Part shown: in pieces, positions 1 to 64,000 of the stretch | Layout of the letters: each line of letters opens with the position of its first letter | How positions within the stretch are numbered: the stretch's first letter is position 1 | Assembly (NCBI GenBank): GCA_021201295.1 | Contig: JAJQFE010000065.1 | Location: forward strand, 1-64,000 | Direction of reading: 5' to 3' | DNA length: 64,000 nucleotides | Source of the DNA: Tannerellaceae bacterium | Lineage (GTDB): Bacteria; Bacteroidota; Bacteroidia; Bacteroidales; Tannerellaceae | The notes under the pieces: generated by a model | What the model saw: only the letters and a program-made list of their open reading frames with translations | Told to the model about the DNA's origin: nothing | Database searches by the model: none | Position numbers and translations under genes: made by a program

Positions 1-2
1 TA

Positions 3-332
3 ACTCCGACTTCAAATCCAGAATTTATAATAGGACATTATGCGGATAATCATATATAATAAAGCAATAAAGAAGGCATTTGAACTTGCAGAGTTGGACC
101 GGACAGTTACTGTACTTGACCCACTAACTAATGAAGAGGTAAAAAGCCACTGTATAAAGTTGCCAGTAGCCATATGGCCCGCAAAACATTTATTGGAAAT
201 CTCTATAAGAGAGTAAAAGATCCTAACCTGATTGGAGCTTTAAGCGGTCATAAAGAAGGTAGTAAAGCTTTCAATAGATATCGGGAAATAGATGATGAAA
301 TAAAAAAAGAAGTAGTAGATTTGTTGAGTTAA
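3..332 (+). pseudogene. Tyrosine recombinase (integrase), C-terminal part, frameshifted
   Basis: This is the tail of a phage/transposon-type tyrosine recombinase whose start lies left of the window. After correcting one frame break it reads through the HxxR box (SSHMARKTF) and then a GALSGH...FNRY block carrying the second histidine and the tyrosine nucleophile region, ending at TAA 330-332. The break is at the five-A run 141-145, where six A would keep the frame (EVK then KPLYKVAS). Its position at one end of an element whose other end touches a tRNA gene at 12,067 fits an integrase that inserts at tRNA-Leu. Only about 110 residues are visible, so the subfamily cannot be assigned. Functional if the missing A is a sequencing error. 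Confidence 0.8.
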
Positions 333-355
333 GTTATTAAGAATAAATGAATTCA

Positions 356-382
356 AATTACGAACGCACTGCGTTCGTAATT
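356..382. repeat. 27-nt perfect palindrome upstream of DUF1016 gene
   Basis: Arms of 13 nt (AATTACGAACGCA and its exact complement) surround one central base. It lies between the integrase stop and the DUF1016 start codon at 402, and almost the same sequence recurs inside that gene at 686-712. It could be an operator, a terminator-like hairpin or a mobile palindrome. It lacks the T-tract expected of an intrinsic terminator. Confidence 0.85.
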
Positions 383-401
383 GATATAAGAAGATAATAA
401 T

Positions 402-1413
402 ATGAAGTTAACAAATAGAGATATAAGAGATGAGTTTATTTCTGATATAAGGAATATTATTCTTTCATCCAGAAATGCAGCAATTAGAAGTGTTGATTGG
501 GAGAGGGTAAGAATGTATTGGAAAATAGGTGAGCGTATCATACTTGAAGAGCAACACGGGGAAGAAAGAGCCGAATATGGTACCTATTTATTAAAAAATT
601 TAGCTTATAAGATTGAAGCTGAATTTGGCAGTGGCTTTTCTGTGAGGACATTGGAGCAATGCCGTCAATTTTATAGAACCTATCCAATTACGAACGCATT
701 GCGTTCGCAATTTAACTGGTTTCAATATCGTCTTCTTATTCAGATAGATAATAAAGGCAAGCGTGAATATTATGAGCTGGAAACTTTAAACAACAATTGG
801 ACTGGGAGAGAAGTTGGAGCGTCAGATTAATTCTGGATTGTATGAAAGACTTTTATTAAGCAATGATAAGAAAGCTGTTTTAGCGGTTGCCCGTAAAGAA
901 AGAATGCCGGAACAACCCTCTGAAATAATAAAAGATCTAATGGTATTAGAATTTCTTGGATTGAAACGGGATGCTTCTTATTATGAAAAGGATTTAGAAA
1001 GTGCTTTGATAACTCATTTACAGAGTTTTTTATTAGAATTGGGGAATGGTTTTTCGTTTGTGGCTCGACAGAAAAGAATTCTTTTGGAAGATGATGAGTT
1101 TTTTGCGGATCTGGTTTTTTATAATAGACTACTTCGATGTTTTGTTGTTATCGAAATAAAGACTCATAAGATTACCTATGAAGATCTCGGACAGCTTCAA
1201 ATGTATGTCAATTATTATGATCGGGAAGAAAAACTACCGGAGGAAAATCCAACAATAGGAATTTTATTATGCGCAGATAAGAATAATACTTTGGTTAAAT
1301 ATTCACTCCCGGAGAATAATAAGACTATTATGGCGAGTAAATATCAACTCTATTTGCCAAGTGAGAAAGAGTTACTTCAAGAGTTAAAGAAAGAATTAGA
1401 TGACCAGGAATAA
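402..1413 (+). pseudogene. DUF1016 (YhcG-type) PD-(D/E)XK nuclease, frameshifted
   Basis: The first part (402 to about 815) is the DUF1016 N-terminal domain (SVDWERVRMYWKIGERI, then GFSVRTLEQCRQFY). The second part (about 816 to 1413) is the nuclease-like C-terminal domain (FFADLVFYNRLLRCFVVIEIK, where D and ExK fit a PD-(D/E)XK core). The parts are joined by a one-base frame difference near 807-816, readable as one extra base in agagaagttgg. Corrected length is about 337 residues, normal for the family. YhcG-like proteins are common in mobile and restriction-related loci and are thought to act on DNA. The start is ATG 402. A 27-nt palindrome lies inside the coding part and another copy just upstream. 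Confidence 0.85.
686..712. repeat. Second copy of the 27-nt palindrome, inside DUF1016
   Basis: The left arm is identical to the 356-368 arm and the right arm differs by one base (C for T at 708). In frame it encodes the piece ITNALRSQF, a segment that belongs to the DUF1016 domain. It is therefore coding sequence and not an obvious insertion. The two copies start 330 nt apart. Confidence 0.8.
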
Positions 1414-1419
1414 TTCATT

Positions 1420-2303
1420 ATGGGAAAGCTTAAATGGCAGCGTAAAAAATAAAGAAGTGGTGGGATGGATATATAGATTTTTCTTACCTCTCTATTGAAG
1501 GCTACCAATATATTAAATCTACATATGTGGAAGGGATTGCTTCAGGATTGATAACAGAGATAAATATTGAGATAATTAATAAGCTTATCCCATTATTCAA
1601 TCAAAAGGAAGGATTATTTTTCCCGCTTCAGTAGACTTTTTATGAAAGGAGAGGTAAAGATAAAGAACTGGAAAGCTCATTTCTTTTTAGATTGTACTGT
1701 AATGGCTTTACAGAAGGATATAAGAACTTTGATAAGAAAATAAGATATTCAACAGATAAACTTATATTTCCATCTATAAAAGAATGTAGAGCAGCTATTG
1801 ATGAGTATATAGAAGAGTTAGAAGATAGAAATAATTGCCCTACACAAGAAACAGGGAAGGGAGCATTATTTCGGGATTATCTTTTAGACCTGGGAGAACA
1901 AGAAGGAGCTATGGTGAGATTTCTTGAATACAAACAGAAATATGAAGAAAGAATAGAGGAAAAAGAGAAAGGAGAGAATGTTATATTGAAAGATTTACTT
2001 ATCAATTTAAATGAGCAGGAGAAAAATATCTTATTAGAGAAAATCAATAATTATCTGCATCAGAAAAAAAGAAAAGGAAAAGCAATTGCAATCTTGATAA
2101 AAGCACTTCAAATAAATAGTTATCTGCTGGAGTCAGATAAACGAATATCATTATATAGTGCCATAGACAAGTTGGTAGATTATGATACGGGAACAAGAGC
2201 CAGTAAAGATCAATACCTACGTCATACATCAACTTTTGACATAGAAGAAGAGGCAAAAGAATTATCAAAAGTTATAAGAGTAAATAGGAATGAACTGGAA
2301 TAA
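1420..2303 (+). pseudogene. Element-borne hypothetical protein, two lesions
   Basis: I do not recognise a named family. The best reading begins at ATG 1420 (MGKLKWQRKK), needs one more A in the run 1444-1449 to continue as KKWWDGYIDFSYLSIEGY, meets TAG at 1632-1634, and then runs to TAA 2303. The C-terminal 203 residues are charged and helical, with a coiled-coil-like stretch rich in E, K and Q. Similar proteins of unknown role are, to my recollection, carried between integrase and helicase genes in Bacteroides mobilisable elements. It has no signal peptide or membrane segment. With both lesions corrected it would be about 294 residues. Confidence 0.6.
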
Positions 2304-2460
2304 ATATTCTTTAATATCCGATATTTTTCAATACTGAATACTTTGTTAATCTCCTAAATTTCAGTATATTTTTGTAGCTGTTATCCATTAGTCGGATAGC
2401 AGCTTTCTTTTTATAATCCCACCGGAAAAGAAAGTTTTTACAGATGTGGGATTATATTTT

Positions 2461-2841
2461 ATGAAAAATATTTTATCTATTATTCAGGACGAGAAAGCCA
2501 GTATAAAACTGGAAATCTCCGGAGAAGATCTTCTCAACTTCTCAAACGACTTAATTAATCGCGCTAAACATGAGTTGTCTGTGAAAATCGCTGAAGCACG
2601 AAAAGAAAAGTATCTTACCAAAGAAGAGGTAAAAGAAATGTGTGGTGTCTGTGATGCTACTTTATGGCATTGGAACAGGAAGAATTACCCGAAAACTATT
2701 AAGGTTGGCAATAAAGTACGATACCGGATGTCTGATGTACGAAAGATTTTAGAAGGTTCAACCAATAATCAAAATAAATACTATGAAAGAAAAAAAGGAC
2801 ATTCAGAAAGAATTTATCCGGGTAGGAACAACTTTATATAA
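2461..2841 (+). CDS. Helix-turn-helix (excisionase-type) DNA-binding protein
   Basis: About 126 residues with a C-terminal MerR/HTH_17-type helix-turn-helix: KEEVKEMCGVCDATLWHWNR is followed by a wing (KVGNKVRYRMSDVRKIL). The N-terminal half is helical. Proteins of this type sit directly upstream of the replication/mobilisation module in Bacteroidota elements and act as excision or copy-control factors; that role is inferred here from context. I chose ATG 2461 over the in-frame GTG 2446 because it is the first ATG. The 3' end overlaps the helicase gene start (2783) in another frame, which suggests translational coupling. No lesion is seen. Confidence 0.75.
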   Translation: MKNILSIIQDEKASIKLEISGEDLLNFSNDLINRAKHELSVKIAEARKEKYLTKEEVKEMCGVCDATLWHWNRKNYPKTIKVGNKVRYRMSDVRKILEGSTNNQNKYYERKKGHSERIYPGRNNFI

Positions 2842-3895
2842 GATTGTACAGCGTCCTCTAATAAGTGGGGATTATGTGGAAGAGAAAATAACATGGAGTT
2901 ATGAAACCTTACGTCAGGACTATGGGAAGAATAATCTTCCGGAAATAGAAAAGTATGATGGTTTTTGTATGATTCCCAACCATATTAATTATAAGCAGGT
3001 ACACGGTACTTATCTGAATCAGTATAAGCCAATCCATCATATACCCAGTGAGGGTGAGTTTCCATATATACGGTTGTTTCTGGAGCATATCTTTGATGAG
3101 CAGCTTGAATTAGGTTTAGATTACCTTCAGATACTTTATCTCTATCCTACTCAAATGCTTCCTATTTTGTTATTGGTATCGAATAAACGGGGAACAGGCA
3201 AAACCACTTTCCTACGGTTTCTAAAGATGATCTTTGGAAAGAATGCAACGTTCAATACTAATGAAGATTTTCGTAGTCAGTTTAATGCTGATTGGGCTAG
3301 CCGGTTGTTAGTACTCGTTGATGAACTTTTATTAAATAAGATAGAGGATACAGAAAAGATAAAGAATTTATCTACTGCAGGAGACTATAAAGTGGAGGCA
3401 AAGAATAAAGATAGACGTGAAATAGAATTCTTTGCCAAGTTTGTACTGTGTTCCAATAATGAAAAGAATCCGATTACTATTCCTAAAGAAGAGATTCGTT
3501 TTTGGGTAAGAAAAATAAAACCCATCACGAAAGATAATACTTCTTTACGGGATCAAATGGAAAAAGAGATTCCCCATTTTCTTTATTTCTTACATCACAG
3601 GAAACTATCCACTCAAAAGTATCCCGGATGTGGTTTAACCCTGCTGATCTGGAAACCCCTGCACTATACAAAATTAAAAAGTATAATACTAACAAGATTG
3701 AAATAGAACTCGCGACTTATTGTAGTGAAGTTATGGAGTGCCTTAATCAGGACCAGTTTATATGCTGTGTAAAAGATTTGTGGGAGGTAATACGTGAATC
3801 CGGGTTAAAAGCTGACATCAACCATGTTAGAAATATACTTCGGGACAGTTGGGGATTACAATCTAATCGTAACAGTGACTATACTTTTTATAGAA
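2783..3895 (+). pseudogene. VapE/DUF5906-like helicase of a mobile element, frameshifted
   Basis: This carries a P-loop ATPase of the primase-associated or virulence-E-like helicase class: SNKRGTGKTTFLRFLK is the Walker A segment, VLVDELLLN is Walker B, and FVLCSNNEKNP is a sensor-type segment. One frame break lies at the four-A run 3615-3618, where five A restores the frame into VSRMWFNPADLETPALYKI. The expected C-terminal winged-helix-like tail (NHVRNILRDSWGL) follows. Near 3880-3900 the protein changes abruptly into primase sequence without a stop codon, so the true end of this gene appears to be deleted. It would unwind element DNA for replication after transfer. Confidence 0.7.
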
Positions 3896-4613
3896 GTATT
3901 ATTGATTTAGTTATGGTTATGTACAATTGTCAGGAAGGTGAAGCTATCCGGAAGTTGGAAACATATAGTTTTTCTTTTCATTGGAATACTTTTGTTACCC
4001 CAGAAATACCCAATAATAAAAAACAGTCTATTGCGATTCTACAGGTAAAACCTCTTACTCATCCGGCTTTAATGGATTATCTGAATGAACGTTGTATAAA
4101 TACAGAAATAGCCAAGAAATTCTGTTCTGAAGTACATTATTCTGTAAAGGGTAAATCTTATTATGCTATAGGCTTTAAGAATAATTCTGCAGGGTATGAA
4201 CTACGAAATAAGTATTTCAAAGGATGTAACTCTAAAGATATATCCTATTTAAAATCCGGAAATAGTTCATGCCTGGTATTTGAAGGATTTATAGATTACC
4301 TCTCTTATCTATCCCTGAAAATAATCCTGATCCGGTAAGTGATATTATGGTACTAAACTCTGTAAGTAATCTGCACAAAGCAGTTCCTTATCTGAAATCC
4401 TATCAAACGATTCATGCAGTTCTGGATAATGACTTATCCGGTAAAAAGGCTCTTGAAGAGTTATGGAATTTAGTCACTCAATCTGACATTGTTGACCAAT
4501 CTTTTTTCTACCGGAATCATAAAGATTTGAATGAATTTTTATGCGAGAAGTCTACCCGGAAACAACAAAAGTTGATTCCGGTGAAAAAGAAAAAAGGAGG
4601 GTTTGGGATATGA
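3896..4613 (+). pseudogene. CHC2/TOPRIM-type DNA primase, N-terminus deleted, frameshifted
   Basis: The sequence enters directly at the segment that normally follows the zinc finger (IIDLVMVMYNCQEGEAIRKLE). It continues through a TOPRIM-like region (CLVFEGFIDYLS with the conserved EG, then HAVLDNDLSGKKAL with the DxD motif) and ends at TAA 4611-4613. The CHC2 zinc-binding domain is missing. There is a frame break at the CCC run 4313-4315, where one more C joins the two halves (ENNPDP to VSDIMVLNSV). It is fused in frame to the preceding helicase, consistent with an internal deletion that removed the end of one gene and the start of the next. Confidence 0.7.
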
Positions 4614-4643
4614 GCAGCCTTAAAGGTGTCAGGTCGTTTTTTA

Positions 4644-4690
4644 GCGGAGCAAGTTTATGTTTTGGTATGACCAAAACTCACTTGCTCTGC
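4644..4690. other. Probable origin of transfer (oriT), nested inverted repeats
   Basis: Two nested inverted repeats stand immediately upstream of mobC/mobA. The inner arms are GTTTTGGT 4659-4666 and ACCAAAAC 4670-4677; the outer arms are GAGCAAGT 4647-4654 and ACTTGCTC 4680-4687, extendable by GC with one mismatch. The 135-nt space between the primase stop and the mobC start has no good gene. Inverted repeats just upstream of mob genes are the usual layout of oriT in Bacteroidota mobilisable elements. The nick site is not identified and the assignment is by position and shape. Confidence 0.55.
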
Positions 4691-4748
4691 GAGGCTGGGC
4701 ATCCCGTTGGTCTGCAAAATAAAAATCATGGATGTAAAATTAATTCGT

Positions 4749-5116
4749 ATGAGCAGTATAAAACCAGGTGGAAGACCCACTAAAGAATTAGGTAAAAAAG
4801 AACCTATATGGTTAGTGTGAAGATGAACACAGGTGAATATTTTTCACTTAAATCCAAGGCAAGAAAAGCAGGTGTTAGCCGGAGCGAATATTTACGTGGG
4901 TGTATAGCTGGGAGCATTATAAAAGAACGACTGACACCAGAATTGAATAAATACATCCGCCAACTCTCCAGTATGGGAAATAACCTAAACCAGATTGCAA
5001 AGAAAGCCAACATCGAGGGGTATTCACATATCCGTAGTGAATATCTGGATTTAGCAGAAAGGATTGATAATGTAATAGACCTGATTGAAGATGATGGCAA
5101 AGATAGTAAAGGGTAA
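4749..5116 (+). pseudogene. mobC: MobC-like relaxosome accessory protein, frameshifted at N-terminus
   Basis: This is a small ribbon-helix-helix mobilisation protein. A start at ATG 4749 gives the basic leader MSSIKPGGRPTKELGKK. One extra A in the run 4794-4799 then joins it to RTYMVSVKMNTGEYFSLKSK, followed by AGVSRSEYLRGCI and the MobC-typical LSSMGNNLNQIAKKAN. Without that base, translation would have to begin at ATG 4808, still leaving 102 residues with the core domain, so the protein may be functional either way. MobC proteins bind oriT and help load the relaxase. The 3' end overlaps the relaxase start, as in many mob operons. Confidence 0.8.
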
Positions 5117-6008
5117 AGCTTTTAAAGGAGTGGTTAATTATATACTCGATAAAGAAAAGAATACTGAAATTCTAGATGTGGATGGACTTCGGATGAAAAG
5201 TAAAGCCTCTATAATCCGGAGCTTCGTCACACAAGCCTCTCTTAATACTCGTGTTTCAAAATCAGTATGTCATATTTCACTGGATTTTTCCACGCAGGAT
5301 AAGGATAAGCTATTGAATGCTGTAATGGTAAAGATCGCACGTAACTATATGCAGAAAATGGGTATAGTAAATACACAGTATATTATAGCCAGACACTTTG
5401 ATAAAGATCATCCCCATATCCATCTGGTATATAACCGGATTGATAATAATGGGAAAACAATTACCGATAGTAATGACCGTTTCTGGAGTGAAAAAATATG
5501 CAAGGAGCTAACGCAAAGTTATGGATTGTATTTTGCTACGGGTAAAGAGAATGTGAAAGAACATCGACTTGGGGAACCCGACAAAACCAAATATGAGATT
5601 TATAATAGTCTTAAAACATACGTACCCAAATGTCAAAGTTGGAAACAATTAACAACCGAACTAAAGAAGGCAGGGATAGAAACTGAATTCAAAACAAAAG
5701 GTAATTCAAAGGAAATACAGGGAATCCGGTTTAAGAAAAACGACTATTTCTTTAATGGCTCAAAAGTGGATAGGATGTTTAGCTACTCGAAGATTAATTA
5801 TCAGTTAAACATGAATGTAAAAGCACAAACTATAAGTCAATCTCATTCTGTGAATAAGCCGACTCCATCAACAGGGGAATCTATGGGATCTGGTTTAGGA
5901 GGATTTTTTAATATTCCATCCGGAGTCGGTTATGATGAGAACGAAACTGAGTTCCAACGTTTAATGCGGAAGAAGAAGAAAAAACCGAAATTCGGTAGAC
6001 AGATATAA
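5094..6008 (+). CDS. mobA: MobA/relaxase, MobP-type
   Basis: An intact relaxase of about 304 residues. The N-terminal domain starts MAKIVKGKAFKGVVNYIL. The metal-binding histidine triad is visible as HPHIHLVYNRID, preceded by the ARHFDKD segment. It cuts oriT and leads one strand into a recipient, using a conjugation machine supplied in trans. ATG 5094 overlaps the end of mobC by 23 nt, indicating coupled translation. The C-terminal third (from about residue 240) is low-complexity and basic (KKKKKPKFGRQI). It is one of the few element genes without a visible lesion. Confidence 0.9.
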   Translation: MAKIVKGKAFKGVVNYILDKEKNTEILDVDGLRMKSKASIIRSFVTQASLNTRVSKSVCHISLDFSTQDKDKLLNAVMVKIARNYMQKMGIVNTQYIIARHFDKDHPHIHLVYNRIDNNGKTITDSNDRFWSEKICKELTQSYGLYFATGKENVKEHRLGEPDKTKYEIYNSLKTYVPKCQSWKQLTTELKKAGIETEFKTKGNSKEIQGIRFKKNDYFFNGSKVDRMFSYSKINYQLNMNVKAQTISQSHSVNKPTPSTGESMGSGLGGFFNIPSGVGYDENETEFQRLMRKKKKKPKFGRQI

Positions 6009-6029
6009 ATAATAACTAAATAAATAATC

Positions 6030-6578
6030 ATGGGAAATATTGATATTAGTGAAGTCTATACACTTTTTGAAGAGATCAAAGAGCTTATAAAGAAAGGGAG
6101 TAATAAGGCTCCTGTTATTCAGCCAAAGATAGAACTTCCTGATTTATCTGTTATAAATGACCTAACAGATAAACTGAATGAAGTAATCGAAGAATCTCGT
6201 AAACCAGTGATAAAAGAGCATCATTATATTTTTAGTATTGCTTCTAAGAAAGTCTTAACTGCTATGATAATAATCTCTGCTGCTTTTCTTTTCTCTCTGT
6301 TTGGAATTTATTCTCAATGGAAAGAGAAAACTATTTATAAAAATAATGACCTCAAGTATCATTATATTAAAATAGTAGGGAATATAACAGCAAATGATAT
6401 ATCCCGACTTGAAAACCTATTTGAGAATAACCGGGATAGTATAAAAATCATACGTAAACAAGTGAATCAATATGAAGAGGCTTTACGTGAAGATGCTAAA
6501 CGTTTAGAAAAAGCCAGATTGAAAGAACTGGAAGCTGAACGATTGAGAAGAGAAGCGGAAGAGTTAAAACAAAGATAG
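6030..6578 (+). CDS. Membrane-anchored coiled-coil protein of the mob region
   Basis: 182 residues, no family recognised. One hydrophobic segment at about residues 74-94 (VLTAMIIISAAFLFSLFGIY) divides a helical N-terminal part from a C-terminal coiled coil rich in E, K, R and L (KRLEKARLKELEAERLRRE). A start 21 nt after the relaxase stop and the same strand put it in the mobilisation operon. A membrane-tethered coiled coil beside a relaxase could help dock the relaxosome to a coupling protein; that is inference from position only. Confidence 0.7.
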   Translation: MGNIDISEVYTLFEEIKELIKKGSNKAPVIQPKIELPDLSVINDLTDKLNEVIEESRKPVIKEHHYIFSIASKKVLTAMIIISAAFLFSLFGIYSQWKEKTIYKNNDLKYHYIKIVGNITANDISRLENLFENNRDSIKIIRKQVNQYEEALREDAKRLEKARLKELEAERLRREAEELKQR

Positions 6579-6586
6579 ATAACTAA

Positions 6587-6621
6587 GGTCTGGCAGCATG
6601 CCGGTACAATGCTGCCAAACC
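6587..6621. terminator. Hairpin after the mob operon
   Basis: A 9-bp perfect stem (TGGCAGCAT with ATGCTGCCA) extends to GGT/ACC across one mismatch, around a 9-nt loop. It lies between the convergent 6030-6578 (+) and 6633-7210 (-) genes, which suits a shared terminator. It lacks a strong T-tract on either side, so a rho-independent mechanism is uncertain. Confidence 0.55.
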
Positions 6622-6632
6622 ATTTTCAAGCA

Positions 6633-7210
6633 TTAACTGCCTGGTTCGTTCTTTTTGAATAGTTTTTGCAATTTATCTGATTCTTCCGGAGGTAGATATT
6701 TTAATCTAAATTTCCAGTTACCGCCCAGTAGTTCCTGTTAAATTTCCTTATATTTTTTCTGGTGGAACGGTGGTAGGTTATCAAAGACAGTTTAAATGAA
6801 GAATCTTTATACTGATTATAGAGAAGAACAAATATTTTTTCTAACTCTTTTAATGTATGGGTAGAAGTAATTTTATCATCTGACATTTTATCCAGTTCTG
6901 AATTACATAAAATATAACTTTTTATACAAACATCATTTTCAAAATCTAGCATAAGGACACCTTTGTCTAATACGATTTCAGCACTTCCTTTAGTAGGGTC
7001 GATATCTGACTTCTCATATTCACAATCCGGAAACCGGATGAGTATATCTTTTATCTGTACACCTACATATTCGGGTGCAGGATCTTCAAGAGGTTCATAA
7101 TCTCCAACTCCATATATTGTTTCGTGCCATCTCTTTGAAATAAGATTATATACTTTCTTATGAAGTTCAATTACCTCTTTTCCTGTGAGAAATTGTTGTA
7201 TTTCGCTCAT
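6633..7210 (-). pseudogene. Hypothetical protein, frameshifted near the C-terminus
   Basis: A soluble acidic protein with no family recognised. The uninterrupted frame gives 169 residues ending at 6701. Adding one G at the pair 6734-6735 gives a more protein-like ending (RELLGGNWKFRLKYLPPEESDKLQKLF) that stops at TAA 6633-6635, so the intended product is probably about 192 residues. The N-terminal part starts MSEIQQFLTGKEVIELHKKV. It is convergent with the mobilisation operon and divergent from the XRE regulator at 7509, across a 298-nt A+T-rich gap that holds the regulator's promoter. Function unknown. Confidence 0.6.
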
Positions 7211-7476
7211 ACTTGTCCGCTTTTAACTTCCGGTTATTCTATACCGGAATACCATAAAGTAAATAACATTAAGAGTAATCCGGAAATTGATAAGTTCCCT
7301 AATAAATATTGTCTTTGAAGTTGATAATAAAGAACATCTAATAGATTTTTCATTGCTGATTCTTATATAGTTTCCATAATACAAAGAAAAAGATAGAGAA
7401 TGAGGTAAGATGAATGAAATGGAATTATACTTATAAATATTCAGATTATAATTATAAGATGATGAAGGAAGTTTCT

Positions 7477-7484
7477 TACTTTTG
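7477..7484 (+). promoter_or_regulatory. Bacteroidota -7 box ahead of XRE regulator
   Basis: TACTTTTG matches the TAnnTTTG consensus and lies 24 nt before ATG 7509, giving a short leader. I see no clear -33 TTTG at the best spacing. The rest of 7211-7476 shows nothing beyond A+T richness. Confidence 0.55.
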
Positions 7485-7508
7485 TTAAAATGAACAAATA
7501 ATAAAAAT

Positions 7509-7922
7509 ATGGAAACATTGGACAAGAAAGAAAAAAATACACATCATGGTCATGCTGTAAAACGCTTCCGCCATACTTTGGGCATGAAACAGGATACTTT
7601 AGCTATTGCATTAGGAATTACCCAAGCAATGGTATCTAATTATGAATCTAAAAAAGTCATCGAGAATGATATAATTGAAAAGTTTGCTAAAGCTTTAGGC
7701 GTTGCTCCGCAATTGATTAAAGATTTGGAAGAAGATCCTGTAACAGTCATTATTGAGAACAACAAAATTGATACAAATAATGGCAGAGGTTATGTAGGAG
7801 TAGATAATAGCACCAATAATTATGATCCAATAGAAAAAGCGATTGAACTTTTTCAAACTTTATTAGAAAGAGAACAGGAAAAGATTGAGTTATTGGAGAA
7901 GTTATTAAAAGAGAGAAATTAA
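7509..7922 (+). CDS. XRE-family transcriptional regulator
   Basis: 137 residues. The N-terminal HTH_3 domain spans about residues 14-68 (AVKRFRHTLGMKQDTLAIA, then GITQAMVSNYESKK, then KFAKALGVAPQLIKDLEE). A linker rich in N and D follows, then a C-terminal coiled coil (EKAIELFQTLLEREQEK, then LLEKLLKERN) that probably mediates oligomerisation. Regulators of this layout are widespread in Bacteroidota. Its place just upstream of the HEPN remnant and the Gabija-like pair suggests it controls this cargo or element functions; no operator was proven. No lesion. Confidence 0.8.
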   Translation: METLDKKEKNTHHGHAVKRFRHTLGMKQDTLAIALGITQAMVSNYESKKVIENDIIEKFAKALGVAPQLIKDLEEDPVTVIIENNKIDTNNGRGYVGVDNSTNNYDPIEKAIELFQTLLEREQEKIELLEKLLKERN

Positions 7923-7988
7923 TATTTTAGTATACAAAGTTGATAATATCCTAATACTTTTTTGTGTATCTCTAATATCAGTTTCTTT

Positions 7989-8018
7989 GCTTAATAAACA
8001 CAATTTTCTTTATTAAGC
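7989..8018. promoter_or_regulatory. 10-bp inverted repeat before the HEPN remnant
   Basis: GCTTAATAAA 7989-7998 and its exact complement TTTATTAAGC 8009-8018 flank a 10-nt spacer. The symmetry and position downstream of the XRE gene suit a regulator binding site or a weak terminator. It ends three bases before the first possible start of the HEPN remnant. Confidence 0.45.
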
Positions 8019-8020
8019 AT

Positions 8021-8272
8021 GTGAAAATTTTTTCATGTGGTTCACAAGAAGAAAAACGTTTATTCAATCTTATTAAGTCTGTGTATGTAGAGGAACGTTA
8101 TAGTCCTGAATTTGTAGTGACTAAAAATGATATTGATTCTCTTTTTCCGATTGTGAGTCAGCTTTTTGATTTGGTAAAAAAATATGTGAAAAGAGAATTG
8201 AGGAGTATAAAGAATTGGATAAAAACTAATTTTCGCAATGAAGATAGAAAAAACCGAAATAAAGAATTTTAG
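8021..8272 (+). pseudogene. HEPN-domain protein, C-terminal remnant
   Basis: The 83-residue reading resembles the last helices of a HEPN domain as found in MNT-HEPN toxin-type proteins (LFNLIKSVYVEERYSPEF, then VTKNDIDSLFPIVSQL). There is no ATG and no credible ribosome site. The sequence enters in the middle of the domain, and no nucleotidyltransferase half is present upstream. I read it as a leftover of an earlier defence or toxin cargo. It overlaps the gajA start (8238) in another frame by 35 nt. The family call is by pattern memory and should be tested by profile search. Confidence 0.45.
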
Positions 8273-10205
8273 GCTTTTAACCAATGTCCACCTCTCTCTA
8301 GAAGACTCTACAACAGTTGTAGTTGGTAGAAATAATTCAGGAAAAACTTCTTTAGCAGAGATATTTAAAAGATTTTTTGAATCTAAAACTTTTCGGTTAG
8401 AAGATTTCAATTTAAACTCAATACAGGATTTTAGGAGAGCATGCCAAGCTTATATTGACGGGGAATCTCCTGAAATTATAAGATCCCTTATACCATCTAT
8501 TGATCTTCTTTTGACTGTTGATTATAAAGATAATCCTGCTGATTTTAGTCTTATAAGCGATTTTATTATAGATTTTGACGCAGATACAACTAATACCTTA
8601 ATAAAATTAAGTTATGAAATAAAACGAGGAGAAATAAGTCGCCTATTTGAAAACTTAGTTCCTGAAGGTGAAGATTTTTGTTTAGTTTTAGGAGAAAGGA
8701 TACCTTCTTTATTTCATATTTCTGTTTTAGCGATCGACCCGACAGATTCTTCAAATACAAAAAATGTAGAATATAAATCTTTATCTAAATTAATCAGAGT
8801 TGATTTTATTTATGCCCAGCGGGGACTTGATGATAATACAGCAAGTGAAAGAGATGTTCTTGGTAAAATTTTAAGTAATCTTTTTAAAACTTCTTCTTTG
8901 GAATCTGCACCTGAAGATATGAAGGTGTATTATGAGCAGATAGGTGAAACTATTAAACAAATTCAAAGTGATGTTAATGTTGAATTAACTGAACGGATAG
9001 GTAATTTTCTACCGGCATTATCTTTATTTGGATATCCTGGCTTATCTGACCCTAACATAAGTACAATGACTACTTTTAATGCACAATCCATTTTAGATGG
9101 ACACACAAAAATAGTTTATAAATGTGAGGATATGCTTGTATTACCTGAGTCATATAATGGGTTGGGATCTAGAAATTTGATATATATATTATTTCAATTA
9201 TATACTTACTTCCGTAATTTACAAGCTCAGCCAGTAATATCAGCTTGCCATTTAATATTTATAGAAGAACCTGAAGCTCATTTACATCCTCAAATGTAAG
9301 AGGTATTCATACAACAAGTCAACGATATAGTTATTAAATTTAGTGAACTGAATAATAATGAGGGATGGCCTGTACAATTTCTTATAAGCACTCACTCTAC
9401 TCATATTGCAAATAAAGCAGGTTTTGATTGTATTAGATATTTTTTTACAGACCCGGAACATAAAAAAACTTTAGTCCGAGATTTAAAAACTGAATTTAAA
9501 GCAGAGGAAAATAAAGAAGATCGAGATTTTATACATAAATATCTTACTTTGACTAAATGTAATCTATTTTTTGCTGATAAAGCGATTCTTATTGAAGGTG
9601 CATCTGAACGGATTATGATGCCACAAATGTTAGCAAAAGTAGATAAAGAATATGATACAAATTTAGCAATACAATATATTTCTTACGTTGAAGTAGGAGG
9701 TGCATATGCACATTACTTTTACAAATTTTTGGATTTTCTTCAAGTGAAGACTCTTATAATTACTGATTTAGATTCTGTAAAAAGAGTTAAACGGAAAGGG
9801 AGATTTGTAAGAGCGGCTTGTCAAGTATCACAGGGAGAATTTACAAGTAATTCTGGGATTACACGCTGGTTTAATAATCCGACTGAAGAAAGTCTTTTAG
9901 TAATTAAAAATAAAACACCTCTTCAGAAAATTATTAATAAAAGGCGCATTGCTTATCAGATTCCTGAAGTAACCAATACTATTCCATGTGGTAGAAGTTT
10001 TGAGGAAGCATTTATTTTAGCAAATAAATCCCTTTTTAGTATTTCTGGGAGAGGTTGTGTATTAGAAAAAAGGGTTTATGATAAAGCTGCAGAATATAGT
10101 GATAATAAATCAGATTTTGCCCTTAAATATGCTATCAATAATGTTGTTTAGAATGTACCTCAGTATATTAAAGAAGGATTATATTGGTTGGGAGAAAATA
10201 ATTAA
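8238..10205 (+). pseudogene. gajA: GajA-like OLD-family ATPase/TOPRIM nuclease, two internal stops
   Basis: A corrected length of about 655 residues. Residues 30-38 are the Walker A motif (GRNNSGKTS). Near 340-350 is the ABC-type signature end FIEEPEAHLHPQ, followed by the switch segment LISTHSTHIANK. The C-terminal half is a TOPRIM domain: ILIEGASE has the conserved glutamates (about 453 and 457) and LIITDLDS the DxD pair (about 510 and 512). TAA 9297-9299 replaces a probable Gln after PQM, and TAG 10149-10151 a probable Trp. The frame continues to TAA 10203-10205. A UvrD-like helicase starts 12 nt downstream, which is the Gabija arrangement. GajA nicks DNA at specific sites when phage replication depletes nucleotides. 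If the stops are real, the system is dead. Confidence 0.8.
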
Positions 10206-10217
10206 TATAAATAACCA

Positions 10218-11952
10218 ATGGAATTATTAAATCCTGCAGAACAAGCATCTAAACAAGCGCTAGCTGAGATGTTTGCCGCAATAAATCAGAATAGAAGTTT
10301 TTGTTTGGAGGCTGGTGCTGGAGCTGGTAAAACATATTCACTCATAGAAGCTCTCAAATATTTGATTAAAAATAAAGCAAAACAGCTTCTAAAACGGAAT
10401 CAACGCATAGCTTGTATTACATTTACAAATGTTGCTAAAAATGAGATAAATGCTCGGATAGATAATCATCCTGCTGTATTTTCCGAAACTATTCATGCTT
10501 TTTCATGGAATTTATTAAAAGGATTTCAAAAAGAAATGATCTCTTATATTCCTGATTTAAATGAGAGACGGAAAGAGCGCATAGATGAAATTGGTGGATT
10601 GACAAATCAAAAAGTAAGCTATGATTTAGGATATCCCAAAGTAACGGAAGAAGAAGTCACACTTCATCATAATGACGTAATACAATTAATGTGTCATTTT
10701 TTGACACATAAAAAATTTTAATTGCTTTTAATAAGTTTGTATCCAATTTTGCTTATTGATGAATATCAAGATACAAATGCAAAATTAGCGGCACATATAA
10801 TTGATAATCTTATAGAAAATAATTCACATATCTTAATTAGCTGGTTTGGCGATCATTGGCAAAAGATTTATGGAACGGCTTCCTGTGGTTTGATAAAATC
10901 AGATAAAATAATTGTAATAGGAAAAATGCTAATTTCAGATCAAAAGCCAATATTGTTGAGGTATTAAATAAAATACGACCAGAATTGCCGCAACAACCTA
11001 AAGATCCAGATTCAGAAGGACAGATTAATATATATCATACAAATAATTGGAAAGGAGAAAGACGTACCGGGAGTCATTGGTTAGGGGATTTACCAGCAGA
11101 AATAGCTCATATATATTTAGAACAGATTATTGATTTATTAAAAAATAAAGGGTGGGAGTTTACTCCTTCACAAACAAAGATTTTAATGCTTACGAACAAC
11201 ATACTAGCCGAAGAGCAGTATTATTCTTCGATTGCAAGTATATTTCAAGATTCAGATGATTATTTGAAAAAAATAATCCTTATATCGAGTTTTTTATAGA
11301 TGTTATTGAAACTGCAGTTGAAAATTACGAACAAAAGAGATATGGAGCTATGTCTGAAATGCTAGGTAGTTATGCCCCAATATTTAGAACTCTTGAGGAT
11401 AAAATAAAATGGAAAAATGATTTTGATAAATTAATAGAACTAAGAGAGGAAGGAACTATAGGAGATGTAATAAATCATCTTAGTGTTACTCATCATCCGA
11501 GATTATCTCATAAATTAGAGGAGAGGGAACATAAATTTATCAAATTGTCAAAATTAGAAGAGATTCCTGAAGAAGAACAAAGATTTTATGATATAATTAA
11601 TAGCCTAAAAAATATAAAATATAAAGAGATTATTGCTCTTTCAGGATACATAAATGATAAAACACCATTTTCTACTAAACATGGTGTAAAAGGAGCACAG
11701 TTTGAAAATGTATTGATAATTTGTGGAAGAGGATGGAATCAATACAATTGGAGTCAAATGTTAGAATGGGTTTGTAATGGTATACCTAAAGGAAAAGAAG
11801 AAACATTTGAAAGAAGTCGAAATTTATTTTATGTAGCCTGTTCACGACCTAAAATGAGATTAGCAATATTATTCACTCAAATATTATCTCCTGCTGCTCT
11901 TAATACTATTGAAAGTTGGTTTGGAAAAGAAAATATTATAGAATTGGATTAA
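10218..11952 (+). pseudogene. gajB: GajB-like UvrD/Rep superfamily 1 helicase, three lesions
   Basis: SF1 helicase motifs appear in order: EAGAGAGKT (Walker A, residues 31-39), ACITFTNVAKNEI (motif Ia), ILLIDEYQDTN (motif II), GDHWQKIYG (motif III), HGVKGAQFENVLI (motif V) and LFYVACSRPKMRL (motif VI). Lesions are TAA 10719-10721, an A-run loss at 10922-10926 (five A, six needed) and another at 11267-11273 (seven A, eight needed). Corrected length is about 578 residues. It follows the GajA-like gene by 12 nt on the same strand, so the two form one operon. In Gabija, GajB senses or unwinds DNA ends and activates GajA. All helicase motifs survive, so decay, if real, is recent. Confidence 0.8.
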
Positions 11953-11990
11953 TTAAAGAATTTATAGTCTATAATAAACTATTAATCTTG

Positions 11991-12012
11991 TTTGGGAACA
12001 ATTTGGGAACAA
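11991..12012. repeat. Tandem 11-bp direct repeats at the element end
   Basis: TTTGGGAACAA occurs twice back to back (11991-12001 and 12002-12012), about 55 nt from the 3' end of tRNA-Leu. Short direct repeats beside a tRNA 3' end suit integrase arm-binding sites or the edge of an attachment site. The matching left end lies outside the window, so the att core is not defined. Confidence 0.5.
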
Positions 12013-12066
12013 AAGATGAAAAGAAAAAGCACAACTGATGATTTTCAGCTACGCTTTTGTTTTTTG

Positions 12067-12150
12067 TACCCAGAGCTGGGATCGAACCAGCATGAGAATT
12101 ACCCCACTGGTGTTTGAGACCAGCGCGTCTACCAATTCCGCCATCTGGGC
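12067..12150 (-). tRNA. tRNA-Leu (CAA)
   Basis: The 84-nt class II tRNA runs from G at 12150 to the discriminator A at 12067. The acceptor arm is GCCCAGA with TCTGGGT, the D-arm region is GGAATTGGTAGACGC, and the anticodon stem CTGGT/ACCAG encloses CTCAAAC, giving anticodon CAA. A long variable arm and the T-loop GGTTCGATCCC are present. CCA is not encoded. Its 3' end faces the integrated element and is the likely attachment site. Confidence 0.95.
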
Positions 12151-12302
12151 ATTTTCCTTTAATGCGTTGCAAAGATAGTAGTTTTTTTTTACCTGACAAA
12201 TCTTACTTCTATTTTTTCATTTATTGCAGATTACAGTAGAATAATTCCCTGAATATTTCGTTTCTTTGTATATACTGTGTTTAACTAAAAGAGAGCTATC
12301 AT

Positions 12303-13382
12303 ATGAAAGATAATTACTGCGTTATTATGGGAGGTGGAATCGGTAGCCGGTTCTGGCCTTTCAGCAGAGAGAGTTACCCCAAACAGTTCCTTGACTTTTT
12401 TGGTAGCGGACGTTCTTTACTACAGATGACCTTTGACCGTTTCGCCAAAATTATTCCTGTTGAGAATATATACATCGTTACCAATGAGGCATATGCCAAA
12501 CTGATTGCAGAACAACTGCCGGAAATCAACGAAAGCCAGATCCTGCTGGAACCCTGCCGCAGAAATACGGCTCCCTGTATTGCATACGCATCTTACCATA
12601 TAAAAGCCTGTAATCCGAATGCCAATATTGTAGTGGCTCCTTCTGACCACCTGATATTGAAAGAAGATGCCTTCCTGAGAGATGTGCAGAAAGGGTTGGA
12701 ATTCGTCAAGGAAAACAAGGCTTTAGTCACCTTAGGAATACGTCCCAGCCGTCCGAAAACAGGCTATGGATATATCCAGAGTAGTGACACCATGTTAGGA
12801 GATTTCACTAAAGTGAAAACATTTACGGAAAAACCAAACCTGGAACTGGCAAAGATCTTCCAGGAAAGTGGTGAATTCTTCTGGAACTCAGGACTATTCC
12901 TCTGGAATGTAAATAGCATTCTGGATGCCTTTGAAAAATTCCTCCCGGATATTACTGCCCGTTTTAATTTAGGCATGGATAAATTTAATACACCAGAAGA
13001 AAAAGATTTCATCCAGGAAAACTTTCCTTGCTGCCTGAATATATCCATTGATTACGGTATCATGGAAAAAGCGGACAATGTCTATATGTTATGTGTAGAC
13101 TTCAGATGGGCGGACTTAGGGACCTGGGGATCCTTACACGATCTTTACAAAAAAGATCTCAACCGGAATGCGATCCTGAAAACAAATGCCATGCTGTATG
13201 AATGTTCAGGAAATATTATTGCCCTTAATGATCCCAACCGTTTGGTCGTAGTGCAGGGATTGGACGATTTTATTATTGCTGAGTCCGGAAATGTTTTATT
13301 GATCTGTAAGAAAGAGGATGAAGCGCGGATCAAGGAATTTGTAGCAGATGCCCAGTTGAAATATGAGAAGGAATTTATCTGA
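12303..13382 (+). CDS. manC: Mannose-1-phosphate guanylyltransferase
   Basis: 359 residues, intact. It joins GTP and mannose-1-phosphate into GDP-mannose, the precursor of surface glycans and GDP-fucose. The nucleotidyltransferase signature GGGIGSRFWP is at residues 10-19, LEPCRRNTAPCIAYAS is the substrate loop, VVAPSDHLI carries the metal aspartate, and TFTEKPN and FFWNSGLFLW are the usual later motifs. The protein lacks the C-terminal isomerase domain of the fused enzymes, as is normal in Bacteroidales. It is a single gene read away from the tRNA, ends with TGA, and is followed by a hairpin shared with the converging permease gene. Confidence 0.92.
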   Translation: MKDNYCVIMGGGIGSRFWPFSRESYPKQFLDFFGSGRSLLQMTFDRFAKIIPVENIYIVTNEAYAKLIAEQLPEINESQILLEPCRRNTAPCIAYASYHIKACNPNANIVVAPSDHLILKEDAFLRDVQKGLEFVKENKALVTLGIRPSRPKTGYGYIQSSDTMLGDFTKVKTFTEKPNLELAKIFQESGEFFWNSGLFLWNVNSILDAFEKFLPDITARFNLGMDKFNTPEEKDFIQENFPCCLNISIDYGIMEKADNVYMLCVDFRWADLGTWGSLHDLYKKDLNRNAILKTNAMLYECSGNIIALNDPNRLVVVQGLDDFIIAESGNVLLICKKEDEARIKEFVADAQLKYEKEFI

Positions 13383-13414
13383 TTAATCAATACGATATAC
13401 TTTTAAACAAACTA

Positions 13415-13447
13415 AGCTGTCTCATCTATCGGAGGCAGCTTTTTCTT
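13415..13447. terminator. Bidirectional intrinsic terminator
   Basis: AGCTGTCTC 13415-13423 pairs with GAGGCAGCT 13432-13440 (one G-U pair), followed by a T-rich run. It lies between converging manC (+) and the lolE-like gene (-). Confidence 0.75.
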
Positions 13448-13463
13448 TTATTCCTTTTTCCTG

Positions 13464-14687
13464 TTACTGAAGCAACCTTTTCCATAAATACCGTACCGGA
13501 TACCAGGCAGACAAAAAGCCTATGGAGATCACCGTAACAAATACAGCGATGATATCACTTAATTCCACCCGCACCGGATAAGCATTGATAATAAACGCAT
13601 CCGTAGTCTGGCCCAGTTGAAGCCAGCCAAATTCCTGCTGTAGAAAACATAAAATAACCCCGATCCCTATACCTATCACGGCTCCGAAACCGGAGATCAT
13701 CCAACCTTCAAACAGGAAGATCCGGCGGATAAGGGAATGATCGGCTCCCATATTTTTTAAGGTACGGACATCTCCCTGTTTTTCGATCATCAGCATACAA
13801 AGAGACCCGACTACATTAAACAGGGCAATCGCCAGGATAAAGCTCAGGATCAGGAAAGTCATCCATTTTTCGATCTGCATCATCCGGAAAGAGGCTTCCT
13901 GCTGTTCATACCGGTCCTGTACGAGATACTCTTCTCCCAGAATAGAACGGATCTGCTTTTTGACCGCTTCCACATCCGTTTTATCAGCTAATTTCAATTC
14001 CAATGCACTTACCTCTGTTTCATACCGAAAGAGTTCCCGGGCTAAGGAAAGAGGGACAAGCATATAGTTTTCATCATATATCTGCTGATTGACCCGGAAC
14101 ACGGCGCTGATATAGGCATATTCCAGATTGAATGAGGTCGCCGGATTCGTCATATTTACCCGTTCATCCCGTTTCGGAGCATAGATCTCTAACGGTGAAA
14201 CAAAACCGACATTGATCCCCAGGGAATAGGCCAGTCCGATTCCTAACATGGCATAATTCACTACCTCATCCTGTAAAAGAAATTCTCCGTCCAGCAGCAC
14301 ACGGTCAATATGGGTCAACCGGTCAAACTGTTCATCCACCCCTTTGACCACCACAATATCCTGACGTTCCTTATAGCGGACCAGCGCATTATCTTCCAAT
14401 ACTTCTCCCACCACCCAAACTTCTGGTAATTCCCGGACTTGTTGGAAAGCGTTCGTTCCGGGATCAAAAACCTTTCCCGTACGGGGAGTGATTTTCAGTT
14501 CAGGATCAAAATCACTGAACAGGGAAAAAACCAGGTCGCTGAAACCGTTATATACTGACAACGTACATATTAGTGCAATGGTAGCCACCACCACCCCACA
14601 CACAGATACCATAGAAATAATATTAATGGCATTATGTGATTTTTTAGAGAAGAGGTAACGTCGCGCAATATAAAACGGGAGATTCAA
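13464..14687 (-). CDS. LolC/E-type FtsX-like ABC permease
   Basis: 407 residues with the LolC/E layout: an N-terminal membrane helix after FYIARRYLFSKKSHNAINI, a large periplasmic domain (about residues 50-265), and three C-terminal helices starting near KWMTFLILSFILAIALFNVVG. The family extracts lipoproteins from the inner membrane for sorting. In Bacteroidota the exact substrate is often unproven. No matching ATPase gene is in the window. It is last in the minus-strand group aroQ-pyk-O-methyltransferase-rbfA-permease and starts 8 nt after rbfA. No lesion. Confidence 0.82.
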   Translation of the reverse strand: MNLPFYIARRYLFSKKSHNAINIISMVSVCGVVVATIALICTLSVYNGFSDLVFSLFSDFDPELKITPRTGKVFDPGTNAFQQVRELPEVWVVGEVLEDNALVRYKERQDIVVVKGVDEQFDRLTHIDRVLLDGEFLLQDEVVNYAMLGIGLAYSLGINVGFVSPLEIYAPKRDERVNMTNPATSFNLEYAYISAVFRVNQQIYDENYMLVPLSLARELFRYETEVSALELKLADKTDVEAVKKQIRSILGEEYLVQDRYEQQEASFRMMQIEKWMTFLILSFILAIALFNVVGSLCMLMIEKQGDVRTLKNMGADHSLIRRIFLFEGWMISGFGAVIGIGIGVILCFLQQEFGWLQLGQTTDAFIINAYPVRVELSDIIAVFVTVISIGFLSAWYPVRYLWKRLLQ

Positions 14688-14694
14688 TGTGGAG

Positions 14695-15030
14695 TTACTT
14701 TTTTAACAGATTATCAATATTCTCTATATAATCCAGAGAGTCATCAATATAAAAACTCAATTCGGGGATTTTACGTAATTGCAGGTGTACCCGTTGTCCC
14801 AGGTCAAAACGGATCGCTTTCGTATTGGCGCGGATAGCCTCCAGTATTTCCGGTTCCTTTTCGGAAGGAAAAATGCTTACATACACTTTAGCCAGTCCCA
14901 GATCTGGGCTTACCCGTACTGCTGATACAGAGATCAGTGTGCCCGGCATTCCTTTGGTTTGTTTCAAAAATATATCTCCCAGCTCCTTTTGCAATAAGCG
15001 GCCTATTTTCTTTAGTCTTGTACTTTTCAT
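14695..15030 (-). CDS. rbfA: Ribosome-binding factor A
   Basis: 111 residues, the normal size for RbfA, a KH-fold protein that helps mature the 30S subunit (16S 5' end and cold adaptation). Typical features are the start RLKKIGRLLQKELGDIF, the middle DLGLAKVYVSIFP, and the end RKIPELSFYIDDSLDYIENID, which matches the family's P-x-L-x-F-x-x-D-x-S segment. It lies 9 nt downstream of the O-methyltransferase gene, in one transcript. Confidence 0.9.
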   Translation of the reverse strand: MKSTRLKKIGRLLQKELGDIFLKQTKGMPGTLISVSAVRVSPDLGLAKVYVSIFPSEKEPEILEAIRANTKAIRFDLGQRVHLQLRKIPELSFYIDDSLDYIENIDNLLKK

Positions 15031-15039
15031 ATCTCTACT

Positions 15040-15675
15040 TTATTTTTTCCAGATCATTGTCAATCCGTCCCGTAACGGCAGAATCACTTTTTCTATCCGG
15101 GTATCTTCTTTAATCTTTTCATTGAACGCCAGGATCCCAAGGGTTTGTTTATCTGACGGATGTGGCTTTTCCACGACTTTCCCATCCCATAAGATATTGT
15201 CTGCCAGGATCACCCCTCCGGAACGAACCTTTGGGAATACCAGGTCATAATACTTGGAATACAGTCGTTTATCCGCATCAATAAATACCAGGTCAAACGT
15301 TTCTTCCAATGTGGGAATAATCTCCATCGCATCCCCGAAATGAACCTGTATGTTCTCTTTATAAGGAGAACAGGAGAGATATTTCATTATGAAATCCTCC
15401 ATCTCATCGTTAATCTCCAGTGTATGGATCAGCCCTTCTTCTACCATCCCTTCCGCCATGCAGAGAGTAGCATAGGCCGTATAGGTACCGATCTCCAAAA
15501 TACGTTTCGGACGAAGCATCCGGCAAATCATCTTCAAGAACCGTCCCTGTAAATGGCCGGACAACATACGCGGACGAAGCAGGTTCACATTCGCATCCCG
15601 GTTCAGGGCTGATAACAGTTCCCCCTCTTCATCTATATGTGAAAGAATATAGTCGTCTAACGCTTCCGTTATCAT
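15040..15675 (-). CDS. SAM-dependent O-methyltransferase (class 3, catechol type)
   Basis: 211 residues. The SAM-binding motif I reads RILEIGTYTAYATLCMAEG, followed by the acidic LEINDE, then LVFIDADKRLYSKYYD (metal-binding aspartates) and GGVILADNILWDG. This matches methyltransferase family 3 (caffeoyl-CoA/catechol O-methyltransferase-like). Its substrate in Bacteroidota is unknown. The start codon overlaps the pyk stop by one base (TAATG), so translation is probably coupled to pyk. Confidence 0.85.
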   Translation of the reverse strand: MITEALDDYILSHIDEEGELLSALNRDANVNLLRPRMLSGHLQGRFLKMICRMLRPKRILEIGTYTAYATLCMAEGMVEEGLIHTLEINDEMEDFIMKYLSCSPYKENIQVHFGDAMEIIPTLEETFDLVFIDADKRLYSKYYDLVFPKVRSGGVILADNILWDGKVVEKPHPSDKQTLGILAFNEKIKEDTRIEKVILPLRDGLTMIWKK

Positions 15676-17129
15676 TACAACTCCTTAAAAGTAGGCAGCG
15701 AATACTTTTCTCCGGCATCCAGCACTTTCCCTACGTTATTGATCTCCAGGAAAGTGGTTCCTCCGCCTTCCCCGAAGCTACCGCTCAGATAGGCAACCAT
15801 ATTGTTACGGTTGATGTGCCCACTATGGATTAATTCATTCAGGGCATCCATAAAATAACCCCGGCGGCTGTCGTTCCAGGGCTGATAGTCTGCCCACACG
15901 CCATAAGATAATCCTAACTGACGCATCACTACCTGGTTATAACAAATAGCATATACGGTAGCAGTCCCACGAAAAGCGGCCAGGTAACGGGCCGTTCTTC
16001 CGGTATGGCTATCCGTAATAATGGCCCTTACATGTAATTTAGCAGACGACTTCACGGCTTGTTTAGCTAAAAAAGAGGTAATATCCAGGTCATTTCCATT
16101 AATTGGAACACGAATGTCATTTGCCGCCAGTTTGGTCTTTTCTGCCTCACGGGCCACTTTCGCCATCGTTGCCACAGCTTCTACCGGATATTTCCCGTAA
16201 GCCGTCTTACCACTCAGCATAATAGCATCCGTACGATAATAAATGGCATTGGCTATATCTGTAATCTCCGCACGGGTAGGCCGTGGATTAGTGATCATTG
16301 AATGCAACATCTGAGTGGCCACGATCACAGGTTTCTTCACTTCTACACATTTACGGATCAGTACCCGCTAAATACCCGGTATCTTTTCTGCGGGAACCTC
16401 AATACTCAGATCACCACGGGCAATCATAATTCCATAAGCGACTTCCAGGATCTCATCAATATTATTCGCCCCTTCCTGATTCTCTATTTTTGCAATGATC
16501 TTGATAGGGCTGTTATGCTCATCCAGGATCCGCTGAATATCCAGAACGTCCTGTTTGCTACGGACAAAAGAATGGGCAATGAAATCGAGATTATTTTTTA
16601 TACAGTACTGGATATTATTCCTGTCTCTTTCTGTCAAAGAAGGCAGATTGATCCGGACACCCGGAACATTCACACTTTTACGGCTTCCTAAGGTAGCATC
16701 ATTACCAATTTCACATACCAGATAATCCGCATGTTTTTCAATCACACGCATTTCAAGTTCTCCGTCATCGATCAACATATCTCCGCCGATCTCCATATCA
16801 TTGACGAAATTCGGATAAGAGACACAGATACAATCATGTGTGGTTTCTCCTTCCAGATTTCCCATCACCTTGACATGATCACCGGTTTTAAATTTAATCG
16901 GATTCTTAGCGATCGTGGTTCTCACTTCCGACCCTTTGGTATCCATCAGGATAGCAATCCGGTCAGAAACCTGGCGTACGTTCCCGACCACCCGGTTAAA
17001 CCCGTCTTCATTCATATGTGCCGAATTCAAACGAACCACATTCATTCCCGCTTTATATAAAGCCTGTATAAAATCCACATCACAACGCTGATCGGAAATA
17101 GTAGCAACAATTTTAGTATGCTTAATCAT
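15675..17129 (-). pseudogene. pyk: Pyruvate kinase, internal TAG
   Basis: About 484 residues if read through. The N-terminal part holds the barrel start (TKIVATISDQRCDVDFIQ), the substrate loop IIAKIENQEG and the catalytic MIARGDLSIEVP. TAG at 16368-16370 interrupts the highly conserved EKIPGI*RVLI, where the family has Gln (CAG), so a single C-to-T change explains it. The frame then continues with KKPVIVATQMLHSMI and a C-terminal regulatory domain to TAA 15675-15677. Pyruvate kinase makes ATP from phosphoenolpyruvate. The truncated 253-residue product would lack the end of the barrel and the regulatory domain. It lies between aroQ and the O-methyltransferase. Read-through, a sequencing error or real loss are all possible. 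Confidence 0.88.
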
Positions 17130-17189
17130 AATTCAATAAACTATTAAAACCTTTATAAACTTCTAACCTAATTATATAAACACCCTCAC

Positions 17190-17606
17190 TTACAAAAAGG
17201 ATTCTATGGCAAGACGATACGAATCCAGGCCAAATCCCAGGATCACTCCTTTGCAGGCGGCCGAGATCATAGATATATGCCGGAAAGATTCACGGGTATG
17301 CACATTGGAGATATGTACTTCCACCACCGGAGTTTCTACCGCTTTAATGGCATCATGAAGCGCAATGGAAGTATGCGTATACGCACCGGCATTCAGAATG
17401 ATTCCATCATATTCAAAGCCCACCTCATGGATCTTATTGATCAGTTCACCCTCTACATTACTTTGATAATAGATAATCTCACATTGCGGACATCCAGCAC
17501 GTAATTCTTCCAGGTAGTTTTCAAAGGAAGTATTCCCATATACAGTAGGTTCACGCTTTCCCAGTAAATTAAGATTGGGGCCATTGATAATCTGGATCTT
17601 CTTCAT
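17190..17606 (-). CDS. aroQ: 3-dehydroquinate dehydratase, type II
   Basis: 138 residues, normal for the type II dodecameric enzyme that removes water from 3-dehydroquinate in the shikimate pathway. The signature INGPNLNLLGKREP is followed by YG (flexible lid, catalytic Tyr), NAGAYTHTSIALHDA, the EVHISNVHTRESFR substrate loop and SAACKGVILGFG. It is first in the minus-strand group and diverges from xerD. No lesion. Confidence 0.92.
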   Translation of the reverse strand: MKKIQIINGPNLNLLGKREPTVYGNTSFENYLEELRAGCPQCEIIYYQSNVEGELINKIHEVGFEYDGIILNAGAYTHTSIALHDAIKAVETPVVEVHISNVHTRESFRHISMISAACKGVILGFGLDSYRLAIESFL

Positions 17607-17623
17607 TTTCCTGTAACTTTAAT

Positions 17624-17631
17624 TACCTTTG
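17624..17631 (+). promoter_or_regulatory. -7 box likely serving xerD
   Basis: TACCTTTG fits the TAnnTTTG consensus, 71 nt before the xerD start, in the divergent aroQ/xerD gap. A -33 element is not clear. Confidence 0.4.
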
Positions 17632-17701
17632 CTCCGTATCCCGGAACCATCCGGCAAAGGTAAGCATTTTATTTTACACATATATTAATAGACAAAGAAC
17701 A

Positions 17702-18607
17702 ATGCAACAGGGGAAAGATATTGTTAATAAATACCAAATTTACCTACGCCTTGAGAAATCCCTTTCTCCTAACTCCGTAGAAGCCTACCTGACCGATCTG
17801 CAGAAACTGCTCCGATTTATTCTCAGTGAACAGATCCCGGTGACTGAAGTCACCTATGCCCATTTGCAGCAATTTGTGGCTCAACTACACGATATAGGAA
17901 TCCATCCCCGTTCCCAGGCCAGGATCATTTCAGGAATTAAATCCTTTTACCGGTTCCTGTTGTTGGAAGACTATATCCAGAGTGACCCCACAGAATTACT
18001 CGAATCACCCAAAATCGGGTTAAAACTACCGGAAATCCTGACGGTGAATGAGATCAATAAAATGATAGAATGTATTGATCTTTCCCTACCGGAAGGACAA
18101 AGGAACAGAGCCATCCTGGAGGTACTCTACAGTTGTGGGTTACGGGTATCGGAATTAACCGCTTTACGTTTTTCCGATGTCTATTTTGAAGAAGGATTTA
18201 TCAAAGTGGAAGGAAAAGGCAGTAAACAAAGATTAGTACCGATTTCCCCCGTCGCCCTTCATGAAATAAAAAACTATCTTTATGACCGGAACAGGATCCA
18301 GGTAAAAAAAGGGTTTGAAGATATTCTGTTCCTAAGCCGCAGGGGAACCAGTCTCTCCCGGATTATGATCTTTCATATGATCAAACAATACACCGGGATG
18401 GCGGGTATAAAAAAAAATATCAGTCCCCATACGTTTCGCCATTCATTTGCTACCCATCTGCTGGAAGGAGGAGCCAACCTACGGGCAATCCAGGAAATGT
18501 TAGGACACGAAAAAATCACCACTACGGAAATATATACCCATATAGACCGTGAATTCCTGCGAAGAGAAATCCTGGAACACCATCCCAGGAATAAAAAGAA
18601 ATCCTGA
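17702..18607 (+). CDS. xerD: Site-specific tyrosine recombinase XerD
   Basis: 301 residues, intact. An N-terminal SAM-like core-binding domain (LSPNSVEAYLTDLQKLL) is followed by the catalytic domain with the first Arg in YSCGLRVSELTALR, the Lys region KVEGKGSKQRLVPI, the HxxR box SPHTFRHSFATHLLEGG, LGHEKITTTEIYTHID with the second His and the Tyr nucleophile, and the C-terminal FLRREILEHHP helix. It resolves chromosome dimers at dif with its partner. Length and context (beside aroQ, away from the element) mark it as the host gene and not an integrase. It ends with TGA. Confidence 0.93.
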   Translation: MQQGKDIVNKYQIYLRLEKSLSPNSVEAYLTDLQKLLRFILSEQIPVTEVTYAHLQQFVAQLHDIGIHPRSQARIISGIKSFYRFLLLEDYIQSDPTELLESPKIGLKLPEILTVNEINKMIECIDLSLPEGQRNRAILEVLYSCGLRVSELTALRFSDVYFEEGFIKVEGKGSKQRLVPISPVALHEIKNYLYDRNRIQVKKGFEDILFLSRRGTSLSRIMIFHMIKQYTGMAGIKKNISPHTFRHSFATHLLEGGANLRAIQEMLGHEKITTTEIYTHIDREFLRREILEHHPRNKKKS

Positions 18608-19367
18608 CTAAAGGAAGGTGTAAACAGGTTTCCGTACCCGACTACCATATATAGTTCTATTAGAATCGAGGAAAGTAGCGAGTGCCTCCGGAGATACTCT
18701 TTGAGTTAAAAAAATTCAGGAAGTTTTTTCTTTCTCCCCTCCTGGGATTTTACATAAATCAGCTTTTATCTCTTGCAAACCTTCTCTATTCCTTTCTGCA
18801 TAAGGGTTTGGAGCGCTTGAGATGGCAGTTTTTTATCTTTTGCACTTTTTTATCTCAAGCAGTTGAACCGGTCTTTCCGGCTCCATAGAAAAACTTCAAC
18901 CAAACCCACAAACAGCCCTTCCCGGATACGGCTTCCTTAAGGAAAAGATACAAGCTCTTCACCCTCTATTCTCCGGCCTTCCGCCAGGGGACCGACAGCC
19001 CACGGCGAAGGGACGAACAGCACCCCGCGGAGGGCCCAACAGCCCGCCACCGCGGGCCCAACTTTTTGATGGAAGCAAAGCAGAAACTAATAAGCATCAA
19101 TCTATGTAAACTACTTTTCAGGTATATTTTATTTTTAAAGTAGAAGAGTAAATAGCAGGTTGGATAGAAAGAAAACCATGATTCCCGTCAGCCAGTTACC
19201 CATCCACCCTGTCCGGAATATCAAAACTATCAAAAGAGGTTACATGTCATACCCATGTTGTCTGCTAAAAAGCAGAATTATAAAAAATACAGGGGAGAGG
19301 AAGAAAAGAAGTAAAATTTACCATGCCTTACATGGTTCCCCCTCCCCCGGAAAAGTGTAGCCTCCTT
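18608..19367. other. 760-nt gap without a supported gene
   Basis: I see no convincing gene on either strand. The gap holds a 9-bp inverted repeat (GCTTGAGAT 18815-18823, ATCTCAAGC 18852-18860) near T-rich stretches that could end xerD transcription. It also holds the G+C-rich 22-nt tandem repeat listed separately. Short open stretches (e.g. 18682-18888, 19160-19360) lack ribosome sites and family likeness. Confidence 0.6.
18988..19062. repeat. G+C-rich 22-nt degenerate tandem repeat
   Basis: Three full 22-nt units (18988-19009, 19010-19031, 19032-19053) and a 9-nt partial (19054-19062) each start GGG(A/C)C and share an (A/G)ACAGC core near position 8. The array is strikingly G+C-rich in a moderately A+T-rich gap. 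Units adjoin with no spacers. It has no obvious reading frame. Confidence 0.7.
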
Positions 19368-21374
19368 TTAAGAAAAAAGTTCCTGATGTTTGATCAGAGG
19401 TACGATCCTGCTAATTAATTCATCGCCTAATGCCTGTTTTTTCTCAATATGTTCTTTTACGGCTATCACAAACGGATTATTTTCAAAATCACCCCTTACT
19501 CCTTCAAAATCCTTTTGTTTTTCTTCACGGGAACCATCTACGCCAAAACCCGTCATGGAAGTCAGGGAAAACTCTTTCCGGGCATCTTCATATAATAATT
19601 CATCTAAGCCGATTACTGACTGTTGCCACTGTTTAACCAAACGTATAATCTCCTCCGGAGTAATGGTCTGCAGATCTACTCCATAATAAGATTCTATTTT
19701 CTCATAGGCCCAGGTCCATTCCCGGAAATAATATTTCTGATACTCCTGTTCAAAAAAGTCTTCTATCTCCTGTAAAGAGACGATCATTCCCTCCTCTATC
19801 CGGTTTAACAGGATTTCCAGTGTATTTTTAGGGATGATCAGTCCGGACAGGTCCAGCCATTCACCGGATCCGTTTGTCTCTTCAGTAGCCAATTGCTGTC
19901 GGACCTCCCGGATGGACTGAAAGGGAGTATGCTCCAGCCGTTTGATCAATGAATTTCCCAGAAACTTATCGATTGCCATCCGGTATAGTTTCAGACCGTT
20001 CCGCAAAGAAGTTCCTTTGATCCGGGTATTCTGGTAGTAATAGATCTCTGAGGTTTCCCCCACTAATGCCTGCAACTCTTCCAGGATCTCTACTGCCTTC
20101 ATCATTTTCCGGATTGTATAAGGGCTTAACAAGTTATAATTGATCTTATCTAAAAGAACAGCATCCGTACGTTTATCCCGCTTCGGCCATTTCTGGGCAT
20201 CCCGGATGGTTCCCGCACTCCGCAGATTGACTCCCGGAACCAAATAGGTTTCATCATCTTTTCCTATCAGATAAGAAAAAGGGATATCCGACGTATTACT
20301 GTGATGATGGTGGCGATTCATCACCAGAGAAAAAGCTCCGATCCGTGCCGGCCAGAGAATATAGGAGTCACTGGTCATTTTGGAACCTCTTTCCACAATC
20401 CCCTGGTGGATCGGCCCTAATTTGTACATATGGTTACTCTGGTTCGAACCGCTGCCGGCATTCAGGAACGAATACATTCCGGCAATCAGTAAACTGCTTT
20501 TATGCATCGAAACGGTGAAAGGGCCGGCAAAAATAGCACACGCCTCCCCGTTCTCAAAAGCACAATTACTGAAAAGTAGTGAATCATGGGCGGAAAAATT
20601 ATGAGTAACATGGCAGGCCTGGCCAATAAAACAGCGTATGATCTTAGCCGCATCTGAAACCACCGCTCCGGAAGAAATAATAAAATCCTGTGCAATCACA
20701 CTGTCTCCGATAAAAACCGGAGCTTCCTGATGACTATTCACAGAACCATTCTCCAAACGGGTACTGTTTTCAATCACTGCATAGTCGCCGATTCTTACAT
20801 TCCGAATGGTTCCGGCATTGATTATTTTTACCTCTTCTCCGATCATCCCATACTCAGCAGAGATCCGTCCGGTATACTCACTGATTAATTCCTGGAGGCG
20901 ACCAATCAACTTCGGACGATGGCGATACAGGGCAATAATATAAGCCAGGGAAGCCGACAGGCCATCATATATAGGTACTTCCCTACCTCCTGTTTCATTC
21001 AGTACGGAGACCTGCACATTATTTCCAAATGTAGCTTTTCCCTCGGTTACTATTTTATTGACATGCTGGATAAAACTATTCTTTCCAATCCGGTAATTAG
21101 CAATATAGTTCTGCACGTTTTCAATCAGGACATTATCTCCCACCACACAATTATGAAGGGTTGCCCGCCTGATACCACTATGTTTTTTCAATCCTCCCGG
21201 TAATTCAAATACTTTCCGAAAAATTCCCAGTTCCACTGTTCCTGAAAAACAGACTTCCTGCACATGTTTCGCATCAAATGTTTCAGGAACCCACACCTGA
21301 TTCCAATCATCCGCACAACATAGTTGAGACTGCAACTGTGCAATCTCTTCCGAACGTAAATTTCTTTTTGCCAT
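19368..21374 (-). CDS. DUF4954 family protein (left-handed beta-helix-like)
   Basis: 668 residues, intact. The first two thirds contain hexapeptide-like turns (VVGDNVLIENVQNYIANYRIG, VRIGDYAVIENSTRLENGSV, CFIGQACHVTHNF) typical of a left-handed beta-helix as in acyl- and nucleotidyl-transferases. The last third is helical (from about residue 430). The family is conserved in Bacteroidales and has no proven function to my knowledge; a sugar-nucleotide or acyltransferase-like role is inference from the fold. It lies 10 nt downstream of hflX on the same strand, so the two probably share a transcript. Confidence 0.85.
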   Translation of the reverse strand: MAKRNLRSEEIAQLQSQLCCADDWNQVWVPETFDAKHVQEVCFSGTVELGIFRKVFELPGGLKKHSGIRRATLHNCVVGDNVLIENVQNYIANYRIGKNSFIQHVNKIVTEGKATFGNNVQVSVLNETGGREVPIYDGLSASLAYIIALYRHRPKLIGRLQELISEYTGRISAEYGMIGEEVKIINAGTIRNVRIGDYAVIENSTRLENGSVNSHQEAPVFIGDSVIAQDFIISSGAVVSDAAKIIRCFIGQACHVTHNFSAHDSLLFSNCAFENGEACAIFAGPFTVSMHKSSLLIAGMYSFLNAGSGSNQSNHMYKLGPIHQGIVERGSKMTSDSYILWPARIGAFSLVMNRHHHHSNTSDIPFSYLIGKDDETYLVPGVNLRSAGTIRDAQKWPKRDKRTDAVLLDKINYNLLSPYTIRKMMKAVEILEELQALVGETSEIYYYQNTRIKGTSLRNGLKLYRMAIDKFLGNSLIKRLEHTPFQSIREVRQQLATEETNGSGEWLDLSGLIIPKNTLEILLNRIEEGMIVSLQEIEDFFEQEYQKYYFREWTWAYEKIESYYGVDLQTITPEEIIRLVKQWQQSVIGLDELLYEDARKEFSLTSMTGFGVDGSREEKQKDFEGVRGDFENNPFVIAVKEHIEKKQALGDELISRIVPLIKHQELFS

Positions 21375-21384
21375 GTGTTATTTT

Positions 21385-22599
21385 TTATTCTTCTGTGTCA
21401 TATTGCTGAAAAAGGAAATCATTATACAGGAAGCGGGTCACATGGATCTGTTTCACCCGTTCATACAGCATTTCCTTTAAGGCATCTATATTGGTACGGT
21501 CTTTGGCTGAAATAAAAATACAGTTATCCTGCATTTTACTCATCCAGGTCCTTTTCAACTCTTCCAGATCCACATTCTCACGGGTCCGGAGAGTCAGATC
21601 ATCCTCTTCTTTAGGTATAAACGTAAATGCATCTATTTTATTGAAAACCATCATCATGGGTTTTTCCGTGTGATCGATCTCTGCCAGGGTTTTATTGACC
21701 ACTTCGATCTGTTCTTCAAAAGTCGAATGTGAAATATCCACCACATGTACTAACAAGTTGGCTTCCCTTACTTCATCTAAAGTGGATTTAAAAGATTCCA
21801 CCAGTTCCGTAGGTAACTTACGGATAAAACCTACTGTATCAGACAACAGGAACGGAAGATTCTCGATAATTACCTTCCGGACTGTGGTATCCAGCGTGGC
21901 AAAAAGTTTATTTTCTGCAAAGACTTTACTTTTACTCAACAGGTTCATCAGCGTAGATTTGCCGACATTGGTATATCCGACTAATGCTACGCGAACCATC
22001 TTACCCCGGTTTTTCCGCTGAACGCTTTTCTGTTTATCGATCTCTACCAGATCTTCTTTCAGTTTAGCAATCTTATCCAGGATAATACGGCGGTCTGTTT
22101 CTAACTGGGTTTCCCCCGGACCACGCATACCAACACCCCCCCGCTGCCTCTCCAGGTGAGTCCACAAACGGGTCAGGCGGGGAAGCATATACTTATATTG
22201 TGCCAGCTCTACCTGCGTTTTTGCATGGGCAGTCTGGGCACGTTTGGCAAAGATATCCAGGATCAGGTTGGTCCGGTCCAGTATCTTTACCTGTAGCTCT
22301 TTTTCTATATTCCTCAATTGTTTAGGAGAAAGTTCATCATCAAAGATCACCAGTCCGATCTCATTCTCCACGACATATTCCTTGATCTCCTGAAGTTTCC
22401 CTTTGCCGACAAAAGTAACCGGATGGGGATGATCCAGATGTTGGGGAAATTTTTTAACCGTCTGTGCACCTGCCGTATCCGCCAGAAATTCCAATTCATC
22501 CAAATATTCTTTTACTTTCTGCTCATTCTGTTGCGGAGTGATCAGACCAACCAACACAGCCTTCTCAGTCTGAGCTTCAGATATTACAAATTCTTTCAT
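21385..22599 (-). CDS. hflX: GTPase HflX
   Basis: 404 residues, intact. The N-terminal HflX domain includes LDRTNLILDIFAKRAQT and RGGVGMRGPGETQLETDRR. The G domain has G1 VALVGYTNVGKSTLMN, G2/G3 LFATLDTT and LLSDTVGFI, and G4 NKID. HflX splits stalled or hibernating ribosomes under stress. The ATG 22599 overlaps the stop of a possible 37-codon gene (ATGA), hinting at coupled translation. DUF4954 follows. Confidence 0.93.
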   Translation of the reverse strand: MKEFVISEAQTEKAVLVGLITPQQNEQKVKEYLDELEFLADTAGAQTVKKFPQHLDHPHPVTFVGKGKLQEIKEYVVENEIGLVIFDDELSPKQLRNIEKELQVKILDRTNLILDIFAKRAQTAHAKTQVELAQYKYMLPRLTRLWTHLERQRGGVGMRGPGETQLETDRRIILDKIAKLKEDLVEIDKQKSVQRKNRGKMVRVALVGYTNVGKSTLMNLLSKSKVFAENKLFATLDTTVRKVIIENLPFLLSDTVGFIRKLPTELVESFKSTLDEVREANLLVHVVDISHSTFEEQIEVVNKTLAEIDHTEKPMMMVFNKIDAFTFIPKEEDDLTLRTRENVDLEELKRTWMSKMQDNCIFISAKDRTNIDALKEMLYERVKQIHVTRFLYNDFLFQQYDTEE

Positions 22600-22709
22600 A
22601 CAAATAATTCTTTATTAAAGGTAGTATGGAACCCGCAGATAGTAAATGTCACCCAGGCTATTTCTCTGTTTTTCCTCCACATAGCCTTTCGCTTATATGC
22701 TTGTTTCAT
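22596..22709 (-). CDS. Possible 37-residue small protein coupled to hflX
   Basis: ATG 22709 opens a 37-codon frame (MKQAYKRKAMWRKNREIA, then WVTFTICGFHTT), basic at the N-terminus. Its TGA overlaps the hflX ATG as ATGA. A TATCTTTG box (-7 consensus) lies 4 nt upstream of the ATG, so a transcript would start at about the ATG and be leaderless. The arrangement is suggestive, but the frame is short and I recognise no family. It could equally be untranslated hflX leader. Confidence 0.35.
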   Translation of the reverse strand: MKQAYKRKAMWRKNREIAWVTFTICGFHTTFNKELFV

Positions 22710-22886
22710 ATCACAAAGATAAGCAATTCCATTATATTGTTGGCTGATAGATCATAGTACTTCTTTATTCATCTCTTTTCATAATAACAATTATCCGGTC
22801 AAACAGTTGTGACCTCCTCCGTAAGTATCCCGTGATTTACCTCTTAAAACAGGGATTCCGGTATAAAGAATTTCATGGAATTTTAG

Positions 22887-22894
22887 TACGTTTG
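22887..22894 (+). promoter_or_regulatory. -7 box for sir2-ogt
   Basis: TACGTTTG matches TAnnTTTG, 25 nt before ATG 22919. The remainder of the 22710-22918 gap shows nothing else that I can support. Confidence 0.55.
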
Positions 22895-22918
22895 TCCCCA
22901 GGAAAATCAAAAAAGAGT

Positions 22919-23611
22919 ATGAAGAAATTAGTGGTGTTAACCGGAGCAGGCATGAGCGCAGAAAGTGGAATTTCTACCTTCCGTGATTCAGATGGATTGT
23001 GGGAAAACTATCGGGTAGAAGAGGTAGCTACTCCGGAGGCCTTTACCAGGCATCCGCAGGTAGTCCTGGATTTTTATAATCAACGTCGCCGGCAATTACT
23101 TACCTGCGAACCTAATCTGGGACATTACGGATTAGCAGCGCTGGAAAAGGATTTCGATGTAGAGATCATTACACAGAATGTGGATGATCTCCATGAAAGA
23201 GCCGGGAGTTCCAACGTGCTACACCTACATGGAGAACTAATGAAATCCTGTTCCGTCAAAGATACCGGGACTCCTTTTGATATCCCTCCGGAACATCCGG
23301 ACATTCATATAGGGGATACAGACAGTAAAGGAAATCAGTTACGTCCTTTTATTGTTTGGTTCGGCGAAGCTGTTCCTATGATCGACCAGGCCATCCGCTT
23401 AGTGGAAGAGTCGGATATTGTAGTAGTCATAGGTACTTCCCTGAATGTGTATCCGGCAGCCGGCTTATTAAACTACGTTCGCCGGGGACAACCAATCTAT
23501 CTTATAGATCCTAAAGAGGTCAATACTTACCGGACAGATATACATTTTATACGGGCAGGAGCTTCTGAAGGAGTAAAACAATTAACCGAATTATTAAAAG
23601 ACCTCCCATGA
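22919..23611 (+). CDS. cobB: NAD-dependent protein deacylase, Sir2 family
   Basis: About 230 residues. It has VVLTGAGMSAESGISTFRD (NAD-binding GAGxS...GIxxFR), TQNVDDLHERAG, the catalytic HLHGE, VVWFGE-type IVWFGEAVP and VVIGTSLNVYPAAGL. It removes acyl groups from lysines using NAD; the lack of the usual paired zinc cysteines marks it as a class III-like short form (CSV remains at the first position). I start at ATG 22919 because the upstream in-frame ATG at 22832 gives an unlike-family leader and lies before the -7 box. Its TGA overlaps the ogt start (ATGA). Confidence 0.88.
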   Translation: MKKLVVLTGAGMSAESGISTFRDSDGLWENYRVEEVATPEAFTRHPQVVLDFYNQRRRQLLTCEPNLGHYGLAALEKDFDVEIITQNVDDLHERAGSSNVLHLHGELMKSCSVKDTGTPFDIPPEHPDIHIGDTDSKGNQLRPFIVWFGEAVPMIDQAIRLVEESDIVVVIGTSLNVYPAAGLLNYVRRGQPIYLIDPKEVNTYRTDIHFIRAGASEGVKQLTELLKDLP

Positions 23612-24078
23612 ATCCCATAGAAACCACTTACTACCATAGTGCTGTCGGATGGATCCGGTTACAGGCAACAGCCAGCCATCTGTGCAGTACGAAAGCAATG
23701 GCTCCTCCTTCAGAAGAAGAAGTCCACGAACCGACCTCTCCTATTTTAAAGGAAGCAGTCTGCCAGCTAAAAGCATATTTCGCAGGAGAACGTCAACAGT
23801 TCGATCTTCCTTTACAGCAATCCGGCACTCCTTTCCAACAAAAAGTCTGGCAGGAATTACAAAAAATCCCGTATGGAGAAAAAATATCCTATCAGGAACT
23901 TGCCTGCCGGATAGGAAATCTGAAAGCCTGCCGTGCCGTAGGATCAGCCAACGGGGAAAATAATATTTTCATTCTTGTTCCCTGCCACCGGGTAGTCCGG
24001 TCAACCGGCCAGGTAGGAGGGTTTGCGTACGGCAGTGAGATGAAAGAGTTTTTACTACAACTGGAACATAAAAAGTAA
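23608..24078 (+). CDS. ogt: Methylated-DNA--cysteine S-methyltransferase
   Basis: 156 residues. The C-terminal domain has TPFQQKVWQELQKIPYGE, the recognition helix ACRAVGSANGEN and the acceptor motif LVPCHRVV with the reactive Cys, then GFAYG. It repairs O6-alkylguanine by transferring the alkyl group to itself. It overlaps the sir2 gene by 4 nt (ATGA), indicating coupled translation and a small two-gene operon. It is intact, without an Ada regulatory domain. Confidence 0.93.
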   Translation: MNPIETTYYHSAVGWIRLQATASHLCSTKAMAPPSEEEVHEPTSPILKEAVCQLKAYFAGERQQFDLPLQQSGTPFQQKVWQELQKIPYGEKISYQELACRIGNLKACRAVGSANGENNIFILVPCHRVVRSTGQVGGFAYGSEMKEFLLQLEHKK

Positions 24079-24382
24079 TCCCTTAACTTTACTCTGTTCT
24101 TTTAACTTTAGGGCTGATAGACTATATTAAAAACAGATATATAGGTTATCTGACCAGAATATACATGACAAGCTAATGGATAGCTTTTTTATTATGCTTT
24201 TCTAAAAAGTAAATAATTCTCTATTTTCAGTTTTTATTCTTCTCTGTTTCCACCTATATATCAAAATCATTTTTACATTACAACCTCTATGAAAGCAATA
24301 ATTTGTCCAATACAATCCAATCCACAAACAAAAACATTATAATCATAAAACACAATTATAATTATCAAAAAGACATATATTA

Positions 24383-24413
24383 TTTGCATAATAAAATAAA
24401 ATGCATACTTTTG
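24383..24413 (+). promoter_or_regulatory. Complete Bacteroidota promoter for the SusC/SusD locus
   Basis: TTTG at 24383-24386 and TACTTTTG at 24406-24413 are separated by 19 nt, the classical -33/-7 arrangement. The predicted transcript begins near 24420, giving a leader of about 140 nt before ATG 24560. Confidence 0.7.
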
Positions 24414-24478
24414 CCTTTAAATAGCATCTTTTAACAATAGGTGTCACTTATAGGAATAGATTATTATAGCCACTAATC

Positions 24479-24518
24479 CTAAAAAATATTTTTAGTTAAA
24501 GGCAGTCCTGACAGGACT
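24479..24518 (+). promoter_or_regulatory. Two palindromes in the susC leader
   Basis: CTAAAAA/TTTTTAG (24479-24495, 3-nt centre) and AGTCCTG/CAGGACT (24504-24518, 1-nt centre) sit in the untranslated leader, 42 nt and more before the start codon. They could fold as RNA hairpins or bind a dimeric regulator. The short loops argue for DNA binding. Confidence 0.45.
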
Positions 24519-24559
24519 TTACAAATAGGAACTCTTCTACTAATATAAAAAAGGTGTTT

Positions 24560-27500
24560 ATGAAAAGGCAAATTATTTTTTATTATGCTTATTAGGGAGC
24601 ATAGGAAGTATTCGGGCTCAATCTACCCAGGTGACAGGAACTGTTATTTCTACAGAAGACAGAGAGCCTATTATCGGAGCTTCTGTCATAGTGAAAGGAA
24701 CTACTACCGGAACGGTAACAAACTTTGACGGGGCTTTTGCATTAACGGTTCCTGATGGTTCTAATACTTTGATTATTTCTTATATAGGGATGAGAACTAC
24801 TGAAGTAGAAGCTAAATCCATACCCCATATAACAATGGACACTGATTCACAAAATATCAGTGAAGTCGTAGTTACAGCAATAGGTATTACCAAAGAGAAA
24901 AAGGCGTTGGGTTATGCAGTACAGGATGTAAAATCCGAACTTCTGACCCAGGCAAACAGTAATTCTTTGACAGGAGCACTCCAGGGAAAAGTATCAGGAG
25001 TAGAAATCACTCCTTCCAGTGGTATGCCAGGAGCATCTGCAAAAATGGTCATCCGTGGTTCCCGTTCTTTTACCGGTGACAATACTCCCCTTTATGTAAT
25101 AGATGGTATGCCTATTAATTCAACCTCAGACTGGTCCACAGAAAGCTCTGTCTCCGGAACAGATAATGCCAATAGAGCTTTTGATATTGATCCAAATGAT
25201 ATCGAAAGTGTAAATATTTTAAAAGGTCAGGCAGCATCTGCCTTATATGGAATGCGTGCATCTAATGGAGTGATTATCATTACTACCAGAAGCGGTAAAG
25301 GAGCACAAAAAGGGAAGCCTCAGATATCCTATTCCTCAAATGTTTCTTTTGATAAACTTGCCCAAAAACCTCAGGTACAAACTACATATGCTCAGGGATC
25401 AAACGGAATATTTGGTCCATCAGCCTCTACTACCTGGGGACCTAAAATTGCCGATCTTCCGGACGACCCCACATATGGAGGAAATAACCATGGATATCCC
25501 GGGGAATATTATGTTCCACAGTTAGCTGCCGGCTTAGGGGTGACAATGGATGATCCGGATGCATGGGTAACTCCTCAGGTATATGATAATATTGGTGGTT
25601 TTTCCAGGTAGGTCATACTTTTAATAACTCTCTGAATGTACAACAAGCTAATGATAAAGGACATTATTCTTTTTCACTGGGTAATTCATATCAAAATGGT
25701 ATTATACCGTAAACAGGTTCTAACCGGTATAATGCAAAATTAAGTGCTGAAACTCAATTACATTCCAACTGGACAACAGGTTTCAGCGGTAATTTTACCC
25801 AATCCAAAATCACTAAAATGCCTGGAGCCAATGATGGATTGATCGCAACTGTGTTTCTTGCACCTCCATCTTATGACCTGATGGGAATACCCATTCATGC
25901 GTATGGAGATCCGTATACACAAACGAACTACCGTGGATCCTCTGGTTTCGGAAATCCCCTTTGGCAAGCACAATATAATGAATTTTCAGAGAAGAACCAA
26001 CGTTTTTTCGGAAATGCTCATGTAAACTATAAAACAAACTTTGGATCAGAGGCACATACGCTCAATGTAAAATATATGTTAGGTACAGATACTTATCAGA
26101 TTAACTATACTAATATGCAAAGTTACGGCCATCAGGATGGGCAAGGTTCAATTAATCTCAGAGGATACACTGTGACCTCTTTTAATTCATTATTAACAGC
26201 AACTTATGAATGGAGAATCAATGAAGATCTGATTTTCGATGCTTTACTGGGAAATGAATTTGTGGATAATTACAAAAAATATTACAGACAACAAGGGACT
26301 GATTTCAGTTTTTCCGGATTTAATCACATGAATAATATCCTAACCTATGTAAATACGGAAGAAAGAACCCGAAATCGTACAGTGGGATTTTTTGGTAGTG
26401 CTTCTTTAGCTTATAGAAATATGCTTTATTTAAATGTAACAGGACGCAATGATTATATTTCAACCATGCCGACAGGAAATCACTCATTCTTTTACCCTTC
26501 TCTTTCTGTAGGATTCATTTTAACAGAATTGGAATCCTTGCAAAATGATATCCTTACTTTTGCCAAAGTAAGAGCATCCTATGCAGAAATTGGAATGGCT
26601 GCAGAAGAATACTTTGCAGATTACTATACAAAGGGGACATTTAGCGGAGGTTTCCTTTCAGGGATTACGATTGGTTATCCGGTAAACGGACAGGTAGGAA
26701 TAAAAAATCCACTACAGCATATGATCCCAATCTCAAACCGCAAAATACCCGTTCCTATGAAATAGGAACAGACCTGACTTTTCTGAACGGTTTAGTCAGA
26801 CTGAATTATACTTATTCCCGCCAGGATGTAAAAGATCAAATATTTAGCATTCCTTTACCATCATCTACAGGTATCAGCTATTATTTCACTAATGGAGGTG
26901 AACTATATACCAATGCACATGAGATCACTTTATCTGTAAATCCCATCCGCACTAAAAATGTAGACTGGAGTTTTGCATTTAACTTCTCTAAAATAGATAA
27001 TTATGTAAAAGAATTGGCGGAAGGAGTTGAAAACATATTTTTAGGTGGCTTTACCTCTCCGAATGTACGGGCAATGATGGGAGAAAAATATCCAGTTGTC
27101 TATGGTACCATGTATCTAAGAGATGATAATGGGAATCTAATTTTAGATGAAGATGGAATGCCACAAGCCGGTGGGTCGGGAGTAATTGCCCGTGTTTCAC
27201 CCGATTTCCAATTGGGGCTTAATACCACATTAGAGTTATTTAAATTCAGGCTATCTGCAACCTTTGACTGGAAACAGGAAGGTCAAATGTATGCAGGAAC
27301 AGTTGCCATCCTGGATCAAAACGGTATTAGTAAACAATCAGGGATAGACCGGGACAGAGGTTATATCATTTCTACAGGAGTACAACAGATCGATACCCAA
27401 GCAGATGGTACACCCATTTACAGTGAAGTACGCGATATCCAGATAGAAAACATTCAGGAATACTATGACAATAAATATGGGATTAATGAAGGTATGTGTT

Positions 27501-27733
27501 ATGATAACTCTTTTATCAAATTACGTGAAATCTCTTTAAGTTATCCGGTTCTGAAAAAAAGGAATATTGAATTATCAGTCAATGCTTTCGCACGAAACAT
27601 TTTAATATGGTCAGAAATTGATCATATTGATCCGGAAACTTCACAGGGAAATAGTAATATGAGTGGAGCTTTTGAACGCTATTCTTTGCCCCAGACATCC
27701 AGCTATGGATTTGGATTTAATTTGAAATTTTAA
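24560..27733 (+). pseudogene. SusC/RagA-type TonB-dependent outer-membrane transporter, four lesions
   Basis: About 1,058 residues if repaired. The signal peptide is recovered by adding one T to the run 24576-24581 (MKRQIIF to LLCLLGSIGSIRAQ). A carboxypeptidase-like beta-sandwich (TGTVISTEDREPIIGASV), the plug domain (QGKVSGVEIT, then LYVIDGMPI and ASALYGMRASNGVIIITT) and the barrel follow. Further lesions are T-run loss at 25599-25603, TAA 25710-25712 in IIP*TGSNRYN, and loss of C near 26718. The end FGFNLKF is the aromatic barrel terminus. It pairs with the SusD-like lipoprotein downstream to import an oligomer; the peptidase neighbour suggests peptides, an inference. Confidence 0.85.
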
Positions 27734-27750
27734 TCAGATAAAATTATACA

Positions 27751-29314
27751 ATGATGAAAAAAATCATACAAAGCATTACTATACACTATTCTATCTGTCC
27801 TATTATTATCTTCAACCATCAGTTGTACGGATGCGATCTTAGATAGAATCAATCAGGATGTAAACCATGTAACAGAAGTAGCACCCAGTTTTATTATTAC
27901 AGATATACATACCCGTGGAGCCTTCTCCATTGTGGGTGGAGACTTTAATACATATGGTTCTGTAGCAATAGAATATGAAACAGGTATATTTGGACAAATG
28001 TATGACTACGATCAGCGCATAACAGGACCGGAAGACCCAAGTTCTTATAATAATGTGTGGACAGCCACTTATAATACTATTTTTAACTGTTTGGATGTAA
28101 TCAACTTATGTACAGACGGAGGATACGAAGCATATCCTACTACTAGAGGAATTGCTAAAGTTATGCTGGCTTATAATCTTGCATTATTAACAGACCTTTT
28201 TAGTGATACTCCATGGTCACAAACAGGTAACTTCACCGAATATATGCAACCGAAACTGGATACACAGGAATCCATCTATACAGATGTATTTAAATATCTG
28301 GATGAGGCCTTAGAAGACTTACCCAAAGGAGACGATGTAAATATCGGTAATGCAGATATGATTTATGCAGGTAATGCGGACTTGTGGATCAAAGCTGTAT
28401 ATGGTCTAAAAGCCAGATATACTATGCGTCTGTTAAACAGAAGTTCGGACCGGAACAGAGATCTCGATAAAGTATTGGAATATATATCTAAGTCTTTTAC
28501 TTCCGCTGATGAAGAAATGAAATTTGATCATTATGATGCTGCTAACATATATAATCCTTATTATGCCTTCTGCCGTAGTCGTGACTATTATGCACTAAGC
28601 GAAAGTATGGTAAACAAACTATTGAGCAGGAACGATCCAAGAGCTACACAAACATTTATAGATAATACCCAAACCCTGATCACTGCAGATGATGCAGATT
28701 TCTATCCTGCTCCAAATGGGACTGCAAACAAATTGCAATACACTTACAACCAATTTGCTTGTAACTGGTCAGAAACAGCTCCTACACAATTTTTGAGTTA
28801 TCATGAACTCTTATTTCTGAAAGCTGAAGCGCAAGCCCGCTTAGGACAGGATGCTTCTGAAATTCTTCAGCGTGCGATAGAGGCAGCATTTAAAAATCTG
28901 GCAATATCAGTCAAATCTGCCATTAACTCCACTTTTAGTAAAAAGGCAAATGGCGTATGTACACTTTCGGCTGCAGATGTAGCAGATTATTTTACGAATG
29001 ATGCAAAGCCATTGTATGACCAAAATCCTGTAAAAGAAATCATGACACAAAAATATTTAGCATTCTGGGGTGCTTCCGGAGAGGCTCTGGAAGCATATAA
29101 TGATTACCGGAGATTACTTGCTGCAGGAGAAAATTATATTGAACTGGAAAATCCTAGAAATGCAGCAACAGCTATTCACCCAAAAGGGATGTTTCCTTTA
29201 CGGTATGTCTACGGCTCAGGAGATACCACTACTAATCCGAACGTAGCAGATGCATATGGTGACGGGACTTATGTGTATAGTGAGCCGGTATGGTGGGCTT
29301 TGGGAAGCAGGTAA
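27751..29314 (+). pseudogene. SusD/RagB-like outer-membrane lipoprotein, N-terminal frame damage
   Basis: About 520 residues. ATG 27751 gives MMKKIIQSIT. Between about 27782 and 27800 two bases are needed to enter LLLSSTISCTDAILD, a lipoprotein signal with the acylated Cys. The rest is open to TAA 29314, with SusD-like helical content (NNVWTATYNTIFNCLDVIN, LALLTDLFSDTPWS, YHELLFLKAEAQARLG). It resembles the SusD-like_2 subgroup. It would bind the substrate and close over the SusC-like pore. Except for the signal peptide region the gene is undamaged, so a small miscall there is plausible. Confidence 0.78.
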
Positions 29315-29480
29315 AATGATAGATTTCTATATATTTATCCTGAACACGTTAGTCGTTTTAATTTAGCTAATTAAACAAAATCTGCAGGAGGATGAGATAA
29401 ATGATCCCATCTTCTTTGCTGTTATATAAAGATTTAACTACTATTGCAGTCCGGATTAACCATTATAATATTCTATACAT

Positions 29481-31972
29481 ATGACAAGAAAAAGTATACT
29501 AACCTTTTTAGCGGCCTCTCTTTTTATCTCCCTGTTTGCTGATGAAATTACCATCCGGGAGTATCTCTATGCGGGACCTTATGAAGTAAAAAACCCTTCC
29601 TGATCGACAGTGTAAATGTAAACAGTAAAAAGTTTACAGAACAGGAACTGCTGGAAACACCCCTCTCTTTTTGTAACCTGGAAACCCACGGACAGACCTT
29701 ACAGACTTCTTCTTCCAGAGAGATACTATTGTCTGCTCCGGAAACAGACTATGCATTGAATCTTCTTTCTTTCTATGTTCATAGCAACCGCTATACGGAA
29801 GGGGAATTATCCGTAAAAGGTCCCGAACAGATGGAGATATATGTGAATGGGCGGTTAGAGAAAACCGGTAACCAAAAGATTTCTTTAACACTGGAGCCGA
29901 AAAGCTATCAGGTAACCATCAAATCACTGGCCCGGAAAAACCATCCGGATACGATCCGGGTAGCTATGGATATGAAATACGGTGCAGTGCTTACCACCTC
30001 TACCAGCCCTAAACGACCTTATATGTTAGATGATGTGACAGACGGGAAACGCATTCAATCCGCCTCCATTTCTCCGGACGGGAAATATATATCAGTTCAA
30101 TTTGCTGAGACTTTTCCAGGTGGTGATAAGCATAATTACAGCCAGATACTGGACCGGAACACCGGACAGGTTCTGTCAGAACTGGAAGGAAATGCCGGAG
30201 GAGCCCGGTGGATGCCGAAATCGTCCCACCTTTACTACACCAAACGGGGTATGAAGGGACGGGATCTGATAACAATTGACCCGGTAACCCGGTCAGAAAA
30301 GACGCTGGCTTATAACCTTCCGGAAGGTTCTTTCCGGGTTAGCCCTACAGAAGATTACCTGTTATTTACCATACAGGAAAAAGGGCCTGCCGAACGGAAA
30401 GACATTCAGGAAGTATTAGTGCCCGATGATCGCCAGCCCAACTGGCGTAACCGCATGTTTATCCATAAGTATGACCTTTCTACAGGCATGCTTCAACGGC
30501 TTACGTATGGCTATCATTCTGCTTTCGTTAACGACATCTCACAGGACGGACGTTATCTGTTGTTCAGTAGTAGTGAACCGTTCCTGACAGCACGTCCTTT
30601 CCGGAGACTATCCCTCTATCAAATGGATCTGCAAACACTGCAGACGGATACGATCCTGGCACAGGCAAAGTTTGTCAACCGGGCACTTTTCTCACCGGAT
30701 GGAAAACAACTGTTAATCTCCGGGTCAGGGGATGCTTTTGACGGTATCGGATTGCGAATTAACGAAGGACAAACTTCTAACACCAGTGATGGACGGCTCT
30801 TCCTGTATAACCTGACTGACCGGCAAGTTACTCCACTAACCACTGAATTTAATCCTTCGGTTGACAGAGCCGTCTAGAATAAACAGGATAACCGTATCTA
30901 TATCGCCGCTAAAGACAGGGACTATGTCCGTTTATACAGCCTGCAACCGGAAAAAGAAACGATCCATTCGATTCCCGTTCAGGAAGAGATCGTTTCTGGT
31001 TTTGATCTGGCCACTGCTGCTCCTGAAATGGTATATTACGGATTAAGTATTTCCAACTCAGAACGCCTATACGGATTAAACCTGAAAAAAGAGACTTCCA
31101 CCTGCTTAGCCGACCTTTCGAAAGAGATCCTGAAAGATGTTCAACTGGGAGACACCCGGGACTGGAACTTTGTTTCCGAAGCCGGAGATACGATTTATGG
31201 CCGTTACTATCTGCCGCCCCATTTTGATCCGGCAAAGAAATATCCGTTGATCGTAAACTATTATGGTGGAACAACACCCACCGCACGAGTACTGGAAAGC
31301 CGTTATCCGTCCCATGTATACGCCGGGATGGGATTTGTGGTATATATTGTACAGCCCAGCGGAGCTACCGAATTCGGGCAGGAGTTTTCTGCTCGCCATG
31401 TAAATGCCCGGGGAAAACAAACAGCAGAGGAAATTATTGAAGGAACCCTTCAATTCTGCGAAGCACATTCTTTTATTAATAAAGAGAAAATAGGCTGTAT
31501 GGGAGCTTCCTACGGAGGCTTTATGACCATGTATCTGCAGACTAAAACCGATATCTTCGCAGCCGCCATGTCACATGCCGGGATCAGTGATATTACCAGT
31601 TACTGGGGTGAAGGCTACTGGGGTTACTCCTACAGTGCACTGGCCAGTGCGGACAGCTATCCCTAGAATGCCAGAGATATGTATACGCTACAAAGCCCGC
31701 TGTTCAGTGCAGACAAGATCAATACGCCTATCCTGTTCCTGCATGGTGAAGCAGATACCAATGTACCGGTGGGAGAAAGTATCCAGATGTTTACGGCCCT
31801 GAAATTATTGGGAAAACCTACTGCCTTTGTAAAAGTAGAAGGGGAGGATCACCATATTCTGGATTATGACAAACGTATCCGCTGGAACAACACCATCTAT
31901 GCCTGGTTCTACAAATGGCTGAAAGACCAGCCAGAATGGTGGGATGCCTTATACCCTCCTAAAACCTTATAA
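29481..31972 (+). pseudogene. S9 family peptidase (dipeptidyl-peptidase-like), three lesions
   Basis: About 830 residues if repaired. A signal peptide (SILTFLAASLFISLFA) is followed by a beta-propeller region and a C-terminal alpha/beta-hydrolase domain with GASYGGFMTMY (nucleophile Ser), HGEADTNVPVGES (Asp) and DHHILDYDKR (His). Lesions are A-run loss at 29588-29593 (EVK to KPFLIDSVN), TAG 30875-30877 (DRAV*NKQDN, probable Trp) and TAG 31664-31666 (SYP*NARDMY, where the family has Trp). The enzyme would cut dipeptides or short peptides in the periplasm. It follows the SusC/SusD pair after 166 nt and ends in a strong terminator. All catalytic residues survive. Confidence 0.87.
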
Positions 31973-32001
31973 ACTAATAGAACTGCTGAATTTATACCAT
32001 A

Positions 32002-32043
32002 AAAGCCGGGATATCTTAAAGGAAAAGATACCCCGGCTTTTTT
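32002..32043. terminator. Strong bidirectional terminator
   Basis: AAAGCCGGGATATCTT pairs with AAGATACCCCGGCTTT (16 bp, one mismatch) and is bordered by A and T runs. It separates the S9 peptidase (+) from converging pstS (-). Confidence 0.85.
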
Positions 32044-32061
32044 ACACTATGAATAAATGGA

Positions 32062-32877
32062 TTAATCCAAAGTAATATATCCAATATTTTCAACAATCTT
32101 CTGTCCGGCATCTGAAAGGACATAACTGATAAAAGGTTGCACTAATTTTTCAGATCTGCCTTCATAATAATAGAACAAAGGACGGACTATCGGATACGTT
32201 TTATTTTTAGCAGTTTCTACGGATGGAGTGATATAATTGGCTCCTTTATCATAAGAAACATTTAACGCTTTTACATGATCATTCAGATAAGCCAGTCCGA
32301 TATATCCGATATCACCCGGCGTCTGGCTGACAGATTGTACGATAGCACCGGTTGCAGGCAAACTCAATATACCGTTCATATAATTTTTGTTTTTCAATAC
32401 ACTTTCCTTGAAAAACTCATACGTACCGGACGAAGTTTCACGGGAATAAGCAACAATCTGCAAATCGTCTCCTCCCACTTCTTTCCAGTTCCGGATCTTT
32501 CCGGTAAAAATACCTTCTAATTGTTCCCGGGTCAGATTGGAAACTTTATTATTCGGATTCACCACTACGGCTAAGGCATCATAAGCAATGATCACCTCTT
32601 TCACGGTTTTACCGGCTTCCTGCATCTTTACTTTTTCATCAAATTTGATCTTACGGGAAGACTGGGCAATATCAGTGGTACCTTCTACCAATGCGGCAAT
32701 CCCTACACCGCTACCCCCTCCGGTCACGGTTACACTCAATCCCAGGTTTTCTTTCATATATACTTCAGCTTCTCTTTGGGAAAGAGGTAAAACGGTGTCT
32801 GATCCTTTAATTCTCTGAGCACTTACTGTGCTGAATGCGATTACCAGAGTCGCAAAACTTATTATAATCTTTTTCAT
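32062..32877 (-). CDS. pstS: Phosphate-binding protein PstS
   Basis: 271 residues with a signal peptide (KKIIISFATLVIAFSTVSAQ). The core has RIKGSDTVLPLSQREAE, TGGGSGVGIAALVEGTTDIAQSSRK (phosphate-loop Ser and Asp), REQLEGIFTGKIRNWKEVGG and YSRETSSGTYEFF, all typical of PstS. It captures phosphate in the periplasm for an ABC importer. The pstCAB genes are not in the window. It lies 30 nt downstream of a porin of the phosphate-selective type, so the two form a likely phosphate-starvation operon. No lesion. Confidence 0.9.
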   Translation of the reverse strand: MKKIIISFATLVIAFSTVSAQRIKGSDTVLPLSQREAEVYMKENLGLSVTVTGGGSGVGIAALVEGTTDIAQSSRKIKFDEKVKMQEAGKTVKEVIIAYDALAVVVNPNNKVSNLTREQLEGIFTGKIRNWKEVGGDDLQIVAYSRETSSGTYEFFKESVLKNKNYMNGILSLPATGAIVQSVSQTPGDIGYIGLAYLNDHVKALNVSYDKGANYITPSVETAKNKTYPIVRPLFYYYEGRSEKLVQPFISYVLSDAGQKIVENIGYITLD

Positions 32878-32907
32878 GTGTCAATCTATGTTTGAATAAA
32901 AATGGAA

Positions 32908-34171
32908 TTAGAATTTATATTGTAAGCGCATCGTGAAGACATTGCTTTCAATAGCATCCAGACTGGCTAAATTATCCGATGACTGATAATCGTTAAATTC
33001 ATAATATGCCTGTAATCTGAGACTGTTGTTTATTCTCCATAAGGCTCCCACACCCACAGTGGTTTGCAGGGCGTCTGCTTTACCTGTACCATTTAGCCCT
33101 ACCTCATTTTTGGATACTTTGATATTCGGATCATACCAGTCATATTTAAGTACTACTGAGAAAGGAGAAAGGCCCAGATCCTGCACTAACATCACATATC
33201 CACCGGTAAAATTACGGATATACGTTGCATGGTCTGGTAAGGTAGAGGAATTGGGGCTTTTACTGGAACTGGCAGTACCCGGCTGCTGACCAAATAAATA
33301 TTCAGCACGAAGCTGAGTCAAACCTACCAGGCTCATATGGGAGATCTGTGCATCAAAACCTACATATTGCCGTTTCGCATAACTACCCAGGTTATCTCCA
33401 CTCTTATTCTGTACAAATCTCTTATCATGCATGGTATATACGCTGGAATCACCCTGGTAGACACTACCATGATAATAAGAAACTCCTACACCATATTTTG
33501 TATTATCACTAATAGGATTGGCAAGAGAAAAATGTCCGATGAAATCTTTCCGGTTATCCGTTTCCTGTTTAATACCATTTCCTGTAAATAGTCCGGCTTC
33601 TAATTTGATAAAGTTTAATGGAGAATTTGGCCGGCTGCAGGATCAACATAGCTCCCAGGTCACGTTCATCTGGAAAAAGTGTCTGGAACACGGTAGAACA
33701 TTCCGGAGACTCACGGCGGGAAGAAGAATAACTGATCTCATATCCGAAAGGACGGTCAAATACCCCTGCCCGTAAGGCATTCGTCCCTACCCATGGGTCT
33801 TTCACATTCAGGTAAGCATCTTTAAAACTCACCCCCTTTTCTGTAATGTCCAACTGGAATACTCCGGAAGCAATACCTTCTTCATATGTAAATTTTATTC
33901 TTCCCCGGCGGATCCCGATACGATTAAAGGCATCCTCCATATTTTCGTTTGCACTACCTACTTTTAAAGAAGCATCTTTCTGGCCATACTGATATTGTGT
34001 CTGAATATAACCTGATACTTTAAGTTTTTTCAGGGAAATAATAGCATCCTCCAGGAGTTCCGTCTTTTGTTGCAGTTCTTCCATTTCCGTTAATTCCAAC
34101 TCCTGCGCATGGAGGGATACAGTTGAAAAACAGATGGATGCCAAACCTAAAAATAGTAATTTTGCTTTCAT
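32908..34171 (-). pseudogene. Phosphate-selective porin O/P-like protein, one frameshift
   Basis: About 420 residues. A signal peptide (LLFLGLASICFSTVSLHAQ) is followed by a short coiled coil (MEELQQKTELLEDAI) and an OprO/OprP-type beta-barrel (KVSGYIQTQYQYGQ, FDRPFGYEISYSSSRRESPE). The frame breaks near 33624-33628, where one surplus base separates LILQPAK from SPLNFIKLEAGLFTGNG. The barrel then runs to the terminal aromatic (FTMRLQYKF). It would pass phosphate through the outer membrane to the PstS encoded next to it. Truncation at 200 residues would abolish the barrel. Confidence 0.8.
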
Positions 34172-34723
34172 CTTAGGATTAATAATTTGCTTGTTAATGT
34201 TTCTCTCAGTCCAATTAAAATTCTTGCGGACAAATGTAGAGTGAAACCCTATAGTAAATCATTAAGAAAAAGCTAAGTAATCATTATTTTTTTATTTCAT
34301 ACCTATTGCATTCCTGTTAAGACAAAAGATTTTTTCATCTGATAGAGGAAAAAAACCGGATAAAAACAGTGAACTTCCATTGGGTTTATTTAACATTACC
34401 TGCAAAAAAATCTTTTTATACTCCGGAACCCTTATAATAACAGACAAAAAAGAAAAAATATACAAAAATTGAACGGATTACTCTTTGAATGTATCTTTAA
34501 CACAAAGGTATTATATATTACAAAAAGTTGAACTTTCCTCCGGAAAGAAAACTTCCCTTGTCATTTATTCCTCGCTTATCCACTTACAGGATAACAAAGG
34601 ATTGTAATATCTTTTTCTTTCCGGTGATACAACTCATTTATATAGCAGAGCAAAGAGTGTATTGCCAGGAGTAGTTTAAATTATTATCTTTGGACATCCA
34701 ATTATTAACAGAACTACTGAACC
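34172..34723. promoter_or_regulatory. 552-nt divergent control region (porin / hydrolase)
   Basis: The A+T-rich gap has a minus-strand -7 box TACATTTG at 34231-34238 serving the porin-pstS genes (60 nt before ATG 34171). It also has a plus-strand box TATCTTTG at 34685-34692 serving the hydrolase (32 nt before ATG 34724). I find no gene in it. I did not identify a PhoB-like site. Confidence 0.55.
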
Positions 34724-35500
34724 ATGAACAAACTGATCACTTTTTTCTTCTGTCTTTCTTTGACTATGCAGGCGTTTGCCGGTGATAAAGTAAGCTTCCT
34801 GAAAAAACAATTCACAGCGAAAGATGGCTATCAATTAAACTACCGCGTACTATATCCGTTACATTATTCACCCGATAAATCTTATCCGGTGATCCTGTTC
34901 CTGCATGGCGCAGGAGAACGGGGAGAAGATAATGAAAAACAGTTGACACACGGAGGTGACCTGTTTGCTTCCTATGAAACACAGTCTTCTCATCCGGCTA
35001 TCATTATTGCTCCACAATGTCCTTCGGAATACTACTGGTCCACCTATACCCGCCCTTCGGCTTCCGGACAAAAACGGGAATTTCCCTATGCAGTGCCGAT
35101 CACACCTGCGTTGAACGCAGTAAAAGAATTACTGGATAGTTACATTCAAAAAGGGATTGTGGATACGGATCAGATCCATATTGCCGGACTATCTATGGGA
35201 GCAATCGGTTCCTTTGATTTAGTCTGCCGTTACCCGAATTTTTTCAGAACAGCCACACCGATCTGTGGAGGTGCAAACTTAGACAGGCTGAAAAACTTTA
35301 AAGGGAAAACCATTTTTCGTATTTATCATGGGTCAGCAGATGATACGGTAGATGTGATCTGGTCACGGGATGCCTATGAAACACTGAAAAATTCAGGAAA
35401 AGAAGTTTACTACAAAGAATATCCGGGAGTAAACCACGATAGCTGGAACCATGCTTTCGCCGAACCGGATTTCATTAGCTGGATGTTTGAACAACAATAA
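34724..35500 (+). CDS. Secreted alpha/beta hydrolase (carboxylesterase/feruloyl-esterase-like)
   Basis: 258 residues with a signal peptide (LITFFFCLSLTMQAFA). Alpha/beta-hydrolase marks are ILFLHGAGERGEDN (oxyanion loop), IAGLSMGAIGSFDL (nucleophile Ser), YHGSADDTVDV (Asp) and GVNHDSWNHAF (His). The layout resembles the CE1-like phospholipase/carboxylesterase group that removes acyl or feruloyl groups from plant polysaccharides. Substrate not determined. It is a single gene with its own promoter and a hairpin after it. Confidence 0.83.
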   Translation: MNKLITFFFCLSLTMQAFAGDKVSFLKKQFTAKDGYQLNYRVLYPLHYSPDKSYPVILFLHGAGERGEDNEKQLTHGGDLFASYETQSSHPAIIIAPQCPSEYYWSTYTRPSASGQKREFPYAVPITPALNAVKELLDSYIQKGIVDTDQIHIAGLSMGAIGSFDLVCRYPNFFRTATPICGGANLDRLKNFKGKTIFRIYHGSADDTVDVIWSRDAYETLKNSGKEVYYKEYPGVNHDSWNHAFAEPDFISWMFEQQ

Positions 35501-35524
35501 AATGGGTCAGAAGCTACCGATCCG

Positions 35525-35549
35525 GCTTGTAAATTTTTTACGTACAAGC
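35525..35549. terminator. Intrinsic terminator between converging genes
   Basis: GCTTGTA 35525-35531 and TACAAGC 35543-35549 enclose an 11-nt loop. It lies between the hydrolase (+) and purN (-). T-tracts are weak. Confidence 0.5.
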
Positions 35550-35552
35550 TGA

Positions 35553-36143
35553 TTACACATCTTCCGGATGTATATTCGGGTGATTCACTACTTTCTCTAT
35601 TATTTTCGGATAATGCGCATATTCTAACGCATGAACTTTCGTAGCGACATCGTCTGGTGTGTCCGTTGACAGGACGGGACAGGTAGCCTGGAAAATAATA
35701 TCTCCCTCGTCATAATTTTCATTAATATAATGGATGGTTATTCCTGACTCCCGGTCTCCGGCAGCTACTACGGCATTATAAACATGCATACCAAACATCC
35801 CTTTTCCTCCATGTTTAGGAAGCAGAGCAGGATGGATATTAATGATTTTATCAGGGAAGGCTTTCAGTAAAGGAGCTGCTATTTTATTCATAAAACCGGC
35901 CAGAATAATAAAATCCACCCGGAACTCCGCCAGTTTGTTTATGATAGGTGTACCAGCTACAAATTCCTCCCGGGAAAAGACAAAAGAAGGTACTCCCAGA
36001 TTATTGACCCGCTCATGGACCTTTACATGTCTGTTATTAGAAAGTACAACAGCAACCTTAATCGTTTCACTGTCAGAAAAGTACCGGATAATATTTTCGG
36101 CGTTGGTACCGGAACCGGAAGCAAAAATAGCAATGTTCTTCAT
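35553..36143 (-). CDS. purN: Phosphoribosylglycinamide formyltransferase
   Basis: 196 residues, intact. The nucleotide-binding start IAIFASGSGTNAENI, the catalytic Asn-His region IINIHPALLPKHGG and SGITIHYINENYDEGDIIFQ (catalytic Asp) identify PurN, which formylates GAR in purine synthesis using formyl-tetrahydrofolate. It is a single gene divergent from acpP. A symmetrical hairpin lies 33 nt upstream of the start. Confidence 0.92.
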   Translation of the reverse strand: MKNIAIFASGSGTNAENIIRYFSDSETIKVAVVLSNNRHVKVHERVNNLGVPSFVFSREEFVAGTPIINKLAEFRVDFIILAGFMNKIAAPLLKAFPDKIINIHPALLPKHGGKGMFGMHVYNAVVAAGDRESGITIHYINENYDEGDIIFQATCPVLSTDTPDDVATKVHALEYAHYPKIIEKVVNHPNIHPEDV

Positions 36144-36175
36144 TCTTAAAATCTTTTATTTTGCACAGGAAAAGA

Positions 36176-36201
36176 AAAAATGCGCAGTTTTGCGCATTTT
36201 T
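36176..36201. terminator. Symmetrical A/T-flanked hairpin between purN and acpP
   Basis: AAAAATGCGCA and TGCGCATTTTT enclose a GTTT loop, an 11-bp perfect stem that looks like an intrinsic terminator on both strands. It sits between divergent genes, where no transcript should need to end, so it could work as a purN leader attenuator or as insulation. Confidence 0.65.
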
Positions 36202-36212
36202 AGCTGATTAAA

Positions 36213-36245
36213 TTTGCTTTATAAGATAAAAAATTCTTTTCTTTG
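36213..36245 (+). promoter_or_regulatory. Promoter of the acpP-fabF-rnc operon
   Basis: TTTG at 36213-36216 and TTTCTTTG ending at 36245 are spaced close to the usual -33/-7 distance. The -7 box has T for A at the second position. The leader to ATG 36298 is about 45 nt. Confidence 0.5.
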
Positions 36246-36297
36246 CACTGCAAATTTAAAAAGTATATTCTATTTATTAATCTAAATTAAAAAAGTT

Positions 36298-36534
36298 ATG
36301 TCTGAAGTTGCATCTAGAGTAAAAGCTATTATCGTTGATAAATTAAGTATTGAAGAAACAGAAGTTACTAACGAAGCGAGCTTTACTAATGATTTAGGAG
36401 CAGACTCTCTTGACACTGTAGAGTTGATTATGGAATTTGAAAAAGAATTCGGTATCTTAATTCCTGACGATCAAGCAGAAAAAATTACAACAGTAGGCGA
36501 TGCAATCACTTATATTGAAGCAAACGCGAAGTAA
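36298..36534 (+). CDS. acpP: Acyl carrier protein
   Basis: 78 residues, acidic. The phosphopantetheine site is [17 protein letters not shown] with Ser37. It carries growing acyl chains in type II fatty-acid synthesis. It is first in the operon acpP-fabF-rnc, with fabF 18 nt downstream. High expression is likely. Confidence 0.96.
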
Positions 36535-36552
36535 TCCCTTTTAAGAAAAGGT

Positions 36553-37809
36553 ATGGAATTAAAAAGAGTTGTAGTAACAGGTCTTGGTGCTATTACTCCT
36601 CTTGGTAACACCCTCTCAGAAACATGGGAGGGCCTTATTAATGGGAAAAGTGGAGCCGGGCCTATTACTCATTTTGATGCATCTAACTTTAAAACACAGT
36701 TTGCGTGTGAAGTGAAAGGCTTTGATCCGAAAGAGATTATGGACCGTAAAGAGGCCCGCAAATGTGACCGTTATACCCTGCTTGGAATTACTGCTGCCAA
36801 AGAGGCGATTGCTGATTCCAACATTGAAAATAGTACTGTAAATAAAGACAGAGTCGGTGTGATCTTTGCTTCCGGTATCGGAGGCATTCAAACCTTTGAA
36901 GATGAAGCAAGAGGTTATAACGAAGAACGTGGACCACGTTTCAATCCATTCTTTATTCCTAAAATGATATCAGATATAGCCGCAGGCCATATCTCTATGA
37001 TGTATGGTTACAGAGGTCCCAACTTTACCACTGTGTCCGCTTGTGCTTCGTCTACAAACGCAATATCAGATGCATTCAATTATATCCGTTTAGGAAAAGC
37101 TGATGCCATCATAACCGGCGGTTCAGAAGCTGCCATTGCCATTGTTGGTGTGGGCGGATTTAATGCCATGAATGCATTGTCCATAAGAAATGATTCTCCT
37201 GAAACTGCTTCACGCCCGTTCAGTGCAAGTCGCGACGGATTTGTGATGGGTGAAGGAGGTGCCTGTCTGGTTTTGGAAGAAATGGATCATGCTCTCGCAA
37301 GAGGCGCTAAAATCTATGCAGAAGTAGCAGGTACAGGTATGTCTGCTGATGCGTATCACCTGACTGCTTCCCATCCAGACGGTTTAGGAGCCAAGTTGGT
37401 GATGAGAAATGCGTTGGAAGATGCCGGCATGAAACCGGAAGAAATTGATTATATCAATGTTCACGGAACTTCTACCCCTGTCGGTGATCCATCAGAAGTA
37501 AAAGCAATCAAAGAGGTCTTTGGAGAACATGCTTACAATTTAAATATCAGTTCTACCAAATCCATGACCGGCCATCTGTTAGGAGCTGCCGGAGCATTAG
37601 AAATGATCGCCTGTGTGATGGCTATCCAAGAGGGAATTATTCCTCCGACCATCAACCATGAAGAAGGCGATGATGATCCTGATATTGATTACAAGATGAA
37701 CTTCACATTCAATAAAGCGCAGAAAAGAGAAATTAATGCTGCTCTGTCTAACACCTTTGGTTTTGGAGGACATAATGCCTGTGCAATTGTGAAGAAATTT
37801 GTGAAATAA
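36553..37809 (+). CDS. fabF: 3-oxoacyl-ACP synthase II
   Basis: 418 residues, intact. The condensing-enzyme Cys is in TVSACASSTNAISDA, the two His are in NVHGTSTPVGD and KSMTGHLLGAAGALE, and the C-terminal NTFGFGGHNACAIVKKF is standard. It elongates acyl-ACP with malonyl-ACP. It lies between acpP and rnc, the conserved gene order in this phylum. Confidence 0.96.
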   Translation: MELKRVVVTGLGAITPLGNTLSETWEGLINGKSGAGPITHFDASNFKTQFACEVKGFDPKEIMDRKEARKCDRYTLLGITAAKEAIADSNIENSTVNKDRVGVIFASGIGGIQTFEDEARGYNEERGPRFNPFFIPKMISDIAAGHISMMYGYRGPNFTTVSACASSTNAISDAFNYIRLGKADAIITGGSEAAIAIVGVGGFNAMNALSIRNDSPETASRPFSASRDGFVMGEGGACLVLEEMDHALARGAKIYAEVAGTGMSADAYHLTASHPDGLGAKLVMRNALEDAGMKPEEIDYINVHGTSTPVGDPSEVKAIKEVFGEHAYNLNISSTKSMTGHLLGAAGALEMIACVMAIQEGIIPPTINHEEGDDDPDIDYKMNFTFNKAQKREINAALSNTFGFGGHNACAIVKKFVK

Positions 37810-37823
37810 ACCGGACTATCAGC

Positions 37824-38696
37824 GTGTTTACAAAATTATATAAGAAAATAAGGCTCCTTTCGAACAGAAGTAAGGAGCCTTATTCGTCTTTATATAAGTT
37901 ACTGGGATTTTATCCTGATAACATTCACTTATATGAACAGGCCTTTCTGCATAAATCCTCTTCCATAGAAGCCGGGGATGGAAAATGGCTTAACAACGAA
38001 CGGCTCGAATTTTTAGGAGATGCGATCTTAGACGCAGTGGTTGCGGATATTGTCTACACACATTTTCAGAATGGCAGGGAAGGTTTCCTGACCAATACCC
38101 GTTCGAAGATCGTCCAGCGGGACAACCTGAACCGCATTGCTATGAAATTAGGGCTAAACGAAAAAGTGGTATCTTCCACCAAGCAACATTCCCATAATAA
38201 CCATATGTATGGAAATGCCTTAGAAGCGCTGATCGGAGCAATCTATCTGGACCAGGGATATAAAGGATGTTATCAATTCGTGAAAAATAAATTGATCAAA
38301 GCCCACCTGGACCTGGATAACATTGCCCGGAAAGAAGTAAATTTCAAGTCCAGCCTGATCGAATGGAGCCAGAAAAATAAATTAGAGATTACTTTTGACC
38401 TGATTGAATCCTTTATTGATCCCGAAGGAAACCCCGTGTTCCAAACAGCTATTTTGTTAGGAAAACATCAGATCGGAATCGGCATCGGTTATTCCAAGAA
38501 AGAATCCCAACAGAATGCAGCTAAAATGGCAATCAAAAAATTGCGTACAGACAAAGAATTCCAGCAATTTATTGAAACCCTAAAACAAAAACAATTTCCG
38601 GATACTACGGAAGTAAGAGATTTTAAAGTGCTTCCTGAAGAGATTACAGCCGAATTGGAGGTGGCTGAACCAAAAAAATCCCCGGATAAGGAATAA
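37824..38696 (+). CDS. rnc: Ribonuclease III
   Basis: 290 residues. The RNase III signature NERLEFLGDAILDAVVADI includes the acidic catalytic residues, and HNNHMYGNALEALIGAIYLDQG carries the second set. A double-stranded RNA-binding domain follows (NFKSSLIEWSQKNKLE, then SKKESQQNAAKMAIKKL). A C-terminal extension of about 45 acidic/lysine-rich residues exceeds the usual length. It starts 14 nt after fabF. It processes rRNA and double-stranded RNA. Confidence 0.94.
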   Translation: MFTKLYKKIRLLSNRSKEPYSSLYKLLGFYPDNIHLYEQAFLHKSSSIEAGDGKWLNNERLEFLGDAILDAVVADIVYTHFQNGREGFLTNTRSKIVQRDNLNRIAMKLGLNEKVVSSTKQHSHNNHMYGNALEALIGAIYLDQGYKGCYQFVKNKLIKAHLDLDNIARKEVNFKSSLIEWSQKNKLEITFDLIESFIDPEGNPVFQTAILLGKHQIGIGIGYSKKESQQNAAKMAIKKLRTDKEFQQFIETLKQKQFPDTTEVRDFKVLPEEITAELEVAEPKKSPDKE

Positions 38697-38704
38697 GTTT
38701 CCGG

Positions 38705-39719
38705 TTATTTGCCTCCGAAAGAGATTCCCATCCGTTTTCCGTGCTTAATCAGGTCATGTTCCGGAGTCACTAATTTCAGCCATCCGGCAGTATCCATCAA
38801 AGGAATAGAGGTTACTTTTTCCCCTTTCATACAGACCATTCTTCCAAATTTTCTGTTAGCAATCAGTTTCGAGGCATGCCCCCCAATCGAGTCGCCAGGT
38901 TACGGTCAAAAGGAGAAGGATTTCCTCCCCGCTGGGTATGACCTAATACAGTTTCCCGGGATTCGATCCCGGTAGCTTCTTCTATAGCCCGGGCTATATA
39001 ATCTGCCGGACGATTTTTTGTTTCGACTTCTACTCCTTCCGCTACTACTACAATAGAATAGGGCTTTCCCCTACGGGAACGTTCCAGAATGCAGGCATTA
39101 ACCTGTTTCATATCATATCCTAATTTCGGTAACAGGATCACATCAGCTCCACCGGCCATCCCGGCATATAAGGCAATCCAACCGGCATGGTGTCCCATCA
39201 CTTCTACAACCATTACCCGCCGGTGTGAACTGGCGGTTGAATGTAATCGGTCTATCGATTCCGTAGCAATATTCACTGCTGTATCAAATCCAAAGGTAAT
39301 ATCTGTCCCCCAGATATCATTATCTATCGTTTTAGGGACTCCGATCACATTCAGGCCGTACTTCGCAAGCAAATAGGCTGTTTTTGTGTCCCATTTCCTC
39401 CGATACAAACCAGGCAATCCAATCCCAGTTCTTCATAATTCTGTTTGATTATCTCCGGTTTGTCCGCATCCCCGGCAGACAATAATTTACGAAAAGGTTT
39501 CTCTCTGGAAGTCCCTAATATGGTCCCTCCCAAATTCAGTATACCGGAAAGGCTTCTCTCATCCAATGGTTCTACCTCTTTGTTCAAAAGTCCCATAAAA
39601 CCGTTATGGATCCCTATGACCTCCATACCGTAGTGCATAATCGCAGACTTCCCTATACCACGGATCGCAGCATTAATTCCAGGACAGTCTCCTCCCGATG
39701 AAAGAACTCCTATTTTCAT
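38705..39719 (-). pseudogene. pfkA: 6-phosphofructokinase, two frameshifts
   Basis: Repaired length about 338 residues. The ATP-type motif GVLSSGGDCPGINAAIRG starts the protein and CIGGNGTQK ends its first piece. One more A (T-run 39381-39385 on the plus strand, five bases, six needed) leads into [22 protein letters not shown]. The catalytic region [20 protein letters not shown] and [13 protein letters not shown] follow. A second loss at the six-C run 38879-38884 separates LATRLGG from [15 protein letters not shown] and the end (MGISFGGK, TAA 38705-38707). The Asn in GGNGT, where ATP-dependent forms carry Asp, is worth checking against PPi-dependent relatives. The enzyme commits sugar to glycolysis. 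Both lesions lie in homopolymers, so miscalls are possible. Confidence 0.85.
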
Positions 39720-39800
39720 ATGAATGTTAATTATATACAGAACAAAGATATAAATAAAAAGAGAATGCCTACATTTGCTATCAATTCAATTAAAGAGAGC

Positions 39801-41309
39801 ATGAATATTTTTACCAAAACAGTTTCACTTATCTTTCGGAAGAGACAACTGGAAATTGAAAATTTCGCGCAACGAATTGATACTATACAACAAAAACAGT
39901 TGCAAGCTCTCCTACAAACTGCCCGGAACACGGAGTGGGGACAAAAATACAGGTTTACAGATATCCGTACATATACGGATTTCTGCCGGCAGATTCCCCT
40001 TCAATCCTATGAAGACATCAAAGCAGACGTACACCGGATGATCAACGGGGAAAAGAATATCCTCTGGCCTGCTGAGATAAAATGGTATGCCAAAAGTAGT
40101 GGAACGACCCATGACAAGAGTAAATACCTACCTGTGACTCCTGATATTCTGAAGGGATGCCACTATAAAGGAGGATTTGATTGTGTCGCCCTGTATTTAC
40201 GGCACAATCCATCCAGCCCGTTCTTTTCTAAAAAAGGATTGATCTTAGGAGGAAGTCACAGTCCTTCCAATCTTAATAACCGTGCCCACTGTGGTGACCT
40301 GTCCGCTGTCCTGCTCCAGAATCTGAATCCCTTAGTTAATCTGGTCCGGGTACCTGACAAAAAGATTATCCTGATGGGAGAATGGGAAAGTAAAATCCAG
40401 GCCATTGTAGAAAACACCTGGAATAAGGATGTGAACAGCCTGTCCGGTGTACCTTCCTGGATGCTGGTACTTATTCAGGAGATCCTGAAGAAAACAGGAA
40501 AAGAATACCTGACAGACGTATGGCCTAACCTGGAAATCTTTTTCCATGGGGGTATCAGCTTTGAACCTTACCGGGATCAATATAAAACATTAATTCCTTC
40601 GGATAAAATGCATTATATGGAAACCTATAACGCATCGGAAGGCTTTTTTGGAATTCAGGATGACCCGGCTGATCCCACCCTGCTCCTTATGCCGGATTAC
40701 GGAATATTTTATGAATTTATTCCTATGAATGAAGTAGGTACCTCCTATCCGGCGGTCCTACCTTTAGAGTCGGTTGAGACAGGGAAAAACTATGCGGTCG
40801 TGATCACAACTTCCGGGGGTTTATGGCGTTACCAGATTGGGGATACCATCCGTTTTACTTCTCTTTTTCCACACAAATTTATCATTTCCGGCCGCACAAA
40901 ACACTATATTAATGCGTTTGGAGAGGAATTGATGGTGGATAATGCAGACAAAGCCATCCAGATTGCCTGCAGACAGGCAGGGGCAAAAGTAAAAGAATAT
41001 ACAGCCGCTCCGGTGTTCCTCCTGGAGAAAGGACAAGGCTATCATGAATGGTTCATAGAATTTGAGAAAATGCCGGGAGATATCCCAAACTTTGCCCTTA
41101 TATTGGATGAAGCCTTAATTAATTTAAATTCCGACTACGAGGCCAAACGGTATAAAAATATCTCCTTACAACTTCCCCGGATCACTATCGCCCGCCGGGG
41201 AGTTTTCTATGACTGGTTAAAAGGGAAAGGAAAATTAGGAGGGCAACATAAAATTCCCCGGCTGAGTAATGACCGGACCTATATAGAAGAATTATTGGCT
41301 TTAAATTAA
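39801..41309 (+). CDS. GH3 auxin-responsive-promoter-like family protein
   Basis: About 502 residues from ATG 39801 (MNIFTKTVSLIFRKRQ); upstream in-frame ATGs at 39765 and 39720 give atypical leaders. The acyl-adenylate family marks are KSSGTTHDKSKYLPVT (P-loop-like), YNASEGFFGIQ, YAVVITTSGGLWRYQIGDTIRF and the C-terminal ISGRTKHYINAFGEEL. In plants GH3 proteins join amino acids to hormones; the bacterial substrates are unknown, though acyl-amino-acid ligation is likely. It is convergent with the PAP2 gene and divergent from pfkA. No lesion. Confidence 0.87.
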   Translation: MNIFTKTVSLIFRKRQLEIENFAQRIDTIQQKQLQALLQTARNTEWGQKYRFTDIRTYTDFCRQIPLQSYEDIKADVHRMINGEKNILWPAEIKWYAKSSGTTHDKSKYLPVTPDILKGCHYKGGFDCVALYLRHNPSSPFFSKKGLILGGSHSPSNLNNRAHCGDLSAVLLQNLNPLVNLVRVPDKKIILMGEWESKIQAIVENTWNKDVNSLSGVPSWMLVLIQEILKKTGKEYLTDVWPNLEIFFHGGISFEPYRDQYKTLIPSDKMHYMETYNASEGFFGIQDDPADPTLLLMPDYGIFYEFIPMNEVGTSYPAVLPLESVETGKNYAVVITTSGGLWRYQIGDTIRFTSLFPHKFIISGRTKHYINAFGEELMVDNADKAIQIACRQAGAKVKEYTAAPVFLLEKGQGYHEWFIEFEKMPGDIPNFALILDEALINLNSDYEAKRYKNISLQLPRITIARRGVFYDWLKGKGKLGGQHKIPRLSNDRTYIEELLALN

Positions 41310-41377
41310 TTACCTGTTCTTACTTTCCTGATCTGAAATACTTTCCGGAGATTGAGGAGCCATACCTGTTTAATCCC

Positions 41378-42157
41378 TTAGAACCGTAAAGATATATAAA
41401 TCCCTCCTCCTTCCGGTGTAACAGAAGGGGTGAATACCAGATTACCGGCATATTTTGTTTTTGTATTTCCCAGCAGGGCATCCCGGACCGGGGAATAGAT
41501 CAGATAGGATAATTCCACTGACAAAATACCAATTCCGGCTCCTGCCAATACGTCTGCGACCCAATGCCTGTTATTATATATCCGGGAGACCCCGACAAAA
41601 GTGGCTATGGCATACCCTGACCAGGCAAGGACCGGATGGCTGTCTTTAAATTCTTTATAAGCCAGATGGGCTCCCAGAAACGAATTGACAGTATGCCCGG
41701 AAGGGAAAGAACGGGGTCCTCCGTCGGGCCGTTCCTGACGGATTGTGTTTTTAAGTCCATGCACGATTCCGGCATTCATCCCTTCCGCTAAAGCTAATAA
41801 AAAGAACTGGTCTGCCAGGGTATGTTTTTCATTTCCCAGCAGATCACAGACAAAGACCCAGCCTAACATGCCCCATTCCAGATAATCATCCGCATGGATG
41901 CCCCGGACTGAATCTTTTCTGGAGAACAGGTGAAAATCATTCATCCCATTCATGGCTGTTCCAATAGCACCGGCTGTAATCAGAGAGGCCGGCAGGATGA
42001 GGTGCCTGGGATTAAAGGTATTTCCGGTCCTGACTATGGAAAGTCCGGAAGAAAAAGCGGCTGTGTCCGGATGCAGTTCTTCTCCCTTTACAGGCATATA
42101 GATTATCCATAAGAGCATCACCAGATAAAAACATATCCCTATACTTTTTCTTTCCAT
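41378..42157 (-). CDS. PAP2-family membrane phosphatase
   Basis: About 259 residues from ATG 42157 (MERKSIGICFYLVMLLWIIY, a signal or first membrane helix); an in-frame ATG at 42196 lies further up. The three PAP2 motifs are visible: KNTIRQERPDGG, RSFPSGHTVNSF and SRIYNNRHWVADVLAG. It likely removes a phosphate from a lipid such as undecaprenyl pyrophosphate, lipid A or phosphatidate; which one is not evident. Single gene, no lesion. Confidence 0.86.
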   Translation of the reverse strand: MERKSIGICFYLVMLLWIIYMPVKGEELHPDTAAFSSGLSIVRTGNTFNPRHLILPASLITAGAIGTAMNGMNDFHLFSRKDSVRGIHADDYLEWGMLGWVFVCDLLGNEKHTLADQFFLLALAEGMNAGIVHGLKNTIRQERPDGGPRSFPSGHTVNSFLGAHLAYKEFKDSHPVLAWSGYAIATFVGVSRIYNNRHWVADVLAGAGIGILSVELSYLIYSPVRDALLGNTKTKYAGNLVFTPSVTPEGGGIYISLRF

Positions 42158-42283
42158 ATAACAAAGAAACAATTTAATTTCTTTTTTCGCTGCCACCGGA
42201 ATGTTAAAGGAGTAGTTTATATTGATTTCTGTTCCGCGTAAAGGTATCTTACACAGACTATCGATTCTTTACCGGATTATTTT

Positions 42284-42291
42284 TATCTTTG
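42284..42291 (+). promoter_or_regulatory. -7 box of cysS
   Basis: TATCTTTG matches TAnnTTTG, with a 49-nt leader before ATG 42341. Confidence 0.55.
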
Positions 42292-42340
42292 TCCTCCTAA
42301 AAAGGTCCGGCGCAGGACAGTAAACTCTGCAATTGTAGTT

Positions 42341-43819
42341 ATGGAACATCCGTTAAACATATATAATACACTTTCGAGAAAGAAAGAACCATTTATACCT
42401 TTGCATGCTCCTCATGTAGGCATGTATGTCTGTGGACCTACCGTATATGGAGATGCCCATCTGGGACATGCCCGGCCGGCCATTACGTTTGATATCTTAT
42501 TCTGTTATTTAACTCATTTGGGATATAAAGTACGGTATGTCCGTAATATCACAGATGTAGGCCATCTGGAACACGATGCGGATGCAGGAGAAGACAAGAT
42601 AGCTAAAAAAGCCCGGCTGGAACAGGTAGAGCCTATGGAGGTGGTCCAGTATTATCTGAACCGCTACCATAAAGCGATGGATGCCATGCATGTATTACCT
42701 CCCAGTATTGAGCCGCACGCTTCCGGACATATTATCGAACAGATCGAACTGGTAAAGAATATCTTAGATAATGGATATGCATATGAAAGTGAAGGTTCTG
42801 TTTACTTTGATGTAGAAAAATACAATAAGGATCACCGGTATGGGATTCTGTCTGGCCGTCATATCGAGGATATGTTAAATACAACCCGGGCCCTGGACGG
42901 ACAGGATGAAAAACGGAATCCGGTTGATTTTGCCCTTTGGAAATGTGCCCAGCCGGAACATATCATGCGCTGGCCGTCCCCCTGGAGTGATGGCTTCCCG
43001 GGTTGGCACTGTGAGTGTACAGCTATGGGAAAAAAGTATCTTGGGAAACATTTTGATATTCACGGAGGAGGAATGGACCTTATTTTCCCCCACCATGAAT
43101 GTGAAATAGCACAGGCTGTTGCTTCCCAGGGAGATGATATGGTGAAATACTGGATGCATAATAACATGATCACCGTAAACGGCCAGAAAATGGGAAAATC
43201 ATTAGGTAATTTCATTACACTGGAGGAGTTCTTTACCGGAAGCCATCCGATGCTGGAGCAGGCCTATTCTCCTATGACCATCCGTTTCTTTATTTTACAG
43301 GCTCACTATCGTAGTACAGTAGACTTCAGCAATGAGGCCCTACAAGCCTCAGAAAAAGGGTTATCCCGGTTACTGGAAGCCTACGGTAACCTGAAAAAGC
43401 TGAACGCTTCAGACACTTCGTCAGTCCATGTGAAAGGAATACGGGAAAAATGTTATGAAGCACTCAATGATGACCTGAATTCTCCGGTTGTCATTTCCCA
43501 TCTGTTTGACGCTACCCGTTCAATCAATTCTGTGAAAGACGGAAAAGAGACAATTTCCCGGGAAGATCTGGAAGAATTGCAACAGGTATTTGACCTGTTC
43601 CTGTTTGACCTGTTAGGAATACAGGATGCAGCAACTGCTGCCGGTGGAAACAGTTATGAAGCATTTGGGAAAGCAATAGACCTGTTACTTGCTATCCGAC
43701 AACAGGCAAAAGCAAATAAGGACTGGGCGACTTCCGACCAGATCCGGAATGAACTGACCACGTTAGGTTTTGAGATTAAGGACACCAAAGAGGGTGCAGA
43801 ATGGAAACTGAATAAATAA
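42341..43819 (+). CDS. cysS: Cysteinyl-tRNA synthetase
   Basis: 492 residues, intact. Class I motifs: [18 protein letters not shown] (HIGH-type with the zinc Cys), [16 protein letters not shown] and [20 protein letters not shown] (zinc ligands), and KMGKSLGNF (KMSKS-type). The C-terminal helical anticodon-binding part ends at residue 492. An essential gene without any lesion in 1.48 kb, useful as a contrast to damaged neighbours. Confidence 0.96.
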
Positions 43820-43825
43820 ATTCCT

Positions 43826-44232
43826 ATGACTATACAGGATTTCTTAAAGGGCGATTCATTCGCCCTTTTTGCCGGAATAGAGTTGGTAGAAGCCACCAAA
43901 GGGTATGCCAAAGCCAGGATGAAGATTCAACCTATGCACCTGAATGGAGGAAGAGTCTGCCAGGGAGGTGCGATCTTTACACTGGCAGACCTGGCCTTTG
44001 CTGCTGCGACTAACAGCCATGGTAAAATGACTTTGTCTGTCACGTCTACAATCCACTTTTTTAAAGCGGAAAGCCAGGGTTTTTATATGCTGAAGCGAAA
44101 GAGATATTGGACCACAAACGGCTTTCCCATTGTGAAGTAGTAATTACAAACAATGCTGGAGAATTGGTGGCAACATTTACCGGAACCGGCTACAGGAAAG
44201 AGAAGATCCTGCCTTTTGAACCACTGGAGTAA
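43826..44232 (+). pseudogene. PaaI-type hotdog thioesterase, frameshifted
   Basis: Repaired length about 135 residues. The hotdog fold is visible in HLNGGRVCQGGAIFTLADLAFAAATNS (catalytic loop with the Asp in LADLA) and LSVTSTIHFFKAE. One T is missing from the run 44080-44084, after which the frame becomes LYAEAKEILDHKRLSHCEV and ends NAGELVATFTGTGYRK to TAA 44230-44232. It would hydrolyse acyl- or phenylacetyl-CoA-like thioesters. It begins 6 nt after cysS. Confidence 0.83.
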
Positions 44233-44244
44233 ACAGGTTTCGTC

Positions 44245-45123
44245 CTAACGTTTGGGAATCTCAATTCTTGAAGTTAAGGGATATTGGAGATTCGCCGAAG
44301 AATTATAATATACTTCTGCAGCCCCGATCTTTAATTTAGCCTTTATCTTGACGGGAATATGATTTTCATCATCCCCGATCCAGACTTCTGCGGCCTCTTT
44401 ACTCTGGGTAAATGCATCATCATAAATATCAATATAAAAATGCCGGGTTCGGTATTTCAGGTTCTCATTCCTTTCCACAATGGCCTGTCCTACATACCGG
44501 AAACTCATATTTACAATATCCCGCCCGATAGCGACTTTAGTGGCAAATTCCTTGCCCTGCTGAATATTTTTCCAGTTGATATTACGCAGAAACATTACCC
44601 CGGCCATCATATCATAGACACATCCATCCGACACAATGGTAGTATCAATCCGGGTGGATTTCGGATTATACCAGTGGGTATGTGTCCGGGTTTTACTCCC
44701 CTGATTGGTAAAAGTAATATTTTCCACCTGGTAGCGCCCTCCTTCTGTGGTTCGTTTCGAACTAAACAGGAGCTGATGGTTAGGAGAAAAGAAACATTCC
44801 AGTGTATCCCGCATTTTATATATCTTATCAAAAACACCATTGGTCTGGAAGATAAGATTATAATTCCATGAGCTTTGCTGCTTATAGGGAGTACGTTTCA
44901 TCACAAAATTTGCCTGTCCGGCTTTAAGCATCAGTAGTCTCCATTTGAAATAAATATCATAACTGATTTCCTCTCCGGCATGAAAAACGGTTTTATTCAA
45001 CGCACACTGAGCATGTAGCTGCGTTACCAACAGCGGCAACCAGACCATACATATACATACATATATTTTAAAACGGTTTCTCTTTTTTAAAAGAGCATCC
45101 GGATGACTATCTTCTACCTTCAT
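44245..45123 (-). CDS. DUF3108-containing secreted protein
   Basis: 292 residues. A signal-type helix (IYVCICMVWLPLLVTQLHAQ) is followed by a DUF3108-like beta-rich domain (FHAGEEISYDIYFKWRLLMLKAGQA). Its role is unknown; the family sits in the periplasm or at the outer membrane. It starts inside the end of the Ig-like lipoprotein gene (17-nt overlap), so translation is coupled. It uses TAG as its stop, the one clear genuine TAG terminus I found. Confidence 0.8.
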   Translation of the reverse strand: MKVEDSHPDALLKKRNRFKIYVCICMVWLPLLVTQLHAQCALNKTVFHAGEEISYDIYFKWRLLMLKAGQANFVMKRTPYKQQSSWNYNLIFQTNGVFDKIYKMRDTLECFFSPNHQLLFSSKRTTEGGRYQVENITFTNQGSKTRTHTHWYNPKSTRIDTTIVSDGCVYDMMAGVMFLRNINWKNIQQGKEFATKVAIGRDIVNMSFRYVGQAIVERNENLKYRTRHFYIDIYDDAFTQSKEAAEVWIGDDENHIPVKIKAKLKIGAAEVYYNSSANLQYPLTSRIEIPKR

Positions 45124-46960
45124 TCCTGTAATCCCTATTTTTCTGTGTCACCTCTTTCGGTTTATTTTTTGTTATATCCAACGGTTTTTGTTTAGGTAAC
45201 GGTGTTTCATTGACATTCCAGTATTCTTCTACCTGCCAGTTCTGTTTGATATCAAACTCCTTAGGATAATAGAATACCTCTTCCGGCTGAAGCTTTTCAG
45301 CATAATTCCCTGTATCCCACACCCCGTTTTCATTCAGGTCAAGAATGATCCGGGCGTAATATTTAGCAGGCTTCAGGTCCATAAAAAGAACCCCTCCGTC
45401 TTTAAGGAACGCTTTCCGTACAGGTACATCACTGGAATTGAGTAATTCCACAAATGCAGGAGGTTCTACTCCGGTAATATTAATATACAGATGCCCGTAT
45501 TCATCTTCATTCCGGATCTTAAACTCACTATCATATGCGTCGTTCCACTTGCCATACAAGCTAAATATGGTCGCAGAATCCACTTCCAGTTTATAGGCCT
45601 CACCGTATTTCCATTTCCTGAGAATATGGAAGGTCATTGGATCCGCTTCATTCCGGAAAAACTCAAACTCCACAGGTACCCAGAGGGTATCTTTCCGGAT
45701 ATTTAAATAAAAAGGATCGGAAGTCAGATTCGGCACCGGTTCATCAAAGACAATAGAGATCGTATCCGTCATCTCTTTGGTTCCCGAAGCATCTATATTC
45801 ATTCCCAGCAGGATCAACGGCTCCTCCACTTCTTTTTTCTTCCTCCTGTTATTCACCGGTCTCTGCCGCATAACCGCCTGTACGGTATCTGTCTGTGGAC
45901 GCAGGATATTCAGAGAATCACTTTTCAGATAGTTGACCTCAAGTTGTAAAGTATCCTGCTTCCAGACAGTTGAATCCATAATCCAGTAATGAACGGATTT
46001 GCCTTCTTCGGTCAACTGGGAAAAATACCAAACACTATCCGGAGGCGTAAAGTTCAAAGGAACAGGGTCCGGAATCGATTCCAGGTCTGCATTAAAACGC
46101 AGGGTAAAACGATTGGGCTGTGTCCTTTCCGGCCGGAGCATATACTGCCGCTGAAACTTTTCTTTAAACAATCGTAACAATATATCATCCGGCATAAACC
46201 GGGTATATTCAATCGTATATACTGTATCCACCGTCAGAGAATCCTGCCAGATCGTATCATTCCTGCTGGTAAACTCAAAAGCAGGCACGATCAATGAATC
46301 TCCGAAGGCAATGTCCTCTCCGGGCTGGTCAAATTTATAATCCCAGTTAAGGTCATTCAACGCATAGATCCGGTAGATTCCGGGGGCAATATTCCGGATG
46401 GTAAATTGTCCTCTTTCATTCGTTCGTGAAGTACGGACAAAGAGATCTTTCACAAATGCGGAATTCTCCAGGTTCTGATGCAATCCAATCGTAATGGAAG
46501 GCATAGGTTCCAGATTTTCCGCATTCAGCAATATTCCGGATATTTCCAGCGAATCGATCACCTCCCCTGTAGCAAACGCAAATGAGAAATTCTTTAATAC
46601 GTTTTTCTCATTATTATCAGCAATAGAATTTGTAAAATCAATGGTATAGGTAGTATTATCCATTAACGTATCTTTCAATTCAACCACCACTTTCTTCCCT
46701 ACTGCACGAATAACCGGAAGCTGTAACTGAGGAGGAGTAATAATCACATTTTCATTCGGACTATCGATCTGGATCAATTCATCAAACAGGATCTCGATCT
46801 TTTTACCGGTAAAATGGGTCTCATTCGGAGCCGGAGTACTACTAATAAATTTAGGGGGATCTTCATCATAAGGTCCTCCGTTGGGTGTTGCCATATTAGC
46901 ACATGCATGTACCAACAGCAATAAGGATATTACCATACCGACCCCTAAAATCCTTCTCAT
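45107..46960 (-). CDS. Ig-like (SbsA-type) domain lipoprotein
   Basis: About 617 residues from ATG 46960 (MRRILGVGMVISLLLLVHAC), a lipoprotein signal with an acylated Cys after LVHA. The first domain is a bacterial Ig-like fold (DDPPKF-type start, FTGKKIEILFDELIQID, TTYTIDFTNSIADNNEKN). A carboxypeptidase-like domain (LEISGILLNAENLEPMPSI, TNERGQFTIRNIAPGIYRIYAL) and further beta domains follow. It is a probable surface or periplasmic lipoprotein conserved in Bacteroidales with unknown role. Encoded just upstream of, and overlapping, the DUF3108 gene. No lesion. Confidence 0.82.
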   Translation of the reverse strand: MRRILGVGMVISLLLLVHACANMATPNGGPYDEDPPKFISSTPAPNETHFTGKKIEILFDELIQIDSPNENVIITPPQLQLPVIRAVGKKVVVELKDTLMDNTTYTIDFTNSIADNNEKNVLKNFSFAFATGEVIDSLEISGILLNAENLEPMPSITIGLHQNLENSAFVKDLFVRTSRTNERGQFTIRNIAPGIYRIYALNDLNWDYKFDQPGEDIAFGDSLIVPAFEFTSRNDTIWQDSLTVDTVYTIEYTRFMPDDILLRLFKEKFQRQYMLRPERTQPNRFTLRFNADLESIPDPVPLNFTPPDSVWYFSQLTEEGKSVHYWIMDSTVWKQDTLQLEVNYLKSDSLNILRPQTDTVQAVMRQRPVNNRRKKKEVEEPLILLGMNIDASGTKEMTDTISIVFDEPVPNLTSDPFYLNIRKDTLWVPVEFEFFRNEADPMTFHILRKWKYGEAYKLEVDSATIFSLYGKWNDAYDSEFKIRNEDEYGHLYINITGVEPPAFVELLNSSDVPVRKAFLKDGGVLFMDLKPAKYYARIILDLNENGVWDTGNYAEKLQPEEVFYYPKEFDIKQNWQVEEYWNVNETPLPKQKPLDITKNKPKEVTQKNRDYRNEGRR

Positions 46961-47136
46961 ATAGTTACATTCCATCCAATCTTCCTTTTACAACACTTAG
47001 TCTATCTAAGATGTTCAAATCTTATTTTCAGCACAATACTTATTATCACCCCATCCATACGTGGAGGAATGAGAAAGTAAAAATATAGAAAATCCGGGGA
47101 TTCCTATCTAAATAGTTCTATTGTTTTATATGATTA

Positions 47137-48422
47137 TCAAGGATTTTCTCCATTTTGGCAGCTTCGTTTTAACAATTGGAAACCAATCCGGCAAAACAGA
47201 CATTTTCTTTTTTCACAATATTCCCGTTTTAATTGAATAATCGATTGCGTATCCCCGGCATGCCTGGCCGAAATCCCTGCCTTAACAAACAAAGAAACAA
47301 TCCTGTTTTTCTCAGCAGGTAGCCGTTCCAGAATCTCAATGACCCGGTCCGTATATTCAGAAAGATGGTTCTGGTAACCATACGCAAACAACATGGGCAC
47401 TACAGTATTGATCAGTAATATATTTAAGGTCTGTTCTCCCAATAGCTTCTCCCTCTTTTCAGAAACCTGTTGAAAGTGATAGTGGGTTTCCCAGTACTCG
47501 GAAGGAGCCACCCGGAATATTTTTTTGATCTGCCGCAGATTTCCCGCTTCCAGTACAATCGAGAAAAGCGTATCATACTGTTTCCATATAGCAGCTAACT
47601 GAGCAATCTTTACATGGGGAAATTAGAAGGACGGATCCGCAGGTTTTTATATAACAGGTAGTCTAAGGGTAGCAGATCGAACTTATGTTTCAGAAAGCGG
47701 TATTCCTGTTGCATGAAACGGTAATAGTGACAATCCAGTGTTTCTTCCAGCATACCTGCCTGGCCAAAAAACATAGCTTCTATCTGGGACGAGGCTCCCC
47801 GTTGTTTGCGGATATATTTCAGAGGCAGGCTTCTGGCCAACCGTTCAAACGCATCACTATTTACGCCTAATCTGAAATTACGGGTCAGCGTAATATAGAA
47901 AACCTCATTTCAGTCATTTTCGTATTCATCCAAGAGATAAAGTATGTCCCCGATTTTCCTTTGTAAGCGTTCACTGAGCAATGCATTCAGCCAGGTATAT
48001 AAATGAACCGCTTCCAGTGAACTGAGTTGTGCCAGACAGGGAACGGAAAGATCCCGGGTGTTTAACCAGGCTGCACTTTTTCGGACTTCCTCCAGAATCT
48101 CTATGACGACTTGTGGGATGATCTCTCCATTCATACGGGTAATCTGCCTGTCATCCACTCCGACCACATGCAAAATGATGGAATCATAACGCTTGTCCAG
48201 ACTGTGCTTATGCTGGTGCCAGTCGGAAGCTTTGGAATGTATCTCCACATTCCCTACCCATACCGTATCCTCTATTTTCAATTTGGCATTAAAAAAATCC
48301 GGGCCGGCATCCGTATTATGAATTCCCGGATCAAGAATAGTCACTGGTTTCTCATCAGTCGTCAATAAGGTCATGCCTGGGTATAGCCTGTACTTCCAGA
48401 CATAGTGTAATAATCGTTCCAT
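47137..48422 (-). pseudogene. DUF2851 family protein, one stop and one frameshift
   Basis: Repaired length about 428 residues. The start MERLLHYVWKYRLYPGMTL, NTDAGPDFFNAKL and VGNVEIHSKASDWHQHKH are DUF2851 hallmarks. TGA 47910-47912 follows EYEND and replaces a probable Trp before NEVFYITLTRNFRLGVNSD. One C is missing in the run 47616-47619 (G on the plus strand), between NFP and HVKIAQLAALWKQYDT. The end is Cys-rich (CEKRKCLFC). Function unknown. It diverges from dapB, with a minus-strand -7 box at 48450-48457. Confidence 0.82.
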
Positions 48423-48449
48423 GTTTTTTCAGAGTTAAGATTTATACTA

Positions 48450-48477
48450 CAAATCTAATTAATTTTCTTTATATTTG
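48450..48477. promoter_or_regulatory. Divergent -7 boxes: DUF2851 (-) and dapB (+)
   Basis: TAGATTTG on the minus strand (48450-48457) faces the DUF2851 gene 28 nt away. TATATTTG on the plus strand (48470-48477) precedes dapB by 56 nt. The two promoters are nearly back to back. Confidence 0.5.
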
Positions 48478-48532
48478 CGGTGGTGAAATCGTATGTAATA
48501 AGCTGAATATTTATTTTATACAACATATAATT

Positions 48533-49249
48533 ATGAACATTGCACTGATTGGCTATGGGAAAATGGGAAAAACGATCGAACAGATCGCCCTGAACAGAGG
48601 CCACCAGATAGTCTCCATTATAGATATTGATAACCGGAAGGATTTTTATTCCGAGAACTTTAAAAAAGCAGACGTTGCCATTGAATTCACTACTCCGGCA
48701 ACAGCGTATGATAATTACCTGCAGTGTTTTGAAGCAAATGTTCCGGTAGTTTCCGGTACGACAGGTTGGTTAAACCATCTGGAGGAAATAAAAAAGAAAT
48801 GTACAGAAGAAGGAAAAACCTTTTTTTATGCTTCTAATTTCAGCATAGGGGTCAATATTTTCTTTGCTGTAAATAAATATTTAGCCGGACTTATGAACAA
48901 TTTCCCCGATTATGATGTAAAGATGACAGAGACCCATCATATACATAAACTGGATGCTCCCAGTGGTACGGCTATTACCCTGGCAGAAGGGATTATTGAA
49001 CAGATAGACCGGAAAAACAACTGGAAGTTAGGAAGAGTGGACCAGCCTGCGGAATTCCCGATTCATGCAATCCGGGAAGGGGAAGTTCCTGGTATTCATG
49101 AAATAGTATATGAATCTGAGGTCGACTATATCAGCATCAAACATGATGCAAAGAGCCGGGCAGGTTTTGCTTTAGGAGCAGTAGTGGCCGCCGAATTCAC
49201 TGCCGGAAAGACCGGTTTTCTGGGTATGGAAGATCTTTTTAAATTTTAA
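48533..49249 (+). CDS. dapB: 4-hydroxy-tetrahydrodipicolinate reductase
   Basis: 238 residues, intact. The nucleotide-binding start is NIALIGYGKMGKTIE. VVSGTTGWL and FFYASNFSIGVNIFFAVN follow, and the signature ETHHIHKLDAPSGTAITLAEG carries the catalytic His and Lys. It makes tetrahydrodipicolinate for lysine and peptidoglycan. It is first in dapB-lepB-lepB-wbqC. Confidence 0.95.
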   Translation: MNIALIGYGKMGKTIEQIALNRGHQIVSIIDIDNRKDFYSENFKKADVAIEFTTPATAYDNYLQCFEANVPVVSGTTGWLNHLEEIKKKCTEEGKTFFYASNFSIGVNIFFAVNKYLAGLMNNFPDYDVKMTETHHIHKLDAPSGTAITLAEGIIEQIDRKNNWKLGRVDQPAEFPIHAIREGEVPGIHEIVYESEVDYISIKHDAKSRAGFALGAVVAAEFTAGKTGFLGMEDLFKF

Positions 49250-49268
49250 TAATCTGAATAAAGAATAC

Positions 49269-50663
49269 ATGAAGCAATTTACATCCAAACAATGGATCAA
49301 ATTTAGTATTGCGGCTGTCTTATATATCCTTTTTACCATCTGGATGCAGAATGGTTGGCTTTTATTGGGTCTGATCGTGATAGCAGATATTTTCCTGACT
49401 CATTATATTCCCTGGGGTGCCTGGAAAAAATCCAAAAATCCGAAAGTCAGAAATGTACTGGAATGGGTAGACGATATTCTATTCGCTTTAGTTGCCGTCT
49501 ATCTGATCAATATCTTTATTTTCCAGAATTACCAGATTCCCAGTTCTTCGCTGGAGAAATCCTTACTTACCGGAGACTATTTATTTGTAAGTAAACTCAG
49601 TTACGGGCCCCGTATTCCCAACACACCACTCTCTTTCCCTTTGGTACAGAACACATTGCCGGTCTTTGATACTAAATCCTATCTGGAATGGCCGGAGTGG
49701 GGATATAAACGGGTGAAAGGTTTAGGAACCGTTAAACGGAATGACATCGTTGTATTTAACTTCCCGGCCGGTGATACGGTAGCACTCAAAAGCCAGAACC
49801 CGGATTATTACACCCAGGTTGCCATGTATGGATACGACCGTCTCCGCCTGAATAAAGCCGTGTACGGAGATATTATCTACCGTCCGGTGGACAAGCGGGA
49901 AAATTATGTCAAACGGTGCATCGGTATGCCGGGAGATGTGTTTGAGATCCGTGACAACCAGGTCTATATAAATGGCAAACCCGGGAAAAACCCCGAGCAT
50001 ATGCAGTTTAACTACTATGTGGAAACAGATGGTCCGCTGACAGAAGATCAATTCCGGTTACTGAATGTCAGCAAGGAAGACAGGGTCCTGGCATCCAATG
50101 ATAGTTATTACAGAAGCCTGTTGCCATTCCTGGGATTCAGTTCCAATACGTCCGGACAATATAATATGGTCTACCGCTTACCGCTTACTGAAAAAGCCCG
50201 GGAAATCGCCCGGAAGCTATCCGTAGTAAAAAATATGATTATTGAGCCGGAAGTCCTCGGAGGGCCTACCTATCCGGTAGACTATGAAACTGAATGGACA
50301 CGGGATAATTATGGTCCGTTATGGATTCCGAAAAAAGGAGAAACGATTACGCTGGATGAAAAGAATCTGGCACTTTATCACCGGTGTATAAAGAATTATG
50401 AAAATAACACACTGGAAATTGAGAATGGAAAAGTACTTATTAACGGACAGGAAGAAACTAACTACACTTTTAAATATGACTACTACTTCATGATGGGTGA
50501 CAACCGTCATAACAGTGCCGACAGCCGTGCCTGGGGATTTGTGCCGGAAGATCATGTGGTAGGTAAACCCATCCTGATCTGGTTATCACTGAATAAAGAC
50601 CGCAGCCTGTTTGATGGTGGTATCCGCTGGAACCGTATCTTCCGGATGGTACATACGGATTAA
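49269..50663 (+). CDS. lepB: Signal peptidase I
   Basis: 464 residues, long for the family because of an inserted region between catalytic boxes. Two N-terminal membrane helices are followed by NYQIPSSSLEKSLLTGD with catalytic Ser94 and YVKRCIGMPGDVFEI with catalytic Lys215. The C-terminal box is MGDNRHNSADSRAWGFVP. It removes signal peptides at the inner membrane. It starts 19 nt after dapB, and a second, apparently inactive relative follows 22 nt later. No lesion. Confidence 0.94.
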   Translation: MKQFTSKQWIKFSIAAVLYILFTIWMQNGWLLLGLIVIADIFLTHYIPWGAWKKSKNPKVRNVLEWVDDILFALVAVYLINIFIFQNYQIPSSSLEKSLLTGDYLFVSKLSYGPRIPNTPLSFPLVQNTLPVFDTKSYLEWPEWGYKRVKGLGTVKRNDIVVFNFPAGDTVALKSQNPDYYTQVAMYGYDRLRLNKAVYGDIIYRPVDKRENYVKRCIGMPGDVFEIRDNQVYINGKPGKNPEHMQFNYYVETDGPLTEDQFRLLNVSKEDRVLASNDSYYRSLLPFLGFSSNTSGQYNMVYRLPLTEKAREIARKLSVVKNMIIEPEVLGGPTYPVDYETEWTRDNYGPLWIPKKGETITLDEKNLALYHRCIKNYENNTLEIENGKVLINGQEETNYTFKYDYYFMMGDNRHNSADSRAWGFVPEDHVVGKPILIWLSLNKDRSLFDGGIRWNRIFRMVHTD

Positions 50664-50685
50664 TGGCTTTCCCCGGTAAAAACAC

Positions 50686-51546
50686 ATGCAATATAAAAAT
50701 GGAATATCGTCTACCCTGAACTGGCTGTTTACCTTTTTGTTCGTATCAGCCGTGATTATGGGGATACGATATGTTTGCGTACAATCCTATCTGATATCGA
50801 CCCATGCGATGGAGAGTGCCCTCTATCCGGGAGACTATGTACTGGTGAACAAGCTCCCGGTGAAAGGAAATCCCGGACGTAACCGGATCATTCTTTTTCA
50901 AAGTCCTTTACGAAAAGATACACCGGATACCCCTATTTTGGTTAGTCGTTGCATCGGTATGCCAGGAGATACCATAGAAGTGAGCCGGGAAGGCTACCGG
51001 ATCAATCAGACACGGATTCCGCTTTCTCCGTATGCGTTATTAGTATATACCATAGATCGGGAGTTGACTCCGGAAGTAGAAACTATTCTTAAAAAACTGG
51101 GAATTCCTTCCAGGAACAGGGTGATAGCTGATCAGGAGATCGAATGGACCCTGACCCCTTTTGAGGTATACCAGCTTCAGGAAGAACTACCGGCAGAAAA
51201 AAACAGCCGGATACAGATGAAAGAATTTCCCGCCTATCAATTAGTGATCCCTAAAAAAGGCTATACCTACCGGTTAGACTCACAAACCTTACCGGCTGCC
51301 CGGGAAGCCATCCTGGCAGAGACAGACGGACAGGCGGTGATCCGGGAGCATACCCTGTTTATAGACGGGAGGGAAACCTCTTTTTTCCATTTCTCCCAGG
51401 ATTATTACTGGGTACTCTCCGATAATCCGGAAGAGGCCGTAGATTCCCGTTACTTGGGATTTATCCCGGCAGACCATATAATCGGAAATGTCTGGTTTCG
51501 CTGGCTGAGTAAAGATCGTGAACGTATTTTCAAGCTTATACAGTAA
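50686..51546 (+). CDS. LepB-like protein lacking the Ser-Lys dyad
   Basis: 286 residues, membrane helix at about 14-34. Alignment to the neighbouring LepB is clear (LISTHAMESALYPGDYVLVNK, LVSRCIGMPGDTIEV, LSDNPEEAVDSRYLGFIP). However, the residue before the conserved Met in box B is Ala41 where Ser is catalytic, and Ser87 replaces the general-base Lys in box D. The peptidase reaction should therefore be impossible. Folding motifs (PGD, MPGD, DSR) are kept and the frame is intact, so this is a maintained pseudoenzyme and not a decaying gene. It may regulate or chaperone the active LepB. Its stop is directly followed by the wbqC start. Confidence 0.85.
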   Translation: MQYKNGISSTLNWLFTFLFVSAVIMGIRYVCVQSYLISTHAMESALYPGDYVLVNKLPVKGNPGRNRIILFQSPLRKDTPDTPILVSRCIGMPGDTIEVSREGYRINQTRIPLSPYALLVYTIDRELTPEVETILKKLGIPSRNRVIADQEIEWTLTPFEVYQLQEELPAEKNSRIQMKEFPAYQLVIPKKGYTYRLDSQTLPAAREAILAETDGQAVIREHTLFIDGRETSFFHFSQDYYWVLSDNPEEAVDSRYLGFIPADHIIGNVWFRWLSKDRERIFKLIQ

Positions 51547-52170
51547 ATGTCATCTGCCTATCTATCCACTACCTATCTGGGACCGGTACAGCAATACTGC
51601 AAACTGGTGCAGTTTCCTGAAATCTATATGGAAACTGCCGAGAACTATATCAAACAGACCTACCGGAACCGTTGTACGATCGCCGGAGCAAACGGACCGT
51701 TATCTTTATCTGTTCCTATTGAAAAACCGGATACAGTCAAATGCCTGACTAAAGATATCCGTATTTCCGACCATGGGAACTGGAGACATTTACACTGGCA
51801 TGCGATGGTCTCTGCTTATCATATGAGTCCGTTTTTTGAATACTATGAAGATGATTTTGCTCCTTTCTACGAAAAAAAATATCACTTCCTGTTTGATTTC
51901 AATGAAGAGCTGAGGCGATTGATCTGTGAACTGACCGACATCCAGCCTTCGGTTATATACACAGCAGATTACCGACCGGAGGTTGCCCATGATTTCCGGG
52001 AGAGGATCCGCCCCAAACATCCGGGAGAGGATCCTGCTTTTTCTCCTGTTCCTTACTATCAGGTCTTCAGACAGAAACACGGCTTTCTACCCAATTTAAG
52101 TATGATCGATCTCTTATTCAATATGGGACCTGAAAGTCTATTGATATTAAAGGACTCTATTGTTCTTTAA
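51547..52170 (+). CDS. WbqC-like protein
   Basis: 207 residues. Family marks are STTYLGPVQQYCKLVQFPEIYMETAENY (residues about 7-34, containing the usual YxGPxxYY-like start) and RTY-type TYRNRCTIAGANGPLSLSVPI, then ISDHGNWRHLHWHAMVSAY. The WbqC family is linked to glycan or lipid modification but lacks a firm reaction. The start follows the lepB-like stop without any gap (TAAATG). Intact. Confidence 0.85.
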   Translation: MSSAYLSTTYLGPVQQYCKLVQFPEIYMETAENYIKQTYRNRCTIAGANGPLSLSVPIEKPDTVKCLTKDIRISDHGNWRHLHWHAMVSAYHMSPFFEYYEDDFAPFYEKKYHFLFDFNEELRRLICELTDIQPSVIYTADYRPEVAHDFRERIRPKHPGEDPAFSPVPYYQVFRQKHGFLPNLSMIDLLFNMGPESLLILKDSIVL

Positions 52171-52201
52171 CGGATTATATAATTGTATGAACTCTTTTTC
52201 C

Positions 52202-52209
52202 TACATTTG
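52202..52209 (+). promoter_or_regulatory. -7 box of the ECF sigma gene
   Basis: TACATTTG fits the consensus and lies 18 nt before ATG 52228. Confidence 0.5.
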
Positions 52210-52227
52210 TTATATAAGTAAATATGT

Positions 52228-52766
52228 ATGCAGTTCAATGAATTTTATATACTCTGGTATTCCCGGTTAAAAAGTTTTGCCCGTGAATATGTACTTTCGG
52301 AAGACGATGCGGAAGATATCGTCCAGGAGGTATTTACAGATCTGTATGAAAAATATGATACACTTACTCATCATACCAATCTGGTCGCCTATATTTTTAC
52401 GACTATCCGGAACCGTTGTATTGATCTGTTAAGACGTCGGATCATTGAACAGGAATCTGCCAGACGTATCCAGGAAGAGTATCTGCTCACTCTCCGTATG
52501 AAATTCAATTCCCTGGACATTTTAGATAATGAATTGTTTAAAGAAAACCAGTTGGAAGAGGTGATCGAAAAAGCCTTGAACACACTGCCGGAACGTTGCC
52601 GCCTAATCTTTATCAAACATAAAATAGAAGGAAAAAATAACAGGAAATAGCCCGGGAACTTAACCTGACCCCCAAAACAGTAGAAAACCAGATCGGTATT
52701 GCCTACCAGAAACTTCGCCGGGAACTAAAAAACTATCTTCCGCTACTTATTTTCCTGCTTTCCTGA
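52228..52766 (+). pseudogene. ECF RNA polymerase sigma factor, frameshifted in region 4
   Basis: Repaired length about 179 residues. Region 2 is present (FYILWYSRLKSFAREYVLSE, then DAEDIVQEVFTDLYEKY, then RNRCIDLLRRR). Region 4 begins ALNTLPERCRLIFIKHKIEG and breaks near 52640-52642, where one base is missing before EIARELNLTPKTVENQIGIA, the DNA-recognition helix. The frame then ends at TGA 52764-52766. As read, the product would lack -35 recognition. It pairs with the FecR gene 174 nt downstream and should drive the SusC-SusD-GH97 operon. Confidence 0.85.
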
Positions 52767-52940
52767 TCCCTCGTTACTTTAACATCTTTTCTAAACAAAT
52801 TCTAATTATTACTAACCTTTATTGCCGGACTCCCTTTTTATCCTTATTATCGTTTTTTGTAGGTTAAAAATGAAAAAAGATTGTTTTCATTTGAGGGATT
52901 TTTATTCTGTATTCGTTTAATTTATAAATAACCCGGATCT

Positions 52941-53912
52941 ATGGATGAGAGAATCTCTAAATATTTTCAAAACGAGTTGTCCGAAAAAGAACGGATTGAA
53001 CTATTGAAAGAAACTCTGGAAGATGATAAGTTGAAACATGAAATTTCTACTTACCAGAATCTGCTTGCCCTGGTTACACTGACCAAAGATAACATGAACA
53101 GGCAGGCCGGTCAACGGAGTTACCAGATATTTATCCGTAACCAGAGAAACAGGAAAACCCGGAAATTTATTCTTATTTCCATAGGATATGCAGCAGCGAT
53201 CTGTCTGCTGGTGGGAATGACCTGGTTGATTGCCCAACAGAACCTTACCCCCGAAACCTTGCAGGTGGCTCAACAGGAATTGTTCGTTCCTGCCGGACAA
53301 CGGGCCCGGATCACGTTGCCGGACGGTTCGACAGTCTGGCTAAATGCCGGCTCTACTCTCTCCTATCCTTCTGCTTTCGGAAAGGAAAGAAAGATTCACC
53401 TGAAAGGGGAAGCCTATTTTGATGTGGCACAAAATCCAGATAAACCGTTTATTGTTTCCACAGAGCACGTCCATATCAAAGCGCTGGGGACCCAGTTTAA
53501 TGTGCATAGTTATTCCCATAGCGGATACACACATACCACTTTAGTATCCGGAGCCATCCGGGTATATGAACCGGATGCGGAAGAAAGCGGAAAGACCCTT
53601 TCTCCCAATCAGCAGCTATTCTATGAACAAGGGACGTTTCGGCTGGTACTTTCAGCAGACAAGGACCAACTCTTATGGAAAGACGGGATCTATAGTTTTA
53701 AGAAAGAGACATTGGCTGAAATCATAAAAAAACTGGAATTATATTATGATGTCACCATCCAGGTGGCTCATCCCGATATATTCCAATATGTATATACCGG
53801 AAAATTCCGGCAGCAGGATGGAGTAATGGAGATTTTACGGCTGATACAAAAAATTCACCCGTATACGATTTCCGTACAGGAAGACAGTAAAGAAATAACC
53901 TTAAGTAAATAA
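52941..53912 (+). CDS. FecR-type anti-sigma factor
   Basis: 323 residues, intact. An N-terminal cytoplasmic part starts MDERISKYFQNELSEKER. One membrane helix follows (FILISIGYAAAICLLVGMTW, about residues 76-95). The periplasmic FecR domain is LFVPAGQRARITLPDGSTVW, VWLNAGSTLSYP and IKALGTQFNVHSY, and the C-terminal DUF4974-like domain starts DGIYSFKKETLAEIIKKLE. It holds the ECF sigma factor until the N-terminal domain of the partner SusC signals that substrate is present. Confidence 0.92.
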   Translation: MDERISKYFQNELSEKERIELLKETLEDDKLKHEISTYQNLLALVTLTKDNMNRQAGQRSYQIFIRNQRNRKTRKFILISIGYAAAICLLVGMTWLIAQQNLTPETLQVAQQELFVPAGQRARITLPDGSTVWLNAGSTLSYPSAFGKERKIHLKGEAYFDVAQNPDKPFIVSTEHVHIKALGTQFNVHSYSHSGYTHTTLVSGAIRVYEPDAEESGKTLSPNQQLFYEQGTFRLVLSADKDQLLWKDGIYSFKKETLAEIIKKLELYYDVTIQVAHPDIFQYVYTGKFRQQDGVMEILRLIQKIHPYTISVQEDSKEITLSK

Positions 53913-53964
53913 ACAGTATTCACCCTCAAACAAAGAGCCTATGAAGCAAACACCTTAAAGGAAA

Positions 53965-53994
53965 AACCGGCAAATGCCCTCACATCTGCCGGTT
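53965..53994 (+). terminator. Hairpin between fecR and susC
   Basis: AACCGGCA 53965-53972 and TGCCGGTT 53987-53994 enclose a 14-nt loop. No T-tract follows, so it may cap the regulatory transcript or sit in the susC leader. The gap to susC is 174 nt. Confidence 0.5.
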
Positions 53995-54086
53995 CGGAAA
54001 AGCAAATACCATGTGATTGAAAACACCTTAATATTCACTTAATGAAACAAAGATATGAAAAGAGACCCTTTGTTAATGCATAAAGT

Positions 54087-57000
54087 ATGCACAAAAAAAC
54101 CAAAGAATTCATCCGCATCATGAAAATATCCTTCGTCTTATTATTCGTTTGTGTTTTTCAGTTATTGGCGATAGATAGCGGAGCACAAAATGCGATCATT
54201 CATCTCCCTTCTCCACAGCTAACCGTAGGAGAATTGATTGATGAAATAGAACATCAGACTGATTATTTGGTCATCTATAGCAACAGTGAAATAGATGTGG
54301 AACATACAGTCAACCTACAGAATCGTTCCGCCAGTGTATCTGATTATCTAGCGGAAGTGTTCAGTGACGGAGTGCTGAACTATGAATTTGAAAATAATTA
54401 TATTATTCTATCAAAGAAAACAGTTCTACCCGCCATGCAACAAACCCGGAAAAAAGTATCCGGAACCGTAGTGGACCAGACAGGAGAAGCAGTGATCGGA
54501 GCCAATATCGTGGTGAAAGGAACTACGAACGGAACCATCACGGACCTGGACGGAAACTTTACGTTAGAGATACCCGAAGCATCCGCGACATTAGTGATCT
54601 CCTACATCGGTTACCATACCCAGGAAATCCCGGTAAATAATCAAAGCGTGATCCAGATCCGGCTTCAGGAAGATACACAGAAGTTAGATGAAGTGGTAGT
54701 AGTAGGATACGGCACCCAACGGAAAGGAGAACTCACCTCCTCTATTGCCAGCGTAAAAAGTGAGTCCTTCATCCAGGGAACCATACAGGATGCGGCCCAG
54801 CTTTTACAGGGAAAAGTAGCAGGTCTGGGAGTAATCCTTCCGAACGACGACCCGACAGCAACAACCCAGATCATGTTGCGTGGAGTGGGAGCCCTTAACT
54901 CTTCTATTTCTCCCTTAGTGATCATTGACGGAGTTCCCGGTGACCTGAATACGGTGGCCCCGGAAGATATAGAAAGTATAGATGTGGTAAAAGATGGTTC
55001 GGCAGCAGCAATCTACGGAACCCGGGGGAATAACGGAGTGATCTTTGTTACCACCAAAAAGGTCCGGGGAGAAGTTCCCATGACGATCGATGTCCATAGC
55101 TACATCACTACCCAGACCATCAAAAAAAGACTGGATATGATGAATGCTACCCAGTACCGGGAATTAGTCAACCAGGGAAAACCAGGCGCGGTAGATTACG
55201 AATACGACACCAACTGGCTGGATGAAATCATGCAGACACCTTTTCCTGGGTGACAAATGCCAGTATCAAGGGAGGTTCCGGACAGTCTAACTACATCGCC
55301 AATGTGAACTATCGTTCCGGACAGGGAATTATCCGCCGGTCCAACAATGAGGTCCTGACCACCCGTCTGGAAGTAAACCATTCGATGTAGGATAACCTGT
55401 TAAAGCTAAACCTGAATATTATGGGCCGTGAACAAAATACCATGCCTTTGCAGAGGGTTCCAGTTTCAACCAGGAGATCTACCGGAATGCATTAGCCAAC
55501 ATTCCTACGGACCGGGTAAAGGATGATGCCGGAAACTGGCAGGAAAGACCCGCCATGTATGAATATGCCAATACCCGTGCCCTGATCGAAGAAAGTGAAG
55601 GAGAAAATAAAAGTAGCCAGTTACGGACCTTCGGTTCAGCCACGTTGACCCCGATTGAACAGTTAAACCTGAAAGCCCTGGTATCCCATACCCGGTACCA
55701 TGAAACACAGGGGTATTCCGAATCCCATAACCATATTTCCAACATACGGGACAACCGGAACGGCCGTGCCTATAAAGGAAATATCTTTACCCAGGAAAAC
55801 CTGCTGGAACTAACCGCTTAGTACAAAGAATCCTTTGGCGAACACCACCTGACCGGATTGTTAGGCTATTCCTACCAGGATAATATCTGGGAGATGAACT
55901 ACATGCGGAACCGGGACTTTGCCTCCGACCAGTACACCTATCACAATATGGGAGCCGGAGCCGGACTGATGCGTGGAGAAGCAGATATGTACTCGGCAAA
56001 ATCCAAGTCTGTCCTGATCGGTTTTTTTGCCCGAGCCAACTACAACTACCAGAACAGGTATCTGGCCTCCGTCAGTATCCGTCATGAAGGTTCTTCCAAA
56101 TTCAGAGCAAACAATAAATGGGGTAATTTCCCGGCGGCATCCATCGGCTGGAACCTGTCCAACGAAAAATTTATGGAAGGGATTCAGGCCATATCCAACC
56201 TGAAACTAAGAGCAGGATTTGGGGTGACCGGAACCATTGCCGGAAGTGAATATGCCTCGTTAAGCCGGTTGACTTCCAATATGAATTTTCTGGTCGATGG
56301 CAACAATTGGTTAACCAACCTGAAACCGTATGAAAACGCCAATCCGGACCTGCGCTAGGAAAAGAAAGAAGAATGGAACCTGGGAGTAGATTTCGGGTTA
56401 CTGGAAGGGCGTATTTACGGAAGCATCGATCTCTATAACTGGACAACCAAAGACCTCTTATGGAATTACCAGGTACCTACGCCTCCTTATCTTTATTCGG
56501 AAATACTGGCAAACGCAGGTACCATAAATAACAAAGGGATAGAGATCAGTGTAAGTGTGATTCCTGTCCGGACCAAAGACTTCCAATGGATCACTACGGC
56601 CAACTATTCCACGAATAAAAATAAGATCGTGTCCCTGTCCGACAACCGGTTCAAAGTCGAATCCGGGTACATTGACGCCGGTTATATCGGGACTACCATT
56701 AAACAGAAGACCCACCAGTTGCATGAAGGAGGAAAAGCCGGCAACTTCTGAGGATTCAAAGTGGTAGATATAGACGAAGAGGGTAAATGGATTATCGAAG
56801 GGAAAGATGGCAATCCCAAACCCATCGGTGAACAGCAACCGGACGATAAAACAGTGATCGGAAACGGGCTGCCCAAACATTTCCTGAGCTGGGACAACAG
56901 TTTTGTCTATAAAAACTTTGACCTGAACATCACCATGCGGGGAACCTTCGGCTATGATATATTGAATCTCCCCCGGCTGTACTACGACTGCCCGGTAAAT

Positions 57001-57336
57001 CTGACCCACGGGAATTTATTATCAACAGCCTATGATCCGGTATTCGGCAAACAGCCGTTAAGTGACCAGCAGGAATTACAGTATGTAAGTTACTTTATAG
57101 AAAAAGGGGACTTCTGGAAAATAGATAACATTACGTTAGGCTATAATTTCACGTTCAATAACAAGTATATCAAACGCCTGCGGCTGTATGCTTCCGGAAG
57201 TAACCTAATCACGATTACCGGCTATAGCGGTATTGATCCGGAAGTAAATGTTTCGACGTTAGATCCGGGCGTGGACGCCATCAACCATTATCCTTCCACC
57301 CGTTCCTATACCTTCGGGGCCATGGTCACTTTTTAA
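54087..57336 (+). pseudogene. SusC/FecA-type TonB-dependent transporter with STN domain, six lesions
   Basis: About 1,083 residues if repaired. A signal peptide (ISFVLLFVCVFQLLAIDSGA) is followed by an STN signalling domain (LTVGELIDEIEHQTDYLVIY), a carboxypeptidase-like domain (VVDQTGEAVIGANIVVKGTT), a TonB-box region, the plug (LLQGKVAGLGVI, AAAIYGTRGNNGVIFVTTKK) and the barrel. Lesions are T-run loss 55241-55244, TAG 55388-55390, base loss near 55440, TAG 55819-55821, TAG 56356-56358 (DLR*EKKEEW, family Trp) and TGA 56749-56751 (GNF*GFKVVD). The STN domain should signal to the FecR upstream. The only intact stretch is the N-terminal third. Confidence 0.87.
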
Positions 57337-57355
57337 TGTATAACCTATAAATACG

Positions 57356-58990
57356 ATGAAAGATATGAAACATATATGGAAATATAGCTGCTCGATCCTA
57401 TGCAGCTTAGCTATACTGGTCTATGTGACCTCCTGTACAGACCTGAACGAAGAGGTCTTTTCAGAAATTACGGAAGATACCTATGAATATAGCCCGGGAG
57501 ATGCCTCGAGACTCCTTGCTTCTGTCTATGCAGACCTGCGGTATTATATAGGATTTTATACCTATTATATACAGGAGATCTGCACCGATGAAATGGTACA
57601 GCCTGCCAATGCTGCCGGATGGGATGACGGAGGAGTATATCGCCGGATGCATTTGCACACCTGGAATGCAGAACAAACGCATGTGATTGACCACTGGGCA
57701 ACCACCTACACCGGCATATTACTTGCCAACCGTGCCATCCACTTACTGTCGGAAGAAGGTTTCCCTTTCAGCCCTACTGAAAACAAAGAAAGTATGCTTG
57801 CCGAGACCCGTGCCCTGCGTGCCTATTACTACTGGAATGCATTGGATAATTACGGGGATGTGGCTTTAGTGACGGAACTCACTGATAAATTTCCGGACAA
57901 AACAAGCCGGAAAGAGGTGTACGATTTTGTGGTAAAAGAGCTACTGGAATGTATGAATGACCTGCCGGAAGTGAAGAGTACGGCCAACTATGGCTGGTTC
58001 ACCAAATGGGCAGCCAAAGCTTTACTGGCAAATGTGTACCTGAATGCGGAAGTATATACCGGTACCCCCCCCCAATGGGAGGCTTGTATCGCTCAGTGCA
58101 ACGACATCATCAACAGCAACCAGTACCAGTTGGACAACCATTATCTGGACCCGTTCAAAGTTTATAACGAAAACTCCCTGGAAAATATTTTCGTTATTCC
58201 TTTTGATCATGTCTATGCTCCGGGATTTGAGATCTATAAAGCCTGTCTGTATGCGGCAAACCAGGACACGTACCAGTTACAGGACGGTCCCTGGGGACCC
58301 GGCTCCTACAAAGCAGTGCCTCAGTTTATAGACACCTATGATGAAGAGGATGAACGGCTGGATGTTACCTGGTTGAAAGGACAACAATATGGAGCAGATG
58401 GTTCCATCCTGACCGGATTCTATGATATGATGGGAGAACCGTTAGTCTTTGTGAACAGTATGCCGGATGGAATATTTACCGGAGAGGCAGACGGGTACCG
58501 GATGGTAAAATATGAAATTGAAGTCGGTTCCCGGACCTTTATGAACAACGATTTTGTGGTGTTCCGGCTGGCACAAGCCTATATGATGAAAGCCGAATGC
58601 CTGCTCCGTACCGGAAATGCCGATGGTGCGGCAGAATTAGTTACCTTTGTCCGGCAGCGTGCTTTCCGGAACCATCCGGAAAAAGCACGGGTGACAGGTA
58701 GCCAGCTACAGGAGCCTTCCCGGTATGTGTATGGCACGGTAGAAAACTATGTGCTGACTCCGCAGGGAAAACAATTTCCGGAACAATACGGACGGATGTA
58801 CGATGAATTAGGATGGGAGTTTGTAGGCGAAATGTTCCGCCGCCGGGATATGATCCGTTTCGGACATTTTACGAAAGCCGAATGGCTGTCCCACAAACCC
58901 AACGGAGACCACCGGAGTGTGTTCCCCATCCCACAGAAGACGGTCGATTCCAATCCGAACCTGGAACAGAATCCGGACTATGTAGAATAA
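57356..58990 (+). CDS. SusD/RagB-type glycan-binding lipoprotein
   Basis: 544 residues, intact. The lipoprotein signal ends LAILVYVTSC with acylated Cys. SusD features: DTYEYSPGDASRLLASVY, AETRALRAYYYWNALDNYGD (TPR helix core), KWAAKALLANVYLNAE, and a C-terminal EFVGEMFRRRDMIRFG with an ending NPNLEQNPDYVE. It binds glycan on the cell surface and pairs with the SusC-like protein 20 nt upstream. It is undamaged beside a heavily damaged partner. Confidence 0.93.
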   Translation: MKDMKHIWKYSCSILCSLAILVYVTSCTDLNEEVFSEITEDTYEYSPGDASRLLASVYADLRYYIGFYTYYIQEICTDEMVQPANAAGWDDGGVYRRMHLHTWNAEQTHVIDHWATTYTGILLANRAIHLLSEEGFPFSPTENKESMLAETRALRAYYYWNALDNYGDVALVTELTDKFPDKTSRKEVYDFVVKELLECMNDLPEVKSTANYGWFTKWAAKALLANVYLNAEVYTGTPPQWEACIAQCNDIINSNQYQLDNHYLDPFKVYNENSLENIFVIPFDHVYAPGFEIYKACLYAANQDTYQLQDGPWGPGSYKAVPQFIDTYDEEDERLDVTWLKGQQYGADGSILTGFYDMMGEPLVFVNSMPDGIFTGEADGYRMVKYEIEVGSRTFMNNDFVVFRLAQAYMMKAECLLRTGNADGAAELVTFVRQRAFRNHPEKARVTGSQLQEPSRYVYGTVENYVLTPQGKQFPEQYGRMYDELGWEFVGEMFRRRDMIRFGHFTKAEWLSHKPNGDHRSVFPIPQKTVDSNPNLEQNPDYVE

Positions 58991-59008
58991 AAAGAAAAAA
59001 TGATCCAT

Positions 59009-60985
59009 ATGAAAAGAAAACATTATTTTATTCTCGGACTTATCCTGATGCTCACACAAACCCTGTACGCCCGGAAGAGCGTACAGGTAGCTTCTCCGGA
59101 CGGCCGGATCCGCTTTGCTCTTTCCCTGGAAGGAGAAGTGCCTGCTTATCAGGTCACTTATAAAAACCAGGAACTGATCGGAAACTCCCCGTTAAGTATT
59201 ACGTTTGACAACGGACATTTCGGAAAACAACTGAAAATCAATAAGCCTGTTTACAGTACGAAGGAGGAGACCTATGAATTGATCGTGAGTAAATCCAAAA
59301 CTGTCCATAGTGTCAGTAAAGAGGTGATCATTCCTTTGGAAGAGACCGTAACTCCTTTCCGGAAAATCAATCTGGTGGTACGTGCCTTTAATGACGGAGT
59401 GGCTTTCCGGTATGAATTTCCGGAACAGAAAGGATGGGATTCCTATGTGATGTATGATGAACATACCACTTTTCACCTGAAAGGAGATCTGAAAGCATTG
59501 ACCATGTATCTCCCTTCCTACCTAACTTCCTACGAAGAAACTTACACGCATGCTCCCTTCAGTGCACTGAAAGAAAAGAACCTGATGGATATGCCCGCCC
59601 TGTTTGAATTTCCCAACCAGGTGTTTATGTCCATTATGGAAGCAGCCGTACGGGATTATGCAGGCATGTATCTGTGGAAAGAGTCCGGACAACTGACCGG
59701 CAAGCTATCCCCGAACCTGCAAAATGAGCAGATTAAGGTAGTCGCAGACCTGCCCCATCAATCTCCCTGGCGTGTGCTGATGATCAGTGACCGGGTAGGC
59801 GCCCTGATCGAATCGGATATCCTCACCAACCTGAATGAACCCTGTAAAATTGAAGATACTTCCTGGATCAAACCCGGCAAGACAACTTTTACCTGGTGGA
59901 ACGGGAATGTGGTTCCGGATACTACCTTCCTGGGAGGGAATAATTTCGAAACCAATAAATATTACATTGATTTTGCTGCCCGCAACGGGCTGGACTTCCA
60001 CTCTGTGTACGGATATGCAGAACAACCCTGGTACTGGGATGATGGTTCCTGGTTCGGTTTTCCCGGTCCGAATGCAGATATTATGAAAGTAGTGGGTAGT
60101 CTGGATATGCAGGAGATCTGTGACTATGCGAGAAGCCAGGGAATCGATATTCATTTATGGGTAAACTGGATCCCGCTGTATGAGAAAATAGATGAAGCAT
60201 TTGCCCAGTTTGAGAAATGGGGTGTAGTAGGAATGATGATCGACTTTATGGACCGGGATGATCAGGAAATGATCCGGATCCAGGAAGAGATGCTGGCAAA
60301 AGCAGCCAGACACAAATTATTTGTTCAGTTCCACGGATCCTGCAAACCCAGCGGACTGCACCGGACCTATCCGAATGAATTTACCCGGGAAGGCACGCTC
60401 AATTATGAAAACTTCAAGGGAGGCATGGTGACCGTAGCCGACCACGATATCTCTATCCCGTTCACCCGTTTGTTAGCCGGAGCAGCAGATTACCATTTAG
60501 GAGGTTTCCGTGCCGTTCCCAAAGAGGAATTCAAAGTGCAGCAAAGTAATCTGTTAGTGACCAGCACCCGCTGCCACATGTTAGCCATGTATGTCGTATT
60601 GGAAAGTTACTTAGGAATGATCTGCGACACTCCGCCCTCTTACGAAGGGCAACCGGGATTTGAGTTTTTACAGGCTGTGCCTGTGACATGGGACCGGACA
60701 GTCGTTCCCTGTGCGGAAGTGAATGAATATGTAACCATTGCCCGTAAAAAGGAGAACGAATGGTATGTCGGTACCATCAACAACAGCACAGCCCGCACGA
60801 TTGAGATCCCTTTGCATTTTCTGGAGAAAGGGACCTACACGGTTACCATTTATAAAGATGCTTCCGACGTAGATAAGTACCCGAATCACCTGGTAAAAGA
60901 GGTGCATACCCTGACTGCCAAAGACCGTATCCGGGTCTCGTTAGCCTCAGATGGCGGATGTGCAATGGAAATCAGACCTTTGTAA
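59009..60985 (+). CDS. GH97 family glycoside hydrolase (alpha-galactosidase/alpha-glucosidase-like)
   Basis: About 658 residues with a signal peptide (HYFILGLILMLTQTLYA). The N-terminal beta-super-sandwich (QVASPDGRIRFALSLEGEVP, GVAFRYEFPEQKGWDSY) is followed by the (beta/alpha)8 barrel (YVMIDFMDRDDQEMI-like at about residue 410-425, FHGSCKPSGLHRTYPNEFTREG at about 440-465) and a C-terminal beta domain. An Asp in the IDFM segment fits the retaining GH97 subgroup (alpha-galactosidase-type), while SusB-type members are inverting; this is inference. I start at ATG 59009, since the upstream in-frame ATG 59000 adds an unlikely MIH. Its place in the locus suggests that the substrate is an alpha-linked glycan. 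No lesion. Confidence 0.9.
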   Translation: MKRKHYFILGLILMLTQTLYARKSVQVASPDGRIRFALSLEGEVPAYQVTYKNQELIGNSPLSITFDNGHFGKQLKINKPVYSTKEETYELIVSKSKTVHSVSKEVIIPLEETVTPFRKINLVVRAFNDGVAFRYEFPEQKGWDSYVMYDEHTTFHLKGDLKALTMYLPSYLTSYEETYTHAPFSALKEKNLMDMPALFEFPNQVFMSIMEAAVRDYAGMYLWKESGQLTGKLSPNLQNEQIKVVADLPHQSPWRVLMISDRVGALIESDILTNLNEPCKIEDTSWIKPGKTTFTWWNGNVVPDTTFLGGNNFETNKYYIDFAARNGLDFHSVYGYAEQPWYWDDGSWFGFPGPNADIMKVVGSLDMQEICDYARSQGIDIHLWVNWIPLYEKIDEAFAQFEKWGVVGMMIDFMDRDDQEMIRIQEEMLAKAARHKLFVQFHGSCKPSGLHRTYPNEFTREGTLNYENFKGGMVTVADHDISIPFTRLLAGAADYHLGGFRAVPKEEFKVQQSNLLVTSTRCHMLAMYVVLESYLGMICDTPPSYEGQPGFEFLQAVPVTWDRTVVPCAEVNEYVTIARKKENEWYVGTINNSTARTIEIPLHFLEKGTYTVTIYKDASDVDKYPNHLVKEVHTLTAKDRIRVSLASDGGCAMEIRPL

Positions 60986-61006
60986 ATACGGTATATTTTT
61001 TTCTTT

Positions 61007-61039
61007 ACACCGGCAGGTTTTTCGCTTGCCGGTGTTTTT
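61007..61039 (+). terminator. Intrinsic terminator of the GH97 operon
   Basis: ACACCGGCA 61007-61015 and TGCCGGTGT 61027-61035 form a 9-bp perfect stem followed by TTTT. This closes the second polysaccharide-utilisation locus. Confidence 0.85.
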
Positions 61040-61046
61040 ATTTAGC

Positions 61047-61054
61047 TATCTTTG
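61047..61054 (+). promoter_or_regulatory. -7 box of the pentapeptide-repeat gene
   Basis: TATCTTTG fits TAnnTTTG, 27 nt before ATG 61082, immediately after the terminator. Confidence 0.55.
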
Positions 61055-61081
61055 TTAGGTTCACCATTTAAAAACTATGAT

Positions 61082-61719
61082 ATGAAAATCGCAAAACCCC
61101 AGCTATCTAAACAGATCCGGGAAACCAGAGACCAGGAAAAAACAATTACACAAGCACAGGAAGAAATAGAAGACATCCTATTCTCCAACCAGACCCTGGA
61201 GGGAATCTGCAAACCACAGATAGCTTTTTCCTCCTTCCGTTTTGAAAATTGTATATTCACAGATTGCCAGTTCACCCACTCCCGATTCTGTGATGTTATT
61301 TTCATGAATTGTGACCTGTCCAATATGCAGTTAACCGGATGCAGCTTTTCCCGTGTGGAATATATAGATTGTAAACTTACCGGTACCAACTTTACCGGAA
61401 GTAGGTTTAGTCAACTGCTTTTTCCCAGGTACAGGCGCGTTATGCCATCTTTTCCGATTCCCGGTTTGACCATGTCCTGTTCCGGAACTCCCAGTTACGA
61501 GGCAGTGCATTCGATGAGTGTAAGCTGGATGATACCCGGTTCGATCATTCCAATCTGCAGGAAGCAGAGTTCTATCAGACTTATTTAAAAGGGATAGACT
61601 TATCCGGTTGCTGGATTGAAGGAATCCGGGTGAATGGACCCGAGGTAAAAGGCTGTCTGGTTACTTCTGCACAGGCCCTGGACTTAGTCCGGTTATTAGA
61701 AATAAGAATAATTGACTGA
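61082..61719 (+). pseudogene. Pentapeptide-repeat protein, frameshifted
   Basis: Repaired length about 212 residues. Pentapeptide units follow the A(D/N)LXX-like pattern (FENCIFTDCQFTHSRFCDV, CDLSNMQLTGCSF, CKLTGTNFTGSRF). One T is missing from the run 61419-61423; the frame then continues VQARYAIFSDSRF, LRGSAFDECKLDDTRFDHSN and EFYQTYLKGIDLSGCWIEG to TGA 61717-61719. The fold is a right-handed quadrilateral beta-helix; some members mimic DNA and protect gyrase. Function here unknown. I start at ATG 61082; an alternative ATG lies at 61078 in another frame. Confidence 0.8.
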
Positions 61720-61742
61720 ATGGCTGTACAGACTATCCGGAC

Positions 61743-61813
61743 CCACCAGGAATTACAAATGATCAGGATCTTCTACCTATACCATAAGATTTTGTAGGTT
61801 CCTGGTGGTTTTT
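61743..61813 (+). terminator. Long-loop terminator after the pentapeptide gene
   Basis: CCACCAGGAA 61743-61752 pairs with TTCCTGGTGG 61799-61808, followed by a T run. An inner TACAAA/TTTGTA pair (61754-61759, 61791-61796) strengthens the stem. Confidence 0.7.
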
Positions 61814-61928
61814 AGTAAGAATTTCCGGATTTTCAGGCCGGAGACTTGCTTTTTAACCAAACAGAAAAACAGATTGGTAAAAAAACTGTAATATTGTACT
61901 CCACTTACAGTAAACAGACCAATCTTAT

Positions 61929-64000
61929 ATGAATCAATTAAAACTACTTATCCTGTTTCTTTTGGCAGGATTTACAGGGTCCGCCTATGGACAAACCGGT
62001 AAAAAAGCGATGGACTGGGAAGATCTGCTTTCCTGGGAACGGATCACAAACAAACTCATTTCCGACGACGGAAAATGGATTTTTTACCGGATGGAACCCT
62101 GGCGGGGCAATGCCCGGGCAATCCTCTATAACCGGCAAGGAGAAGAGGTCCGGCAATTCGCTCCGGCAGACAAATGTGAGTTCAGCCACTCCTCCGGATA
62201 CCTCCTCGTTACCCTGAAACCGGCTTTAGAAGAAGTCGAAGCACTGAAATTGAAAAAAACCAAAAAAGAAGATATGCCGATGAACCGTTTATTGCTCTAT
62301 TCGGTAAACGGAAAGGAAGAAATTATTGACTCGCTGAAAAACTATAAACTCTCCGGCAGCGGTGACTGGCTCGCTTACCAGCGGGGGAATCCACAGGATT
62401 CCACGTTATACGTCCGGGATCTGAGCGGAAACCGGACCACTTCTTTTCCCCGGGTAAGTGCCTATGATTTCGCGAAGGAAAGTAACCTGCTGTATTACCA
62501 GGCAGAAGAAAAGAAGCAGGAGGGAACCACCGGATTATATGTCTATACTCCCGAAAAAGAACACGATTCCCTGATCCACGCAGGTACAGGAAGTTTTGCA
62601 CAACCTACTTTTAATAAAGAAGGCACTCGACTGGCATTTTTATATTCTCCGGAAAAAGATTCCACCTCTGTCCGGTTCTCCCTCTATATTTCAGAGAACG
62701 GCCAGGCCCCTGACCGGATTCCCGACCACAGTCTCTCTTCCCTCCCTGCCGGCTGAATGATCAGTCCGCATGCAAACCTGCGCTTTTCCGGCCATTCCGA
62801 CTATCTCCTGTTCGGCATAGCTCCCCCACCCAAACAGAAAGATACGACCCAATTGGATGAGAACCGTCCGGTAGTCCAGATCTGGAACTGAAATGAAGAG
62901 GTCCAATATACCCAGCAAACAGTGAATAAAAAGAAAGACCTGAAAAAGGCCTATACCACTCTCTACCAATTAAAGAACCAACAGGTAATCCGGTTAGCCA
63001 CCGAGAAGATGCCGGTAATAGAATTCACAAAAGACATGGAGGCCCCTTTTGCCCTGGGAAAGGTGACGAAACCCTACGGAACCGAACGGATGTGGAGAGG
63101 TAAAGAGCGGGCAGATATATATCTCCTGAACCTGGAAACCGGAGCAAAAGAAAAGATCCGAACAGGAGTACAGGCCAGAATAGAATTATCTCCCACCGGG
63201 GCATATGCGTACTGGTATCATCCAGAAGATAGTTGCTGGTATACCTATTCCACCCAACATAAAAAAGAATTCCGGCTGACCACTCCCGACCAGTTTATTG
63301 CCTGGAATGAAGAGCAGGATGTACCGGATTTCCCCTATCCACACGGTGCTGCCGGCTGGACTAAAGAAGATAAAGAACTCTTAGTATATGACCGGTATGA
63401 CCTCTGGAAAGTAGACCCGGAAGGAAAATCCTGGCCGGTTAACCTGACCCGGAACGGAAGAACGGAAAGGATTACCTATCGCAGGGTCTCTTTAGATAAA
63501 GAAGAAAAATATATCGACCTGACACAGGAACAATTGCTTATAGGATTTCATGAGGAGTCCAAAGGCTATGGATATTATCAGACTAACCTGGCAGCTCCCA
63601 GGGTCCCGCAGACCCTGATTGCCGGAGCTTATAAATTACGCCCACCTGTCAAAGCGAAAAATGCAGATGCCGTCATTTATTCCATAGAGACGTTTGAAAC
63701 CTATCCGGATCTGCTGCTAACCAACATCCGGTTCAGTAAGTCCATCCCTGTAATCGACGGATTTCGTCAGCAGGAAAAAATAAACTGGGGCACGGCCGAA
63801 TGGATCACCTGGCTTTCGTTAGATGGGATCCCACTGGAAGGCGTACTGTATAAACCGGAAAATTTTGACCCGGCCGGGAAATACCCTTTATTAGTCAACT
63901 TCTACGAAAGGAATTCGGAAACCCTGTATGACTACCGGATGCCGGAACCTCACCGCTCCACCATTGATTACCATTTCTATACCAGCAACGGATATGTAGT
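61929..64000 (+). pseudogene. S9 family peptidase, partial, two internal stops
   Basis: At least 690 residues, running off the window before the catalytic domain is complete. A signal peptide (LKLLILFLLAGFTGSAYG) is followed by a long propeller region. TGA 62754-62756 follows SLPAG at a site where the family has GWMISPxANLRF, and TGA 62889-62891 interrupts IWN*NEEVQ, also a probable Trp. The frame then stays open to 64000 (WRGKERADIYLLNLETG, GVLYKPENFDPAGKYPLLVNFY). It resembles the prolyl-oligopeptidase-like proteins of Bacteroidota, with the alpha/beta-hydrolase start just visible at the end. Together with 29481-31972 it is the second S9 peptidase here to carry Trp-to-stop lesions. Confidence 0.83.

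What the first reader, a model, noticed from the sequence alone, without database searches (positions are those of the whole stretch)
50686..51546. A maintained LepB paralogue lacking both catalytic residues
Next to a normal signal peptidase (Ser94, Lys215) lies an intact 286-residue LepB-like protein with Ala41 at the Ser position and Ser87 at the Lys position, while the structural motifs remain. In a window full of broken genes this one is undamaged, implying selection for a non-catalytic role such as a partner of LepB or a preprotein-binding factor.
Basis: partly seen in the sequence, partly recalled or inferred. Interest (0 to 1): 0.55.

Follow-up and report, generated by a model that had tools for sequence, protein, structure and literature searches.

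The report
Dead signal peptidase twin in Bacteroidales
Next to the enzyme that clips the export tags off secreted proteins, many Bacteroidales keep a second copy whose cutting residues have decayed but whose body is kept by selection, probably because it still binds something.

Summary
LepB2 (50686-51546, 286 aa, PF10502) has Ala41 and Ser87 where its neighbour LepB1 has Ser94 and Lys215. It lies between lepB1 and wbqC, downstream of dapB.

The gene is widespread. In the window's family, inferred to be Tannerellaceae, 53 of 59 genomes carry it; the Lys is absent in 53 of 53, the Ser in 28 of 53. Over the order and family samples, 80 of 83 S26 proteins encoded downstream of LepB1 lack at least one dyad residue, 49 both. 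The Lys pocket has gone too: the Gly272 equivalent is kept in 5 of 80 Lys-less proteins against 180 of 183 dyad-intact ones. Asp280/Arg282 and the hydrophobic S1 pocket remain.

dN/dS is 0.04-0.26 in 14 family pairs, so the protein is maintained. Outside Bacteroidales, in loci picked for two copies, the downstream copy keeps the dyad in 15 of 18. Likely history: an active tandem duplicate that lost catalysis in Bacteroidales, and separately in one other family.

Best reading: a pseudo-signal-peptidase that still binds peptides or LepB1, comparable to SipA and SpsA. The binding partner is inferred. New here is the clade-wide, graded decay.

The parts
48533..49249 (+). dapB, upstream neighbour, conserved synteny
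   Evidence: ORF; PF05173 3.8e-37 and PF01113 9.9e-17; order dapB-lepB1-lepB2-wbqC seen in many relatives
49269..50663 (+). lepB1, canonical type I signal peptidase, 464 aa; Ser94 codon 49548-49550, Lys215 codon 49911-49913
50686..51546 (+). lepB2, S26-fold protein without the Ser-Lys dyad, 286 aa
50695..50778 (+). N-terminal helix (residues 4-31 in the model), read as the single transmembrane anchor; it aligns with the hydrophobic segment just before Ser94 of LepB1
   Evidence: model secondary structure, alignment; the transmembrane reading is inference
50806..50808 (+). Ala41 codon (GCG) at the catalytic Ser position
50944..50946 (+). Ser87 codon (AGT) at the general-base Lys position
51025..51222 (+). 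alpha/beta insert (about residues 114-179) whose model matches ferredoxin-like/PII-like folds at Z 5-7; a similar segment aligns in LepB1; two family LepB2 proteins (L227, L233) seem to lack most of it
   Evidence: Z under 8 may mean only a common arrangement
51418..51438 (+). Degenerate box E: Ser245 at the Gly272 position and Ala251 at the Ser278 position
51442..51450 (+). Asp253-Ser254-Arg255, the retained Asp280/Ser281/Arg282 motif
51547..52170 (+). wbqC-like gene, starting immediately after the lepB2 stop codon; frequent downstream neighbour
   Evidence: PF08889 E 2.6e-31, synteny

Best explanation
LepB2 is a maintained pseudo-signal-peptidase. A tandem copy of lepB, still with its dyad in most of the other Bacteroidia loci I looked at, lost its catalytic machinery in Bacteroidales while keeping the N-terminal anchor, the signal-peptidase fold and the hydrophobic floor of the substrate pocket. 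It probably still engages an extended peptide (the signal-peptide c-region of preproteins or lipoproteins, or a strand of LepB1) without cutting it, and so acts as a partner, recruiting factor or modulator of LepB1 at the inner membrane. Shown here: homology, loss of the Ser, Lys, Gly272 and Ser278 equivalents, wide distribution, graded loss, purifying selection, conserved gene order. Inferred: absence of proteolysis, peptide binding, and LepB1 or the preprotein as the partner.
For: Dyad lost in the window protein. Lys absent in 64 of 64 clade I proteins (S51, G10, A2, T1). 80 of 83 downstream copies lack a dyad residue, 49 both. Gly272 kept in 5 of 80 Lys-less and 180 of 183 dyad-intact S26 proteins, Ser278 in 9 of 80 and 180 of 183, while Asp280 (78 of 80) and Arg282 (77 of 80) stay. 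S1-pocket positions stay hydrophobic in clade I: I86 eq. I/V/L 64 of 64, M91 eq. M/L 64 of 64, L95 eq. L/V/M/I 64 of 64, I144 eq. V/L/I/M/F 61 of 64 (pocket assignment recalled). dN/dS 0.044-0.257 in 14 pairs with finite dS. Model (pLDDT 82) matches E. coli LepB (Z 14.4) and SipA (Z 13.4). Precedent: SipA, dead S26, is required for pilus assembly and has Gly272 to Asn and Ser278 to Arg (PMC4049620, passages).
Against: No interaction or phenotype data. 84 of 170 LepB1 loci show no further S26 gene downstream of the last canonical copy, and 4 of 59 family genomes lack LepB2, so it is dispensable in some lineages. Positions flanking the missing Ser changed (Pro87 eq. to Ser in 53 of 64 clade I), so the cleft may be reshaped. 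In SipA a mutation meant to block the S3 site did not stop pilus polymerisation (PMC4049620, passages), so a conserved cleft need not be the working surface. 27 of 64 clade I proteins keep a Ser at the nucleophile position. The model region 248-256 beside the site is poor (pLDDT under 50), and Foldseek's whole-chain superposition is loose (rmsd 11, TM 0.38/0.47).
Confidence: 0.6

Rival explanations
1. LepB2 is a pseudogene in slow decay that has not yet acquired a stop or frameshift.
For: Neighbouring genes in the window are broken; LepB2 evolves faster than LepB1 (omega higher in 13 of 14 pairs); some lineages lack it; 3 of 53 family copies are short (201, 216, 228 aa).
Against: dN/dS 0.04-0.26 in 14 pairs; 50 of 53 family copies are open over 276-332 aa, and the short ones still reach the DSR motif; PGD, DN and DSR motifs near-invariant.
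Confidence: 0.04
2. LepB2 is still a protease that uses other residues, for example Ser38/Thr39, or the retained Ser with a different base.
For: Ser38 is present in 53 of 64 and Thr39 in 50 of 64 clade I proteins, where LepB1 has Pro and Thr/Ser; 27 of 64 keep the nucleophile-position Ser.
Against: None of these is invariant; the Lys position holds only Ser, Gly, Ala or Thr in clade I; Gly272 and Ser278, which frame the base, are mostly lost with it.
Confidence: 0.1
3. LepB2 has a dedicated client unrelated to general preprotein processing, as SipA has in pilus assembly, for instance a surface-lipoprotein, type IX or WbqC-linked envelope pathway.
For: SipA precedent; frequent adjacency to wbqC; LepB2-specific conserved residues, some in the insert (Ser34, Pro115, Arg143, Glu160, Glu212).
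Against: Adjacency to lepB1 is just as conserved, and lepB1-wbqC without lepB2 also occurs (for example L163, L168, L177), so synteny does not single out a client.
Confidence: 0.25

Closest known systems
SipA of Streptococcus pyogenes (S26 fold, PDB 4n31)
   Same: S26 fold (Z 13.4) with both dyad residues replaced and Gly272 and Ser278 equivalents lost; hydrophobic peptide cleft retained (PMC4049620, passages).
   Different: SipA belongs to a pilus cluster of a Gram-positive and has Asp/Gly at the dyad; LepB2 lies beside lepB1 in Bacteroidales with Ala/Ser (other residues elsewhere) and has a large alpha/beta insert. SipA was not placed on a tree here.
SpsA of Staphylococcus aureus
   Same: Inactive S26 homologue in a genome with an essential active one, SpsB (PMC12445088, passages); adjacency of spsA and spsB is recalled.
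   Different: Described there as dispensable; not compared by sequence here. LepB2 belongs to another phylum and graded stages of its decay can be seen in relatives.
Active second LepB copies in other Bacteroidia (e.g. L299, L302-L307)
   Same: Same locus (dapB-lepB-lepB, sometimes wbqC); with LepB2, those that were placed on the tree fall outside the 32-row group that holds the first copies (L307 was not placed).
   Different: They keep Ser, Lys, Gly272 and Ser278.

Membership tests
Type I signal peptidase superfamily S26 (PF10502), fold | Profile match over the whole domain and S26 fold | tested here: met
   PF10502 1e-24, residues 11-273; Z 14.4 to E. coli LepB
Active type I signal peptidase | Ser nucleophile and Lys general base | tested here: not met
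   Ala41 and Ser87; in clade I Lys 0 of 64
Active type I signal peptidase | Gly272 and Ser278 of box E around the Lys | tested here: not met
   Ser245 and Ala251 in the window protein; kept in 5 of 80 and 9 of 80 Lys-less proteins
Active type I signal peptidase | Cleaves preproteins | not testable with these tools
   needs an assay
SipA-like non-catalytic S26 proteins (works like) | Both dyad residues replaced, fold and hydrophobic cleft kept | tested here: met
   SipA features from PMC4049620 passages
SipA-like non-catalytic S26 proteins (member of) | Descent from the same dead ancestor / pilus cluster | tested here: inconclusive
   No pilus gene among the neighbouring ORFs scanned and the relatives found are Bacteroidia copies, but SipA was not placed on a tree
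SpsA-like | Dead copy beside the active gene | tested here: inconclusive
   The arrangement holds for LepB2; that it defines SpsA is recalled and SpsA was not compared

The most novel reading that the evidence does not exclude
Bacteroidales run a two-subunit signal peptidase: LepB1 cuts, and LepB2, a former peptidase, is a standing non-catalytic subunit that selects or presents preproteins, reached through an ordered loss (Lys-pocket Gly272 and Ser278 first, then Ser and Lys) still visible in living intermediates.
Probability: 0.3. Interest if true: 0.72.

Novelty: new variant of a known kind. Interest (0 to 1): 0.45.

Why it matters
Bacterial signal peptidase is usually treated as a single-protein enzyme and an antibiotic target (recalled). 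A widespread dead partner gene next to it in Bacteroidales, with dyad-bearing cousins in other Bacteroidia and intermediates in between, would let one ask what a signal-peptidase fold does when it no longer cuts, and whether Bacteroidales export depends on it. Parabacteroides carry it, so gut-bacterial genetics can test it.

Tried and rejected
Stop-codon recoding as the reason for the broken neighbours: stops in two split genes differ (TGA in DUF2851, TAA in a third S26 gene) and the DUF2851 and TonB-receptor genes also change frame, so ordinary pseudogenes fit better.

A single-step loss of both residues: not favoured. On the 69-row tree the fewest changes are 6 for Lys, 13 for Ser and 3 for 'dyad intact or not'; the last count was 8 on the 110-row quick tree and 4 on the tree with other orders. 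Parsimony counts cannot tell gain from loss and many forks are weak. One common LepB2 clade was neither shown nor rejected: 44 LepB2 rows lie on one side of a branch with support 78/96, and clades I and II are not joined.

Rows dropped or chosen before counts: of 53 family LepB2 proteins 21 went into the tree; for, 11 long or odd rows of those 110 were left out and LepB1 rows thinned (69 kept); one search uses 37 of the earlier rows plus 32 new ones from 16 of the 18 two-copy places or others like them. In one search, loci whose LepB1 C-terminus repeated an earlier one were dropped and 4 loci without a LepB1 by my rule were set aside (L012, L016, L129, L202). A downstream S26 gene was counted only if an ORF of 90 aa or more scored E under 0.01; more diverged copies would be missed. 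The Gly272/Ser278 contrast was grouped on Ser and Lys only; its 273 proteins include a few loci held twice. G205's LepB1 region was not fetched. The 14 dN/dS pairs share members and several have dS above 1.

Literature: searches for an inactive LepB in Bacteroidetes listed no paper that by its title or abstract start describes one; only passages of PMC4049620 and PMC12445088 were read, and most subscription papers are not held.

The Z 5-7 matches of the insert to PII/ACT-like domains were not taken as function.

Full report
What is there. The window is contig C54 of a 3.7 Mb genome. The nearest named relatives found are Tannerellaceae MAG MI.5_5 (77%, residues 1-286) and three Parabacteroides (50-53%), so the family coded f1 is very probably Tannerellaceae; this is inferred, since codes and names cannot be matched directly. 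Gene order: dapB 48533-49249, lepB1 49269-50663, lepB2 50686-51546, wbqC 51547-52170, all on the + strand, with 22 bases between lepB1 and lepB2 and none between lepB2 and wbqC. Both LepB proteins match PF10502 and TIGR02227. Ser94 and Lys215 of LepB1 align with Ala41 and Ser87 of LepB2.

How common it is. P0001 was searched in 149 genomes of the order (145 with a match) and alignment A1 in 59 genomes of the family (59 with a match). Loci around LepB1 were fetched for most of them and read by script. After removing repeats there are 170 LepB1 loci: 83 have a further S26 gene downstream (53 in the family, 30 elsewhere), 84 do not, 3 are cut by a contig end. The 84 include 6 loci with two canonical copies (L159, L181, L184, L194, L195, L200). 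In the family, 53 of 59 genomes have LepB2, 4 lack it, 1 is cut by a contig end and 1 was not fetched.

State of the site. Of the 83 downstream copies, 80 lack at least one dyad residue and 49 lack both (one of these by a gap at the Ser column); L025 and L165 keep Ser and Lys but have Asp for Gly272 and Ala for Ser278; L256 is intact at all four. Over the 83 the Lys position is Ser 57, Gly 11, Lys 7, Ala 5, Met 1, Thr 1, Arg 1. In the 53 family members it is Ser 43, Gly 9, Ala 1, and the Ser position is Ala 25, Ser 25, Thr 1, Phe 1, Arg 1. So the Lys loss is fixed in the family sample and the Ser position drifts. Among 273 S26 proteins grouped only by Ser and Lys, Gly272 is present in 180 of 183 dyad-intact, 5 of 80 Lys-less and 0 of 4 Ser-less Lys-keeping proteins (one of the four is cut before that point); Ser278 in 180 of 183, 9 of 80 and 0 of 4; Asp280 in 183 of 183, 78 of 80 and 3 of 4. 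PMC4049620 (passages) says that a side chain at Gly272 would clash with the Lys, that Ser278 helps to stabilise it, and that SipA has lost both. The decay of LepB2 is therefore of the whole Lys pocket, not of two isolated residues.

What stays. In 64 clade I proteins Arg88, Gly94, Asp95, Pro189 and Trp242 are invariant and Met42, Gly49 and Asp253 are at 98%. The positions that form the S1 floor in E. coli LepB (recalled) stay hydrophobic. Residues that distinguish clade I from LepB1 include Ser34, Ser38, Pro115, Arg143, Glu160, Glu212 and Ser245 (80-92% each). The alpha/beta insert is less essential: two short family copies (L227, L233) seem to lack most of it yet keep the motifs around it.

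Selection. Nei-Gojobori omega on the 19 family pairs most alike by shared 4-mers: 14 have finite dS, LepB2 0.044-0.257, LepB1 of the same pairs 0.022-0.132; LepB2 is higher in 13 of 14. The gene is constrained, roughly half as tightly as LepB1. The pairs are not independent and several have dS above 1.

History. With the four trait columns removed, a careful tree of 69 rows puts 44 LepB2 rows on one side of a branch (support 78/96). Clade I (the family plus 11 loci from other families) is always Lys-less; clade II (12 rows) mixes SK, RK, NK, KK, MK, NS, EM, AS, TG and RS. In 119 genomes of the class (113 with a match) I picked 20 places, most because two matches lay close together; 18 have two copies, and the downstream one is Ser/Lys/Gly/Ser in 15 and Asp/Gln in 3, all from one family coded f157. 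A tree with most of these rows puts the first copies in a 32-row group (88/90), outside which lie clade I (100/100), clade II (88/93), f157 (100/99) and the dyad-bearing second copies of eleven loci; but the second copies of L308 and L309 sit inside the first-copy group as local duplicates, and so do L256 and the extra canonical copies of L159, L181, L184 and L200. So not every tandem pair is the same old pair. The simplest history is an old active duplicate that lost catalysis in Bacteroidales and again in f157; the backbone support is moderate. Because the 18 loci were chosen, their proportions are not frequencies.

Structure. The model from A1 has mean pLDDT 82 and pTM 0.74, weak at 248-256. 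VIA-align gives E. coli LepB 3s04 Z 14.4 (rmsd 3.8, 153 aligned) and SipA 4n31 Z 13.4 (rmsd 2.8, 126 aligned). Foldseek's best hits are the same family (E 9e-08), though whole-chain rmsd is about 11. Sequence search of the PDB finds signal peptidases (4nv4, 3.8e-07) and, weakly, SipA (0.011).

Mechanism. No proteolysis is expected from Ala41/Ser87 with a side chain at Gly272. Keeping the anchor, fold and pocket floor while losing the chemistry is what a binding or scaffolding role predicts. Whether the partner is LepB1, preproteins or a special client is not decided; SipA shows that a dead S26 protein can be indispensable for one client, SpsA that one can be dispensable (PMC12445088, passages).

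Verdict. Observation right; interpretation right about non-catalytic maintenance, open about the partner.

Noticed in passing
window 47137-48422 (-), 52228-52650 (+), 54087-57336 (+): DUF2851 and a TonB-dependent receptor are broken by stops and frame changes, and a sigma-factor ORF matches region 2 only; the relative L035 also has a split DUF2851, while Parabacteroides L036 and L037 have it in one frame.
   Followed up: partly
L001 (own genome, contig C24), 1438-2307 (-): A third S26 gene, with Ser and Lys in its N-terminal half, is split by a TAA stop; the gene next to it holds a DUF1573 domain. Other S26 genes of about 290-310 aa lie outside the lepB1 locus in other family genomes.
   Followed up: partly
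L297, L298, L312: One other family (f157) of the class has a second LepB copy with Asp/Gln at the dyad but Gly272 kept: an apparently independent loss.
   Followed up: partly
L076 3935-5101 (Larkinella terrae): A 389 aa LepB with Ala at the Ser position but Lys kept (IPTP[A]MENSL) is the only S26 protein found in the fetched locus.
   Followed up: no
LepB2 residues about 114-179; L227, L233: The LepB proteins here carry an alpha/beta insert in the cap that resembles ferredoxin-like/PII domains at Z 5-7; two family LepB2 proteins seem to have lost most of it.
   Followed up: partly
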